NCBI GenBank assembly: GCA_018266765.1
Contig: JAFDZU010000032.1
Coordinates: forward strand, 1-49,422
Length of the DNA: 49,422 nucleotides
Direction: 5' to 3'
Source: Bacteroidota bacterium
GTDB taxonomy: Bacteria; Bacteroidota; Ignavibacteria; Kapaibacteriales; UBA961
Both the position numbers and the translations under genes were made by a program. A model generated the notes under the pieces. It worked only from the letters and a program-made list of their open reading frames with translations. It was not told where the DNA came from and did no database searches. Positions 1 to 49,422 of this stretch are shown one piece after another; the stretch's first letter is position 1; each line of letters starts with the position of its first letter.

Positions 1-519
1 TATCCCGAACTCACGTTAATTAAAAGTTATCAACGTATTAAAATATAAATTGAAAATTAGAAGCTATTTGCCAAGTAAAGTATAGTTATGTTGCTATTTG
101 TTCAATTAATCATCAAGTACGCTTTTTGACTTGCTAGTCATCAGTAGACTACATCTAATAAATATTATTACTTAGCTATACCTTGTTTCAGCTTTAAAAC
201 TACGTTTAAAACATTATTTTTAAATAATACTGAAATATATTTGTTTATATAAATTTTATTTCGTAGTATTGTAGGAATAATGCGTAGTAGTGTGCGAATA
301 AATGGGTTAATGCGTTAAAAACAATTGTTTTGCTCTTATTTATTGAGGTTTGAGTTAAGGTGTTTGTAACGTATGAGGTGGTTTTCGTGTTACTCAAATT
401 GCGCTCTCTGTGTCCGTTGTGATTGAATGGATGAGGTCTTTACAACAGCCACTTAATTTAGAAAATAATTTTTTAGTTTATCTTTTGTTTTATATCATTA
501 ATTAATGGAGTCCTAGTTT
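1..519. other. AT-rich intergenic stretch, left edge
   Basis: No convincing coding frame is seen here; the left edge cuts off whatever lies upstream. The stretch is very AT-rich. One octamer, TATATTTG at 236-243, fits the Bacteroidota -7 box (TAnnTTTG), but I see no matching TTTG about 20 bases upstream, so it is not called as a promoter. A GGAG at 505-508 is the likely ribosome site of the following large gene. Confidence 0.5.
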
Positions 520-3500
520 ATGAAGCACTTCTTTACCTTTACCTCAGCACTGAACCGTTTTGGATGGCTTGCAGTTGCTTTGGTGATGTTATCCTTCTCT
601 TCTCTTTCAGCACAGGATACACGGTTTACCGATGTATCTGGTCAAGGAGAAATTAATGAAGGTTCTGAATATTATATCGGTATCCCGCAATGCTGGAAAG
701 ATGCTACCGATAATGTCCCAGCCGGACAAGTACCTAACGAAGCTTGGGTTACGTCAAAAGTTCCAACGATGGTAACAGTACAAAATAAGTCGTTGGGTGT
801 AAATATTTCTTATGCTGTTAATCCCGGTAAGTCAACCATCATTCCTCTGCCAGAGAGTTTAATGAATTCCATCGAGGGCAAACCGATGCCTTTTGGTATT
901 CGTTTAATTGCTAATGATCCGGTTTCTGTTATAGTTGCTTCTAATTGGCGTTCATCAGGTGCGATTTATAAAGCACTTCCTGTTGAAATGTTAGGAAAAA
1001 AATATGCAGCATTGAGTCTTCACCAAGAAATATTAGATGATCATAGACCTGGACAAATCCTTATTGTAGCTACAAAAGATCAAACAGTTGTTAGATGGAC
1101 ACTTCCTAAGCAATGCAAGACTACTACCGAAAATGGTGAAAACTCTGTGACCTTAGATCAAGGCGAGACGTACTTAATTAAACTTAAAACAGATGATAAA
1201 TTCCATCAAAATTTGCAAGCGGATTTAACAGGAACTATTGTAACTGCAGATAAGCCGATTGGTGTTATAACCGGTCATACAAAAGGTGCTATGCCTCGTT
1301 ATGAAGATTATTTCTATGCATTACGTACTAACATGGTTCGTAATATGGAAATTGAAATGATTCTTCCAATGGAAATAGCCGGTACAGAATATATGACCGC
1401 TCCTCGCATTGTTGAAGGAAGAACACTCCACAAATGGCCGGATGATAATGGTGACATGATTCGATTCGTTGCTGTAGAAGATAATACGATTATAAGTCAG
1501 ATGCGTCAAGATGGCAGTGGCTTATATCAAAGAAGTGTTCCTCTCCATCCGGGTGAATTTTATGAAATTACCAATATGGAAGACGCGGCATTCTACAAGT
1601 CTAATAAGCCGGTTATTGTGGGACAATATCTCAAAGCATGGATTATGCACGGTTATGAGAAAAAAGGTGACAGTCCGCTTGGGCACGTATATGGTGGGTT
1701 AGGTGAAATGATAAACGTTACACCAGTTAACGCTTGGCCAAGTTATGCTACATTTCGTGCTCCTGATTTAAATAACAGTTATGTTAATATTACTTTCCGT
1801 TCTGATGATGCAAATAAAATCAAAATAAACGGAAAAAATCTTCAGCAATTCTTTGGTTCAAAAATTCAAAAATATCAAGGTACAGATTATAGCTATGCCG
1901 CTAAAACTGTTGCTGCAGGTGATTATACTATCGAAGGCGATGATGGTGCAAAATTCGCAGCATATTCTTATGGAAACTGGGAAACAACAGAATATCCAAC
2001 ACCTCACAACTATGCGTATGGCTATCCTGTAGGAGCTAATTTTGCTATTAAATGTGATGACGAGATAAAACTTACAGGTGACCCGCAATGTGGTAATATT
2101 AAAGGAATTGCAACAGTCGGTCCTTTGACAAGTGATTGCGCCGGTTTATTATTTGTTCGTGCAATAGGTGAGTTGAAAAACTATGCATTCTCGACCCCTA
2201 AAGAATTTGCCGCCGGTGATAAAAGTACAACATTTACTCTTGATGTAATAGACCCTTCAAAACCTGCTACAGCGGTTGTCAAAGCAATGAGCCGTTCCGG
2301 TAAATTCATTACAAGAACGTATGAATACACACCTGAACAAATTATTGCAACCCCACTTTCTATCAATTTTGGTACTCTTGGAGTAGGCGATAACCTTTGT
2401 CGTACAATTACTCTTAGTAACCCCGGTAAAGTTGATGCAACAGTTCGTGAACTAAGAATCAAACTAAAACAAAAAGAGTTCGTAATTTCTACGAAGACTG
2501 TTTTCCCGATTATTATTCCAGCAGGCGGAACAAAAGATGTAGAAGTTTGTGCGACAGCACTTGAGCAAAAATCAGTAACGGTCATTGATACAGTTATTGC
2601 AGTTCTTAGTTGCTATGAAAAACCAATTACTGAACTTAAAGTCCGTACAGAAAAACCTAAAGTATATATTTCTGATATAAACTTTGGTAAAGTTCCTGTT
2701 AATTCAGAACGCAAACAAGATGCTTTGATTAGAAATATTGGTACAGTAGATGTAATTCTTACGAAAATTGATTGGCCGGTAGCCGACCAAGCTCTTTTCT
2801 TACGTACCGAAGGACTTAAATTCCCACTAACTCTCAAAGCTGGTGAAGAAGCATCCTTTACGGCAGTTTATAATCCGGGTGCAACTACAGGCGTAGTAGA
2901 TAAAACTCGCGCTACTTTTACTGTCAATACAGATGAAATTAAAATCTATTCTGATTGGACAGGTCAAGGTATTGATGCCGGTCCATACATTACAGGTTAT
3001 GATTGGAATAAGAGAAGAGTTTTGGATGCATTTGCCGGTGTAACAGAATATCCATTTACAGTAAAGTATGGTAATTCAGGAAGTACTGCTGATTTAGAAA
3101 ATATTTCAATAAAAGCAGTCGGTCCGGATGCAAAATACTTTACAGTTGATTTGGCAACAGTATCTCCAAGACTTTCCAAAAACGAAGAAAGAACTTTAAA
3201 TGTAAGTTTCAAACCTGAGTATATTACAGGTACTCGTGATGCAGAGCGTAATTACACACTTACGTTAGAAATGAATGGTACATTTAATGGTGAAGTAAAA
3301 ACAGCAACAGCAACATTAGACGGTATTGGAATTCAACCTCACGTTGCTCTTACTCCTACAATTAATTTTGGATCTTCCTTCAAAGTAAAAGATGTTTCTC
3401 CATTTGAAAATGCAGTTGTAACAAGTAATGGTTCAATGGACTTGACCTTGATGAATAAGGTTAAAGGGTTCTATATTGATGGACCTGATGCAGCTAATTT

Positions 3501-4824
3501 TGAAATAGATCCTGCATTTTTAGCTTCTAATCCTTACGGAACTCCGGTTCCACAAAGCGGAAACAATACAGTTAACATTCCTGTACGCTTTATTGCACCT
3601 GCTACAATGCGTACTACTCCATTTAATGCAGTAGTACATATTGAAACAGATGCTCCTGAAAATCCGACTTGTAATCTTACAGCAGGTATAATTGAAACAG
3701 GAACTCCTTCAATTAAAACTACAAATGTATCTTTGAAACAGTTTATTACACTTGACAAAGATGCACAAGTTGAAATCGAAAATACAGGAGATGTTGATGT
3801 TGTAATTTCAGCAATTTCTACTCCACAAGGTGTAGGGGCATTTTATTGGAAAAATCTAAGTATTAATAATAACACAATATCTTTACCAAGAACTCTTGGG
3901 GCGAAAGAAAAACTTGTATTAGATGTTCGCTATAGCCCACTGTTAGTTACCGGTTCAGATGATATTGCTACGATTGAATATACAACAAGTGCCGGTCCAG
4001 CTACATCAACATTAACAGGAACTCCGGATCAAATTATTTCGCTTGTCAAAATTGGCAGACCTAATAGTTCTCCATGGGATAGTGCTTACAGAGTAACAGC
4101 AGGTGAAATGACTGAATATGTTGATTTCAACTTGACTAATGATGAAAGTGAGAATTTAGATAGAGCTGACATTACGAAGTTTACAGCAACGGTAACGTAT
4201 CTACCTTCGCTTGTTCAACCATTGCTTGATAAAACAAATCCAAGCAAAGACATCCAATTAACTCCATTAACAAATGGTTGGACAGCAGTTGCTTCAACTT
4301 CATCATTGGGTTCAATTGGTAAACTTACAGTGAAGTTTGAAAATCCGAACGGTAATCCACTTCGTGGCAATGGTTCTCTTTTCCGCTTCAAAATGGCGTC
4401 GTTCTTGGCAGGTGAGAAAAATACTATTCTTGGCTGTGACCTTGATATTCAAGATCCAATCAAAAAAGGATATGTTCTTGTCAATAACAGACCAGGTAAA
4501 TTATGGGTTGACTTAGATTGTGGTAAGGATATTCGTACGGTTCGTTTTGGACAAAATGGATATTCGATGAGTGCAGGTACTCCACTTCCTATGGCAAATC
4601 ATGGAACAATTAATTATTCTATTGGTTTAGATGCGCATACGACGATTGCAGTCTATAACACAATGGGACAAAAAGTGGCTACACTTGTTGATCAATATCA
4701 AAAAGCCGGTGTTTATCAAATAGCTTTTGATACTGATGGACTTCAACTTTCTTCCGGTAATTATACTTGCAAGATTGAATCCGGTCCGTTCATGGATATT
4801 CAACAAATTGTTATTGCAAAATAA
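520..4824 (+). CDS. Giant T9SS-secreted protein, IgGFc-binding-like N-terminus and choice-of-anchor repeats
   Basis: Secreted surface or extracellular protein of 1434 aa; the partner is unknown. Residues 1-31 form a signal peptide (hydrophobic stretch ending SLSAQ). Residues about 70-510 resemble the IgGFc-binding domain family seen in many Bacteroidota surface proteins (motifs such as GETYLIKLK, DLTGTIVTADKPIGVITGHT and a YNYPVG-like end). Residues about 600-1200 carry several ~100-aa beta-rich repeats of the choice-of-anchor/ASPM-SPD-2-Hydin type, each with an INFG-like opening (PLSINFGTLGVGD, ISDINFGKVPVNS, TINFGSSF). The last ~85 residues form a type A T9SS sorting domain (TTIAVYNTMGQKVATLVD ... 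GNYTCKIES). The start is supported by GGAG 11 bases upstream. A strong terminator follows directly. IgG binding itself is only a family name and is not implied. Confidence 0.85.
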   Translation: MKHFFTFTSALNRFGWLAVALVMLSFSSLSAQDTRFTDVSGQGEINEGSEYYIGIPQCWKDATDNVPAGQVPNEAWVTSKVPTMVTVQNKSLGVNISYAVNPGKSTIIPLPESLMNSIEGKPMPFGIRLIANDPVSVIVASNWRSSGAIYKALPVEMLGKKYAALSLHQEILDDHRPGQILIVATKDQTVVRWTLPKQCKTTTENGENSVTLDQGETYLIKLKTDDKFHQNLQADLTGTIVTADKPIGVITGHTKGAMPRYEDYFYALRTNMVRNMEIEMILPMEIAGTEYMTAPRIVEGRTLHKWPDDNGDMIRFVAVEDNTIISQMRQDGSGLYQRSVPLHPGEFYEITNMEDAAFYKSNKPVIVGQYLKAWIMHGYEKKGDSPLGHVYGGLGEMINVTPVNAWPSYATFRAPDLNNSYVNITFRSDDANKIKINGKNLQQFFGSKIQKYQGTDYSYAAKTVAAGDYTIEGDDGAKFAAYSYGNWETTEYPTPHNYAYGYPVGANFAIKCDDEIKLTGDPQCGNIKGIATVGPLTSDCAGLLFVRAIGELKNYAFSTPKEFAAGDKSTTFTLDVIDPSKPATAVVKAMSRSGKFITRTYEYTPEQIIATPLSINFGTLGVGDNLCRTITLSNPGKVDATVRELRIKLKQKEFVISTKTVFPIIIPAGGTKDVEVCATALEQKSVTVIDTVIAVLSCYEKPITELKVRTEKPKVYISDINFGKVPVNSERKQDALIRNIGTVDVILTKIDWPVADQALFLRTEGLKFPLTLKAGEEASFTAVYNPGATTGVVDKTRATFTVNTDEIKIYSDWTGQGIDAGPYITGYDWNKRRVLDAFAGVTEYPFTVKYGNSGSTADLENISIKAVGPDAKYFTVDLATVSPRLSKNEERTLNVSFKPEYITGTRDAERNYTLTLEMNGTFNGEVKTATATLDGIGIQPHVALTPTINFGSSFKVKDVSPFENAVVTSNGSMDLTLMNKVKGFYIDGPDAANFEIDPAFLASNPYGTPVPQSGNNTVNIPVRFIAPATMRTTPFNAVVHIETDAPENPTCNLTAGIIETGTPSIKTTNVSLKQFITLDKDAQVEIENTGDVDVVISAISTPQGVGAFYWKNLSINNNTISLPRTLGAKEKLVLDVRYSPLLVTGSDDIATIEYTTSAGPATSTLTGTPDQIISLVKIGRPNSSPWDSAYRVTAGEMTEYVDFNLTNDESENLDRADITKFTATVTYLPSLVQPLLDKTNPSKDIQLTPLTNGWTAVASTSSLGSIGKLTVKFENPNGNPLRGNGSLFRFKMASFLAGEKNTILGCDLDIQDPIKKGYVLVNNRPGKLWVDLDCGKDIRTVRFGQNGYSMSAGTPLPMANHGTINYSIGLDAHTTIAVYNTMGQKVATLVDQYQKAGVYQIAFDTDGLQLSSGNYTCKIESGPFMDIQQIVIAK

Positions 4825-4854
4825 TATTTGGTAACGACGATTTGAATCTCAAAT

Positions 4855-4897
4855 AAAAAACCCTCTTTCGGGTCTAACCGAAAGAGGGTTTTTTTTT
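4855..4897 (+). terminator. Rho-independent terminator, bidirectional in form
   Basis: CCCTCTTTCGG at 4861-4871 pairs perfectly with CCGAAAGAGGG at 4878-4888 around a 6-base loop. Six A lie before it and nine T after it, so it could stop transcription from both sides. It ends the giant gene to the left, yet it lies only 19 bases before the next start codon. Confidence 0.93.
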
Positions 4898-4916
4898 GTA
4901 TTGTATTGTAGGATAT

Positions 4917-5381
4917 ATGAATTTTATTAGACAAATAAGGTTTCTACTCCTGTTGTTTTTTATAACTATCCAATGCAATGCCGCCGAAGATAAACCTGTT
5001 GAGGGAATCGTGGTTGGTATTAACGGCACAGAAAATATTTATATAGATATTGGATATTGTTTCGGAAAACGCATTAATTGGTTCTCCTCTGATATGCTCA
5101 AAGGTTATGGCGGTTTGACTATTGGTACAGAAATTACCCGAACAGACAGAATTATTATAGCACCAAAACTTGCATATTCAATAAATATGTTCGTTTCATT
5201 CGGCGTTAATCTTATTTATTATACAGATTTATCTACAGCAACATTAGAATTCAGGCCTGAAATTGGTGTTAGTACTTTAGGAGTTAGAGCAGTTTTTGGT
5301 AGGAATTTCTCCGTTGGAAACTATCCGTTTATCGGTGTAAATAAGAATAATTATGCTCTTACAGTTTTAGTTCCATTATAA
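4917..5381 (+). CDS. Small exported protein, probably outer-membrane beta-barrel
   Basis: Not recognised as a named family. A 154-aa product starts at ATG 4917 with GGA just upstream. A TTG start seven codons earlier (4896) would fall inside the terminator T-run and is unlikely. Residues 1-22 look like a signal peptide (IRQIRFLLLLFFITIQCNA); the Cys is badly placed for a lipobox. The rest alternates polar and apolar residues with many Gly and aromatic residues, and ends in a hydrophobic residue (TVLVPL), as in small outer-membrane barrels. The gene sits immediately after a strong terminator, so how it is transcribed is unclear. It converges with ribE, with only 4 bases between the two stop codons. 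Confidence 0.65.
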   Translation: MNFIRQIRFLLLLFFITIQCNAAEDKPVEGIVVGINGTENIYIDIGYCFGKRINWFSSDMLKGYGGLTIGTEITRTDRIIIAPKLAYSINMFVSFGVNLIYYTDLSTATLEFRPEIGVSTLGVRAVFGRNFSVGNYPFIGVNKNNYALTVLVPL

Positions 5382-5385
5382 CTCA

Positions 5386-6033
5386 TCAGATGTCCGGTTG
5401 GGAAATCCATGAATCAAGTATTGACTTTTCAGAATTACTCTTACCATGAGTAAGAAACATTTTTTCAATGTATTTTCCCAGAATATCAAATTCTAAATTT
5501 ACGGTATCACCTACTTTGTTTTTTTGAAGTGTGGTGAATTCGAACGTATGTGGAATTATTGCAACCATCAGATGACTCCCTTCGACTCGAGCAACAGTTA
5601 AACTAATTCCATCTACACAAATTGAACCAATAGGAATAACATATTGCGAGAATTCATTCGGGAATTCAACCCATAGTTGCCAACTACCCGATGTAGATTC
5701 AATATGGAAAATACGACCTACACAATCTACATGACCTTGAACTAAATGACCACCAAGTCTATCGCCCAAACGCATTGCTCGTTCTAAATTTATAAAATTT
5801 CCAACTTTAAAACTACCTAATGTAGTCTTACGTAAGGTTTCTTGTACAGCTACAACCTCAAATGTAGTATTGTCACGTTTTACAACAGTCTGACATGCTC
5901 CGTTGATTGAAATTGAATCATCTATTTTCAAATCAGACAATACCTGTGTGGCTTGAATAGTAAAGCGTCTATTATTTCCGAAAACGGAAATAGATTTGAT
6001 TATTCCAATTTCTTCAATCAATCCTGTAAACAC
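5386..6033 (-). CDS. ribE: Riboflavin synthase, alpha chain
   Basis: Catalyses the dismutation of two 6,7-dimethyl-8-ribityllumazine molecules to riboflavin plus the pyrimidinedione, the last step of riboflavin synthesis in the cytoplasm. The 215-aa sequence shows the two lumazine-binding repeats: the first opens with MFTGLIEEIG and contains ISINGACQTV, the second starts near GHLVQGHVDCVG and contains ICVDGISLTV. Length fits the family (about 200-220 aa). The start codon is GTG (6031-6033), backed by GGAG 6-7 bases upstream. It begins 8 bases after the stop of the SMR exporter and is probably cotranscribed with it. No FMN riboswitch was seen ahead of the pair. Confidence 0.95.
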   Translation of the reverse strand: MFTGLIEEIGIIKSISVFGNNRRFTIQATQVLSDLKIDDSISINGACQTVVKRDNTTFEVVAVQETLRKTTLGSFKVGNFINLERAMRLGDRLGGHLVQGHVDCVGRIFHIESTSGSWQLWVEFPNEFSQYVIPIGSICVDGISLTVARVEGSHLMVAIIPHTFEFTTLQKNKVGDTVNLEFDILGKYIEKMFLTHGKSNSEKSILDSWISQPDI

Positions 6034-6041
6034 ATTTACTC

Positions 6042-6359
6042 CTATTCAGTTGTAAGTTTTAGACCAATCAAACCGCAAATTATCAGGAGAATACATAAAA
6101 TCCTTCCAATATCACGTGGTTCGTTAAATAAAATAACACCAAGAATTGCTGTGCCTACTGCTCCGATTCCTGTCCATATTGCATAAGCAGTTCCAACAGG
6201 AATAGTCTTTAACGCTTGTCCCAAAAAGACAAACGATAAAATCATCAAAGAAATGGTAATAATTGTGGGAATAGGTTTAGTGAATCCTGTGCTATATTTA
6301 AGTCCGATAGCCCAGCCAATTTCAAAAATTCCTGCAATCGATAAGTATATCCAAGCCAT
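6042..6359 (-). CDS. sugE: SMR-family exporter, guanidinium (Gdx/SugE) type
   Basis: A 105-aa inner-membrane protein with four transmembrane helices, the full size of a small multidrug resistance subunit, which works as an antiparallel dimer driven by protons. The sequence follows the SugE/Gdx subtype rather than EmrE: Glu13 in helix 1 (AGIFEIGWAIGLKYS), helix 2 to 3 with PVGTAYAIWTGIGAVGTA, and a C-terminus GLIGLKLTTE. Family members of this subtype export guanidinium ion. It is the first gene of a two-gene unit with ribE; the link between the two is not metabolic and may be chance. No guanidine riboswitch is visible in the roughly 100 bases before the start. Confidence 0.92.
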   Translation of the reverse strand: MAWIYLSIAGIFEIGWAIGLKYSTGFTKPIPTIITISLMILSFVFLGQALKTIPVGTAYAIWTGIGAVGTAILGVILFNEPRDIGRILCILLIICGLIGLKLTTE

Positions 6360-6442
6360 ATATTTTCATTAAAATAAAGCATACTTAACACTTTGATCAT
6401 TCTTACAAATATACCGTATTTGCTTGGATATTATTAATAAAA

Positions 6443-6474
6443 TTGGAATAATTAGAGTATTACGATTATCTTTG
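6443..6474 (+). promoter_or_regulatory. Bacteroidota-type promoter (TTG-21-TATCTTTG)
   Basis: TTG at 6443-6445 is followed after 21 bases by TATCTTTG at 6467-6474. This fits the Bacteroidota consensus TTTG-19/21-TAnnTTTG read by their housekeeping sigma factor. It would drive the coupled membrane-protein gene pair and leave a leader of about 115 bases. Confidence 0.5.
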
Positions 6475-6597
6475 TTTGTTAGCATCACAAGAAATTTCTA
6501 TTTTTGTGATAATGGTATCAAATTTTCATTCCCGTAATGCAGCACGGGTATGAAAAACCACTCAATTCTAAAATCTTTACTTCATTAGGCGTGCTCA

Positions 6598-7134
6598 ATG
6601 AATACTGTTTCTATAGGCGTAAAATTCCTTGTGTCCATCGTTGTTGTATGCGCAGTATTGTGGTTCGGCGGTTCTGTGGTTCGTATGGCAATCGGTTATG
6701 ATTTATTTTTACCCGGAACTCTGAATCTTAAGTCGTTCCTCACTCCAAGTGAAGTCAATTACAGTATTCGAGTATTTTCTTTAGCAGGATTTTATACTGC
6801 TGTGTGTTATGCTATTACTTGGGTATCGTCAGCAGTATTAATGATTATACTTCGGAAAAAACTCAAAGCAAATGGTTGGCTGTTTATGGCATTTATTCTC
6901 TTTTTTATTGCGTCACCAATCGAGATATACCAAATATTTTTCGATATTAAACTTATCCAATTTACACAAAATTTAGACTTCCGATCATTACTTGAAAACA
7001 AGCAGTTCTATGAAGTATTCATGCAAAAATTTACTCCAAAACTCAGTGGAATGGGCTTCGTATCAATGCTTGCTAATGGCATCGCACTTCTTTATTGCGT
7101 ATGGCAACCACTCAAGAACAAGGAAGATCAATGA
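6598..7134 (+). CDS. Uncharacterised four-helix membrane protein
   Basis: Not recognised. The 178-aa product has hydrophobic spans at about residues 8-30, 62-86, 93-113 and 152-170, so it is an integral inner-membrane protein. Between helices 3 and 4 lies a soluble stretch of about 40 residues (IYQIFFDIKLIQFTQNL onward). There are no catalytic motifs that I can name. Its last codons overlap the start of the next gene as ATGA (7131-7134), so the two are translationally coupled and probably work together. Confidence 0.75.
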   Translation: MNTVSIGVKFLVSIVVVCAVLWFGGSVVRMAIGYDLFLPGTLNLKSFLTPSEVNYSIRVFSLAGFYTAVCYAITWVSSAVLMIILRKKLKANGWLFMAFILFFIASPIEIYQIFFDIKLIQFTQNLDFRSLLENKQFYEVFMQKFTPKLSGMGFVSMLANGIALLYCVWQPLKNKEDQ

Positions 7135-7430
7135 AGATTCATTTGATTTTAGAGGAATTAACACTTCTTGCCGGACAGTTCGGGTATGTTGTGCGAAAAG
7201 AAAAGGGCGGTTTTCGAGGAGGAAACTGTGTACTTAATTCACAAAAAATTATCGTAGTAAATGTTCTCGCTCCGTATGAAACACGTGTTTCAATTATTGC
7301 ACGTGTGTTAGCCGAACTCCCGTTAGAAAGTGTTAATCTCAAGCCCGCAGTTCGGGAGTTTATCGTCCGCGAGCAACAGCATAACCATACAAAGTCATCA
7401 CATATATTCGAGACTGAAATGTTAAACTGA
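7131..7430 (+). CDS. Small conserved-looking soluble protein, coupled to membrane protein
   Basis: A 99-aa product starting MKIHLILEELTLLAGQFG at ATG 7131, chosen because this ATG overlaps the TGA of the gene before; a longer frame from 7095 would overlap by 40 bases. It has no signal peptide. The central part (VVRKEKGGFRGGNCVLNSQK) is followed by a hydrophobic strand and a helix (SIIARVLAELPLESVNLKPA). It resembles short unnamed proteins I associate with Chlorobi/Ignavibacteria genomes, built as a helix, the GGFRGG-type hairpin and LKPAVREF near the end, but I know no function. The C-terminal 15 residues are His-rich and unstructured in appearance. Confidence 0.75.
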   Translation: MKIHLILEELTLLAGQFGYVVRKEKGGFRGGNCVLNSQKIIVVNVLAPYETRVSIIARVLAELPLESVNLKPAVREFIVREQQHNHTKSSHIFETEMLN

Positions 7431-7664
7431 CTCGGTTGTTTATTATTAGTCAATGGTATTCATTTGGTATAAATATTATACTATTTCCTGCACCGAAACA
7501 GGTTAGATTTCTCACCCGAAACTTAATAATTGAAAAAATTACCAACTCAATAATTCAATTTTTCACCGTATTTTTGTAAAAAAACAAGCGAATAGGTTTG
7601 TTTACGTCTCTATTTCTTCATAGAGTTATTAAAGAATTATTCAACTATTAATCAAAGAAAATAA

Positions 7665-8636
7665 ATGGCTACACCCATACGTGATTTCATGGAAAAACAT
7701 TACCTGCATTTCAACGCCGCTGCAATGGTAGATGCCGCTAAAGGGTACGAACAGCACTTGCTCGAAGGCGGAAAAATGATGATAACACTCGCCGGAGCAA
7801 TGAGCACAGCAGAGCTTGGAATATCTCTTGCAGAAATGATACGACAAGGTAAAGTAGATATTATCAGTTGTACCGGTGCGAATTTGGAAGAAGATTTGAT
7901 GAATCTTGTGGCGCATAATCACTATAAACGAGTCCCGAATTACCGCGACCTTTCACCACAAGAAGAGTGGGATTTATTAGAACAAGGTTTTAATCGTGTA
8001 ACAGATACTTGTATTCCTGAAGAAGAAGCTTTTCGTCGTTTGCAACAACATATCTTTGCACTTTGGAATGATGCTGATTCAAACGGTGAACGATACTTCC
8101 CGCATGAATTTATGTATAAAATGATACTAAGTGGTGTATTAGAGCAATATTATCAAATTGACCCCAAAAACAGTTGGATGATAGCGGCCGCAGAGCGGAA
8201 TTTGCCGATAATTTGTCCCGGATGGGAAGACAGCACGATGGGGAATATTTTTGCGTCGTATTGCATCAAAAACGAGTTAATTCCGACCACAGTACGAGGC
8301 GGAATTGAATATATGGTATGGTTAAGTGATTGGTATCGCAAAAATTCTTCGGGAAAAGGTGTTGGTTTTTTCCAAATTGGCGGAGGAATTGCGGGGGACT
8401 TCCCAATATGCGTTGTGCCAATGATGTATCAGGATTTAGAATGGCATGATGTACCGTTTTGGAGCTATTTTTGTCAGATTAGCGATTCGACTACATCTTA
8501 TGGCTCTTATTCAGGTGCAGTTCCTAACGAAAAAATAACATGGGGTAAATTAGATATTACTACCCCAAAATTTATTGTAGAAAGTGATGCAACAATAGTT
8601 GCTCCATTAATATTTGGATGGGTCTTGGGTTGGTAG
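7665..8636 (+). CDS. Deoxyhypusine synthase-like aminobutyl transferase
   Basis: A 323-aa member of the deoxyhypusine synthase fold family. The eukaryotic enzyme uses NAD and spermidine to put an aminobutyl group on eIF5A; bacterial homologues are mostly of unproven substrate, and some make homospermidine or related polyamines. Seen here: the NAD-binding GGGIAGDFPI region, the GREYFPHEF-like segment NGERYFPHEFMYK, and near the C-terminus TWGKLD, which holds the Lys equivalent to the enzyme-imine lysine (WGK motif). Length is slightly below the human enzyme (369 aa). The gene stands alone, 87 bases before a T9SS gene. A possible promoter with TTTG at 7573-7576 and TAGGTTTG at 7593-7600 has a rather short 16-base spacer. 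Confidence 0.88.
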   Translation: MATPIRDFMEKHYLHFNAAAMVDAAKGYEQHLLEGGKMMITLAGAMSTAELGISLAEMIRQGKVDIISCTGANLEEDLMNLVAHNHYKRVPNYRDLSPQEEWDLLEQGFNRVTDTCIPEEEAFRRLQQHIFALWNDADSNGERYFPHEFMYKMILSGVLEQYYQIDPKNSWMIAAAERNLPIICPGWEDSTMGNIFASYCIKNELIPTTVRGGIEYMVWLSDWYRKNSSGKGVGFFQIGGGIAGDFPICVVPMMYQDLEWHDVPFWSYFCQISDSTTSYGSYSGAVPNEKITWGKLDITTPKFIVESDATIVAPLIFGWVLGW

Positions 8637-8723
8637 AAAGATTATAGTAATACTATATCTTCCAAGATTTCTCCATCAAACATTTGTAAACAAAAAGTTG
8701 TTCCATTAATATAGAAGTTCACC

Positions 8724-11700
8724 ATGAAAACTCAATTTTCTAATCTCATAAAGAGCACATTTCGATGCTTGCTCGGTAATAGCCGGTTAATCGTTACAGC
8801 TATGGCAATAATGACAATGGCTATAACAACTCTTCATGCCCAAGAGCCAACATGGCAATGGGTTAAATCCGGTGGTGGTAGCAGTTCGGATGCCGGAACT
8901 GCTACTGTTGTTGATGCGTCGGGTAATATTTATACCTGCGCCAGATTCGGTGGAGTTTCGTTGTTTGGTTCATATTTGCTAACGAGTGCAGGGCAGTCGG
9001 ATGTTATGGTAGCACGGTATAATTCTAATGGTGCTATTCTTTGGGCTGTTCGTGGCGGTGGTACAGGAAATGACGAACCCAATGCAATAGCCGCCGATGC
9101 TTCGGGAAATGTCTATGTAACGGGATTTTTTACCGGAACTGCTACGTTTGGAGGAGTTACACTCACTTCAAGTGGTGGTAAAGATATGTTTATTGTAAAA
9201 TATAGTGCCGCACTTGGGACTGTTGTATGGGCAAAACGCGGTGGAATGATTGCCGACGAAACGGGTAACGGCGTTGCTGTTGATCCATCGGGAAATGTTT
9301 ATGTAACAGGTTCTTATACCGATTCAACAAAATTCGGTTCACTCACTAAATTAACAAGTGCAGGTTCATCCGATGCATTTATCGTACAGTATAATTCCTC
9401 AGGCACAGAGCAATGGTCGAAAACAATAGGCGCAAGTGGTAATGATTCGGGAAATGATATTACAGCCGATGCTTCGAATATCTACCTGACAGGAGTATTT
9501 AGTAATACTATAATCATTGGTACGGATACTCTTATATCAAAAGGCAGTACCGATGTTTTTGTTGCAAAATATAATACATCGGGTGTGGCTCAATGGGGAA
9601 GACGTGGTGGAAGCACAAATGCTGATGTATCAACATCTATTACACTTGATGCTTCGAGTAATGCTGTGATTACAGGTAATTATTCTGGCAAAGCGTTTTT
9701 TGGAACAGACAGTGTAACTGCTGTCGGTAATTCGGATGTATTTGTAGTAAAATATAATCCAAGCGGTACATATCAATGGTTACGCACCGGTGGTGGCTCG
9801 GGCAGTGATTTAGGACAGGATGTAACGACTGATGCATCGGGAAATATCTATGTAACAGGATTTTTCTCGGCTGTAGCAAATTTTGGTTCAAGCGCACTAA
9901 CATCGGTAGGAAAAGCAGATGTATTTGTTGTGAAGTATAGTTCTTCCGGTGCTGTTCAGTGGGCTCAGCGGGCCGGAGGTGAGGATAATGATTATTCTTA
10001 CGGCATCGGGGTTGATAACACTAATAGCTGTTATGTAACCGGCGATTTCTTCTACAAAACAACATTCTGGAATACAACTATTGACGCACAAGGCAGTTAC
10101 GATTATTTTATAGCGAAACTTCCAAATATATCGGCTGTAGATGCAGGAATTACCTCGGTGAATTTCCCGACAGCTCCATTTGCCGCAGGTGCAGGAGCAG
10201 TTACTGTTACACTGAAAAATTTTGGTACTTCGCAAATAGACAGTGTGAAAATTGATTGGACATTTAACGGTAATGCCCAAACTCAAATTAATTATAAAAC
10301 ACCATTGGCTGTAGGTCAAAGTGCGACCGTTGCACTTGGAAATCCAACGTTCCCTGCAAAAACGTTCTCGGAAGTAATTGCAACCACATCATTGCCAAAT
10401 GGTGGTGCAGATTTGAATGAAGCAAATGATTCACGTAGCGGAATTGCCGGACCCGGCTTAGAGCGCGGAGTATATACAATCGGCGGAAATGCACCTGATT
10501 TTATTAATTTTACTCAGTCAGCAATTTATCTAAATATCTGTGGAATATTAGATTCAGTAACGTTTAATGTTCGTCCGGGAATTTACCGTGAGCAAATTAC
10601 ATTAAAGCAAATTCCGGGCGTTGCCGCACTTAAAAAAGTGGTTTTCCGCCAAGAACCTAAAACTGGCTTTACAAAACCGCAAGTTACATTTGGTGCAATT
10701 TATCCGAATAACAATTATGTGTTATTGCTCGATGGCTCGGATTGGGTAACATTCAAGAATATTAATTTTGTTTCTACCGGAACCGACTATGCGCAAGTTA
10801 TTCTATTAAAAAATGGCACTGAAAACGTTGTTCTCGACAGTAATACAATTGAAACTTCTCAAACAGCTATCAGTGATGGCGGGATTTTGTCAGAAGAACA
10901 AAATCAAGCAAATAACCTGACAGTGAGCAATAACTTACTCAGTTCCGGTGTTTTTGGTGTTTCGGTCGAATCTACGTTAGGTACACCGCTTGGTGGATTA
11001 ACAGTCCGCAATAATACATTCACAAATTTTACATCAGTAGGTTTACTTGTCGGTGGATGTGAGTCACCTATTATTACTCGTAATATGTTTTCTCGTCCGG
11101 CATTTTCTTCATCAACAGTTAGCACAAATGCCATTTCTGTTATCGGATGCTCCAATGCGTCGTTAATAACAGCCAATTTGATTTCGGGAATATCTGCCGG
11201 TGTGGGAATTTATGTCGAGAATTGTAGCTCGACGACTCCGGCACAAGCGATGCGTATATCAAATAATGCGATAAATATTGGCTTGGGTAATACCTCTACA
11301 ACGGGTATTGCACTGACTTCGACTTCAGATGCCAACATCTATCACAACACAGTAAATATTGGTTCTACTGCTCCTAAAGCTACAGCATTCAGCGTTTCTA
11401 ATGGCGGCTCAATAAACAGTATTAATAATATATTCTATAATTCAGGTGGCGGGCTTGCTGTTGCAGTGGACTATACTCTTCCGAATAATCCAATTACGTC
11501 AAGTAATTATAACGTGCTGTATTCTAATGGAGCATCAATCGGTACTTGGACACGCAATGCAACATTAACTACATTACCAACACTCAAATCATGGCGAGAT
11601 TCGACAGGATTAGATCTTAATTCAATCTCAAAAGTAATTACATTCCAAAATGATTTGGTTCACCTTGTAACGGTTGATTCTGCACTTTACGGGACACCAA

Positions 11701-13436
11701 CCTTACTTTCGATAGTTACTACCGATATTGACAATCAGCCCCGCCGAACTCCATATATCGGAGCTGACGAGATTATCCCTTTAATTACAATCAACAGCCA
11801 AACAGGCCGCCAGATTGTATGCTGGGGGTCAACTGCACAATATAAAGTAGATGCGTCCATTACAAATAATGCACGTATGCGCTTCCAGTGGCAATTCAAT
11901 GGAGTAGATATTCCTGATTCTACCGGAACGACAATGACGATCTATAATAACAGCTTTAATTCCGAAGGATTCTACCGTTGTATTATCACAGGCACTTCGG
12001 GAGCAGATACAGTGTATTCCCAGAATATGCAACTTGCAATTGCACCGACTACCAAGATTTTCCGTCAGCCCCAAACAGTGTATTTGCTCAATGGAGGTAA
12101 TGCGAAATTTGAAGTAGGAGCAGAAGTTGCACCGATTCTTCCCGAAAATAGAGTCTATTACTCATGGTATCGTGATTCAATCAAACTTGAAAATACAACC
12201 CGTATTTCGGGAACAGATACACCGATTCTTCAGATTTTCAATGTTCAGCCAAGTGATACCGGACGTAATTATTATGTAATAGTAGAAGGTACGTGCGGAC
12301 GCGACACTTCCGAGCGATTTGCAGTGTTATTACCCGGTGCGGCTTTCAGTAAATTGCCTCGTGATACTTCTACCTGTATTGGCGGAAAAGTAACACTGAC
12401 AGCCCAAGTAACAACCGAAATCCCAAATGCTGAACTTAAAATTCAATGGAGACGCGGTACACAATGGATTATAGACAGCGGAAATGTAAGCGGAGCAAAT
12501 ACTCTGACTCTTACAATTAATCCGGTTACGGCGGCCGATACCGGTTCTAACTATAATATGTTGGTAACGGTTGTGGCGAGCAATACGACGTTAATATCCG
12601 GCAATATATCCGTGAAACTTAATCAGGAAACACTTATTAGTTCCGCTCCTAAAAAACAAAACGGTTGCGAGGGTAAGCCATTAACTCTTGATGTTACGGC
12701 TACGGGAACAAATCTCAGCTATCAATGGCAACTTAACGAAACTAATATCCCCGGTGCAACTTCTTCGACCTACACAATTCCAAAATTAGACAGTAATACT
12801 ATCGGTAGTTATCGTGTGGTTGTAACCGGTACATGTGGTACGCGTACTTCCGATGCCGCAGAGATTACCAAACGCAACAAACCAGGAATACTTCTCGAAC
12901 CTGCAGAAAATGTTACTGCTAAAACCGGACAACAATTACAAATTGGTATGGAGCCATCCGGCGATTTACCGCTCCGAATCAAATGGTACCATAATGGCGT
13001 GGAAGTTCCCGGGCAAACCGATAAAATATTCTTAAAAGCGAGTGCTTCAAAAGCAGATTCGGGTACATATTATTGTGTGATAACCAATGATTGTGATTCT
13101 ATTCGTTCGCGGAATGTTCGGGTGGTAATTGACCCAACGGCAGTGAGTGAACTTCTTGAATCGCATGGTTTCCAATTGCACAGCGTACAGCCAAATCCTG
13201 TCCTCAGCGAAGGAAGTATTCAATTTAGTGTGCCCCAACAGCAAGCAAATGTTCGACTTACTCTGCAAGATGCTTTAGGACGTGAGATTGCAGTACTTGC
13301 AAGCGGAGTGTTCGCCGCAGGTGACTATACAGTAGCTCTCAATCCTCTTTCGCTTGGCTTGCCAACGGGTGTATATTTCTGTAGATTACTTTCGGGTAAT
13401 ACACAGTTAGTTCAGCCGGTTGTTATTATGCGGTAA
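8724..13436 (+). CDS. Large T9SS-secreted protein with SBBP propeller, CARDB, beta-helix and Ig-like domains
   Basis: A 1570-aa exported protein, likely an extracellular or surface adhesin-like product; no enzymatic motif was seen. Domain order: signal peptide 1-40 (ends TTLHAQ); SBBP beta-propeller repeats about 45-465, each with a DASGNIYVTGFF-like core followed by ...DVFVVKYNPSG..QW; a CARDB-like domain about 470-570 (VTVTLKNFGTSQIDSVKIDW); a right-handed parallel beta-helix about 600-950, rich in Asn and with LTVRNNTFTNF-like coils; three to four Ig-like domains about 1015-1480 (each with FQWQFNG or YQWQLNE and a later Tyr-x-Cys); and a T9SS type A sorting domain from about 1490 (NPVLSEGSIQF ... 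LPTGVYFCRLLSG). The propeller repeats are similar enough for recombination to change their number. A strong terminator follows. Confidence 0.88.
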   Translation: MKTQFSNLIKSTFRCLLGNSRLIVTAMAIMTMAITTLHAQEPTWQWVKSGGGSSSDAGTATVVDASGNIYTCARFGGVSLFGSYLLTSAGQSDVMVARYNSNGAILWAVRGGGTGNDEPNAIAADASGNVYVTGFFTGTATFGGVTLTSSGGKDMFIVKYSAALGTVVWAKRGGMIADETGNGVAVDPSGNVYVTGSYTDSTKFGSLTKLTSAGSSDAFIVQYNSSGTEQWSKTIGASGNDSGNDITADASNIYLTGVFSNTIIIGTDTLISKGSTDVFVAKYNTSGVAQWGRRGGSTNADVSTSITLDASSNAVITGNYSGKAFFGTDSVTAVGNSDVFVVKYNPSGTYQWLRTGGGSGSDLGQDVTTDASGNIYVTGFFSAVANFGSSALTSVGKADVFVVKYSSSGAVQWAQRAGGEDNDYSYGIGVDNTNSCYVTGDFFYKTTFWNTTIDAQGSYDYFIAKLPNISAVDAGITSVNFPTAPFAAGAGAVTVTLKNFGTSQIDSVKIDWTFNGNAQTQINYKTPLAVGQSATVALGNPTFPAKTFSEVIATTSLPNGGADLNEANDSRSGIAGPGLERGVYTIGGNAPDFINFTQSAIYLNICGILDSVTFNVRPGIYREQITLKQIPGVAALKKVVFRQEPKTGFTKPQVTFGAIYPNNNYVLLLDGSDWVTFKNINFVSTGTDYAQVILLKNGTENVVLDSNTIETSQTAISDGGILSEEQNQANNLTVSNNLLSSGVFGVSVESTLGTPLGGLTVRNNTFTNFTSVGLLVGGCESPIITRNMFSRPAFSSSTVSTNAISVIGCSNASLITANLISGISAGVGIYVENCSSTTPAQAMRISNNAINIGLGNTSTTGIALTSTSDANIYHNTVNIGSTAPKATAFSVSNGGSINSINNIFYNSGGGLAVAVDYTLPNNPITSSNYNVLYSNGASIGTWTRNATLTTLPTLKSWRDSTGLDLNSISKVITFQNDLVHLVTVDSALYGTPTLLSIVTTDIDNQPRRTPYIGADEIIPLITINSQTGRQIVCWGSTAQYKVDASITNNARMRFQWQFNGVDIPDSTGTTMTIYNNSFNSEGFYRCIITGTSGADTVYSQNMQLAIAPTTKIFRQPQTVYLLNGGNAKFEVGAEVAPILPENRVYYSWYRDSIKLENTTRISGTDTPILQIFNVQPSDTGRNYYVIVEGTCGRDTSERFAVLLPGAAFSKLPRDTSTCIGGKVTLTAQVTTEIPNAELKIQWRRGTQWIIDSGNVSGANTLTLTINPVTAADTGSNYNMLVTVVASNTTLISGNISVKLNQETLISSAPKKQNGCEGKPLTLDVTATGTNLSYQWQLNETNIPGATSSTYTIPKLDSNTIGSYRVVVTGTCGTRTSDAAEITKRNKPGILLEPAENVTAKTGQQLQIGMEPSGDLPLRIKWYHNGVEVPGQTDKIFLKASASKADSGTYYCVITNDCDSIRSRNVRVVIDPTAVSELLESHGFQLHSVQPNPVLSEGSIQFSVPQQQANVRLTLQDALGREIAVLASGVFAAGDYTVALNPLSLGLPTGVYFCRLLSGNTQLVQPVVIMR

Positions 13437-13461
13437 ACAAGCTGAATTGAAATGATAAATC

Positions 13462-13495
13462 AAAAACCCTGCTTTGGAAACGAAGCAGGGTTTTT
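13462..13495 (+). terminator. Rho-independent terminator
   Basis: CCCTGCTT at 13467-13474 pairs with AAGCAGGG at 13483-13490, extended by a T-G wobble, with an A-run before and a T-run after. It closes the SBBP/Ig protein gene and is symmetrical enough to act on both strands. Confidence 0.92.
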
Positions 13496-13770
13496 GTTTT
13501 TAGAATGAATCCTTTGTTTGTGGCTGTCGGAGCAAAAATTTTGTTTCTCATGTCGGTGGCTGGCGGTATATAGTATGGACTTGGCTCTTTCTTGTTGTCC
13601 TTTTCAGAGATTATCCGTAGTTTCGCTGTAGAAATCACATTAATTCATGTCAAGGTAATTATTATAACCGCCTTTCAAACAATTCTCCAATTAAAAATAT
13701 GAAGAAGGTCGGTTGTAACAAGCCGACCGGGATAGGCAAGCATTATCATACTTTATGATACACAACCCTT
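13496..13770. other. Gap between convergent genes, with palindrome and a possible czcB 3'-end relic
   Basis: No gene is called. On the - strand, a frame of 70 codons (13426-13638) contains ATDMRNKIF, close to the STDIRNKMF near the end of the CzcB gene 300 bases away; about 20 of 23 bases agree, so this may be a decayed duplicate of its 3' end, or chance. GGTCGG at 13707-13712 and CCGACC at 13723-13728 enclose TTGTaACAA and form a palindrome of the same kind as those at 34.5, 35.4 and 39.5 kb. Confidence 0.45.
13707..13728. repeat. Palindrome of the TCGGTTGTaACAACCGA family
   Basis: GGTCGG, TTGT, A, ACAA, a bulged G, CCGACC. The same core occurs at 34493-34509, 35458-35474 and 39520-39539. 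It follows the stop of the efflux operon by about 45 bases, but no T-run follows on the - strand, so it is not a simple terminator. Confidence 0.6.
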
Positions 13771-14910
13771 TTATTCTTCTACCGCGGTGTTTTTCATTTT
13801 CATCAGCAATGTATAAGCTCCTTTAAGTACAAACATTTTGTTTCTTATGTCGGTGCTGTCGGCAAAAATAACTTGAGTAAAACCGTTTTCATTATTTTGT
13901 GTTGTTACTTCTTGCATATTGTATTTTTTGTTTCCGTTTTCTATAAAAACATACTGCTTGCCTTCAAAGCGCACCAATCCATCATTAGGAATTACAAAAG
14001 CATTATTGGTAGATACTTCAACCTCAGCATTCATGTACATTCCGGGTATAAGCGATTTATCATATTTCTCAAAATGGCAATGAACGACCACGGATCTTTC
14101 AGACGAAACATCTTTACTGATTAGAATGATTTCACAGTTATATTTTTTCGTTGGTTGGTTGTTGTTGTACGCAATAATTCGTTGTCCTACAACGAGCCGG
14201 TCTAAATCTTTTTCAAAAACAGTTAATGCCAAATGAATATCATCAGGGTTTACAAGTTCAAACAGAACATCCGTTGGCGTTACATATTTACCGATATTCA
14301 TATTTACTTGTGAAACAAATCCATCAATGGGCGAAGTAATGTTAATACTTCTTGAAATGGAGTTTTCATTTAGGTTGTCGGGGTTTATACCAATGAGTCT
14401 TAATTTTTCCGACAGTGATTTAATGAGAATTTTTTGGGAGAGATATTCGGTTTGTGCCGCCATAAGAACTTTGTCGCTACTGGCTTTGTTTTGGTTCAGT
14501 TCTTTTTGCCTGATGTAATCCGATTCAATGGAAGTAAATTGAGCTTTAGCAGTTAAGTAATCTTGTTGTAACTGAATGTATTGTTGGTCTTCCATAGTTG
14601 CAATGATTTCACCTTTGCGGACTCGCATTCCTGATAGAAGTTTTGTTGACTTCAGATAACCACCCAACGGCACACTGACCGACACCATGTTTTGGGGCGG
14701 CACTTCAATTTTTCCGTTTACTTTTAAAAGTGATGAAATATTGCGTTGCTCAATTTTTCCTGTTTTAATTTCAGAATTTTTCAGTTGTGCATCAGTAAGT
14801 TCAACTGCTTTTTCGTTTGGTATATCGTTTAATGCTTCAGTTTTATTTTGCTTAGTTCCACATGATGCAAGCAAAGCAAACATAATTGATAGTATAAATA
14901 TATTTTTCAT
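13771..14910 (-). CDS. Heavy-metal RND efflux periplasmic adaptor (CzcB/CusB type), lipoprotein
   Basis: Membrane-fusion subunit that links the inner-membrane pump to the outer-membrane channel. The 379-aa protein begins with a lipoprotein signal, MKNIFILSIMFALLASC, Cys17 being the lipidated residue. A barrel/lipoyl half (IEVPPQNMVSVSVPLGGYLKS) precedes a helical hairpin at about 110-165 (QQDYLTAKAQFTSIESDYIRQK), the second lipoyl half (SPIDGFVSQVNMNIGKYVTP) and the beta-barrel and membrane-proximal domains (LIPGMYMNAEVEV, FVIPNDGLVRFEGKQYVF). It starts 9 bases after the pump gene and is the last gene of the operon. No CusF-like or His-rich metal tail is present, so the metal cannot be told from this subunit. 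Confidence 0.9.
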   Translation of the reverse strand: MKNIFILSIMFALLASCGTKQNKTEALNDIPNEKAVELTDAQLKNSEIKTGKIEQRNISSLLKVNGKIEVPPQNMVSVSVPLGGYLKSTKLLSGMRVRKGEIIATMEDQQYIQLQQDYLTAKAQFTSIESDYIRQKELNQNKASSDKVLMAAQTEYLSQKILIKSLSEKLRLIGINPDNLNENSISRSINITSPIDGFVSQVNMNIGKYVTPTDVLFELVNPDDIHLALTVFEKDLDRLVVGQRIIAYNNNQPTKKYNCEIILISKDVSSERSVVVHCHFEKYDKSLIPGMYMNAEVEVSTNNAFVIPNDGLVRFEGKQYVFIENGNKKYNMQEVTTQNNENGFTQVIFADSTDIRNKMFVLKGAYTLLMKMKNTAVEE

Positions 14911-14919
14911 GGTTTATTG

Positions 14920-17900
14920 TTATTTAGAAGTTAAGAAATTAAGATGAATAATAGCTTGGTTAAGTTCTTTAACCGCATCTATGTAATTATTTTGGAGAGT
15001 AACAGCATTGCTGATGAGCATTACCCATTCCAGATAATTGATACTGCCACTTGCAAATTGTTCGTCGGCAGTGTTACGAATTATTGTAGCGTTTGATAGG
15101 GCAGTCTCTTCAAAATACTGTACTGTTTGTAATTGTGTTCGATATGTTTTGTAAGCAGATTCATACTCTATTTCGAACGATTGCAACCCAAACGAATAAT
15201 TATTCTCGCTTATGAGTTCAAGCACCTCGGCTGACTGAATTCTTGCCTGTTGAGAAGAGAAAAATAGTGGGACATCAATACCAAAGTGAACCGAACTGAA
15301 CCGATTTGACTTCGAGTAAAGAATATTATCCGGGCCTATGCCCTGAATACTTTGGTTGCTATATCCAATACTTAGGTTTGGTAGTAATCTGGCTGCTTCA
15401 AGTTGCGTATTAATTGCAGAAATTTGTTTCTGCTGTTGTAACGACTGCATTATCGGGTGCTTATTGATGATTGATTTGTCAGAAATATCGGTAAAACTAA
15501 GTTTAGGATTGTCAATTGCCGGGGTAAATTCTGTTGCTGTATTGAGTAATAACCGGAATTGCAGTAGAAAAATTTCCACATCACTTTTCAGTTGGTTTAC
15601 TTGAGTAGCTATTTGTCCACGTTGGGTTTCGGCTATGGTTTTCTCCAGAATATTGCTTTCACCTTTCGCAAAACGGAGGTTTGATTTTTCTAAAAACGAG
15701 GAATAAATACTATCATACTGCGTAAGGAGTTTTTGTTTTTGCTTCGCATACACCAGCAGATAAAACACTTCGCTCACCCGTTTTTTCAGGTCAGCTTCCT
15801 TGACTGCAATATTCAATGCACTTTTTTTGTAATTTTCGTTTTGCAGAGATTTTTGATGAACATAAATGGTTGGGAAGCTAAAATTTTGTGATATTCCAAA
15901 CTTAGTATCATTATAGACAGAATTAATCTGACCGTATTCTCCTGTAAGATTCGTATGCGGAATATCAAGTGTAGTCGGTTTTAATTTTAATTGATACTCT
16001 GCCTCTAATTTCTCGTTCTTCACGAGCAAATTATTTTTGAGCGCGGTATCAATGGCGGCATTTAATGTGATAGTAGTTTGTGCTTGTATGTTGTGCAACT
16101 CAAGCAGAGAAAACAACAAAATTATTGTTGCCGTAATTGTTGCTTTTCCTGTTTGTTTCGCCGAGAAACCTTTTTCAAAAAGAATATAAAGCGCGGGCAA
16201 AACAAATAGAGTTAAAAACGTCGCAATCAAAAGCCCACCGATAACAACGGTTGCCAGTGGACGCTGCACTTCCGCTCCCGTACCGTTGCTTATTGCCATC
16301 GGTAAAAAACCAAGTGAAGCAACTAAAGCAGTCATTAATACCGGTCGTAAACGGTGTTTTGTGCCTTGCAAAACAATTTGTTTTGTGTTGGTTTCACCTT
16401 CCGTTTTTAAGCGGTTAAATTCTGCAATCAATACAATTCCATTGAGCACCGCTACACCAAATAATGCTATGAAACCGATACCTGCACTGATGCTGAACGG
16501 CATTCCTCTTAATGCTAAAAAAAGTATACCGCCGATTGCAGATAACGGTATTGCTGTATAAATGATCAAACCTTGTTTTATCGAATTGAATGCGAAATAG
16601 AGCAGAAGAAATATTAAAAGCAAGGACAGCGGAACTGCAAGTGACAATCGTTTTTTTGCAGCTTCTAAATTTTCAAATGCTCCACCATAAGTAATATAGT
16701 AGCCCGAAGGAAATAGTATTTGCTTCTCAATCTGCGTTTGCAAATCTTGTACAACGCTCTGCACATCTCTCCCTTTCACATTGAAACCCACAATTATTCT
16801 TCGCTTTGCATCATCCCTTTGAATTTGATTTACACTTTCTTCAATGGTAACATCTGCAACCTGATACAGGGGAATTTGCGTTCCCTGCGGAGTTGGTATT
16901 AAAAGGTTTTGTACATCTTCAATCTCTTTGCGCTTCTCACCTGCAAGGCGAACCACCAAATCAAAACGCTTTTCATCTTCAAAAATCTGTCCGCTACTTT
17001 GCCCTGCAAATGCAGTATTTACAACCTTGTTGATGTCAGAAATATTCAAACCGTATTGAGCAATAAGATTGCGTTTATAACGAATAATCAATTGTGGCAG
17101 TCCGTCAATCGGTTCTACATAAATATTTTTCGCTCCTTCAATTTTTGTTATTACATTGCCCAATAACTTTGAGTACGTTGAGAGCGTGTCCAAATTTTCA
17201 CCAAAGATTTTGCACACTACATCTTGCTTTGCACCAGTCATTAGTTCATTGAAACGCATGGCAACAGGATATTGAAAACTGAATGAAGCTCCGGGTACAT
17301 CTTGCAACGCCTCGTTCATTTTTTCTGAAAGTTCATTCCAAGTTTTGGCAGAAGTCCATGTATTCTTGTCTTTCAGAATTATCATCAAGTCAGCGCCTTC
17401 CATTGGCATTGGGTCGGTGGGAATTTCGCCGCTCCCAATTTTCCCGACAACTTTTTCTACTTCCTGAAATCTCTTTTTTAAAATATGCGCCGCTTTTAAA
17501 CAGGCATCGGTTGTCGTGATGATGTTGCTTCCTGTCAGCACTCTGGTTTCTACTGCAAAGTCACCCTCAGGCAATTCAGGAATAAACTCCCCACCCATAT
17601 TTGCAAAAATAATTATAGAAATAAGCATGAGACTAAGAGCAACACTAATAACTACTTTTGGAAAATTCAGAACTTTAGTCAGGTATTTTAAATGACTCTT
17701 CGTTAAATAATCCATCATTCTATCACTCAAATTCTTTTTGTGTGATAGGTTCTTGTTTAAAAATAGTGCACCCATCATAGGTATGTATGTCAGCGATAGA
17801 ATAAATGCGCCTATCAAAGCAAAAGCAACGGTTTGAGCCATCGGCTTAAACATTTTTCCTTCTATGCCTTCAAGTGTGAAAATCGGGAGATACACAATAA

Positions 17901-19278
17901 GAATTATGATTTGTCCAAACACTGCACTGTTCATCATCCTACTTGCTGAACGGTGTACTGTATTGTCCATTTCATTTTGATTTATCCGTGAAGTATTCTC
18001 TAAGTTTTTACCATGAACCAAACTGTGCATAACTGCCTCTACAACAATGACTGCACCGTCCACAATCAATCCGAAGTCCAATGCGCCTAAGCTCATAAGA
18101 TTTCCGCTTACTCCGAAATAATTCATCATGATAACGGCGAATAGCATTGATAGTGGAATTACCGATGCAACTAAAATCCCTGCCCTGAAATTTCCTAAGA
18201 ATAAAACTAAAACAAAGATGACGATAAGCGCGCCTTCCATCAGATTGGTCGAAACTGTGCTGATGGCATTATCTACCATTTTTGTTCTGTCGAGGAATGG
18301 CTCAATTTTTACACCTTTCGGCAGAGTCTTTTCAATGTGGCTTATGCGTTCTTTTACATTTTTGATTATCTCATTGCTGTTACCACCTTTCAACATCAAT
18401 ACAACGGCACCGGCGGCTTCACCTTCGTCGTTGTACGTCATTGCACCATACCGAATAGCATTGCCAATGCGAACATCAGCTATATCTTTTATCAAGAGCG
18501 GTGTGCCGTTGCTTGTACTCTTTACAACAATACTTCTTATATCATCTATACTTCCAATTAAACCTTCACTTCGGATATAAAGGACTGTTGATTTTTTCTC
18601 AATATATGCCCCACCTGTGTTTTCGTTATTGTGTTCTAAAGCAGAGAATACATCATTAATTGTACTATTGAAAGACTTTAGCTTATTTGCATCAACAGCA
18701 ATTTCATATTGCTTCAGCTTCCCGCCAAAGCTACTTACATCGGCTACGCCTTTTACGCCCAGTAATTGCCTGCGAACAATCCAGTCCTGAATTGTTCGTA
18801 ACTCTGTTGCATCATATTGAGTTTCGTACCCGTGTTCTGCACGAATGACATATTGATAAATTTCGCCTAAACCCGTGGTAACGGGTGCTAATTCAGGAGA
18901 GCAGAGCCCGTTTGGGATTTGTTCCCGCGCTAACTTTAATCGTTCCGTTACTTGCTGTCGCGCCCAATACACATCAATATTATCCTCAAAAACAATAGTA
19001 ATTAATGATAACCCGAACCGAGAAAAACTACGGATTTCCTTGAGTCCGGGGATATTGCTGTTCGCTTGTTCTATCGGGAAAGTAATGAGTCGTTCAATGT
19101 CCGGTGCACCCAATGATGGAACCGATGTAATTATCTGCACCTGATTGTTGGTAATGTCAGGAACTGCATCTATGGGTAGTTTTGTAATTTGGTAACTGCC
19201 GTAACCAATTAGGGCTAAAGTAAATAGCCCTACGATAAGTTTGTTCTTGATAGAGAACGCAATTATAGTATTAAGCAT
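14920..19278 (-). CDS. CzcA/CusA-type RND metal pump fused to a TolC-like outer-membrane factor
   Basis: Proton-driven export of heavy-metal cations from cytoplasm/periplasm to outside. Residues 1 to about 1037 are a full HME-type RND pump (usual length about 1040): first helix at 9-30, porter domains, and in helix 4 (about 397-417) ALDFGLIVDGAVIVVEA with the two Asp and one Glu of the CzcA proton relay; a second helix bundle at about 880-1037. Then comes a hydrophobic segment at about 1045-1064 ending NIQAQ, which looks like an internal signal peptide, and from about 1068 a TolC/CzcC-like outer-membrane efflux domain of some 385 residues with two long coiled repeats (LNAAIDTALKNNLLVKNEKL ... 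ISNAVTLQNNYIDAVKELNQ). Such fusions occur in Bacteroidota. A signal-peptidase cut after the IQA could release the channel. Order: His-rich gene, this gene, CzcB. Confidence 0.93.
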   Translation of the reverse strand: MLNTIIAFSIKNKLIVGLFTLALIGYGSYQITKLPIDAVPDITNNQVQIITSVPSLGAPDIERLITFPIEQANSNIPGLKEIRSFSRFGLSLITIVFEDNIDVYWARQQVTERLKLAREQIPNGLCSPELAPVTTGLGEIYQYVIRAEHGYETQYDATELRTIQDWIVRRQLLGVKGVADVSSFGGKLKQYEIAVDANKLKSFNSTINDVFSALEHNNENTGGAYIEKKSTVLYIRSEGLIGSIDDIRSIVVKSTSNGTPLLIKDIADVRIGNAIRYGAMTYNDEGEAAGAVVLMLKGGNSNEIIKNVKERISHIEKTLPKGVKIEPFLDRTKMVDNAISTVSTNLMEGALIVIFVLVLFLGNFRAGILVASVIPLSMLFAVIMMNYFGVSGNLMSLGALDFGLIVDGAVIVVEAVMHSLVHGKNLENTSRINQNEMDNTVHRSASRMMNSAVFGQIIILIVYLPIFTLEGIEGKMFKPMAQTVAFALIGAFILSLTYIPMMGALFLNKNLSHKKNLSDRMMDYLTKSHLKYLTKVLNFPKVVISVALSLMLISIIIFANMGGEFIPELPEGDFAVETRVLTGSNIITTTDACLKAAHILKKRFQEVEKVVGKIGSGEIPTDPMPMEGADLMIILKDKNTWTSAKTWNELSEKMNEALQDVPGASFSFQYPVAMRFNELMTGAKQDVVCKIFGENLDTLSTYSKLLGNVITKIEGAKNIYVEPIDGLPQLIIRYKRNLIAQYGLNISDINKVVNTAFAGQSSGQIFEDEKRFDLVVRLAGEKRKEIEDVQNLLIPTPQGTQIPLYQVADVTIEESVNQIQRDDAKRRIIVGFNVKGRDVQSVVQDLQTQIEKQILFPSGYYITYGGAFENLEAAKKRLSLAVPLSLLLIFLLLYFAFNSIKQGLIIYTAIPLSAIGGILFLALRGMPFSISAGIGFIALFGVAVLNGIVLIAEFNRLKTEGETNTKQIVLQGTKHRLRPVLMTALVASLGFLPMAISNGTGAEVQRPLATVVIGGLLIATFLTLFVLPALYILFEKGFSAKQTGKATITATIILLFSLLELHNIQAQTTITLNAAIDTALKNNLLVKNEKLEAEYQLKLKPTTLDIPHTNLTGEYGQINSVYNDTKFGISQNFSFPTIYVHQKSLQNENYKKSALNIAVKEADLKKRVSEVFYLLVYAKQKQKLLTQYDSIYSSFLEKSNLRFAKGESNILEKTIAETQRGQIATQVNQLKSDVEIFLLQFRLLLNTATEFTPAIDNPKLSFTDISDKSIINKHPIMQSLQQQKQISAINTQLEAARLLPNLSIGYSNQSIQGIGPDNILYSKSNRFSSVHFGIDVPLFFSSQQARIQSAEVLELISENNYSFGLQSFEIEYESAYKTYRTQLQTVQYFEETALSNATIIRNTADEQFASGSINYLEWVMLISNAVTLQNNYIDAVKELNQAIIHLNFLTSK

Positions 19279-19379
19279 GATTTATTTTGTTAATGAAATG
19301 AATAGAAATATACGGCACATCAGCACCGTAAATAGTTAGTATAGTATCCGATTATGGAGATACATTATGGATTCATTAA

Positions 19380-19754
19380 CTATGCTTTTGGTGGTTGCCA
19401 AATATTGCTGACGACTGCGGAAGAATAGATTATATCATCATATATTGATGATGTTTTTTCAGGTGAAGATGTGGGTCTTTGAATGGAATATTGAATGTGA
19501 TTTACAAAAGCTAAAGTGACGTGGGCAGTTGCACAATCGGTTGTCTTAAAAGGTAAATTATTGTGGTTATTATCTGAATGATTTTGGTGGTTGCTGTAAT
19601 GATTGATAAGGAAGTCAGCAAAAGATTGGTCGTGGTTAACTTGCTGATGTTCACCGTAGTGTTGAATTAAAATAGGCAACCTCAATAGCTCATGCAATTC
19701 AGTACTCGCACACAGAAATACAATGAGAAATGATATTGAGATGAATTTTTTCAT
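19380..19754 (-). CDS. Small exported His-rich protein of metal efflux operon
   Basis: A 124-aa protein with signal peptide 1-18 (KKFISISFLIVFLCAS) followed by TELHELLRLPILIQHYGEHQ and then a His/Asn-rich tract (HYSNHQNHSDNNHNN, residues about 52-66). It is the first gene of the efflux operon, 101 bases before the pump. Small proteins with a HELLKLP.L..HY motif precede CzcA-type genes in other Bacteroidota as far as I recall. The His tract suggests periplasmic binding of a divalent metal or Cu, but this is inference. The third Cys (in TTDCATAHV) could take part as a ligand. No promoter of good spacing was found. Confidence 0.72.
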   Translation of the reverse strand: MKKFISISFLIVFLCASTELHELLRLPILIQHYGEHQQVNHDQSFADFLINHYSNHQNHSDNNHNNLPFKTTDCATAHVTLAFVNHIQYSIQRPTSSPEKTSSIYDDIIYSSAVVSNIWQPPKA

Positions 19755-19923
19755 AATACAAATCTACGAAATAAATTTAAATGGTTGGACGATAAATCTA
19801 TAGTAATAGTGTGCTTTTAAAACTGAAAAAATATAAAAATCATGGAAATTCTATGGATGGTTAATTGAATTTATGATTGAGATTAAAAGAACCTAAATAC
19901 CATACAATGATTATATTCTACTT

Positions 19924-21105
19924 TCAGCAAAAAAGAATAATTTTCTCAAGTTTCTGTTTTATAATTGATGGATAAGTTTCTGTTATTGATATAGTTGTAC
20001 ATCCGTTAAATTTGGCGAATCGGAGAATTGCCCCTGCAAGCGCGTGAAAATCCGAAGTCCATTCTTTTTCAATATGTAAAGAATTGATAATCAATTGTTT
20101 TGTTCGTCTTTCTGCTTTTGCATCAATTCGTCCGATAAAGTGACCGCCCATCATGATCGGCAGACAAAAATAACCGAATTTCCGTTTCGGCTCAGGAACA
20201 TAACATTCTATCTGGTAATCAAAATCCCACAATTGAAGCAGTCGTTTACGTTGAATTACCGTATTATCAAACGGCGAAAGAATATGAGTAGTTTCCGTAA
20301 TTGACTGTCCAAGTGTGCTAAGATTTTTTGCAGTAGAATAATAGAGTTGTTTGCTGTTTTCTACCGAAACCGGAAGTAATTCTCCACTTTCACACAAAAC
20401 AGTAACAAGCTTCTGAATTGCTTTGCGCATATTTCCGCCTCGCAGATAGCTTATTTCTTCTACACTTGCAAAACCATGAGCATTAATTGCAGAAAAAATA
20501 AGATGCCGTGAAAATTCATCCGTACTCGGAATGGTTGTTTCAACTTCCGCTGGTAAAACACGTTCAGTTAAGTCAAACACTTTTTGAAAATTAACTCGGC
20601 GTGCAATCATTAATTTTCCCTCAAGAAACAACTGTTCTAATGCCCGTTTTGCAGGTTTATGTTCCCACCATCCGCCAGTTTTTTGGGAATGTTCAAAATC
20701 TCGTGCTTTCAATGCACCTTCGGCTTGAATGCGGTCAAGAACATACTGATTCATTTTTTTATCGGGCAAATGCTTGGCTTCATTCTGAGCATATAATTGT
20801 TTTCGTAATAATGAGTAACGGTAATCCTTCATCGGCAAATAGGCGGCGGCATGACTCCAATACTCAAACGCTGTTTTATCGGCGATTAATTCATCTAAAT
20901 ACGACGGCTGATAGTCCGGTTGCCGGCTCCATAATATATGATGATGCGCTCGTTCGACAACGGAGATGGTGTCAATTTGCACATAACCGAGTCGCTCTAA
21001 GGATGCGAGTGTTCCGGTTTTGTCGGATGGTACATCAGACGTGAATAATCCTTGGTGATACAAGGCAAGATGTCGTGCTTCTGATTGTGAAAGTAATGTT
21101 TTCAT
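19924..21105 (-). CDS. YcaQ/AlkX-like DNA crosslink-repair glycosylase (winged-helix family)
   Basis: A 393-aa member of the winged-helix HTH_42 (YcaQ/AlkZ) family; these glycosylases remove alkylated bases, the YcaQ branch unhooking interstrand crosslinks. The sequence begins SQSEARHLALYHQGL, and has LGYVQIDTISVVERAHHHILWSR at about 34-56, where the QID fits the catalytic Q-hydrophobic-D motif of YcaQ. Further family marks are FEYWSHAAAYLPM (about 80-92) and SPFDNTVIQRKRLLQLWDFDYQIECYVPEPKRKFGYFCLPIM (around 282-320, cited as start SPFDN and end CLPIM). Length agrees with the family (about 380-410). It starts 6 bases after the stop of the GT9 gene and is probably cotranscribed with it. Confidence 0.88.
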   Translation of the reverse strand: MKTLLSQSEARHLALYHQGLFTSDVPSDKTGTLASLERLGYVQIDTISVVERAHHHILWSRQPDYQPSYLDELIADKTAFEYWSHAAAYLPMKDYRYSLLRKQLYAQNEAKHLPDKKMNQYVLDRIQAEGALKARDFEHSQKTGGWWEHKPAKRALEQLFLEGKLMIARRVNFQKVFDLTERVLPAEVETTIPSTDEFSRHLIFSAINAHGFASVEEISYLRGGNMRKAIQKLVTVLCESGELLPVSVENSKQLYYSTAKNLSTLGQSITETTHILSPFDNTVIQRKRLLQLWDFDYQIECYVPEPKRKFGYFCLPIMMGGHFIGRIDAKAERRTKQLIINSLHIEKEWTSDFHALAGAILRFAKFNGCTTISITETYPSIIKQKLEKIILFC

Positions 21106-21111
21106 TCGAGA

Positions 21112-22116
21112 TTACTGTATAAAATAAGAAAAACAAGCATCAGCAACGGATTCTACGGATATTAAACTCATATCATCTTGTAATTCTGCTGTATCGGGCG
21201 GAGAAATAACTGTAGAATTCGTAGAATACGGCCCCCATCGTCGTGCGCTTATCGCCGGTGAGCGAGGATATAAACCAACGACAGGTGTTCCGAGTGCCGC
21301 CGCCACATGAAGAACGCCGGTAGAATTTGCCACTAAAAGCGAAGATATATCAAGCAAAGCAATCATCTCAGGAAGGTTTAATTTTCCACAAAGGTTGAGT
21401 GCTGTAGGGCAATGATTATGTACAGTTTCACATAGTGATTGCTCACTGTCGATTCCTGTAATAATGATTGGAGTATCATGTTGTTTGGTAAAAATTGAGG
21501 CAAGTTTTCCGAAGTTTTCAGGCGACCAATCACGTGACGAACCACCACTTCCGGGATGTATAATAATAGGTTGTAGATCACTTGAAATTCCGTGAGAGGA
21601 TAGAATTATTTCAATTGATTGTTTACTTTCCGGCATAATAACCGGACGAACCAAATGAGTTTCGACCGAATCATCTAACGCCGAAACAACTAATCGTGTA
21701 TTGTATTCTGCTTCGTGAGACTCGGCAGTTTTGCGATGGTCGTATTGCTTGTGATTTATCAAAAAGCTATACCAGCGATAACCGGAACCAACACGCAACG
21801 GAATCCGCGCGCTGAATGCCGCAAAATACTCATCGAATTGCGGTCTTGGAAAAAAGATACCATCATAGTTTCCCGAACGGATAAGTGCGGATACTCCGCC
21901 TATGATTCTATCGGCAAAAAGTGCGTGGTCAATTGCAGGGGAATTATATAGTAATGCTTCGCAATAAGAACGAGTGATGAGGGAGATTTCAGCGTTTGGG
22001 CAAGCGGCTTTGAGTGCCGCACACATTGGCAGTGTGAGCACCATATCGCCCAAGCGGTCAGTACGAACTACAGCAATACGCCGGGCATTTTTTAGAATAT
22101 TTCGGGATGAGATCAT
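21112..22116 (-). CDS. Glycosyltransferase family 9 (heptosyltransferase-like)
   Basis: A 334-aa cytoplasmic or membrane-associated GT-B enzyme of family 9, which typically transfers ADP-heptose to lipopolysaccharide core. Marks: N-terminal IAVVRTDRLGDMVLTLPM (about 13-30), mid-protein IIIHPGSGGSSRDWSPENF (about 178-197), and the donor-site LLVANSTGVLHVAAALGTPVVGLYP (about 258-282). The sugar donor cannot be read from sequence. It lies upstream of the YcaQ-like gene with a 6-base gap, and after a terminator that ends the small barrel gene, so it needs its own promoter in the 80-base gap or readthrough. Confidence 0.93.
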   Translation of the reverse strand: MISSRNILKNARRIAVVRTDRLGDMVLTLPMCAALKAACPNAEISLITRSYCEALLYNSPAIDHALFADRIIGGVSALIRSGNYDGIFFPRPQFDEYFAAFSARIPLRVGSGYRWYSFLINHKQYDHRKTAESHEAEYNTRLVVSALDDSVETHLVRPVIMPESKQSIEIILSSHGISSDLQPIIIHPGSGGSSRDWSPENFGKLASIFTKQHDTPIIITGIDSEQSLCETVHNHCPTALNLCGKLNLPEMIALLDISSLLVANSTGVLHVAAALGTPVVGLYPRSPAISARRWGPYSTNSTVISPPDTAELQDDMSLISVESVADACFSYFIQ

Positions 22117-22137
22117 CGCTAATCAACAACTACAAAT

Positions 22138-22168
22138 AAAAAATGCGAAACCGAATTGATTCCGCATT
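22138..22168 (-). terminator. Rho-independent terminator of the small barrel gene
   Basis: Read on the - strand, AATGCGGAA (22168-22160) pairs with TTTCGCATT (22150-22142) with one G-T wobble and a 9-base loop, followed by TTTTTT (22143-22138). It lies 22 bases upstream of the GT9 start codon. Confidence 0.75.
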
Positions 22169-22195
22169 CTTACTAAAAAAATAAATCAATAAAGA

Positions 22196-22699
22196 TTATG
22201 GATTAAAGAACCATTCTATTCCTACTTGAGGGAAAACAATACCAATATTGGTATAACTTGGGTCAAAACCAACATTAATAATTGAAAATTGGCCGTAAAG
22301 ACCTACATTACGGCTTGCAAAATATTCTCCGCCTGCGCCAACAGAAAGACCGGTTGTAGTATTTCCACCACCGCTATTAATTCCGAATGCACCAAAAAAA
22401 TATGGTTTCATATCTTTCATTCCGGCTAAAATAAGTTTTGCATAAGGTGCAAAATATATTTGATTGCTCGAATAAGATTCTCCTGAAGTATTCTTGCTAC
22501 TTGCCAAATTGATACCCAATTGAGTACCTATGTGAAAGCCGGGATTAATTGCATAAACCAAATGAGCTGCACCACTTCCACTACCTACAGTTACACCAAG
22601 TCCCATTTGTCTGTCCGGCGATTGAGCTAGTGCCGTGCCATACCACATTGTAGCTATCAAAGCCACACAAAAATATTTCATCATAGTTGACATTTTCAT
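22196..22699 (-). CDS. Small exported protein, outer-membrane beta-barrel type
   Basis: A 167-aa protein, signal peptide about 1-26 (ends GTALAQ). The body is Gly-rich with alternating strands (GLGVTVGSGSGAAHLVYAIN, FHIGTQLGINLASSK, GAGGEYFASRNVGLYGQFS) and ends in an aromatic-rich strand (VGIEWFFNP), as in OmpA-N/OmpW-like 8-strand barrels. No specific family name is justified. The start at 22699 is supported by GGGGAA at a normal distance upstream. It is followed by its own terminator. Confidence 0.75.
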   Translation of the reverse strand: MKMSTMMKYFCVALIATMWYGTALAQSPDRQMGLGVTVGSGSGAAHLVYAINPGFHIGTQLGINLASSKNTSGESYSSNQIYFAPYAKLILAGMKDMKPYFFGAFGINSGGGNTTTGLSVGAGGEYFASRNVGLYGQFSIINVGFDPSYTNIGIVFPQVGIEWFFNP

Positions 22700-22811
22700 A
22701 CCATTCCCCTAAAAAATGAAAAATAACAGTTACATACAATGCGAAATTACAGAGTAACTTTCAAAGTAACAACTCAAATTTTCGTGATTCATAAAAAACT
22801 TTCTTTTTCTT

Positions 22812-25800
22812 TTATCGTTTCACAAACATCGCACTACTTTGCCCAATCCGAACTGCATATATTCCATTCGGCAGGTCCGTTATATCTATAGAAATATGAT
22901 TCGATTCAAGTGAAATACTTTTCACAACTTGTCCGAGTACGTTGATAATTTCAACCATAGAATTTGGGTGTGTATCTTGGCTGGCAATCCATAACGAAAG
23001 CATTCCTGATGCAGGATTCGGGACAAGCGAAATATTAATTCCTTGTTTTGATTCATCCACTCCAAGTACTGTTGTTCCTTTGGATTCGAGAATATACTGC
23101 CCTGTAGCAGCGGTATCGCTTCCAAACGAAATTGCATCCATGAGCGGCTCGGTTGATTGCGCAGTCGAAGCAATTTTCCAAGAATTTCTATGAGAATCGT
23201 TTTCACGTTTATACAGCACAAAAACCGAAGGATTCATCGCATCAGGTGCTGTAATTTTCCCCACACGTGAGAACTGAATGCTGTCAATACTAATAGAAGT
23301 ACTTGGATTTCCTGTTCCGTTCCACCCCTCAATTATCCACCAAGAACGGCTTAATTCTGTGGCAGAAGTTGGCAGAGAATCCGGCATTGTCGTAAACCTT
23401 GATGCTGTAAGTTCATTTATTGATGTAGGTTTCAAAAATAAAGTAATTCCTGATGCAGGAAAATCAATTTTCCCTGCTTTGGCTGATGTTCGCACCGAAG
23501 TTCCACGTCCGATTGGGGCTGTAGATGCAATATGAATTCCGCCACCATTTGCAACATGCGCTGTTTTGGTGCTTCGGTCGAAGATTGTATTTTCTTGAGT
23601 TTCATTGAATTGATAATATGCTATCGGTTCTTCTCCGGATTTTTCACCGCGAATCAGATGCATTTGCTCACGAATTTCATCCTGAGGAAGCGCGCGATTA
23701 TAGACTTTCAGTTCTTCGATTTCACCACGGAAATTACCGCCTTGCCCCGGAAGACCTCCGCCAATTTCAAACGGAGTATGCGATAAATCAAATCCGGTAA
23801 AATCTCCTGCACGTTCCCATCGTTCACCGTTTCGGTAGAGCGTAACTTTTGTGGGTTCGACCGTCATTGCAATGTGTGTCCATTGGTCTATTGGTAAATT
23901 AAATGGGGTTGTTAACTGATATGGCACATCTTTCCAATAGAATGTAAGATTTGTATTGGGGCGATACCCTTGAAATGAAAACCCGAATGAAAACCCTACA
24001 TTACTATTCCAATTTGAGAATATTTGCGAGAAGGATTGTTGAATCGTATCGAGTTTTACCCACGCACTGACGGTGAACGCCGTAGCACCTGCGAGTGCAG
24101 GAATAGAATCAATTCGCCCTATGTCGTTTTTCTTTGATAATGAAAGTGCTTGTCCGGGTATCCATTCGGGTTCGCAAACACTTGGCAGAACATTCATAAA
24201 GTTTTGAATAAGCTTGCTGTTGCTTGCTCCATTTGCAGAATTGACGGTAAGCGTTGCCGAATAGATACCGGGTTTATCATACACCACACGCGGATTGCGA
24301 ACAGAATCTGAGCTTACATAACTTGCTCCGGGAAATTTCCAACGATACGTTGCACCCAATGTATTCAATACAGAATAATCGGTAAATTGAATAGTATCGC
24401 GCGAACATTGGCTTGTGGAACGGTCAGCCATTGGTTGAGCAAGTGGACTCGACTGCTCAAATAACGGGGCATCCCACACTCCCATACTTGTTCCGATACG
24501 TAATCTCCCGTCGCGGTAGAAACACTTTACTCCGCGAATAGTCAGTGCAACGGGAAGTCCGTCGTTATAAGTCTGCCAGTCGTTCATTGTCGCATTACGG
24601 TAAAACATTTTTCCGCCGTCACATGCCAAATAAACTCCACCATTGGTGCCGAGCTGATGAATAATATCGCTTGATGTAGCTTGTGCAATTGTCGGCGTTG
24701 TCAGGTTTTGCCATGATTTTCCGCCGTCGGAAGTTTTGAATACTTTATTGGCCGCACTTCCGGCTCGATATGCTACCCACAATTCATTTTCATTAATTCC
24801 CGATACTGTAATCTGCGATACGCGGCGGTCTGTTCCGCTTGTATTCGGAGGATTTGAACATTCAGTCCATGTTTTACCTGCATCTTCGGTTCGCCATATT
24901 TTTCCGTCGTAGAGAGAATTAGAACGTTGGGAAACATACATTACATCAGGATTACTCCTTGATATTTCAATATGTTCAATTGATGCATCTTTGTCGGAGG
25001 AAGTAAATATCGAATCAAACTTCGCACCTCCGTTTTCGCTTTTCCATAATGTTGCTCCATTGCCGAGCCACACAACGCTACTATATCGCGGATCCCATAC
25101 CATATCGCTATATTCCATCAGATAATAGCTTTCATTCGGATATTTGCTCATTGCAACTGAGGTTGCAATTCCGTCTGCTGTCGAAGAAATTCGATACCCG
25201 CCAATATCCGAAAAATAACAAGTGCGTCCGTCGGCAGGGTTGATATATCCCGTGGCAGATTCTGCTCCGCCCATGCGAAGGAATGTTCCTTGATAATTCT
25301 CATGACGAGCCGTATTTCCATTATGATACCGTCCGCCAACGACTACATCTTCATTCCATCCTTGGTCGAATCCCCAGAAATCCGAACCGTATATCCCGTT
25401 AATACGTGATTCTGCATTCTTTGTATCAGAAAAAAAATCTGTTGAATATGTCATTCCGCCGTCGGTTGCAATCCATGTTTCATTGCCTATTGCTTTCATT
25501 TCCTGTATGTCGGGATGAATCGGAAATGCGCCGGAATAGCCGCCAATATCTTTGTAAGTAACTCCGCCGTCGGTGGATTTGTAAGCAGTTGTTGTAGCTA
25601 CGATTACTTCATTAGCGTTTGTCTGAGAAACAACGATACTCATGTCGTAATACCCCTGACCATTATTCATTTTTAATTGGTCAGTACCGCCCGAAGCTGT
25701 TAGTTTCCAAGATTCTCCTCCATCATCCGAGCGCAGTACACGCGGTAATTTATCGGAAAGAACCACTGCGTATATTTTTTTTGCATCGGCAGTTGTAATT

Positions 25801-26792
25801 CCGAGTCGTCCTTCGCCTCCGGTTAAGCCCGTCACCCAGCCGTTTGTTTTTGCGGTAAAGGTTGCGCCTTCGTCGGTGGATTTCCATACTTCATAGAATT
25901 TTGTGGCTTTATTTTCCTTCAGAACAAGGATTTCATTGGGAGTATTATTCAGAATTTCCATATCAGTAATAACATCGGTGAGCACTTGTTGCCAAGTGGC
26001 ACCGGCATCAATACTGCGAAAAAGACCTTGGGTTGTTCCTGCAAGATAAAGATTTGGATTTGCATAACTTATTTCAATATCATGCACCCACATCGAGTTC
26101 TTTTGGAAAATAGTAGCCCATGTTATTCCGCCGTCGGTAGTTTTGCGAATAGCATTATTTGTTCCGAGAATGAATGTTGCCGGGTCGGTCGGGTGAATAC
26201 TGATTGATTCGGTACTCAGCAGATAATTTGCACCAATTTGTTCCCAAGTTTTTCCTTTATTAATCGTACGAAAAATTCCGCCCGGCTCTGTCCCAACCAC
26301 CAAAACATTAGGGTTAGAGCGTGAAATATCAAAGCCATATACATTTGATTGCCACGGACAAACAGATTGAACATCAGCATGATTTTTCAGCCAACGGGTT
26401 TCCATGTCCATTGGTTTCCAAAGGGTTGCCGAAATACTTGGTTTTTTGGAATGTGGAATTCGCTCGCGACTTTCGCGCCACGTGTTCATTTCATTGGCAG
26501 TAGTCGGAGGACGGACAAAACCGTCCGGCTCGATAAACGGAAGAGAAGCAGAACGCCACCGTTTGTAAAACCGTGTGTAAGCATTTTTCTCGAATGTATG
26601 TGTTTTATAATATTCAAAATAAGTGCGTTCAAGTTCGATAATATTAACGGGCTTTTGGTAAAGTAGGCGCGCCCACGAAGGCATCGAATCCGTTTGTGGA
26701 GGAATTAAAGTAGGGTCTAATGTGTATTGCGCACGAACCGAACAAAACACCATAATAAAGGCAAGAACAAACACGGTACAAGAACGAATCAT
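22812..26792 (-). CDS. Large T9SS-secreted protein with sortilin-like propeller, PKD and LamG domains
   Basis: An exported protein of 1326 aa from the ATG at 26792, which directly gives a signal peptide MIRSCTVFVLAFIMVFCSVRAQ; the longer frame begins with TTG and adds eight residues. Residues about 130-780 hold many BNR/Vps10-like repeats (SxDxGxTW type: KTTDGGITWATI, RSIDAGATWQQV, KSTDGGVTYKDI, RSDDGGESWKL). A PKD domain follows at about 787-860 (YRWKFPGASYVSSDS ... DKPGIYSATLTVN), then a LamG/concanavalin-like domain at about 895-1050 (FTVSAWVKLD ... RGEIEELKVYNRALPQDEI), and a T9SS type A sorting domain at the end (LVPNPASGMLSLWI ... LPNGIYAVRIGQ). It probably acts as a surface sugar or protein binder; the ligand is unknown. 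Confidence 0.85.
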   Translation of the reverse strand: MIRSCTVFVLAFIMVFCSVRAQYTLDPTLIPPQTDSMPSWARLLYQKPVNIIELERTYFEYYKTHTFEKNAYTRFYKRWRSASLPFIEPDGFVRPPTTANEMNTWRESRERIPHSKKPSISATLWKPMDMETRWLKNHADVQSVCPWQSNVYGFDISRSNPNVLVVGTEPGGIFRTINKGKTWEQIGANYLLSTESISIHPTDPATFILGTNNAIRKTTDGGITWATIFQKNSMWVHDIEISYANPNLYLAGTTQGLFRSIDAGATWQQVLTDVITDMEILNNTPNEILVLKENKATKFYEVWKSTDEGATFTAKTNGWVTGLTGGEGRLGITTADAKKIYAVVLSDKLPRVLRSDDGGESWKLTASGGTDQLKMNNGQGYYDMSIVVSQTNANEVIVATTTAYKSTDGGVTYKDIGGYSGAFPIHPDIQEMKAIGNETWIATDGGMTYSTDFFSDTKNAESRINGIYGSDFWGFDQGWNEDVVVGGRYHNGNTARHENYQGTFLRMGGAESATGYINPADGRTCYFSDIGGYRISSTADGIATSVAMSKYPNESYYLMEYSDMVWDPRYSSVVWLGNGATLWKSENGGAKFDSIFTSSDKDASIEHIEISRSNPDVMYVSQRSNSLYDGKIWRTEDAGKTWTECSNPPNTSGTDRRVSQITVSGINENELWVAYRAGSAANKVFKTSDGGKSWQNLTTPTIAQATSSDIIHQLGTNGGVYLACDGGKMFYRNATMNDWQTYNDGLPVALTIRGVKCFYRDGRLRIGTSMGVWDAPLFEQSSPLAQPMADRSTSQCSRDTIQFTDYSVLNTLGATYRWKFPGASYVSSDSVRNPRVVYDKPGIYSATLTVNSANGASNSKLIQNFMNVLPSVCEPEWIPGQALSLSKKNDIGRIDSIPALAGATAFTVSAWVKLDTIQQSFSQIFSNWNSNVGFSFGFSFQGYRPNTNLTFYWKDVPYQLTTPFNLPIDQWTHIAMTVEPTKVTLYRNGERWERAGDFTGFDLSHTPFEIGGGLPGQGGNFRGEIEELKVYNRALPQDEIREQMHLIRGEKSGEEPIAYYQFNETQENTIFDRSTKTAHVANGGGIHIASTAPIGRGTSVRTSAKAGKIDFPASGITLFLKPTSINELTASRFTTMPDSLPTSATELSRSWWIIEGWNGTGNPSTSISIDSIQFSRVGKITAPDAMNPSVFVLYKRENDSHRNSWKIASTAQSTEPLMDAISFGSDTAATGQYILESKGTTVLGVDESKQGINISLVPNPASGMLSLWIASQDTHPNSMVEIINVLGQVVKSISLESNHISIDITDLPNGIYAVRIGQSSAMFVKR

Positions 26793-27098
26793 AATAGTAT
26801 TGATAATATGGAACAAACTGACATGATACTTACAAACTTACTATTTTTTTTGAAGTGGGGTCTTATTCGACTAATATCTATTTTATCAAGAATTCAACCT
26901 AATTCTCTCTTCTAAAGAAGATTTTTCCGACTTATTCGCTTTTTTAGAGGAGTTGTCGATAACAGTTTCCACTTTGATGAGGGGTTGGGTGTGGTTCTTC
27001 TTATTGAGCAGAATGTAGAAGATAGATATGCTGAAAAATAGCTCTAAAAATCAAAGAACAGCACCAATATCTCTATGTGGTTTATAAACAGTGCTACT
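26793..27098. other. Gap between two - strand genes
   Basis: No gene is supported. CAAACTTA at 26833-26840 is a - strand TAAGTTTG, a match to the Bacteroidota -7 box about 40 bases before the sortilin-like gene, but no TTG lies at the proper distance upstream. I see no terminator with a T-run after the GWxTD gene end on this side. Confidence 0.4.
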
Positions 27099-28517
27099 TC
27101 ACTTTGCCGTTACATCTATAATTTCTTTGAGTTTATAGATGCTGGAACTATTGAGTTCAAAGATAAATTCTTTTTTGACTTTATTGGAATACTTCCAGAT
27201 TTCTTGAGTTTGTCCTCCGGGTTGAATGTTTTTTTCGATAGAAGTAGGCGAGCCGTGTAGAATATAAATTTTCCCGCGATCGGATTTTGAACCGTCAGAT
27301 TCACCAATTGCTTGAAAATTAAAATAGGCGTAATCTACTCGGCGATAATATTCAGCCATAGTGCTATTAAAGACAGCGTCATTCGACGGAAATGTCTTCT
27401 GCCAGTATTTCACCACATTTCGACGTTTTACAACATCTGAACCACTATTTATTGCATCGAAATCATCATCACTCACAATATAATAGAGAGATTCGACAAG
27501 ATATCGAGTACTGCGAAAAGCAAGGGGCATGTTTTCCCACACAACTTCAAACTGTTGCGCGGCTGTATCCTTTGTACCGACTTTTGCAACGCTTAATTTG
27601 TATTTTCCGGGTGCAATTGTGGAGGCAGGAAGCGTAATCGTAAGTAATCCAAATGAAGAAAGTAATGAGCTACTTGCTACTGTAGTAAGTGTATAGATTG
27701 GTTTGTTTGGCGGTTCTTGTCCGCTATTTTGTTTTGGAGAAAGATAAGTATTGAGGATAGGTATTGCGCGTCCGCCAACTTCGGGAATATTGCCCCATTC
27801 AGAGATTATATCTGTGTTTGTATTAGCGACAGGAGCACAATTATACCAATACACATCACCGTCTTTAACATTTGAAAGTATAAGGATAGCATATATGTTA
27901 TTTGTAGAAAAAAGTGCATTTCCACCTGCTAACAATGGAACTACAACGTGAGAAGTTGTATCAAAATATTCCACAAAGATTGGTTTGGAAATACCGACAG
28001 AATCGAGTGAGGGAGCTCTTATCGAAGGAATCTGAACTTTTCGGAGCTGAGAATTTTCTTTTTCAGAAAGAATAGCAGTCAGTGAATATTTACCGACAGG
28101 CAAGAGAATATTCATTGCGCCATATTCAAAGTCCGTTTTAGAATTCGTTTGCTCAAATGTTTTGGTATAGATACTGTCTTTCCACTGATTGCGATAGCGA
28201 ATGATGCCAATATCATCACGGATTTCAACAATCACTGTTGGCGTAGCACTATACATTCCACGTTGCAAAGTCGCCGAAGTAGGTAATTGACGAAAATCCA
28301 AAAGGTCGTACATCATCCGAAATCCGATGTTAATAAGAGTAGAATCCTTCGATGGAGAAGGTAATGCGTGAGCTTCGCAGAAAAAAGTTTCGTTGTAGTC
28401 AAAGTATGTGCTTTTATCCATTCGCTGTTGCGATTGCGGTTGCGAGAGAGTTGTGTATGATAATAATCCCATCAATCCAAAAGCACAAGTATAGATAATC
28501 AGACGTGGCATATTCAT
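27099..28517 (-). CDS. GWxTD-domain exported protein
   Basis: A 472-aa protein from the ATG at 28517 (the longer frame starts with TTG). The hydrophobic segment LIIYTCAFGLMGLLSYTTL near the start is a signal peptide or anchor. The C-terminal ~130 residues match the GWxTD domain: WQKTFPSNDAVFNSTMAEYYRRV, then SDRGKIYILHGSPTSIEK and QEIWKYSNKVKKEFIF; the GW.TD motif itself is degenerate here (GSKSD). The middle is beta-rich and Ig-like (GKYSLTAIL, PGKYKLSVAKVG). GWxTD proteins are widespread in Ignavibacteria and Chlorobi and have no established function. It lies 53 bases after fructose-1,6-bisphosphatase and may share its transcript. Confidence 0.87.
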   Translation of the reverse strand: MNMPRLIIYTCAFGLMGLLSYTTLSQPQSQQRMDKSTYFDYNETFFCEAHALPSPSKDSTLINIGFRMMYDLLDFRQLPTSATLQRGMYSATPTVIVEIRDDIGIIRYRNQWKDSIYTKTFEQTNSKTDFEYGAMNILLPVGKYSLTAILSEKENSQLRKVQIPSIRAPSLDSVGISKPIFVEYFDTTSHVVVPLLAGGNALFSTNNIYAILILSNVKDGDVYWYNCAPVANTNTDIISEWGNIPEVGGRAIPILNTYLSPKQNSGQEPPNKPIYTLTTVASSSLLSSFGLLTITLPASTIAPGKYKLSVAKVGTKDTAAQQFEVVWENMPLAFRSTRYLVESLYYIVSDDDFDAINSGSDVVKRRNVVKYWQKTFPSNDAVFNSTMAEYYRRVDYAYFNFQAIGESDGSKSDRGKIYILHGSPTSIEKNIQPGGQTQEIWKYSNKVKKEFIFELNSSSIYKLKEIIDVTAK

Positions 28518-28570
28518 GATTTTCAATATGAGTTCGTAATGTATAAGAATGGTTTGCAATGCAATAGTAA

Positions 28571-29626
28571 CTATTTTTTGGAGTTAGTTACTTCTCTCTG
28601 TGAAGAATGCTGTCCAATCAAGAACATTTCAGCTTCAAGCACATCCTCGACACTTCCCATAAAAATAGGTACTCTTTCATGTATATCGGTTGGCTCGATG
28701 TCAAGAATTCGGTTATAGCCGTCAGTTGCTCTTCCACCCGCTTGTTCGATGATCATAGAGAGCGGATTTACTTCATACATCAGTCGAAGTTTACCTTTTG
28801 GAGCGGTTGTATCAGCCGGATAAATAAAAATACCGCCGTAATATAATGTACGGTGAACATCGGCAACAGCAGTTCCGATATAGCGTGATGAATATGGGCG
28901 ACTTCTATCAGGCGTTTCTTGCTTGAGATAATCTATATATTCCCGAAGACGCGGAGTCCAACGGTACATATTTCCCTCGTTAATACTATAATATTTGCCA
29001 CGTTTTGGGATTTTAATTTTTTCGTTGGTGAGCAAAAATTCGCCAATAGTTTGGTCGAATGTAAAAACATCTACTCCATGACCACTCGTATAAACAAGAG
29101 TAGTACTGCTTCCATAACTTGCATACCCTGCTGCAACTTGTTTGTATCCCGGCTGTAAAACATCAGCATGAGTTCCGTCGGTGGTGGCTGTGGGGTCGAG
29201 TCGCTGATAAATCGAAAAAATAGTACCAATAGTAACATTTACGTCAATATTAGATGAGCCGTCCAACGGGTCGAACACAAGCACATATTTTCCTTTGTGA
29301 TAATGTTCGGGAATAGTAATAAGTCCTTGTGATTCTTCGGAAGCCATAACGCAGAGATGTCCACCGTGATCCATTGCTCGAAAAATAATTTCATTAGCAT
29401 AATCATCAAGTTTTTTGACTTGCTCTCCATGAACATTATGAGCATCTGTCAAACCAAGTACATCACTAAGTCCTGCACGTCGCACATCGCGGGCAATCAG
29501 GCGAATAGCAAGTGTTAAATCACGCAACAGTCTTGAAAATTCACCTGTTGCATCGGGGTGAAGATCTTGTTCTTCAGAAAAATGCCGTTCTATTGTTACA
29601 AGTTTTGTTGTGCTAAAGATTGCCAT
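28571..29626 (-). CDS. fbp: Fructose-1,6-bisphosphatase, class I
   Basis: Hydrolyses fructose 1,6-bisphosphate to fructose 6-phosphate in gluconeogenesis, in the cytoplasm, with Mg2+. The 351-aa protein shows the class I metal-site motif FDPLDGSSNIDVNVTIG (about 117-133), CVMASEESQ upstream (about 91-99, Glu ligands), the substrate site KYYSINEGN and YSSRYIGTAVADVHRTLYYGG (about 245-265) and the end-of-fold GKLRLMYEVNPLSMIIEQAGG. Length is normal (about 330-350). The allosteric Cys loops of plant forms are absent. It starts with ATG at 29626 with little Shine-Dalgarno sequence. Confidence 0.97.
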   Translation of the reverse strand: MAIFSTTKLVTIERHFSEEQDLHPDATGEFSRLLRDLTLAIRLIARDVRRAGLSDVLGLTDAHNVHGEQVKKLDDYANEIIFRAMDHGGHLCVMASEESQGLITIPEHYHKGKYVLVFDPLDGSSNIDVNVTIGTIFSIYQRLDPTATTDGTHADVLQPGYKQVAAGYASYGSSTTLVYTSGHGVDVFTFDQTIGEFLLTNEKIKIPKRGKYYSINEGNMYRWTPRLREYIDYLKQETPDRSRPYSSRYIGTAVADVHRTLYYGGIFIYPADTTAPKGKLRLMYEVNPLSMIIEQAGGRATDGYNRILDIEPTDIHERVPIFMGSVEDVLEAEMFLIGQHSSQREVTNSKK

Positions 29627-29784
29627 AATGAGTATGGGAATTGTGAATATTATTTTAGAGCGATTGTCCTTATTCAGAAAATCGCGAAATTAATTGCTCA
29701 CAAAATAGCACAGAAAGTTGGTTTTAGAAAATGAAAATTAAAGTCGGTATCACTATGAGAACAAAAGATTGTCAAAACAGAAAT

Positions 29785-29819
29785 AAAAAAAGCGCGATTG
29801 CAAGTGCAGTCGCGCTTTT
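29785..29819 (-). terminator. Rho-independent terminator of the Lys/Ala-rich gene
   Basis: AGCGCGATTG at 29791-29800 pairs with CAGTCGCGCT at 29807-29816 (one T-G wobble) with a 6-base loop. On the - strand it is followed by a T-run (29790-29785), and on the + strand by TTTT, so it can act both ways. Confidence 0.9.
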
Positions 29820-29840
29820 AAAAGTATCTTTCGAAGAAGA

Positions 29841-30116
29841 TTATTTAGGCATTGCTTCTTTTGCTTTTTTAGCATGTTTAGCATGTTTAGCTTCGTGTTT
29901 AGCTTCTTTAGCTTCGTGTTTAGCTTCTTTCATTTCTGCTTTAGCCGCTTTAGCTTCGTGTTTAGCTTCTTTAGCTTCGTGTTTAGCTTCTTTCATTTCT
30001 GCTTTAGCTTCTGCTTTAGCCGCTTTAGCTTCTACTTTAGGTTTTTCACCGGCAAATGCACTTACTGATACTGATACCGCAAAAATTACGGCAAATAATG
30101 CTACTAATTTACGCAT
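29841..30116 (-). CDS. Small exported Lys/Ala/Glu/His repeat protein
   Basis: A 91-aa protein from ATG 30116, supported by GGAG 8-9 bases upstream and by a signal peptide from that start (MRKLVALFAVIFAVSVSVSAFAG). A frame extending to 30197 lacks such support. The mature part of about 68 residues is nearly only K, A, E and H, in a helical repeat: AEMKEAKHEAKEAKHEAK occurs twice in a 21-residue period. It would form a charged alpha-helix or coiled coil in the periplasm. His residues every 7-11 positions could bind metal or nucleic acid; the role is unknown. It has its own candidate promoter and a strong terminator, so it is a single-gene unit. Confidence 0.8.
   Translation of the reverse strand: MRKLVALFAVIFAVSVSVSAFAGEKPKVEAKAAKAEAKAEMKEAKHEAKEAKHEAKAAKAEMKEAKHEAKEAKHEAKHAKHAKKAKEAMPK
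29889..30014 (-). repeat. Two tandem 63-bp coding repeats
   Basis: Two nearly identical 63-bp copies (29889-29951 and 29952-30014) encode the 21-residue helical unit of the Lys/Ala-rich protein. Within each copy, a shorter motif, AGCTTCGTGTTTAGCTTCTT, is repeated. Copy number could change without breaking the frame. Confidence 0.85.
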
Positions 30117-30167
30117 TGGATTGTCTCCACAAATAAAAAATTGAAAATAGTTTCTTAACTTCGAGTG

Positions 30168-30198
30168 CGAAAATACGGCGCGAAAATGAATCGTCAAA
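30168..30198 (-). promoter_or_regulatory. Candidate Bacteroidota promoter for the Lys/Ala-rich gene
   Basis: On the - strand TTTG (30198-30195), 19 bases, then TATTTTCG (30175-30168), one base off the TAnnTTTG consensus. The leader to the start codon would be about 45 bases, with GGAG near its end. Confidence 0.4.
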
Positions 30199-30338
30199 TA
30201 AGCAATGTATTAAACTTTATTCATCTCATTCGAAAAGGGCAAAAAGGGCATTAAATACGATTAAAACCGTCGATTTTCTGTAATTTGCATCCTTATTAAT
30301 GGTGTTATTATTCAAAATGAAACATTTTTTATTTCATA

Positions 30339-31502
30339 ATGGCAATTCTTCCCAAGAAAAAAATAATTATTATTGGCCCGGCTCACCCCTATCGCGGGGG
30401 CAATGCAATGTTTATTCAATATCTGTGCAATGCTCTTTCGGATACATTCGAAGTGAAACTTATCAATTATTCTCTGCTTTATCCTTCATTTCTATTCCCG
30501 GGGACTACACAGTATGACCAAAGCGAACAAGTAATCCAAGGTTTCCCAAATGAGCGATTAGTAAATTCCATAAATCCAATTTCATGGATAAAAACTGCTC
30601 GCCGAATTCGCACAGAAAATGCCGACTTAGTAGTATTTGATTGGTGGAATCCCTTTTTTGGTCTGTGTCATTGGTTCACATCATTACTACTACGAAAAAA
30701 GTACAAAGGAAAAATCCTCTTTATTACCGAAAATTTCATTTCCCATGAAGCACGATTTATAGATACATTCCTGACAAAATTAGGACTTCAATTTGCCGAT
30801 AAATTCCTCGCACTTTCGGGACAAGTGGAGCAGGATTTACAGTCACTTGCCAATGGACGTGCAATCTTTCGGTCAGAACTCCCGATGTTTGACTATTCTC
30901 TCAATGCTCAATTTGACAGCAAAACCGAACGAGCCAAGCTTGGATTCAGTGAGGATGATAATGTCCTCATGTTTTTTGGATATGTGCGTAAATATAAAGG
31001 ACTTGACATACTTCTGCATGCGTTCCCGATGATTCTCAAACAAATTCCAAATGCAAAGCTCTTGGTTGTGGGTGAATTTTATGACAAACCGGAATTATAC
31101 ACTGATATTGTACAGCGGAACGGCACTTCGGTGAATGTTAAATTAGTCAATCAATTTATTCCTAATGAAGAAGTCGGAAAATATTTTGCAGCGGCAGATG
31201 TCATGGTACAGCCCTATCGAAGTGCTACTCAAAGCGGAATACTCAATGTTGCTTACAGCTTTGGTGTCCCTGCTGTTGTAACTCGTGTAGGGGGGTTAGA
31301 AGAATATGTTACCGATGGTCTAACAGGAATTGTGGTGGAGCCGGAATCACCCGAACAAATTGCCGACGGAGTGATTAGATTTTACAAACTGCGCCATACG
31401 GTTAATTTTTCCGAAAATATCCGAGAACGTGTAGCAAAAAGTTCGTTTTACGGAATAACCGATGTATTCGAGAATATATTTACTTCCATTTCAGTAACCT
31501 AA
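30339..31502 (+). CDS. Glycosyltransferase family 4, GT-B fold
   Basis: A 387-aa cytoplasmic glycosyltransferase (group 1/GT4). The N-terminal half starts KKKIIIIGPAHPYRGGNAMFI, the nucleotide-sugar and acceptor loop with a Gly-Gly turn; the C-terminal donor half shows NVLMFFGYVRKYKGLDILL (about 210-228), AKLLVVGEF, and the PYRSATQSGILNVAYSFGVPAVVTRVGGLEEYV region (from about 294), where the Glu of EYV-type motifs binds the donor. Substrates cannot be inferred. It has no membrane segment. It is the first of three same-strand genes (FMN reductase, dihydrolipoyl dehydrogenase) with a 28-base gap to the next. Confidence 0.93.
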   Translation: MAILPKKKIIIIGPAHPYRGGNAMFIQYLCNALSDTFEVKLINYSLLYPSFLFPGTTQYDQSEQVIQGFPNERLVNSINPISWIKTARRIRTENADLVVFDWWNPFFGLCHWFTSLLLRKKYKGKILFITENFISHEARFIDTFLTKLGLQFADKFLALSGQVEQDLQSLANGRAIFRSELPMFDYSLNAQFDSKTERAKLGFSEDDNVLMFFGYVRKYKGLDILLHAFPMILKQIPNAKLLVVGEFYDKPELYTDIVQRNGTSVNVKLVNQFIPNEEVGKYFAAADVMVQPYRSATQSGILNVAYSFGVPAVVTRVGGLEEYVTDGLTGIVVEPESPEQIADGVIRFYKLRHTVNFSENIRERVAKSSFYGITDVFENIFTSISVT

Positions 31503-31530
31503 AATTTATTTATTATTTAAAGTGTAAATT

Positions 31531-32118
31531 ATGGCGGACAATTCCCCAATTAAAATTCTTGCATTTTCGGGCAGTTTGCGCCGAGATTCTTATAATAAAC
31601 AATTAGTTTCAATAGCAAGTGAAGGTGCGCGAAAAGCAGGAGCCGAGGTTACTGTTATTAATTTCCGTGATTATCCTATGCCTTTTTATGACGGTGACTT
31701 AAAGGCATCAGAAGGGTTTCCGCAAGGAGCCGGCGAATTCAAACAGCTCATGCTCGAACATGATGGTTTTTTGATTGCGTCACCGGAATACAATATGTCA
31801 ATGACAGCTGTTTTAAAAAATGCTATTGATTGGGCTTCTCGAAGTAGAGAAGGCGAGTCGCCACTGTCTGCTTTTCGCGGTAAAGTAGCCGCACTTATGA
31901 CCACTTCTCCCGGGTATTTCGGTGGAATCCGAGGGCTTAGCCATCTGCGACTTGTTCTCGAAGCATGTGGAACAATGGTGTTGCCTGAGCAAATTGCTGT
32001 TCCGAAAGCATCAGTGGCATTCTCTCCCGAAGGGCGACTGAGCGACGGAAAACAACATGACTTGGTTGAAAGATTAGGTGCAAATCTGGCAATTATGCTA
32101 CAGAAATTAAGGAACTGA
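31531..32118 (+). CDS. NAD(P)H-dependent FMN reductase, flavodoxin fold
   Basis: A 195-aa protein of the NADPH-dependent FMN reductase/ChrR-like family, which reduces FMN, quinones or azo dyes at the expense of NAD(P)H in the cytoplasm. The phosphate-binding loop of FMN is LAFSGSLRRDSYNKQL (about 10-25), and the second FMN loop is ASPEYNMSMTAVLKNAIDWASR (about 83-104, with SPEYN). TTSPGYFGGIRGL completes the flavin site. Length fits (about 180-200). The physiological substrate is unknown. Confidence 0.93.
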   Translation: MADNSPIKILAFSGSLRRDSYNKQLVSIASEGARKAGAEVTVINFRDYPMPFYDGDLKASEGFPQGAGEFKQLMLEHDGFLIASPEYNMSMTAVLKNAIDWASRSREGESPLSAFRGKVAALMTTSPGYFGGIRGLSHLRLVLEACGTMVLPEQIAVPKASVAFSPEGRLSDGKQHDLVERLGANLAIMLQKLRN

Positions 32119-32221
32119 TAACCAAGCACTCCACCAACTTTCCGGCGAAAAGTCCGTATATTTGTGCTGTGATATTTATTCAAAATAGACCATTTTTCTC
32201 AATTTATTCAGAGGATTAGAG

Positions 32222-33625
32222 ATGAATACTCATCAATGTGACGTGGTAATTGTCGGGAGCGGGCCGGGCGGCTATGTGGCGGCTATTCGCGCTTCTCAAC
32301 TTGGCTTAAAAACGATATGTGTAGAGCGTGATCGCTTGGGCGGCGTGTGCCTTAATTGGGGTTGTATTCCCAGCAAAGCGTTGCTCAAAAATGCAGAATA
32401 TATGAACTTCCTTAATCATGCAGACGATTATGGTTTTAGTCTTTCGGGTATCGGATTCGATTTCCCAAAAGTGATTCAGCGTAGCCGCAGTGTAGCAGAT
32501 AAAATGTCGAACGGAATTACATTTTTATTCAAAAAAAATAAAGTGCAAAGCGTTAAAGGTAATGGAGTTGTGCAATCGCGCAATCGTGTGGAAGTGCGCG
32601 ACGACAATGGAGCCGTAACCGATGTAATCGAATGTAAAAACGTGGTAATTGCAACCGGCGCACGCTCAAGAGCGATTCCGGGAATTGACGTGGACAGAAA
32701 AAAAGTGCTTACCAGCACCGAAGCAATGCTCCAGCAAGAAATGCCAAAATCTATGATTATCATAGGTTCGGGAGCAATCGGAGTAGAATTTGCCTATTTC
32801 TATAATGCTTACGGTGCAAAAGTTACTATTATCGAAATGATGAAAGGTATCGTTCCGGTCGAAGATGAAGATATTTCCAAAGAATTAGAGCGAAATTTCA
32901 AAAAATCGGGAATGACTATTCTCACCGAAACAAAAGTGCTCTCTGCCAAAGCAAAAGGCGATTCTGCCGAAGTTATTATCCAGAAAAAAGACGGCACACA
33001 AGAAACGCTGACAGCAGACATAGTTTTATCGGCAATCGGAGTACAAGGGAATATCGAGAATATTGGCTTGGAAACAGTAGGTGTAACGCTCGAACGCGGC
33101 TGGATAAAAGTAGATAAATTTATGCGGACAAACGTAGAAGGTATCTATGCTATCGGAGACGTAGCCGGGCCGCCATGGCTTGCTCACAAAGCATCGGCAG
33201 AAGGAATTGTCGCTGCCGAATTTTTGGCCGGACATCATACCGATGGTGTGGATTATACCAATATTCCTGGCTGTACCTATTGCCAACCGCAAGTTGCAAG
33301 TTTGGGACTTACCGAAGCAAAGGCAAAAGCCGCCGGATATGAAGTTAAAGTAGGTAAATTTCCATTTACTGCAAGCGGGAAAGCTCACGGAATCGGTAAA
33401 ACTGCCGGTTTTGTTAAACTTATTTTTGATGCTAAATATGGAGAATTCTTAGGCGCGCACATGATTGGTGCTGATGTAACCGAACTTATCGCCGAAATGG
33501 GACTCGCAAAATCTCTCGAAGCAACCGGCCCGACGATTTTCAAAACGATTCACGCACACCCAACGCTATCGGAAGCTGTAATGGAAGCGGCGGCAGTGGC
33601 ATTCGGCGAGGCAGTGAATTTGTAA
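32222..33625 (+). CDS. lpdA: Dihydrolipoyl dehydrogenase (E3)
   Basis: FAD enzyme that reoxidises dihydrolipoyl groups of 2-oxoacid dehydrogenase or glycine-cleavage complexes with NAD+. The 467-aa protein has the FAD motif VIVGSGPGGYVAA (9-21), the redox disulfide Cys43/Cys48 in GGVCLNWGCIPSKALL, the NAD motif IIGSGAIGVEFAYF (about 178-191), the FAD ribityl motif YAIGDVAGPPWLAHKA (about 308-323) and the catalytic dyad in HAHPTLSEAVMEA near the C-terminus. Length is typical (about 465-475). GAGG precedes the ATG at a normal distance. No E1/E2 genes lie nearby, so the partner complex is elsewhere. Confidence 0.97.
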   Translation: MNTHQCDVVIVGSGPGGYVAAIRASQLGLKTICVERDRLGGVCLNWGCIPSKALLKNAEYMNFLNHADDYGFSLSGIGFDFPKVIQRSRSVADKMSNGITFLFKKNKVQSVKGNGVVQSRNRVEVRDDNGAVTDVIECKNVVIATGARSRAIPGIDVDRKKVLTSTEAMLQQEMPKSMIIIGSGAIGVEFAYFYNAYGAKVTIIEMMKGIVPVEDEDISKELERNFKKSGMTILTETKVLSAKAKGDSAEVIIQKKDGTQETLTADIVLSAIGVQGNIENIGLETVGVTLERGWIKVDKFMRTNVEGIYAIGDVAGPPWLAHKASAEGIVAAEFLAGHHTDGVDYTNIPGCTYCQPQVASLGLTEAKAKAAGYEVKVGKFPFTASGKAHGIGKTAGFVKLIFDAKYGEFLGAHMIGADVTELIAEMGLAKSLEATGPTIFKTIHAHPTLSEAVMEAAAVAFGEAVNL

Positions 33626-33655
33626 CTATAAATAAATTAAAAATTAACTACAATT

Positions 33656-33895
33656 ATGCTAACATTAAACTTAATATTAAAAGAAGTGAAAGATGTTCCG
33701 GTCAATAGACTGGAAGAACTTTATGAATTTGTACATTCGTTAGCACAGACTCATAATCAAAATGATAGTTTAAGAAAAAAAATCTTAGATTTTGGAGGTG
33801 CGTTTAGTGATATGAGTAGTAAGGATTACGCTGATTTTATTTATAATACAAAGCAGACAAGAACTGAACTATTTAATCGAAACATTAACTTATGA
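33656..33895 (+). CDS. Antitoxin of VapBC-like module
   Basis: A 79-aa protein immediately before a PIN-domain toxin, with its stop overlapping the toxin start (ATGA at 33892-33895). It begins LNLILKEVKDVPVNRLEELYEFV, a helical opening like DUF2281-type antitoxins, and ends with a tail (FGGAFSDMSSKDYADFI) that is typical of the toxin-binding end in PIN antitoxins. No clear ribbon-helix-helix or AbrB fold is visible, so DNA binding is not proven. The gap to lpdA is 30 bases. Confidence 0.8.
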   Translation: MLTLNLILKEVKDVPVNRLEELYEFVHSLAQTHNQNDSLRKKILDFGGAFSDMSSKDYADFIYNTKQTRTELFNRNINL

Positions 33896-34296
33896 AACCA
33901 TCAATTCTTGATACTGATGTACTTTCTGAGTTTTTGAGAGGCAATAGTAAGGTCGCCCATAGAATAGAAGAATATCTCAAAGAGTTTAGTTTTATAAACT
34001 TAAGTATCATTACATACTATGAGATACTAAATGGACTTCTTTATAAAGACGCAAAAAAACAATTGAATAAGTTTGAGGAATTTATTTCGTTAAATAAGAT
34101 TATCCCTCTAACTCTAAGGTCAGTTAAAATATCTGCTTCTATTCAAGCAAATATGAGAAAGCATGGAACTGAAATCGGGCATACTGATACACTAATAGCA
34201 GGAATTGCTATTGCCAATGATATGCAGTTAATTACAAACAATGCCGAGCATTTCAATAGAATAGAAGGACTTACAATTGATAATTGGACAAAATAA
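33892..34296 (+). CDS. VapC-like PIN-domain ribonuclease toxin
   Basis: A 134-aa toxin; PIN toxins cut tRNA or rRNA with Mg2+. The acidic residues are Asp7 (SILDTDVLSEFL), Glu44 (TYYEILNGL) and Asp99 (GHTDTLIAGIAIAND), in the right order and spacing; the usual fourth acidic position lies in LITNNAEHFNRI, where Asn replaces the common Asp. Close to the VapC subgroup with the TDxxLSEFL opening. Coupled to the antitoxin by a 4-base overlap; a terminator follows 51 bases later. Confidence 0.88.
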   Translation: MKPSILDTDVLSEFLRGNSKVAHRIEEYLKEFSFINLSIITYYEILNGLLYKDAKKQLNKFEEFISLNKIIPLTLRSVKISASIQANMRKHGTEIGHTDTLIAGIAIANDMQLITNNAEHFNRIEGLTIDNWTK

Positions 34297-34347
34297 TGGT
34301 AGCTAATTATTATAGAAATTAAATTGTAAGTTATGACTCATTTAATT

Positions 34348-34392
34348 AACCGCTTGGTAGAGAATAACACACTTTGCTAAGCGGTTTTTTTT
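34348..34392 (+). terminator. Rho-independent terminator, part of a repeat module
   Basis: AACCGCTT (34348-34355) pairs with AAGCGGTT (34379-34386), loop 23 bases, then a T-run. The loop-and-3' part (GAATAACACACTTTGC, then T-run, then AAGATT) recurs in altered form at 39621-39661. Confidence 0.75.
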
Positions 34393-34410
34393 CGTTCGAA
34401 GATTCGCAGT

Positions 34411-34515
34411 CAGGTAATGGTTGATATTTCAGTTCGTTCATTTGCTGTTTTCTATTATAGATATTTGCAAAATAAGGAAACTATGTGGAATATTGGTTGT
34501 AGTAACCGACAAGAC
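34411..34515. repeat. Dispersed repeat copy A (core plus 3' palindrome)
   Basis: From AATGGTTGATATTTCAG (34416) through AAAATAAGGAAACTATG to the palindrome TTGGTTGTAGTAACCGA (34493-34509). It is the same series as copy B, minus the first palindrome and the CTCAAATACTTGCC segment, which look precisely missing. It lies between two toxin-antitoxin modules. Confidence 0.75.
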
Positions 34516-34549
34516 GGAAAATAAGATAGAATCATGGTGTACTATTGTG

Positions 34550-34963
34550 CTATTTGTCATGCAGAAATTCTGAGATAGTTACGATTGCAGTACCGCCAAA
34601 TTTTGTCAGGTCTAATAAGTCTTTGTCACCTGTTAGTAAAAAATCGGCGTTCCCGTCGAGGGATAACGAAAGTAAAAAGTTATCTTTTGTATCTCTGCAA
34701 ACTTCTATTTGGGTATGAACCTTTACAAAATCGGCATAGTAGTCTATAGTTTCGAGGAGTTGTTCAATGTCGGCAGGAGAAAAGAAACGTCTGAATTTGG
34801 GTCGCCTTGCAACTTCTAAAAATTCTTCAACTAATTCTTGGCTGAAAACCAAAATGGCGTGCTTTGAAAAAATGATTTCATCAAGTTTCCTAAAATCTTT
34901 GGTGATTAAAAAGCTAATCCAAAGGTTGGTGTCAAGGATAATTCTGCTACATTTCTTTTGCAT
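34550..34963 (-). CDS. PIN-domain toxin of second TA module (PIN family)
   Basis: A 137-aa protein of the 'toxin component, PIN family' type, unlike the VapC next door. Putative metal ligands: Asp11 (RIILDTNLWISFL), Glu46 (QELVEEFLEVARRPKF), Asp91/Asp94 (CRDTKDNFLLSLSL) and Asp113/Asp115 (TGDKDLLDL). The C-terminus ends VTISEFL, as in that family. It overlaps the antitoxin gene by 17 bases. It should act as a metal-dependent RNase held in check by the upstream antitoxin. It faces the VapBC operon across repeat copy A. Confidence 0.9.
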   Translation of the reverse strand: MQKKCSRIILDTNLWISFLITKDFRKLDEIIFSKHAILVFSQELVEEFLEVARRPKFRRFFSPADIEQLLETIDYYADFVKVHTQIEVCRDTKDNFLLSLSLDGNADFLLTGDKDLLDLTKFGGTAIVTISEFLHDK

Positions 34964-35165
34964 AACGCTTGCTTCTTACCAATTCTACTTCGGCGGTTAT
35001 TTCGTCAAATGTAGGTGCGGATTTTGCTTTTGAACGTAGCTTTTTCAGAACGCTTGCAAAACCGTTTTTGGAAGTGTCTTCGATGGCAATGAGGTTCAAG
35101 TCTGCTAAGTCTTTTAAAAGTCTTACAGCTTTGGGATTCAATATTTCAATTCGCATTGTGTTCAT
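34947..35165 (-). CDS. Antitoxin of second PIN module
   Basis: A 72-aa protein; starts at 35165 (MNTMRIEIL) or at the third codon further in-frame Met, 35156. The N-terminus MRIEILNPKAVRLLKDLADLNL recalls DUF2683/Phd-like small antitoxins that pair with 'PIN family' toxins. The C-terminal half (PTFDEITAEVELVRSKRYAK) is charged and helical, the part expected to occupy the toxin. It is translated first and overlaps the toxin gene by 17 bases. Confidence 0.85.
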   Translation of the reverse strand: MNTMRIEILNPKAVRLLKDLADLNLIAIEDTSKNGFASVLKKLRSKAKSAPTFDEITAEVELVRSKRYAKEM

Positions 35166-35337
35166 GTGTCTAATTTAATAAAAAAAAGTGACATGATTGG
35201 TCTTTGTATTCAACAAGATACCGTTATAAAGTAAAACCCATTTATTATACACGAATAGCTCATTGCACAATGGAGGCAAAAACATTGTCTTATCTTCACA
35301 AGACAACGTAAAATGTATCTCTTGCTAATGTCAGCTT

Positions 35338-35490
35338 CCAGTTTGGTCGGATGTTGCAACCAACCTCAAATACTTGCCAAAATGGTTGATATTTCAGTTT
35401 GTTCAGTTGTTGCTGTCTATTACAACTGTTTGTAAAATAAGGAATCTATGTTGAATATCGGTTGTAATAACCGACAAGACGAAAACGATA
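35338..35490. repeat. Dispersed repeat copy B, the longest copy
   Basis: Order: palindrome 1 around 35344-35366 (TTGGT...TGTTGCAACCAACC, decayed), core CTCAAATACTTGCCAAAATG to CAGTTGTTGCTGTC (35366-35417), AAAATAAGGAATCTATG, palindrome 2 TCGGTTGTAATAACCGA (35458-35474), then CAAGACGAAAA. 53 of 55 bases (35363-35417) equal copy C (39538-39592). The palindrome-spacer-palindrome build is like a REPIN. Confidence 0.8.
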
Positions 35491-35534
35491 AATCTGACAA
35501 ACTATCGTGCAGACTTTTCATTTGTATGTGGTTA

Positions 35535-35557
35535 CGTCCAGTTGAAACAACTGGACG
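35535..35557. repeat. Perfect 10-bp hairpin with AAA loop
   Basis: CGTCCAGTTG, AAA, CAACTGGACG. Similar in plan to the TCGGTTGTaACAACCGA palindromes: the inner GTTG/CAAC is shared, the outer arm differs. No T-run follows. Confidence 0.85.
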
Positions 35558-35724
35558 GATGGAAGTCGACATTTATGACCAGACGGATAAAATTATTCTT
35601 GCTTTTGTAAAAATATCCTCGTAAGTTGCGCCCACTAATATATTCACATCAAAAATGCACATAAGTCAGTTTCTCAATTTACAGAAAAATAGTCGGATTA
35701 CACTATCTTATCATTATTTTTTAT

Positions 35725-35856
35725 GGAGATTTTATGACAGCAATTCAATTTTCGGCTGAATCAAACCCAGCAGCAATACCCTATGCGGCTTGCCAGCCAA
35801 GAGCCAAGAGCCAAGAGCCAAGAGCCAAGAGCCCATTTTTCAATAAAACTCATTGA
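35725..35856 (+). other. Ribosome site and 40-codon frame that runs through the heptamer tract
   Basis: GGAG at 35725-35728, five bases, ATG at 35734: the best ribosome site near this locus. The frame codes 40 residues, crosses the 7-bp repeat tract, and stops at TGA 35854-35856. The long downstream T9SS frame is in a different phase. Removing one 7-bp unit, or adding two, would join this start to that frame. It could also be a short leader peptide; there is no recognised product. Confidence 0.5.
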
Positions 35857-38038
35857 ACTTGCGAGTTATATAGTGTTCGTAATTTTCAATATAGTTTTGA
35901 TTTCTTCAGTAAATAGCCTACCTCTCTATAGCCAACCCTTTGAAGTATCTTATAATAGTAAGCCATTCTATCCCGTTGTAAAAATAAAAGCAGAGACAGG
36001 AACATCAATATGTTATTCAGCCGTAACTAACAAATCCATTCTGGCAGGATATGCGGAAATTGAATATTGTGGCACAGGTAATGCGCCATATACTGCAGGA
36101 TATTTACAACGAGTTGGAACTTTAGGAATTCCAGAAGTTATTTCTTATTATGACGGTACAGTTGCTTATCCCACTAGTGTAAAAATTCTTTCTGTGTGTT
36201 ACATACCTAAAGAAGATTTTCCGGGATTGCTTACTGATGATATTATTATTGCTGTAGGTCAAATTGAAAGGAATAAAGGAAATAATCAGATTGACTATGA
36301 TGCGTTGGCGTTCTCGGTAAATGCAACAACATTCGCAAAGATAAGTGTAATCTATGTAGGAAAGGATATACCAGATGATGATGATTGCTTTTACTCCGTT
36401 AAATACAGGCGTGAACAAGCAATAAATTCAAACAATGATGCCGACAAATATAGAATAATAGCAGTAGGTGAAGCGAGACCGGATATTGGAGGTAGATCAA
36501 AACTACTTATGCAGAGGTTCACCATTGCTGCCGGTGGGGTGTTAGTAGGGGGAGTTCCTAAATTATATAGTGATAATGTCACCAACAACGCTTATGTTGC
36601 AAAAGATGTAGATTTGATGTACGATGAAAACAGCGATATACATTGGCAATATATAATATGTGGTTATCAAAGTACTAATCCCGCTACTCACAACAAAAAT
36701 GGTCTCATTATGAGAGTTGATGACCAGCTAAATGTAGTTCAGGTTCCTTCATTACCTATGACACCATTTAACTATAGACCAATGGTGCGTGTCACTCAGC
36801 AAGAAAATGAAGACAGAGTATATAATTCTGTGAAGTTTGTCGGCGGTATTTTCAGCTATGTTCCGAATGTGTCTCAATTGTGTAAGGGCTTTATAGTAGG
36901 TGGAACGAAGGAAAGAATTGATTACCCCAACCCATACTCTGCGAACCGAATTTATCAGCGAAGGATTCTTGCACGTTATGATTATTACTTACGTGCCTCT
37001 GAGACCAAAGAGTATTCTCATTATTCACTTTCTCAAAATAAATTTGTAGAAGTTGAGTATTCTACAGGTGAGAGTGTAATTACAATTTTATCTGATCCTA
37101 ACGCAGTTCCATTAGAACTCAATTGCAATGATAACCCGCCAATTGCAGATAAAATTTTTGAAGACTATAATTATCTTTTGGGAAATAGACAGTATATTTT
37201 AGCAGGTAGTAGATTTGATAAATTAAGTGGCCAGACGCATCCATCCATTACAAGAGTTGATTATACCTTAACTCCCTACACCAACCCAACATCAGTAGTA
37301 GATTACAGTAACGTAACACCTATTCAAGAAGGAAATTTTTCAATAATTTCTTCGTTCGGAGGATCCAAATTTGGCAGAGCAAGAATTTACGGGAGTGTTT
37401 ACCGAAATAACTATAATTATGTACCATGTGGTACGTATTTTTGTACCTCTATTCAAGATACAAAAAGAGGATATTTGGTTGAGGTGAATAATGTAACTAT
37501 GCCTACGAATTTATATGGTGAAACACCCTGTTCATTGAATAAAGATGTTACTAAGAATGATTTATGTCGTTCAAAATTCTATGAAGCTCATGGCTGTTAT
37601 ATCACTCCCGACGGAGAAACTGTAGAGCATAATCAGGGAAGTGTATCAATGATTTGCTATCATGGGACACAATGCGTAGAAATCAGATGTAGTGACGACA
37701 ATACAGTACCACCTATCATAAACCCTATAAAAGTAGAAAACATTGAGGAATTGAGATATAGTACTTTTGGTTCAAAGGATGATGTTACTCACTTCAATGC
37801 CTATTATAGCTTTACCAATCGAGAACTTGTTATAGAGAATTACTCACAGATGAATGAAATAGTATCATTGGAATTAGTTAATGTTATCGGAATGAATCAG
37901 AGTTTGGGAGAAATTTCCATTAAAAACGGAAGTAAAAACATAGTACCGATTAATTCAAGCATATCCAATGGTACATACATTGTAAAAATCAAAAAAGGAG
38001 ACGTCGAAATATTTCATAAACTAATTCACATTTTATAA
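35783..38038 (+). CDS. T9SS-type exported protein, 751 aa, with heptamer repeats at its 5' end
   Basis: An unrecognised secreted protein. From ATG 35783 the N-terminus is MRLASQEPRAKSQEPRA, encoded by the 7-bp repeats, followed by a signal-peptide-like core (ELASYIVFVIFNIVLISSV). This ATG has no Shine-Dalgarno sequence, whereas ATG 35734 in another frame has one, so the present sequence may be a phase-off form. The body is beta-rich with many Cys (for example ICYSAV, CNDNPP, CGTYFCTS) and no known domain was identified; it looks like a large beta-propeller-like mid part. The last ~80 residues resemble a T9SS sorting domain (VIENYSQMNEIVSLELVN ... ISNGTYIVKIKKGDVEIF). It sits 21 bases ahead of a second T9SS gene. 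Confidence 0.72.
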   Translation: MRLASQEPRAKSQEPRAHFSIKLIELASYIVFVIFNIVLISSVNSLPLYSQPFEVSYNSKPFYPVVKIKAETGTSICYSAVTNKSILAGYAEIEYCGTGNAPYTAGYLQRVGTLGIPEVISYYDGTVAYPTSVKILSVCYIPKEDFPGLLTDDIIIAVGQIERNKGNNQIDYDALAFSVNATTFAKISVIYVGKDIPDDDDCFYSVKYRREQAINSNNDADKYRIIAVGEARPDIGGRSKLLMQRFTIAAGGVLVGGVPKLYSDNVTNNAYVAKDVDLMYDENSDIHWQYIICGYQSTNPATHNKNGLIMRVDDQLNVVQVPSLPMTPFNYRPMVRVTQQENEDRVYNSVKFVGGIFSYVPNVSQLCKGFIVGGTKERIDYPNPYSANRIYQRRILARYDYYLRASETKEYSHYSLSQNKFVEVEYSTGESVITILSDPNAVPLELNCNDNPPIADKIFEDYNYLLGNRQYILAGSRFDKLSGQTHPSITRVDYTLTPYTNPTSVVDYSNVTPIQEGNFSIISSFGGSKFGRARIYGSVYRNNYNYVPCGTYFCTSIQDTKRGYLVEVNNVTMPTNLYGETPCSLNKDVTKNDLCRSKFYEAHGCYITPDGETVEHNQGSVSMICYHGTQCVEIRCSDDNTVPPIINPIKVENIEELRYSTFGSKDDVTHFNAYYSFTNRELVIENYSQMNEIVSLELVNVIGMNQSLGEISIKNGSKNIVPINSSISNGTYIVKIKKGDVEIFHKLIHIL
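35796..35833 (+). repeat. Heptanucleotide tandem repeat, 5.4 copies of GCCAAGA
   Basis: Five exact units at 35796-35830 plus GCC at 35831-35833. Seven is not a multiple of three, so each gain or loss shifts the reading frame. It lies within the first 20 codons of a T9SS protein gene. Confidence 0.95.
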
Positions 38039-38059
38039 TTCACAAAGAGCATTAACAGC

Positions 38060-39391
38060 ATGAAATATATAATCTTAATCTTACTTATCTGGATGGTTTC
38101 ATTCGCACATTCAAATGCTCAATGGCAACGCCTGCTTTCTGAGAGAACCTTTTCTATTACTGCCAACCCACTCAATCCAAAAACTATCTATGTTGGTGGA
38201 AAAGGGCGTGTCCTCTATCGTTCATATAATGCCGGAAAGACTTGGGATACCGTAGTAATCAATTTTCGTGACGATAGAGCTATTATTACCAATATTTATA
38301 TTAATTCTATCGATACTACTATAATGATGATTGGGGGTATCAATCTAACTACCATTATACGCAGTGCAGATGGTGGAAAAACTTGGGAAAATAGTCCTGA
38401 GTTTGGTTTTCCTTTGACATTATCCGGTGAATCCATGATTGAAGATGTCAATAACCCAAGCGTAATATACTTTGCACAACTGAGAGGTGGAATTATCTAC
38501 AAGAGTATCGATACAGGAAAAACATGGAAAATTTTAACTAAAAGTTTACCGGTAAATGATGTTTGTAGTCTGGTTATGCTTCCGAATAGCAATACGATTA
38601 TTGGTGGTGCTGATAATGGGTTTTTAGTTAAATCAATTGATGGGGGTTCTACTTGGGATCTCTATCGGGTTGTACCATTTAACAGTGGCGGTCCTGAGAT
38701 ACCGAAGATTGTGTTTAGTACACGTAATAAACTTCTTGGATATGCTGTTGTGACCTATTTTTATCAAGATAAAGTGGACAATGGCGGATTGTATCGCACT
38801 ACCAATGGAGGTGAAACCTGGGAAAATATCTATCTACGGGATACGAGCTTATGGACTATTGCTATACGCAGGGTAGGAAATGAAGATGAACTATTTGTTG
38901 GTGGATATACGGATGATTCTACACCCATAAGAACAGTTCCGGGGAATAGTGTTGTAAGGCATTCTCAGAACAGTGGCTCGACATGGGATGTGATGGATAA
39001 TGCTGTCGATTGGGTGGACACAATCAGAAGAAATGTGTGGATGATGAAATTTGTCAATACTTCACCTGTATATGATCGATTATATATGGCTACAGAATCA
39101 GGTTTCTTTGTGTTTGAGATGCCCGTTTCTGTTGATGAACATGAAGTGCAACCTTCTTCCGACGGTATCCAAATTTCCCCTAATCCTGTTTCTACTTCAT
39201 TGACGGTTTCAGGTTTGGATGGTGTTTCCGAGGTGAAAGTAGTCAATAGTTTGGGAATGGAAGTGCTCAGTCAGCAAGTCATAAGCCATACGTCGGAGTT
39301 TGATGTTTCGGGTTTAGCAAGCGGTATGTATGTTGTGCAGTTCCGCACGCCTACGGGCACGACTTCCAAGCTGATAATAGTCAATCATTGA
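38060..39391 (+). CDS. T9SS-secreted BNR/Ycf48-like propeller protein
   Basis: A 443-aa secreted protein. Signal peptide about 1-20 (ILILLIWMVSFAHSNAQ). Residues about 25-350 are a sialidase/Ycf48-like beta-propeller with SxDxGxTW repeats (RSYNAGKTWDTV, RSADGGKTWEN, KSIDTGKTWKIL, KSIDGGSTWDLY, RTTNGGETWEN, HSQNSGSTWDV). No catalytic sialidase residues were seen, so it is likely a binding or structural propeller. Residues about 355-443 form a T9SS type A sorting domain (ISPNPVSTSLTVSGL ... LASGMYVVQFRTPTG). It is 21 bases after the preceding T9SS gene and cotranscribed with it; a terminator follows. Confidence 0.88.
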   Translation: MKYIILILLIWMVSFAHSNAQWQRLLSERTFSITANPLNPKTIYVGGKGRVLYRSYNAGKTWDTVVINFRDDRAIITNIYINSIDTTIMMIGGINLTTIIRSADGGKTWENSPEFGFPLTLSGESMIEDVNNPSVIYFAQLRGGIIYKSIDTGKTWKILTKSLPVNDVCSLVMLPNSNTIIGGADNGFLVKSIDGGSTWDLYRVVPFNSGGPEIPKIVFSTRNKLLGYAVVTYFYQDKVDNGGLYRTTNGGETWENIYLRDTSLWTIAIRRVGNEDELFVGGYTDDSTPIRTVPGNSVVRHSQNSGSTWDVMDNAVDWVDTIRRNVWMMKFVNTSPVYDRLYMATESGFFVFEMPVSVDEHEVQPSSDGIQISPNPVSTSLTVSGLDGVSEVKVVNSLGMEVLSQQVISHTSEFDVSGLASGMYVVQFRTPTGTTSKLIIVNH

Positions 39392-39408
39392 TAGACCGTT
39401 AAAATAGC

Positions 39409-39449
39409 AAAGCACTGACTGATCTGAATATCGGTCAGAGCTTTTTTTT
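39409..39449 (+). terminator. Rho-independent terminator
   Basis: CTGACTGAT (39415-39423) pairs with ATCGGTCAG (39430-39438) with one wobble; outside an A-A mismatch the stem continues AAAGC/GCTTT; a T-run follows to 39449. It ends the T9SS pair. Confidence 0.85.
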
Positions 39450-39510
39450 GTTCGGTTAGTCGCCACAAATGAGCGTCAACACAATATAGACGTTTCACAG
39501 GTAAGTATTT

Positions 39511-39592
39511 CGCAGTCCAGTCGGCTTGTAACAACCGACCTCAAATACTTGCCAAAATGGTTGATATTTCAGATCGTTCAGTTGTTGCTGTC
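39511..39592. repeat. Dispersed repeat copy C (5' palindrome plus core)
   Basis: Palindrome GTCGGcTTGTaACAACCGAC at 39520-39539, then the core 39538-39592, 53 of 55 bases identical to copy B. The second palindrome is missing. Same orientation as copy B, so copies B and C are direct repeats around the T9SS pair. Confidence 0.85.
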
Positions 39593-39620
39593 AAATAGAT
39601 TTATATATACTGCTCAGCAA

Positions 39621-39661
39621 CGAATGACACGCTTTGCGAACAATTTTTTTGATTTAAAGAT
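39621..39661. repeat. Second copy of the T-rich repeat module
   Basis: GAATGACACGCTTTGCGAAC, T-run, then AAAGATT. It matches GAATAACACACTTTGCTAAG, T-run, GAAGATT at 34361-34404 in most positions. Here the module follows the core; at copy A it precedes the core. Confidence 0.6.
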
Positions 39662-39666
39662 TATAA

Positions 39667-40860
39667 CTATTTCTTAATACTATGATATACATCAATGGCT
39701 CTTTGTGCGTTGTGCTTCCATGAATATGTATTCACTGCGTCCAAACGTGCCGCTTTACCAAGCTTTCGGCTCTGTTCCAAATCACCTGCAAGCCGGCAAA
39801 TAACCCCTGCCAATGCCCGTTCGTCGCGCTGTTCGACTAATACGCCGTTGATTCCATCATGAATAATATCTCGGATTTGTCCGACCGAGGACGCAACGAT
39901 TGCTTTGCCCATTCCCATATATTCAAACAACTTAGTCGGCGAACCAAAAAACGTTGTTCCGTCGGTATTTTCGGTGTGAGGACTCAGCAGGATTTCGCAC
40001 AGCGATAAATAACTCGGCACACTATCATGCTTTACAGTTCCGAGTAATGTTACCGAATCTGAAACGCCATCATCAGCAAGGATTTTCTCGACATTCCCAC
40101 GCAATTTACCGTCGCCAATCAGCATAAAATGAAGTGCAGGATTCTCTCGAACGGCATGACTGACCGCCCGCGCCAAAACTTCCACGCCATGCCATTCACC
40201 GAAAGTCCCGACAAAACCACAGAGGATTTTCCCGTTCCACCGAGCTTGAAGTTCGGCTGTAAGTGAGCGATAGAACGCAGGAGAATCAATCGAATCTGTA
40301 AATCGAGCAATGTCCACTCCATTAGGATTCACATGAATTTTCGCTTCATCTAAACCAAATAACCGTACAAGATCTTGTTTCAATACTTCGGAAACTACCA
40401 TAATTGCATCAGCATTATGAAATTGCGTTTCTTCACTTCGTCGGAGAATTTTATCAAAAAAAAGATGCGCCCAGTTGCGTTTCCACCACCATTCGCTGTT
40501 GTTCGCTTCGAGAATCAGGGGAAGTTCTGTTTGGTGAGCAATTTTTGTGGTTGAATGGATAAATTCACTGTGGCGTTGGTAAATAAAATCGGGTTTTTCA
40601 GAACAAATAATATCCGGAAGTGTGCGCTCAAGAATGCGATTGTACGCAATCGAAGGAATTTCAGGGAAATTTGTAAACAGTGAAGAATACGGAATATGAT
40701 AAAATTTATATTTATCTGCCGGAAATGTCTGTGCAGAAGCCGTGAGCGCAACGGTATGACCAAGCTCTTGCAACCCATCCAAAAAACCGCCGATATGAGA
40801 AAATGAACCGCCCGTATTAAGCGGCCCGAAAAAATCAGTACGAAGAAAAAGAATATTCAT
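39667..40860 (-). CDS. Glycosyltransferase family 4, GT-B fold
   Basis: A 397-aa glycosyltransferase (group 1/GT4), cytoplasmic. N-terminus MNILFLRTDFFGPLNTGGSFSHIGGFL is the usual Gly-rich acceptor loop; DFIYQRHSEFI, then ILEANNSEWWWKRNW; donor half with CGFVGTFGEWHGVEVLARAV (about 215-234), LMLIGDG-like HFMLIGDGKLRG, and SPTKLFEYMGMGKAIVASSVGQIRDII (about 311-337) with the conserved Glu of the EX7E-type motif. Its substrate is unknown. It ends close to the repeat module and faces the T9SS pair tail to tail; it stands just downstream of the RM cluster on the same strand. Confidence 0.93.
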   Translation of the reverse strand: MNILFLRTDFFGPLNTGGSFSHIGGFLDGLQELGHTVALTASAQTFPADKYKFYHIPYSSLFTNFPEIPSIAYNRILERTLPDIICSEKPDFIYQRHSEFIHSTTKIAHQTELPLILEANNSEWWWKRNWAHLFFDKILRRSEETQFHNADAIMVVSEVLKQDLVRLFGLDEAKIHVNPNGVDIARFTDSIDSPAFYRSLTAELQARWNGKILCGFVGTFGEWHGVEVLARAVSHAVRENPALHFMLIGDGKLRGNVEKILADDGVSDSVTLLGTVKHDSVPSYLSLCEILLSPHTENTDGTTFFGSPTKLFEYMGMGKAIVASSVGQIRDIIHDGINGVLVEQRDERALAGVICRLAGDLEQSRKLGKAARLDAVNTYSWKHNAQRAIDVYHSIKK

Positions 40861-40938
40861 TTCAATGAGTTATGAGTATAATTATCAGTAAAAATTGTTC
40901 TACTGCCAGTGGTAAAACTAAATGCGGTTTTATTTTTA

Positions 40939-41548
40939 TTATAATTTTATAATTTCTTTGATTAGTTTTTTACGAGCATAAAACGCTCTACTTGTAGAAC
41001 CATGTCCTGCACCTTTTGTTCTTGCTTGTATCCAATTTCCGTCTTTACCTGTCAATGCTTGAAATCCTTGTGATATCAATTTGTTGCGGATAAATTCATA
41101 ATCCTCTTGAATCTCGTGAATGAGAGTATCGCTCTCTAAAAAGTCGAAAGATTGAACCTTGAGAAGTTCAGACTTTTCGTTATGTTTGCCGTTCCAAGTA
41201 ACGGCACAATAAACAAGTGACTTTAGCTTTTCCCAGCAATGACTTTTGAAAAAAGGAGTTGCAATTAATACTTCAAGGATTGATCATCGTAATTGCAAAT
41301 GTTTCCTTCGGTGCCCAAACGCCTTTTACTTGATAAAAAGCTGTTGATTTTAATTCAAAACCAAGCCCGTTCGGAGCTTGTTTGTTGTCGTTGGATAAAC
41401 CTGCTAAAAGCTCAAGAGTTAAACCTTTCCAACCTTTATTTTGTTTGCCGTCTTTGTATGTTGTTATACCGTATTGCTTTGCTAATAATGATAAGTCTTG
41501 CCCGGTAAATTTTTCAAGATTGCGAATTGCAATAACTCTTGTTATCAT
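40939..41548 (-). pseudogene. MutH/Sau3AI-like restriction endonuclease, split by a frameshift
   Basis: The first 91 codons (41548-41273) read GWKGLTLELLAG (Glu46) and LGFELKS (Glu65, Lys67) and stop at TGA after AITMINP. In the next frame, from GAA at 41274, the protein continues for about 111 residues to TAA at 40939-40941: EVLIATPFFKSHCWEKLKSL, later HEIQEDYEFIRNKLIS and GNWIQARTKGAGHGSTSRAF. Joined, about 202 aa show the full MutH-type order: GW.G..LE, ELK, SH..KL, EDW-like segment, YLQ.RPK-like segment. One extra T, or two lost bases, at 41274-41277 explains it. Asn60 stands where MutH has its catalytic Asp (tentative). It is coupled by TAATG to the gene before. It could be a dead nuclease or a sequencing error; MvaI/BcnI relationship is the alternative. 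Confidence 0.75.
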
Positions 41549-42075
41549 TATAGTTCATTAATTTTACGATAAAACAATTCTCTACCTTCTCCTGACCAAT
41601 AAGTAATATCTTGTTCTATGAAGAGCCATTTTATTAGTTTCAATAATAGTTCGTAGTCGTGACCTATAATAGGTAGCTCATTAGTGAATTGAATTGTGTT
41701 TCTATATGGCTTTGAGTTGAAAATTTCATTTACACAAAGAAGAAGTTTATCCCATTGCTGTTGAGAGAAAATATTTTTCTTCAGTTTTAGGTCATTAAGT
41801 ACAAAATCATGATTTGGTGGTCTATCATTTCCATTTTTCCATTGATAAATATTCTCAACATAGATCACAAAATCACAACCTTTGTTAAGTCTACCGGGTC
41901 TTTCAAGATAAATGTGCTTACCAGAATTCAAAACTTCAACAAAATATCGATACTTCTTTTGCGGACTTTCTGAAATCCACTGCTTAAGAAGAAATTCTCT
42001 AATGTCAGTTTTGTTGTTAAACTGTTCTAAATTTTTTAATGTAATAGTTATTGAATCATCTTGTCGTATTGCCAT
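41548..42075 (-). CDS. Unknown middle protein of the restriction-modification cluster
   Basis: A 175-aa soluble protein that I do not recognise. It starts MAIRQDDSITITLKNLEQFN, a small beta-helix opening, has KCDFVIYVENIYQWKNGN-like central part (GCDFVIYVENIYQW, about 68-81) and ends WSGEGRELFYRKINEL. No helix-turn-helix typical of a C protein was identified, and no PD-(D/E)XK motif is clear. It is joined on both sides by one-base TAATG overlaps: its ATG overlaps the methylase stop and its stop overlaps the nuclease ATG. This strict coupling says it works with them, as a specificity, control or nuclease subunit. Confidence 0.75.
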   Translation of the reverse strand: MAIRQDDSITITLKNLEQFNNKTDIREFLLKQWISESPQKKYRYFVEVLNSGKHIYLERPGRLNKGCDFVIYVENIYQWKNGNDRPPNHDFVLNDLKLKKNIFSQQQWDKLLLCVNEIFNSKPYRNTIQFTNELPIIGHDYELLLKLIKWLFIEQDITYWSGEGRELFYRKINEL

Positions 42076-42959
42076 TATTCAAAAAGTCCTTTATTAGTTT
42101 TAAGTGCTTCATAGCGTCTTATTGTCAGGTCAATGTAATCTTTGTTTAAGTCGCATCCAATATATTTTCTATCACCAATAACTGCTGAAGCAATTCCTGT
42201 TGTTCCACCTCCATTAAAAGGATCAAAAATTATGTCTCCGGGTTTAGTGGATGCTTTAATAATTCGTTTTAATAGTGCAAGTGGCTTTTGTGTCGGATGT
42301 TTACCAAACATTTTTTCACTTGGTTGAGGTGTCGGTATACTCCAAACACTCCGCATCTGTAAGTCGGGTTTTTTGATGTTATCCTCAGGAAACTTACCAT
42401 TTTTCATTGCTTCGTAGTCAAAATAGTGCTTTGCTTTTTTATCTTTTCTAGCCCACAAAACTGTTTCATGTGATGCAGTAAAAAAGCGACACGAAAGATT
42501 TGGCGATGCATTTGGCTTAAACCAAGAAATGTCGTTGAGTAAATGGAAACCTAGTTTTTGAAGTAAAAAACCACATTGATAAATACTGTGATAAGTTCCA
42601 CTAATCCAAATTGTTCCTTCAGGTTTTAAAACACGTTTGCATTCTTTAATCCAAAGTTCGTGAAAGTTTAAGTCATCTTCAAAACCATTCGATTTATCCC
42701 ACTTACCTTTATTGACGCTTACCATTCGCCCGTTTTGGCAAGTAAATCCGTCGTTAGATAGCATATATGGCGGATCAGCAAAAATCATATCTAAGTAGTT
42801 ATCAGGAAAACGACTCATTACCTCTAAGCTATCATCATTATACAATGCGAAGTCGTCCGTTTTATATACGGGTTTAATGCTTCTTTGAATCCCATTTTTT
42901 GAAATATAACTAACTAAGTCCCCTAAGACCGGATTATTTATTGATACGATATGTTCCAT
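42075..42959 (-). CDS. Type II DNA methyltransferase, beta-class (DpnA-like N6-adenine)
   Basis: Transfers a methyl group from S-adenosylmethionine to adenine (or N4-cytosine) in DNA. The 294-aa protein has the catalytic motif IV DPPY at residues 62-65 (FADPPYMLSNDGFTCQNGRM), then HPTQKP at about 221-226, and the AdoMet-binding motif I FDPFNGGGTTGIAS at about 244-257, the order of beta-class enzymes. The stretch SNDGFTCQNGRMVSVNKGKW resembles single-strand GATC enzymes of the DpnA type, as I recall them; a MutH/Sau3AI-like nuclease downstream agrees with a GATC-like site, but the site is not proven. It comes first in the operon, so DNA is protected before cutting. Confidence 0.92.
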   Translation of the reverse strand: MEHIVSINNPVLGDLVSYISKNGIQRSIKPVYKTDDFALYNDDSLEVMSRFPDNYLDMIFADPPYMLSNDGFTCQNGRMVSVNKGKWDKSNGFEDDLNFHELWIKECKRVLKPEGTIWISGTYHSIYQCGFLLQKLGFHLLNDISWFKPNASPNLSCRFFTASHETVLWARKDKKAKHYFDYEAMKNGKFPEDNIKKPDLQMRSVWSIPTPQPSEKMFGKHPTQKPLALLKRIIKASTKPGDIIFDPFNGGGTTGIASAVIGDRKYIGCDLNKDYIDLTIRRYEALKTNKGLFE

Positions 42960-43203
42960 TCTGTTGTCCTTTATGTTACTGTCTAATGTCGGTAATATTA
43001 ATGTGTTTATAATAATTTATATCTGGAATGTCGTAAAGCATACTAAATAAATTTATTGAAGGATTCTTCTTTATCAATGTTACCATTGTACCTTCAAAAA
43101 TACGATGAACTTTTCATACTTTATCACTTACAATTATTTCTTTAGGAAAAATATAATTTTCCATACATCGAAACAACCAATAATCCACAAAAAGCATCAT
43201 TGC

Positions 43204-45165
43204 TCAAAGTGATATATCAACTTGAAAAATAGCTTTCTGCTCTTTATTGCCTGAGATTTCAGTTGAGCCGCTGCCGAGAGATGTTACCGTATTTTTTGCC
43301 GTAACACTATATTGTACCCACAATGAAATTTGAGGTAATGGAGCGTAATTAATTAAAATAAAAGATCTTGCACCATTGCCATAGAGAGCAGGATTACCTA
43401 ATACTCCGGGAACGGACGGCTCGAAAGTCCACCGCGCAGAATTATAGCTGTCGGTAGAATAATACGCCAAACGACCTCCAATTTTCAACTGTTCGTCGGG
43501 TTGCCACCACAGCTCGGCAAATCCCACAACACCAATCTCACTCGGGTAAATATTATCAAAATCAACGGCAACAGCTTCTATGCGAGCGCGAGTTCGCACT
43601 TGTTTGGTGAGTGAATGGAGTATCTCGGCTCGAAGTGAAGTTACGGTGCGAATATATGCAGAGTGACTTCCGTCGGCGGCTGTGAAAGCATCGGTTTTAT
43701 TCTCGGTGCGAAAGCGAAGAATAGACGTACTCAGCGGAGAGATTTTCCAACGAATTTCAGTGAGCACATCCACGCCGCGAGTGGGAACATACAGCCCAAA
43801 TCTTGGAGTAAGCGAACGGTAAATATCGCAATAGCCCGTTATTTCAAAAGTAGGAATTCCACGCCAAAACCAACCGGCATATAATCCGATTTCGTTATTT
43901 GGCGAAGAAAATTCCCCAAAATTATACCCGAATGGCGAACGAAAATTTGCATCATACCATCGCGCTGAAATTGCTGTTTTGAAGTTTTTTTCGATAAATT
44001 CTGCACCTGCTTTTGCACTAAAATTCCCGAAAGCATCACGGCTGATTTCACCAAGTAACAGCATATCTTGTCGAACAAATGAACCATGAACCGCCGAGAG
44101 AACTCCGGATTGCCCCAAAAAAGTACTTGACGAACTACTTTCAATCGGTTTTGAATATTGAAGTGAAAAAGCAGATGCACCAATTGATACTCCTGTTGAG
44201 ATATTCCATTGGAGAATCCCACCCATAACTTGTTCACCAAGTGAATTTTGTTTGGCGATTTCGGTGGTTGTGCGGAAAAGTCCGGTAGCATCAATCGAAG
44301 TGGCAACTCCACGTACTGTATCTATAGTTGCCGACCGTCGAATGGAAGAATACCAGAGCGTAGCAGCGACCGATGAGTTATCACTGAGTGGCATCGTAGC
44401 CGCCACCGCTGCGCCTCGGAAAAATCTAAATTCAGTAGAAGAACGATATGGGGAAATTCCGCTTCCTTGCTGAATAACGGGTGCAATCACTTCACCGCCT
44501 TTTTTTGCCCCGAACGGTTGCCAAAGAATGCTTCCCAATCCGCTTTCGATAGTATAATCGCCAGCTACCACTTGTAGGAATTTATCGTTGTATTCTCCAA
44601 ATCCGCTATAAAAATCAGTGAATGAACGTTCACCTGCCGCTTTTGTGGTGGTAATTCCGGCTCGTGCATTCCCCATTCCACCTGTAAAACGCTGATAAAG
44701 AGCTATCGGCGAACCCACGAACGAACTATCAGCAAGCCCTTTTATTTGTTGAACCATTTGTACATTTCGAGTACGTGAAGTTACCCAAGCCGACTTCCCC
44801 GAAGTAATACTGCGAAGAGTGGTACACCGTTCCAAAAGAGATTGTTGATTTTCGGATAATCCCACCGAATCTGCAAGCATAGAATAGGTTATATCAGGAT
44901 GTTTTTTTACAAGCCGAAGAATGCGCCGAGCATCTGTAGATGAAATGCCGGGCAAGAACAATAAATCTTGGGCTTTTACTTTGCGAAGGTTGAGAGGATT
45001 GTCGGTGTAATATTCAATTGCGTCTATTATAGGTGCGTTATCAGTTTCTTGACTTACGGCTTCGAGAGCGTTCTCTACTGCGCCTCTGTCTTGTGCCAAA
45101 CAAGGCAATATTGCTGTGCAAGTAAATGCCAAAAGGATATGGAGAAAAAGTATAAAGCGAGTCAT
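43204..45165 (-). CDS. Helix-hairpin-helix plus outer-membrane beta-barrel protein
   Basis: An exported 653-aa protein. Signal peptide 1-24 (ends PCLAQ). Residues about 45-115 are a ComEA-like helix-hairpin-helix region (LNLRKVKAQDLLFLPGISSTDARRILRLV), here on the periplasmic side. From about 130 the sequence is a long run of amphipathic beta strands with Gly/aromatic alternation and ends with FQVDISL, as in a large outer-membrane barrel. Proteins with this build occur in Bacteroidota and Ignavibacteria; a role in DNA uptake or handling is suggested by the HhH but is unproven. The neighbours on the left are the RM genes, separated by 244 bases. Confidence 0.85.
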   Translation of the reverse strand: MTRFILFLHILLAFTCTAILPCLAQDRGAVENALEAVSQETDNAPIIDAIEYYTDNPLNLRKVKAQDLLFLPGISSTDARRILRLVKKHPDITYSMLADSVGLSENQQSLLERCTTLRSITSGKSAWVTSRTRNVQMVQQIKGLADSSFVGSPIALYQRFTGGMGNARAGITTTKAAGERSFTDFYSGFGEYNDKFLQVVAGDYTIESGLGSILWQPFGAKKGGEVIAPVIQQGSGISPYRSSTEFRFFRGAAVAATMPLSDNSSVAATLWYSSIRRSATIDTVRGVATSIDATGLFRTTTEIAKQNSLGEQVMGGILQWNISTGVSIGASAFSLQYSKPIESSSSSTFLGQSGVLSAVHGSFVRQDMLLLGEISRDAFGNFSAKAGAEFIEKNFKTAISARWYDANFRSPFGYNFGEFSSPNNEIGLYAGWFWRGIPTFEITGYCDIYRSLTPRFGLYVPTRGVDVLTEIRWKISPLSTSILRFRTENKTDAFTAADGSHSAYIRTVTSLRAEILHSLTKQVRTRARIEAVAVDFDNIYPSEIGVVGFAELWWQPDEQLKIGGRLAYYSTDSYNSARWTFEPSVPGVLGNPALYGNGARSFILINYAPLPQISLWVQYSVTAKNTVTSLGSGSTEISGNKEQKAIFQVDISL

Positions 45166-45287
45166 TGCTGAAACACTCCGATTGTGTGGTATTTTTATTC
45201 AAGTAAAAATTACGTAAGTTATCCGAAATAACAAAAGAGAATTTTACCATCTGAGATATAATCTACGGTGGATAATAGTTTTAGGAA

Positions 45288-45331
45288 TAATTTAAAGGTC
45301 ATTGAGCGGAGTCGAAATGACCTTTAAATTA
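45288..45331. repeat. Long hairpin with GAGCGGAGTCGA loop
   Basis: A 16-bp perfect inverted repeat (arms 45288-45303 and 45316-45331, AATTTAAAGGTCATT type) around the 12-base loop GAGCGGAGTCGA. The sequence ATTGAGCGGAGTCGAAATG is of a type that I recall as an abundant dispersed repeat in Bacteroidota and other phyla. No T-run follows. Confidence 0.85.
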
Positions 45332-45374
45332 ATGAATCAATGACCAAATAAATCTCACTAATTAATCGTACCAA

Positions 45375-45399
45375 GCACATTGAGCGTAGTCGAAATGCC
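45375..45399. repeat. Second copy of the GAGCGnAGTCGAAATG repeat
   Basis: GCACATTGAGCGTAGTCGAAATGCC: same 17-base centre as at 45301-45318 with one change (GTAG for GGAG), 77 bases away, in the same orientation, with a weaker stem. Both copies lie downstream of the DUF4254-like genes. Confidence 0.8.
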
Positions 45400-45412
45400 A
45401 GCTTTCAATGCG

Positions 45413-45724
45413 CTATACTTGTTCCCAAAGAGGCAGCTGTCCTTCCATTGTCATTGGTTTGTCTATTCGTTCGGTGGTGGGATTACGCTCCATTATTTCG
45501 GCGGCTAGAGAAGCATCAAGACCGTCCATTGCACGGTTTCGGAGTAGATTGAGCCATGTTGCTTGTTTGAGAAAATCAAACATTTGAGCGTGAGTCATTG
45601 CTCGCAGTGTTTCGGTTTCATAGACTATTTCTTGAGCATGCCACATTCGCAGATTTGCGATTATCAGCGCATCAATAAATTCTCCGAAGGTTTGCGGTTC
45701 GAGGTCAGTTGTGATTATATTCAA
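45413..45724 (-). CDS. Small DUF4254-like protein, second copy
   Basis: A 103-aa cytoplasmic protein. Its start is TTG (45724), supported by AAGGAG five bases upstream that lies in the end of the gene before. It opens TFGEFIDALIIANLRMWHAQE, the same pattern as its neighbour TLGSLVDKLAITDLKLWHCQE: T-x-G-x-h-h-D-x-L-x-I-x-x-L-x-h-W-H-x-Q-E. This pattern matches the start of DUF4254 proteins, for which no function is established. A mid segment LKQATWLNLLRNRAMDGLDASL replaces the neighbour's LLGQRERLIREIDAWF, likely the same second helix. It is the last gene of the OmpA/VWA operon. Confidence 0.75.
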   Translation of the reverse strand: MNIITTDLEPQTFGEFIDALIIANLRMWHAQEIVYETETLRAMTHAQMFDFLKQATWLNLLRNRAMDGLDASLAAEIMERNPTTERIDKPMTMEGQLPLWEQV

Positions 45725-45726
45725 GG

Positions 45727-45984
45727 TTACTCCTTACGGTATTGTCCGTAAATTTTATTTTGTGGATTTGTAAGAGCAACCGTTTCGGGATTTGTAACAG
45801 CCGAGAGAAACCACGCATCAATTTCACGGATAAGCCGCTCTCGCTGTCCGAGTAACGACTCGTTTTTCTGTTTTAAAGTTGGATTTTCTACAATGCCAGG
45901 TGCAAATAATTGTTCTTGGCAATGCCAGAGTTTTAGGTCAGTAATTGCTAATTTATCCACGAGAGAACCAAGAGTTTCAGCCAT
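45727..45984 (-). CDS. Small DUF4254-like protein, first copy
   Basis: An 85-aa protein starting at ATG 45984 with AAGGA upstream; a longer frame to 46026 would overlap the OmpA/VWA gene. It has TLGSLVDKLAITDLKLWHCQE and LLGQRERLIREIDAWFLS, two helices in the order known for DUF4254. It starts 31 bases after the OmpA/VWA stop and ends 2 bases before its paralogue. The conserved Trp-His-x-Gln-Glu may be a binding site; nothing more can be said. Confidence 0.8.
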   Translation of the reverse strand: MAETLGSLVDKLAITDLKLWHCQEQLFAPGIVENPTLKQKNESLLGQRERLIREIDAWFLSAVTNPETVALTNPQNKIYGQYRKE

Positions 45985-46015
45985 AAAATTCCTTGTTGAA
46001 GTTACAGTATTTAAA

Positions 46016-48742
46016 TTATTTAACAAGTTTGATTTCTACCCGACGATTAAGCGCGCGTCCTTCTTCTGTATCGTTGGTTGCAACAGGTTTTGACTCACCA
46101 TAACCAATCGCAATCAATCGTGTTTGGGCAATACCTTTTTTTGCTAAAAACGTTACTACTGATTCCGCTCGTTTACCGGCAAGTATCTTATTAGCTTCGT
46201 CTTTACCAATTGCATCAGTATGCGCGCCTACTTCTACACGTACCGATTTATTTTCTTCCATAAATGCATAGAGTTTTTCGAGTTCCGGTTCGCTTTCAGG
46301 ACGTAAATCCCATTTGCCGGAGTCAAAGAAAATATTCTTGAGTTTGAAAGTAAGTCCTTGTTCAATTGCAATGGTAATTGCCGTAACCGACAAGTCACGC
46401 TGAATTTTTTCACCGCGTTTGGTAGATCTCATATCTACTTCGGCATTAGAAGCCACATAGTCCGGCACTGAAGGAGTCAGACGATATTCACGTCCTTCTT
46501 TGATTTCGATAGAATACTCACCTTTTTCATTCGTTTTGAGAGTGGTAATTGCTTCGAGAGTAACTGCATCTTCGATTTTAATTTTACCTGCTTGTGGTGC
46601 GCCGTTTTGGTCGGTAATTTTTCCGAATAATATTGTTGGCTGAGCGTGTAGAAGGAAATTATGAGTAATTGTATCGCCTTTACGGGCGGTTGTAAGATCA
46701 ATTTTATCGTTGAGCGGAACATATCCATTGTGCAGAACTGTTGCCTCATAGATTTTTCCTTCGGTAATATTAGTCTCGTATTCACCTGTAAAATTATTAG
46801 CTATGAGTTTGATTTCATTGCCGGTTATATTCGGACGGAATGTAAGATTAGCCGCGAGTTTCGAGCCGTCATCATCAGTTACTTTTCCTTTTAAAACAGT
46901 AATTTTTTCGATAATTTTTTCTTTTGGCGGATTCTCTCGATATACCATTTGATAGGTGGTAGTAATATCTCCGCTGATGTCATCCAAAATTGTTGTGAAT
47001 GGTTTTTTAATATCATAATCACGTCCGAAAGTAAGCCGAGTCATAATTCCTCCGTTGTGATTAGCAGGATTGATTACCGAATATAACTTTGCACCTGCAT
47101 TCCACATTTCACGTGTGAGAGACGGCTCATAAAATTCACCATTATCTTGAATAGAACAATCATCGGTAATGAGCACGAATATACGTTGGGCATTCGGGCG
47201 GAATGGCAGTAATGTAGCTTCATGAATGGCAGTTGAGGTGATTTCATCGCGACCGGTGGCGGCGGCTTGAAGGAAAAATTCCTCAAAATCTTTAACGGAT
47301 GCAGTGGGTTCGAGTGTTGCGTAAATTTTCTCTCCATAGAGAATACACCCCACGCGATAATCCACTCCGCGAGTCGCCAAACTTTGCACAAAATTATTTA
47401 CATTTCGACGAACGGATTGAATTTCACCGCTCATACTGCCGGAGCAATCTACCAGCAAGACAATATCCACAGGAAGTACAGTTTTCGATGTAGTTTGCGT
47501 GAGTGAAACAATACTTTGATTAGTATCATTAATCACAAAGTTTGCTTTCGTTAAGCCCGATACGGTGCGTCCTAATTCATCTCGAACAAAGAAGGTTGCC
47601 GATGTTTGTTTTTGAATTGATTCTGCATCAATGAGCAATACTTTTTGGGTAATGGATTTTGTAGCAATAGTTGTTTGTTCACGTCCCGAAAGTGTAGATT
47701 TAGGGGCATATTTAGAATAATATTTTTTTTGAATAGAATCGAAAGCAGCGATTGGATTTGACGAAAATGCTGAAATTTCACTTGCTAATTCCCCATATTC
47801 AGAATGAGAAGATAAGTTCATAATATTAAGAATATCCCGAGGTGAATCGCTATTGCCTGCCGCCCATTTGATAGCCCACGGTGTACAACCGGCATCTTTC
47901 ACTGCACCTGTATATTTACGGTAGCCGGGACTTCCTGCTCTATCACCAAACGATAATTCATCGGATGTATGAGTACGGATAAACATAACACTACCATTGT
48001 AGTCAGAAGCAAAACTATTAATCGAACCAATTGTTGTTCCACTGCTTAATGATAATTCCATACCAAGTCGTGATGTATTTAATTCCGGCAGAAAATTATA
48101 ACTCAGTACAACGTAATTATCAAATAAACCTATACTTGTTCCAACTGACGAGGATGTAGAATAACCATTAAAAATCTTTTCAGCTGAAAGCGACAGCGAT
48201 GAATGTAAGGTAAGCCATTGAAATGGTGAATAGGCGGCACTTAGATCATAACTTAGTTCAGGAGTTGGTGCACTGTGGATTGTATTAACTCCGGCAGAAA
48301 CGACTAATGCCTGCTTGATACTATAAATTGCAGAAATATTATAGCGGAGATTGCCATTGGAGAAAGCACTACCGAAATCTCCCGTCGGGCGGATTGAACC
48401 ACCAAACCATAACCGTTCGTCAAGGAGAGAAAAGCCCAAACCCACAAAGAATTGTTGTTTGGAGATGCTATCTTTTTGAGGTATAAATCCCAATCCCATT
48501 CCACTCATTTTAATAAATGCACCATAGAGTCCGTTAGTTTTGAACGAAGCATTGAGCGGCAAACCAAGTACTAAATCTGTGTTATCGCTCATGCCGAGCA
48601 TAGCAGGATTCCACCCGACGGCACTTGCATCATTGGTAAATCCGATACGACGGTTTGTAAATTCGTTCGATTGAAAAAGAGTTTGGGCACTCAGTTGAAA
48701 ATATGAAGCTATAAAAATTACGATGAGTATATATTTCCGCAT
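46016..48742 (-). CDS. OmpA-family envelope protein with von Willebrand A domain
   Basis: A 908-aa protein that should span or sit in the outer membrane and bind peptidoglycan. Signal peptide 1-19 (ends FQLSAQ). Residues about 20-320 resemble a PorV/FadL-like barrel (opening with NRRIGFTNDASAVGWNPAML). A VWA domain lies at about 423-585 with an intact MIDAS motif DCSGSMS. Two carboxypeptidase-regulatory-like Ig domains follow (KGKVTDDDGSKLAAN, FGKITDQNGAPQAGK; about 625-790). The last ~100 residues are OmpA: NIFFDSGKWDLRPESEPELEKL, then VEVGAHTDAIGKDEAN and RALNRRVEIKL. AAGGAG stands 8 bases before the ATG. Two DUF4254-like genes follow in the operon. Confidence 0.92.
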   Translation of the reverse strand: MRKYILIVIFIASYFQLSAQTLFQSNEFTNRRIGFTNDASAVGWNPAMLGMSDNTDLVLGLPLNASFKTNGLYGAFIKMSGMGLGFIPQKDSISKQQFFVGLGFSLLDERLWFGGSIRPTGDFGSAFSNGNLRYNISAIYSIKQALVVSAGVNTIHSAPTPELSYDLSAAYSPFQWLTLHSSLSLSAEKIFNGYSTSSSVGTSIGLFDNYVVLSYNFLPELNTSRLGMELSLSSGTTIGSINSFASDYNGSVMFIRTHTSDELSFGDRAGSPGYRKYTGAVKDAGCTPWAIKWAAGNSDSPRDILNIMNLSSHSEYGELASEISAFSSNPIAAFDSIQKKYYSKYAPKSTLSGREQTTIATKSITQKVLLIDAESIQKQTSATFFVRDELGRTVSGLTKANFVINDTNQSIVSLTQTTSKTVLPVDIVLLVDCSGSMSGEIQSVRRNVNNFVQSLATRGVDYRVGCILYGEKIYATLEPTASVKDFEEFFLQAAATGRDEITSTAIHEATLLPFRPNAQRIFVLITDDCSIQDNGEFYEPSLTREMWNAGAKLYSVINPANHNGGIMTRLTFGRDYDIKKPFTTILDDISGDITTTYQMVYRENPPKEKIIEKITVLKGKVTDDDGSKLAANLTFRPNITGNEIKLIANNFTGEYETNITEGKIYEATVLHNGYVPLNDKIDLTTARKGDTITHNFLLHAQPTILFGKITDQNGAPQAGKIKIEDAVTLEAITTLKTNEKGEYSIEIKEGREYRLTPSVPDYVASNAEVDMRSTKRGEKIQRDLSVTAITIAIEQGLTFKLKNIFFDSGKWDLRPESEPELEKLYAFMEENKSVRVEVGAHTDAIGKDEANKILAGKRAESVVTFLAKKGIAQTRLIAIGYGESKPVATNDTEEGRALNRRVEIKLVK

Positions 48743-48819
48743 TGTTAAATCTCCTTATCTCCAATTAAATTTGCAATGGAGCGAATTTTTGAAGTTGATC
48801 GATAAAATATAATTCATAT

Positions 48820-48857
48820 AAAAAAAAGCCGTCAGGTTGCAAGCGAACACTGACGGC
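48820..48857 (-). terminator. Rho-independent terminator of the STAS gene
   Basis: On the - strand GCCGTCAG (48857-48850) pairs with CTGACGGC (48835-48828), then a T-run (48827-48821). The loop itself can pair GTT/AAC. It lies between the STAS gene and the OmpA/VWA gene. Confidence 0.88.
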
Positions 48858-48896
48858 ACACAGAATTAGGAAGAGTTGTAATCTTCGAATGTCGCT

Positions 48897-49262
48897 TTAT
48901 TCTTCGTCGGAATAATCTTCTACATTTTCAAAAGCTCCGAGAGCGTCTTCGACAGTCGGAAAATAATCAAACAGCCATTCTAATTGTGAAATTCGTAAGA
49001 GATTACGCACTTGGTCACCCACTCCGACTAATATGACGGGAGCTTCATGCTCTTTCATCTGACGATGAGCAAGTAAAAGAGCACTGAGTCCGGCACTATC
49101 ACAGAATGTTATTTGGGATAGGTCAATTATCAAGCCAATCACGTTTGGCTGACCAATTATGAGCAATTCCGCCTTAACATCTGGCGAGTTCAATGAGTCG
49201 AGCCGTTCTTCTTTGAGAGTGAATATCACAATGTCGTCGTCTTGTTCTACGGTAAAGCGCAT
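48897..49262 (-). CDS. STAS-domain anti-sigma factor antagonist
   Basis: A 121-aa cytoplasmic protein of the SpoIIAA/RsbV type, which binds an anti-sigma kinase and frees a sigma factor or partner when not phosphorylated. The start at 49262 (MRFTVEQDDDIVIFTL) is chosen because the family begins with this strand; a longer frame begins with TTG. The conserved phosphorylation loop is ITFCDSAGLSALLLAHRQM, with Ser in DSAG. The C-terminus has an extra acidic tail (FENVEDYSDEE). Its partner kinase or phosphatase is not in the window. It has its own terminator. Confidence 0.9.
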   Translation of the reverse strand: MRFTVEQDDDIVIFTLKEERLDSLNSPDVKAELLIIGQPNVIGLIIDLSQITFCDSAGLSALLLAHRQMKEHEAPVILVGVGDQVRNLLRISQLEWLFDYFPTVEDALGAFENVEDYSDEE

Positions 49263-49381
49263 GTTGTTTGTACCAATAAAGTGAATAAAATCTGAACAAA
49301 AATCCGAATTTTTTTTGAAAATCAAGCCGAAAACTTTTTCTTTAGGTAGAAAATTATCTTCTTCTGGCTATCTTCGCAGTT

Positions 49382-49422
49382 ATGGAACCACAAAAAATCA
49401 CATCAATCTGTATAATTCGCCT
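49382..49422 (+). CDS. Start of a + strand gene, cut by the window edge
   Basis: ATG at 49382 begins MEPQKITSICIIR, 13 complete codons before the edge. The hydrophobic ICIIR start is like the first strand of GT9-type glycosyltransferases (ICIIRLSAIGD...), but too little is visible to name it. The intergenic region 49263-49381 is divergent from the STAS gene. Confidence 0.35.
   Translation, partial: MEPQKITSICIIR

Follow-up and report, generated by a model that had tools for sequence, protein, structure and literature searches.

Slipped-strand switching is best known from host-adapted pathogens. In the neuO gene of E. coli K1 (carried by prophage CUS-3), the reading frame depends on how many AAGACTC heptamers the 5' coding region contains; the gene is out of frame in most sequenced genomes, and in one strain 93% of cells held 21 repeats and the others 20 or 22 (PMC13001214). 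Surface genes of H. influenzae with heptamer and tetramer tracts form a second precedent, among them hmw1A and hmw2A, where 7-bp repeats control a surface protein (PMC2651432). Heptamer repeats are over-represented in bacteria, and in Xanthomonas, Nostoc, and Beggiatoaceae their arrays are mainly intergenic (PMC4692102, PMC4679880). In the open-access library searched, a general review was all we found that joins type IX secretion (T9SS) with slipped-strand mispairing, no joint treatment of Ignavibacteria and phase variation turned up, and a search by letters for the heptamer studied here, GCCAAGA, returned unrelated work only among the matches listed. Contingency loci seem to be undescribed in the bacterial group to which our DNA belongs. 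Here we describe a GCCAAGA tract at the 5' end of a gene for a probable secreted protein and argue that it is likely to be a slipped-strand (contingency) switch.

The window, a 49,422-nt stretch of DNA, carries a perfect heptamer array, (AGCCAAG)5.57, at 35795-35833 on the forward strand (Tandem Repeats Finder score 78, 100% matches). It spans 39 nt, or 5.57 copies counting partial units, with zero mismatches, and contains five whole, exact GCCAAGA units at 35796-35830. The array is thus a perfect tandem repeat with a unit of 7 bp, which is not divisible by three, as is expected of a contingency locus. When we looked for a genome-wide spread of the heptamer, this proved to be the single GCCAAGA array of at least three units in the 3.71-Mb genome, with no second one found. 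Our survey sample, stretches totalling 628 kb of this genome, held no other perfect array of at least 28 nt with a unit of 4-12 nt, and the first 60 nt of long ORFs make up merely 3.9% of it. Under an independent-base model, such runs are expected by chance about 1e-12 times per 3.7 Mb. Prediction of RNA structure over the tract gave a null result (z -0.29).

Two ATG codons are candidate starts for the gene that follows. A Shine-Dalgarno-like (SD) GGAG at 35725-35728 stands five bases before ATG 35734, from which a 40-codon frame (35734-35856, forward strand) runs through the tract to a stop codon at 35854-35856; a 751-codon frame (35783-38038, forward strand) opens in another phase at ATG 35783, which has no SD motif and gives a product beginning MRLASQEPR. 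The repeat therefore lies between the start inferred to be functional and the body of the gene, and its copy number (n) sets the frame. We simulated n=0 to 10 by frame arithmetic: the long frame connects to ATG 35734 at n=1, 4, 7, or 10, to ATG 35783 at n=2, 5, or 8, and to neither at n=0, 3, 6, or 9. The product is 765 aa long at n=4 and 751 aa at n=5, the assembled copy number. A sequence-only reading of this DNA had already picked out the five units in the first codons of the gene, the GGAG, the two frames with their different phases, and the lack of a ribosome site at the second start, all of which the sequence bears out; its proposal that losing one unit or gaining two would fuse the good start to the long frame also holds (n=4 and 7), but it overlooked the third, fully OFF state.

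Which ATG is used can be judged from its surroundings. We compared 270 likely starts with 2147 ATGs inside genes in the 628-kb sample, taking AT content over the 30 bases before each ATG. Mean AT content was 0.743 (sd 0.090) before likely starts and 0.606 (sd 0.088) before internal ATGs, and an SD-like motif preceded 34% and 10% of them, respectively. ATG 35734, with an AT content of 0.833 as well as the GGAG, is richer in AT than almost all internal ATGs, 0.4% of which reach that value, and by this context it is the probable true start. For ATG 35783 the AT content is 0.467, a value as low as which occurs in 1.5% of likely starts. Because just 34% of the genome's likely starts have an SD motif, its absence alone is weak evidence; the stronger argument against ATG 35783, judged from base composition, is the low AT content before it. 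Since the context of a true start is found at ATG 35734 and is missing at ATG 35783, the assembled state, n=5, is probably OFF or very low.

These observations suggest how the switch would work. Ribosomes would start at ATG 35734, and replication slippage would add or remove 7-bp units and so shift the frame. At n=4, 7, or 10, translation from ATG 35734 would continue into the putative signal peptide and the rest of the long frame (ON), making MTAIQFSAESNPAAIPYAACQPR part of the long-frame protein. At n=5 this start would yield a 40-residue dead-end peptide, with weak expression at most from ATG 35783, and at n=3 or 6 no ATG would feed the long frame. Slippage at the locus, export of the ON product, and any effect on the next gene through polarity, as put forward in the sequence-only reading, are what we infer here rather than anything directly observed.

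The long frame has a strong hydrophobic core (about 35858-35902) followed by LYS-QPFEV, which we take to resemble a Bacteroidota signal peptide. The n-region would be 25 or 39 residues long, depending on the start; the roughly 39 residues ahead of the core in the ON protein are long for a signal peptide and are a weakness of the switch reading. At its other end the protein has a weak T9SS sorting domain: TIGR04183 scored 19.7 bits against a cut-off of 23 when the C-terminal 112 aa were searched, and 6.7 bits (E=7) with the entire protein. The gene immediately downstream (38060-39391, forward strand) starts 21 bases after the stop at 38038, as the sequence-only reading had it, and encodes a T9SS cargo protein with BNR/sortilin-like repeats and a C-terminal sorting domain that passes the same test (PF18962, 40.9 bits; TIGR04183, 45.2 bits against the cut-off of 23). 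The T9SS assignment made for both genes is thus firm for the second and weak for the first. Neither 61 genomes nor genome_contigs contained relatives of the 751-aa protein, and a structure predicted without an alignment was unusable (pLDDT 30).

Both genes belong to a strain-specific insert, running approximately from 34400 to 39640 between vapC and a glycosyltransferase gene, that is absent from two genomes of the same genus (G001 and G002). There a dihydrolipoyl dehydrogenase gene adjoins the glycosyltransferase gene, with vapBC in between in one of them, and about 100 to 140 bp separate the last stop from the glycosyltransferase gene; the window carries about 5.2 kb extra at this point, comprising a PIN toxin-antitoxin pair and the two secreted-protein genes. 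Because the candidate switch sits on this island, there is no orthologue in which copy numbers could be compared. Three direct repeats on the forward strand (71-105 nt aligned) bound and split the 5.2-kb island at 34416-39597: copy A (34416-34520) is 86% identical to copy B (35352-35490), and copy C (39527-39597) shares 90% identity with copy B over 71 nt. Across the genome this repeat gave no more than four matches, one of them a 29-nt piece on contig C76. We considered an integron cassette array and rejected it: no integron integrase match in the genome exceeded the TIGR02249 cut-off, the repeat has merely these four matches, and it folds no better than its shuffles. Separately, a short frame of the window contains degenerate 21/63-bp repeats at 29854-30040 (TTTAGCTTC...), with the 63-bp unit duplicated exactly.

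The same heptamer occurs far beyond this genome. At least 119 stretches with nearly five units (34 nt) were found in genome_contigs, in many phyla. By a simple ORF test, 79 of the 129 arrays among the matches listed are intergenic, and these listed arrays avoid open frames relative to random positions; most therefore are not coding switches. Special enrichment of GCCAAGA finds no support in viral contigs, where 10 stretches carried it and 8 carried the reversed sequence used as a control. A minority of the matches listed has the contingency layout, with examples from one genome of our order and from two further phyla. In Spirochaetia GtrA genes (PF04138) whose downstream DNA is 93-94% identical, this heptamer directly follows the ATG in 7.7, 8.9, and 9.9 copies, giving different frames, and it is only at these genes that copy number is shown to vary between close homologues. 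Arrays of several units right behind the ATG of GtrA and glycosyltransferase genes were seen at eight Spirochaetia loci (L027, L029, L114, L058, L107, L234, L235, and L236). Read on the opposite strand, the conserved DNA just downstream of the Spirochaetia arrays is TTGACA-16/17-TATAAT, so the array may lie between two promoter-like sites that face each other. Two Synergistales genes, which we take to be glycosyltransferase-like, also have the heptamer tract at their 5' end. In Flavobacteriia, two genes have the heptamer, on the other strand, immediately before their start: L040, which is TonB-dependent receptor-like, and L120, which encodes a secreted protein. At these sites it possibly forms a leader or promoter tract.

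The same-order genome, G424, also belongs to the Ignavibacteria and shares relatives with the window's genome at the rank of order. Its locus L134 carries (GCCAAGA)6 at 6431-6472 on the reverse strand, in the order GGAG, ATG, nine codons, array, signal-peptide core, and a 1673-codon frame; the gene is currently out of frame and would be in frame at n=2, 5, or 8. A paralogue about 48% identical, L251, has a 3.6-copy decamer (1435-1470) at the same point, in frame. In L281, a gene related only weakly, an 8-copy decamer (10194-10273) sits at a contig end, directly before the signal peptide, the start lying beyond the contig end. The two decamers are related and, together with the L134 heptamer, make three different non-triplet repeats in one genome. 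We suggest, tentatively and with rather less confidence than we place in the switch itself, that large secreted proteins of the order are recurrently switched by non-triplet repeats placed after the start codon and ahead of the signal-peptide core, and that the window locus would be a three-state form of this switch (strong, weak, off) with two starts in different frames, on a strain-specific island.

Since the heptamer is elsewhere mostly intergenic and the gene pair lies on a strain-specific island, the main rival to a switch is a passive microsatellite: the island gene would be a recent acquisition with the repeat in its leader or 5' end, and would be read from ATG 35783 or be decaying. The occurrence of the heptamer in many phyla and its avoidance of open frames among the matches listed speak for such a passive repeat, as does the coding bias of the long frame, which shows the genome's bias in its own frame (0.122 bits per codon) and is weaker than its neighbours (0.16-0.38). 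There is also an in-frame ATA AAA at 35843-35848 which, were ATA ATG, would open a typical MK signal peptide, MKLIELASYIVFVIFNIVLISSVNSLPLYSQ; an older start codon at 35843 has possibly been lost, a further hint in the same direction. However, the context of ATG 35783 is very poor for a start that would have to serve the gene, the 751-codon frame is intact, and passive repeats hardly account for the three secreted-protein genes of G424, each with a different non-triplet repeat at that position. On this evidence we judge a passive repeat unlikely, though the most probable of the alternatives. Counted against the switch, too, are the five units, which are short for a fast-switching tract, the lack of an orthologue, and the intergenic position of most arrays elsewhere among the matches listed.

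Two further explanations appear much less probable. The 40-codon frame could encode a leader peptide after which ribosomes reinitiate a short way on, GTG 35873 being one such site, the repeat just lengthening the leader; its stop does lie 17 nt before this GTG, from which the long frame would begin inside the hydrophobic core, but a start there would give MFVIFNIVLISSVNSLPLYSQ, which lacks a signal peptide's basic n-region, and no conserved leader is known because the gene has no relatives in the 61 genomes or genome_contigs. We regard this as quite improbable, and we give slightly less credence again to an error in the assembled copy number that would leave the real genome fixed in frame at four units, with no switching. 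The assembly is indeed a draft of 106 contigs, and longer arrays of the heptamer end contigs in other assemblies among the matches listed; against this, reads are far longer than the 39-nt array, which sits in unique sequence inside a 54-kb contig. The slipped-strand reading, proposed from the letters alone, emerges as the best supported, drawing on start context, the same-order layout, and copy-number differences between homologues of other genes, while no relative carries this gene.

The repeat before a probable secreted protein here, with its layout shared by three genes from the same order, suggests such hedging of the surface or secreted proteome in environmental T9SS bacteria too. It further urges caution in annotation, as the called start at 35783 and the L134 frameshift may be switch states and not errors. 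The window locus and the same-order genes supply concrete loci for testing with reads.

How does the locus compare with described switches? It resembles lic2A and related tetramer-repeat genes of H. influenzae in having a repeat behind the start region of a surface gene; those genes, however, have tetramer units in long tracts, encode LOS glycosyltransferases, and are experimentally shown to switch, whereas the window locus is known from sequence. Loci of the lic2A type have three-state expression. More than one initiation codon can reportedly give graded expression at such genes (Dixon et al. 2007). The hmw1A and hmw2A repeats lie in the promoter and tune transcription, whereas the window repeat would act on the reading frame. 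Like the TAACTGA arrays of Beggiatoaceae and the GGGAATC arrays of Xanthomonas, ours consists of perfect heptamers, but those are intergenic, occur in many copies per genome, and have no role in framing, in contrast to one array genome-wide in a 5' coding region (PMC4679880, PMC4692102). L134, L251, and L281 share with the window locus a non-triplet repeat at the signal peptide, and L134 the heptamer itself; their proteins are not homologous to the window protein, and their switching is likewise a candidate. Compared with neuO, a capsule O-acetyltransferase gene with 3-53 repeats and proven switching, the window offers a probable secreted protein, five repeats, and a candidate switch; common to both is a heptamer in the 5' coding region whose copy number sets the frame.
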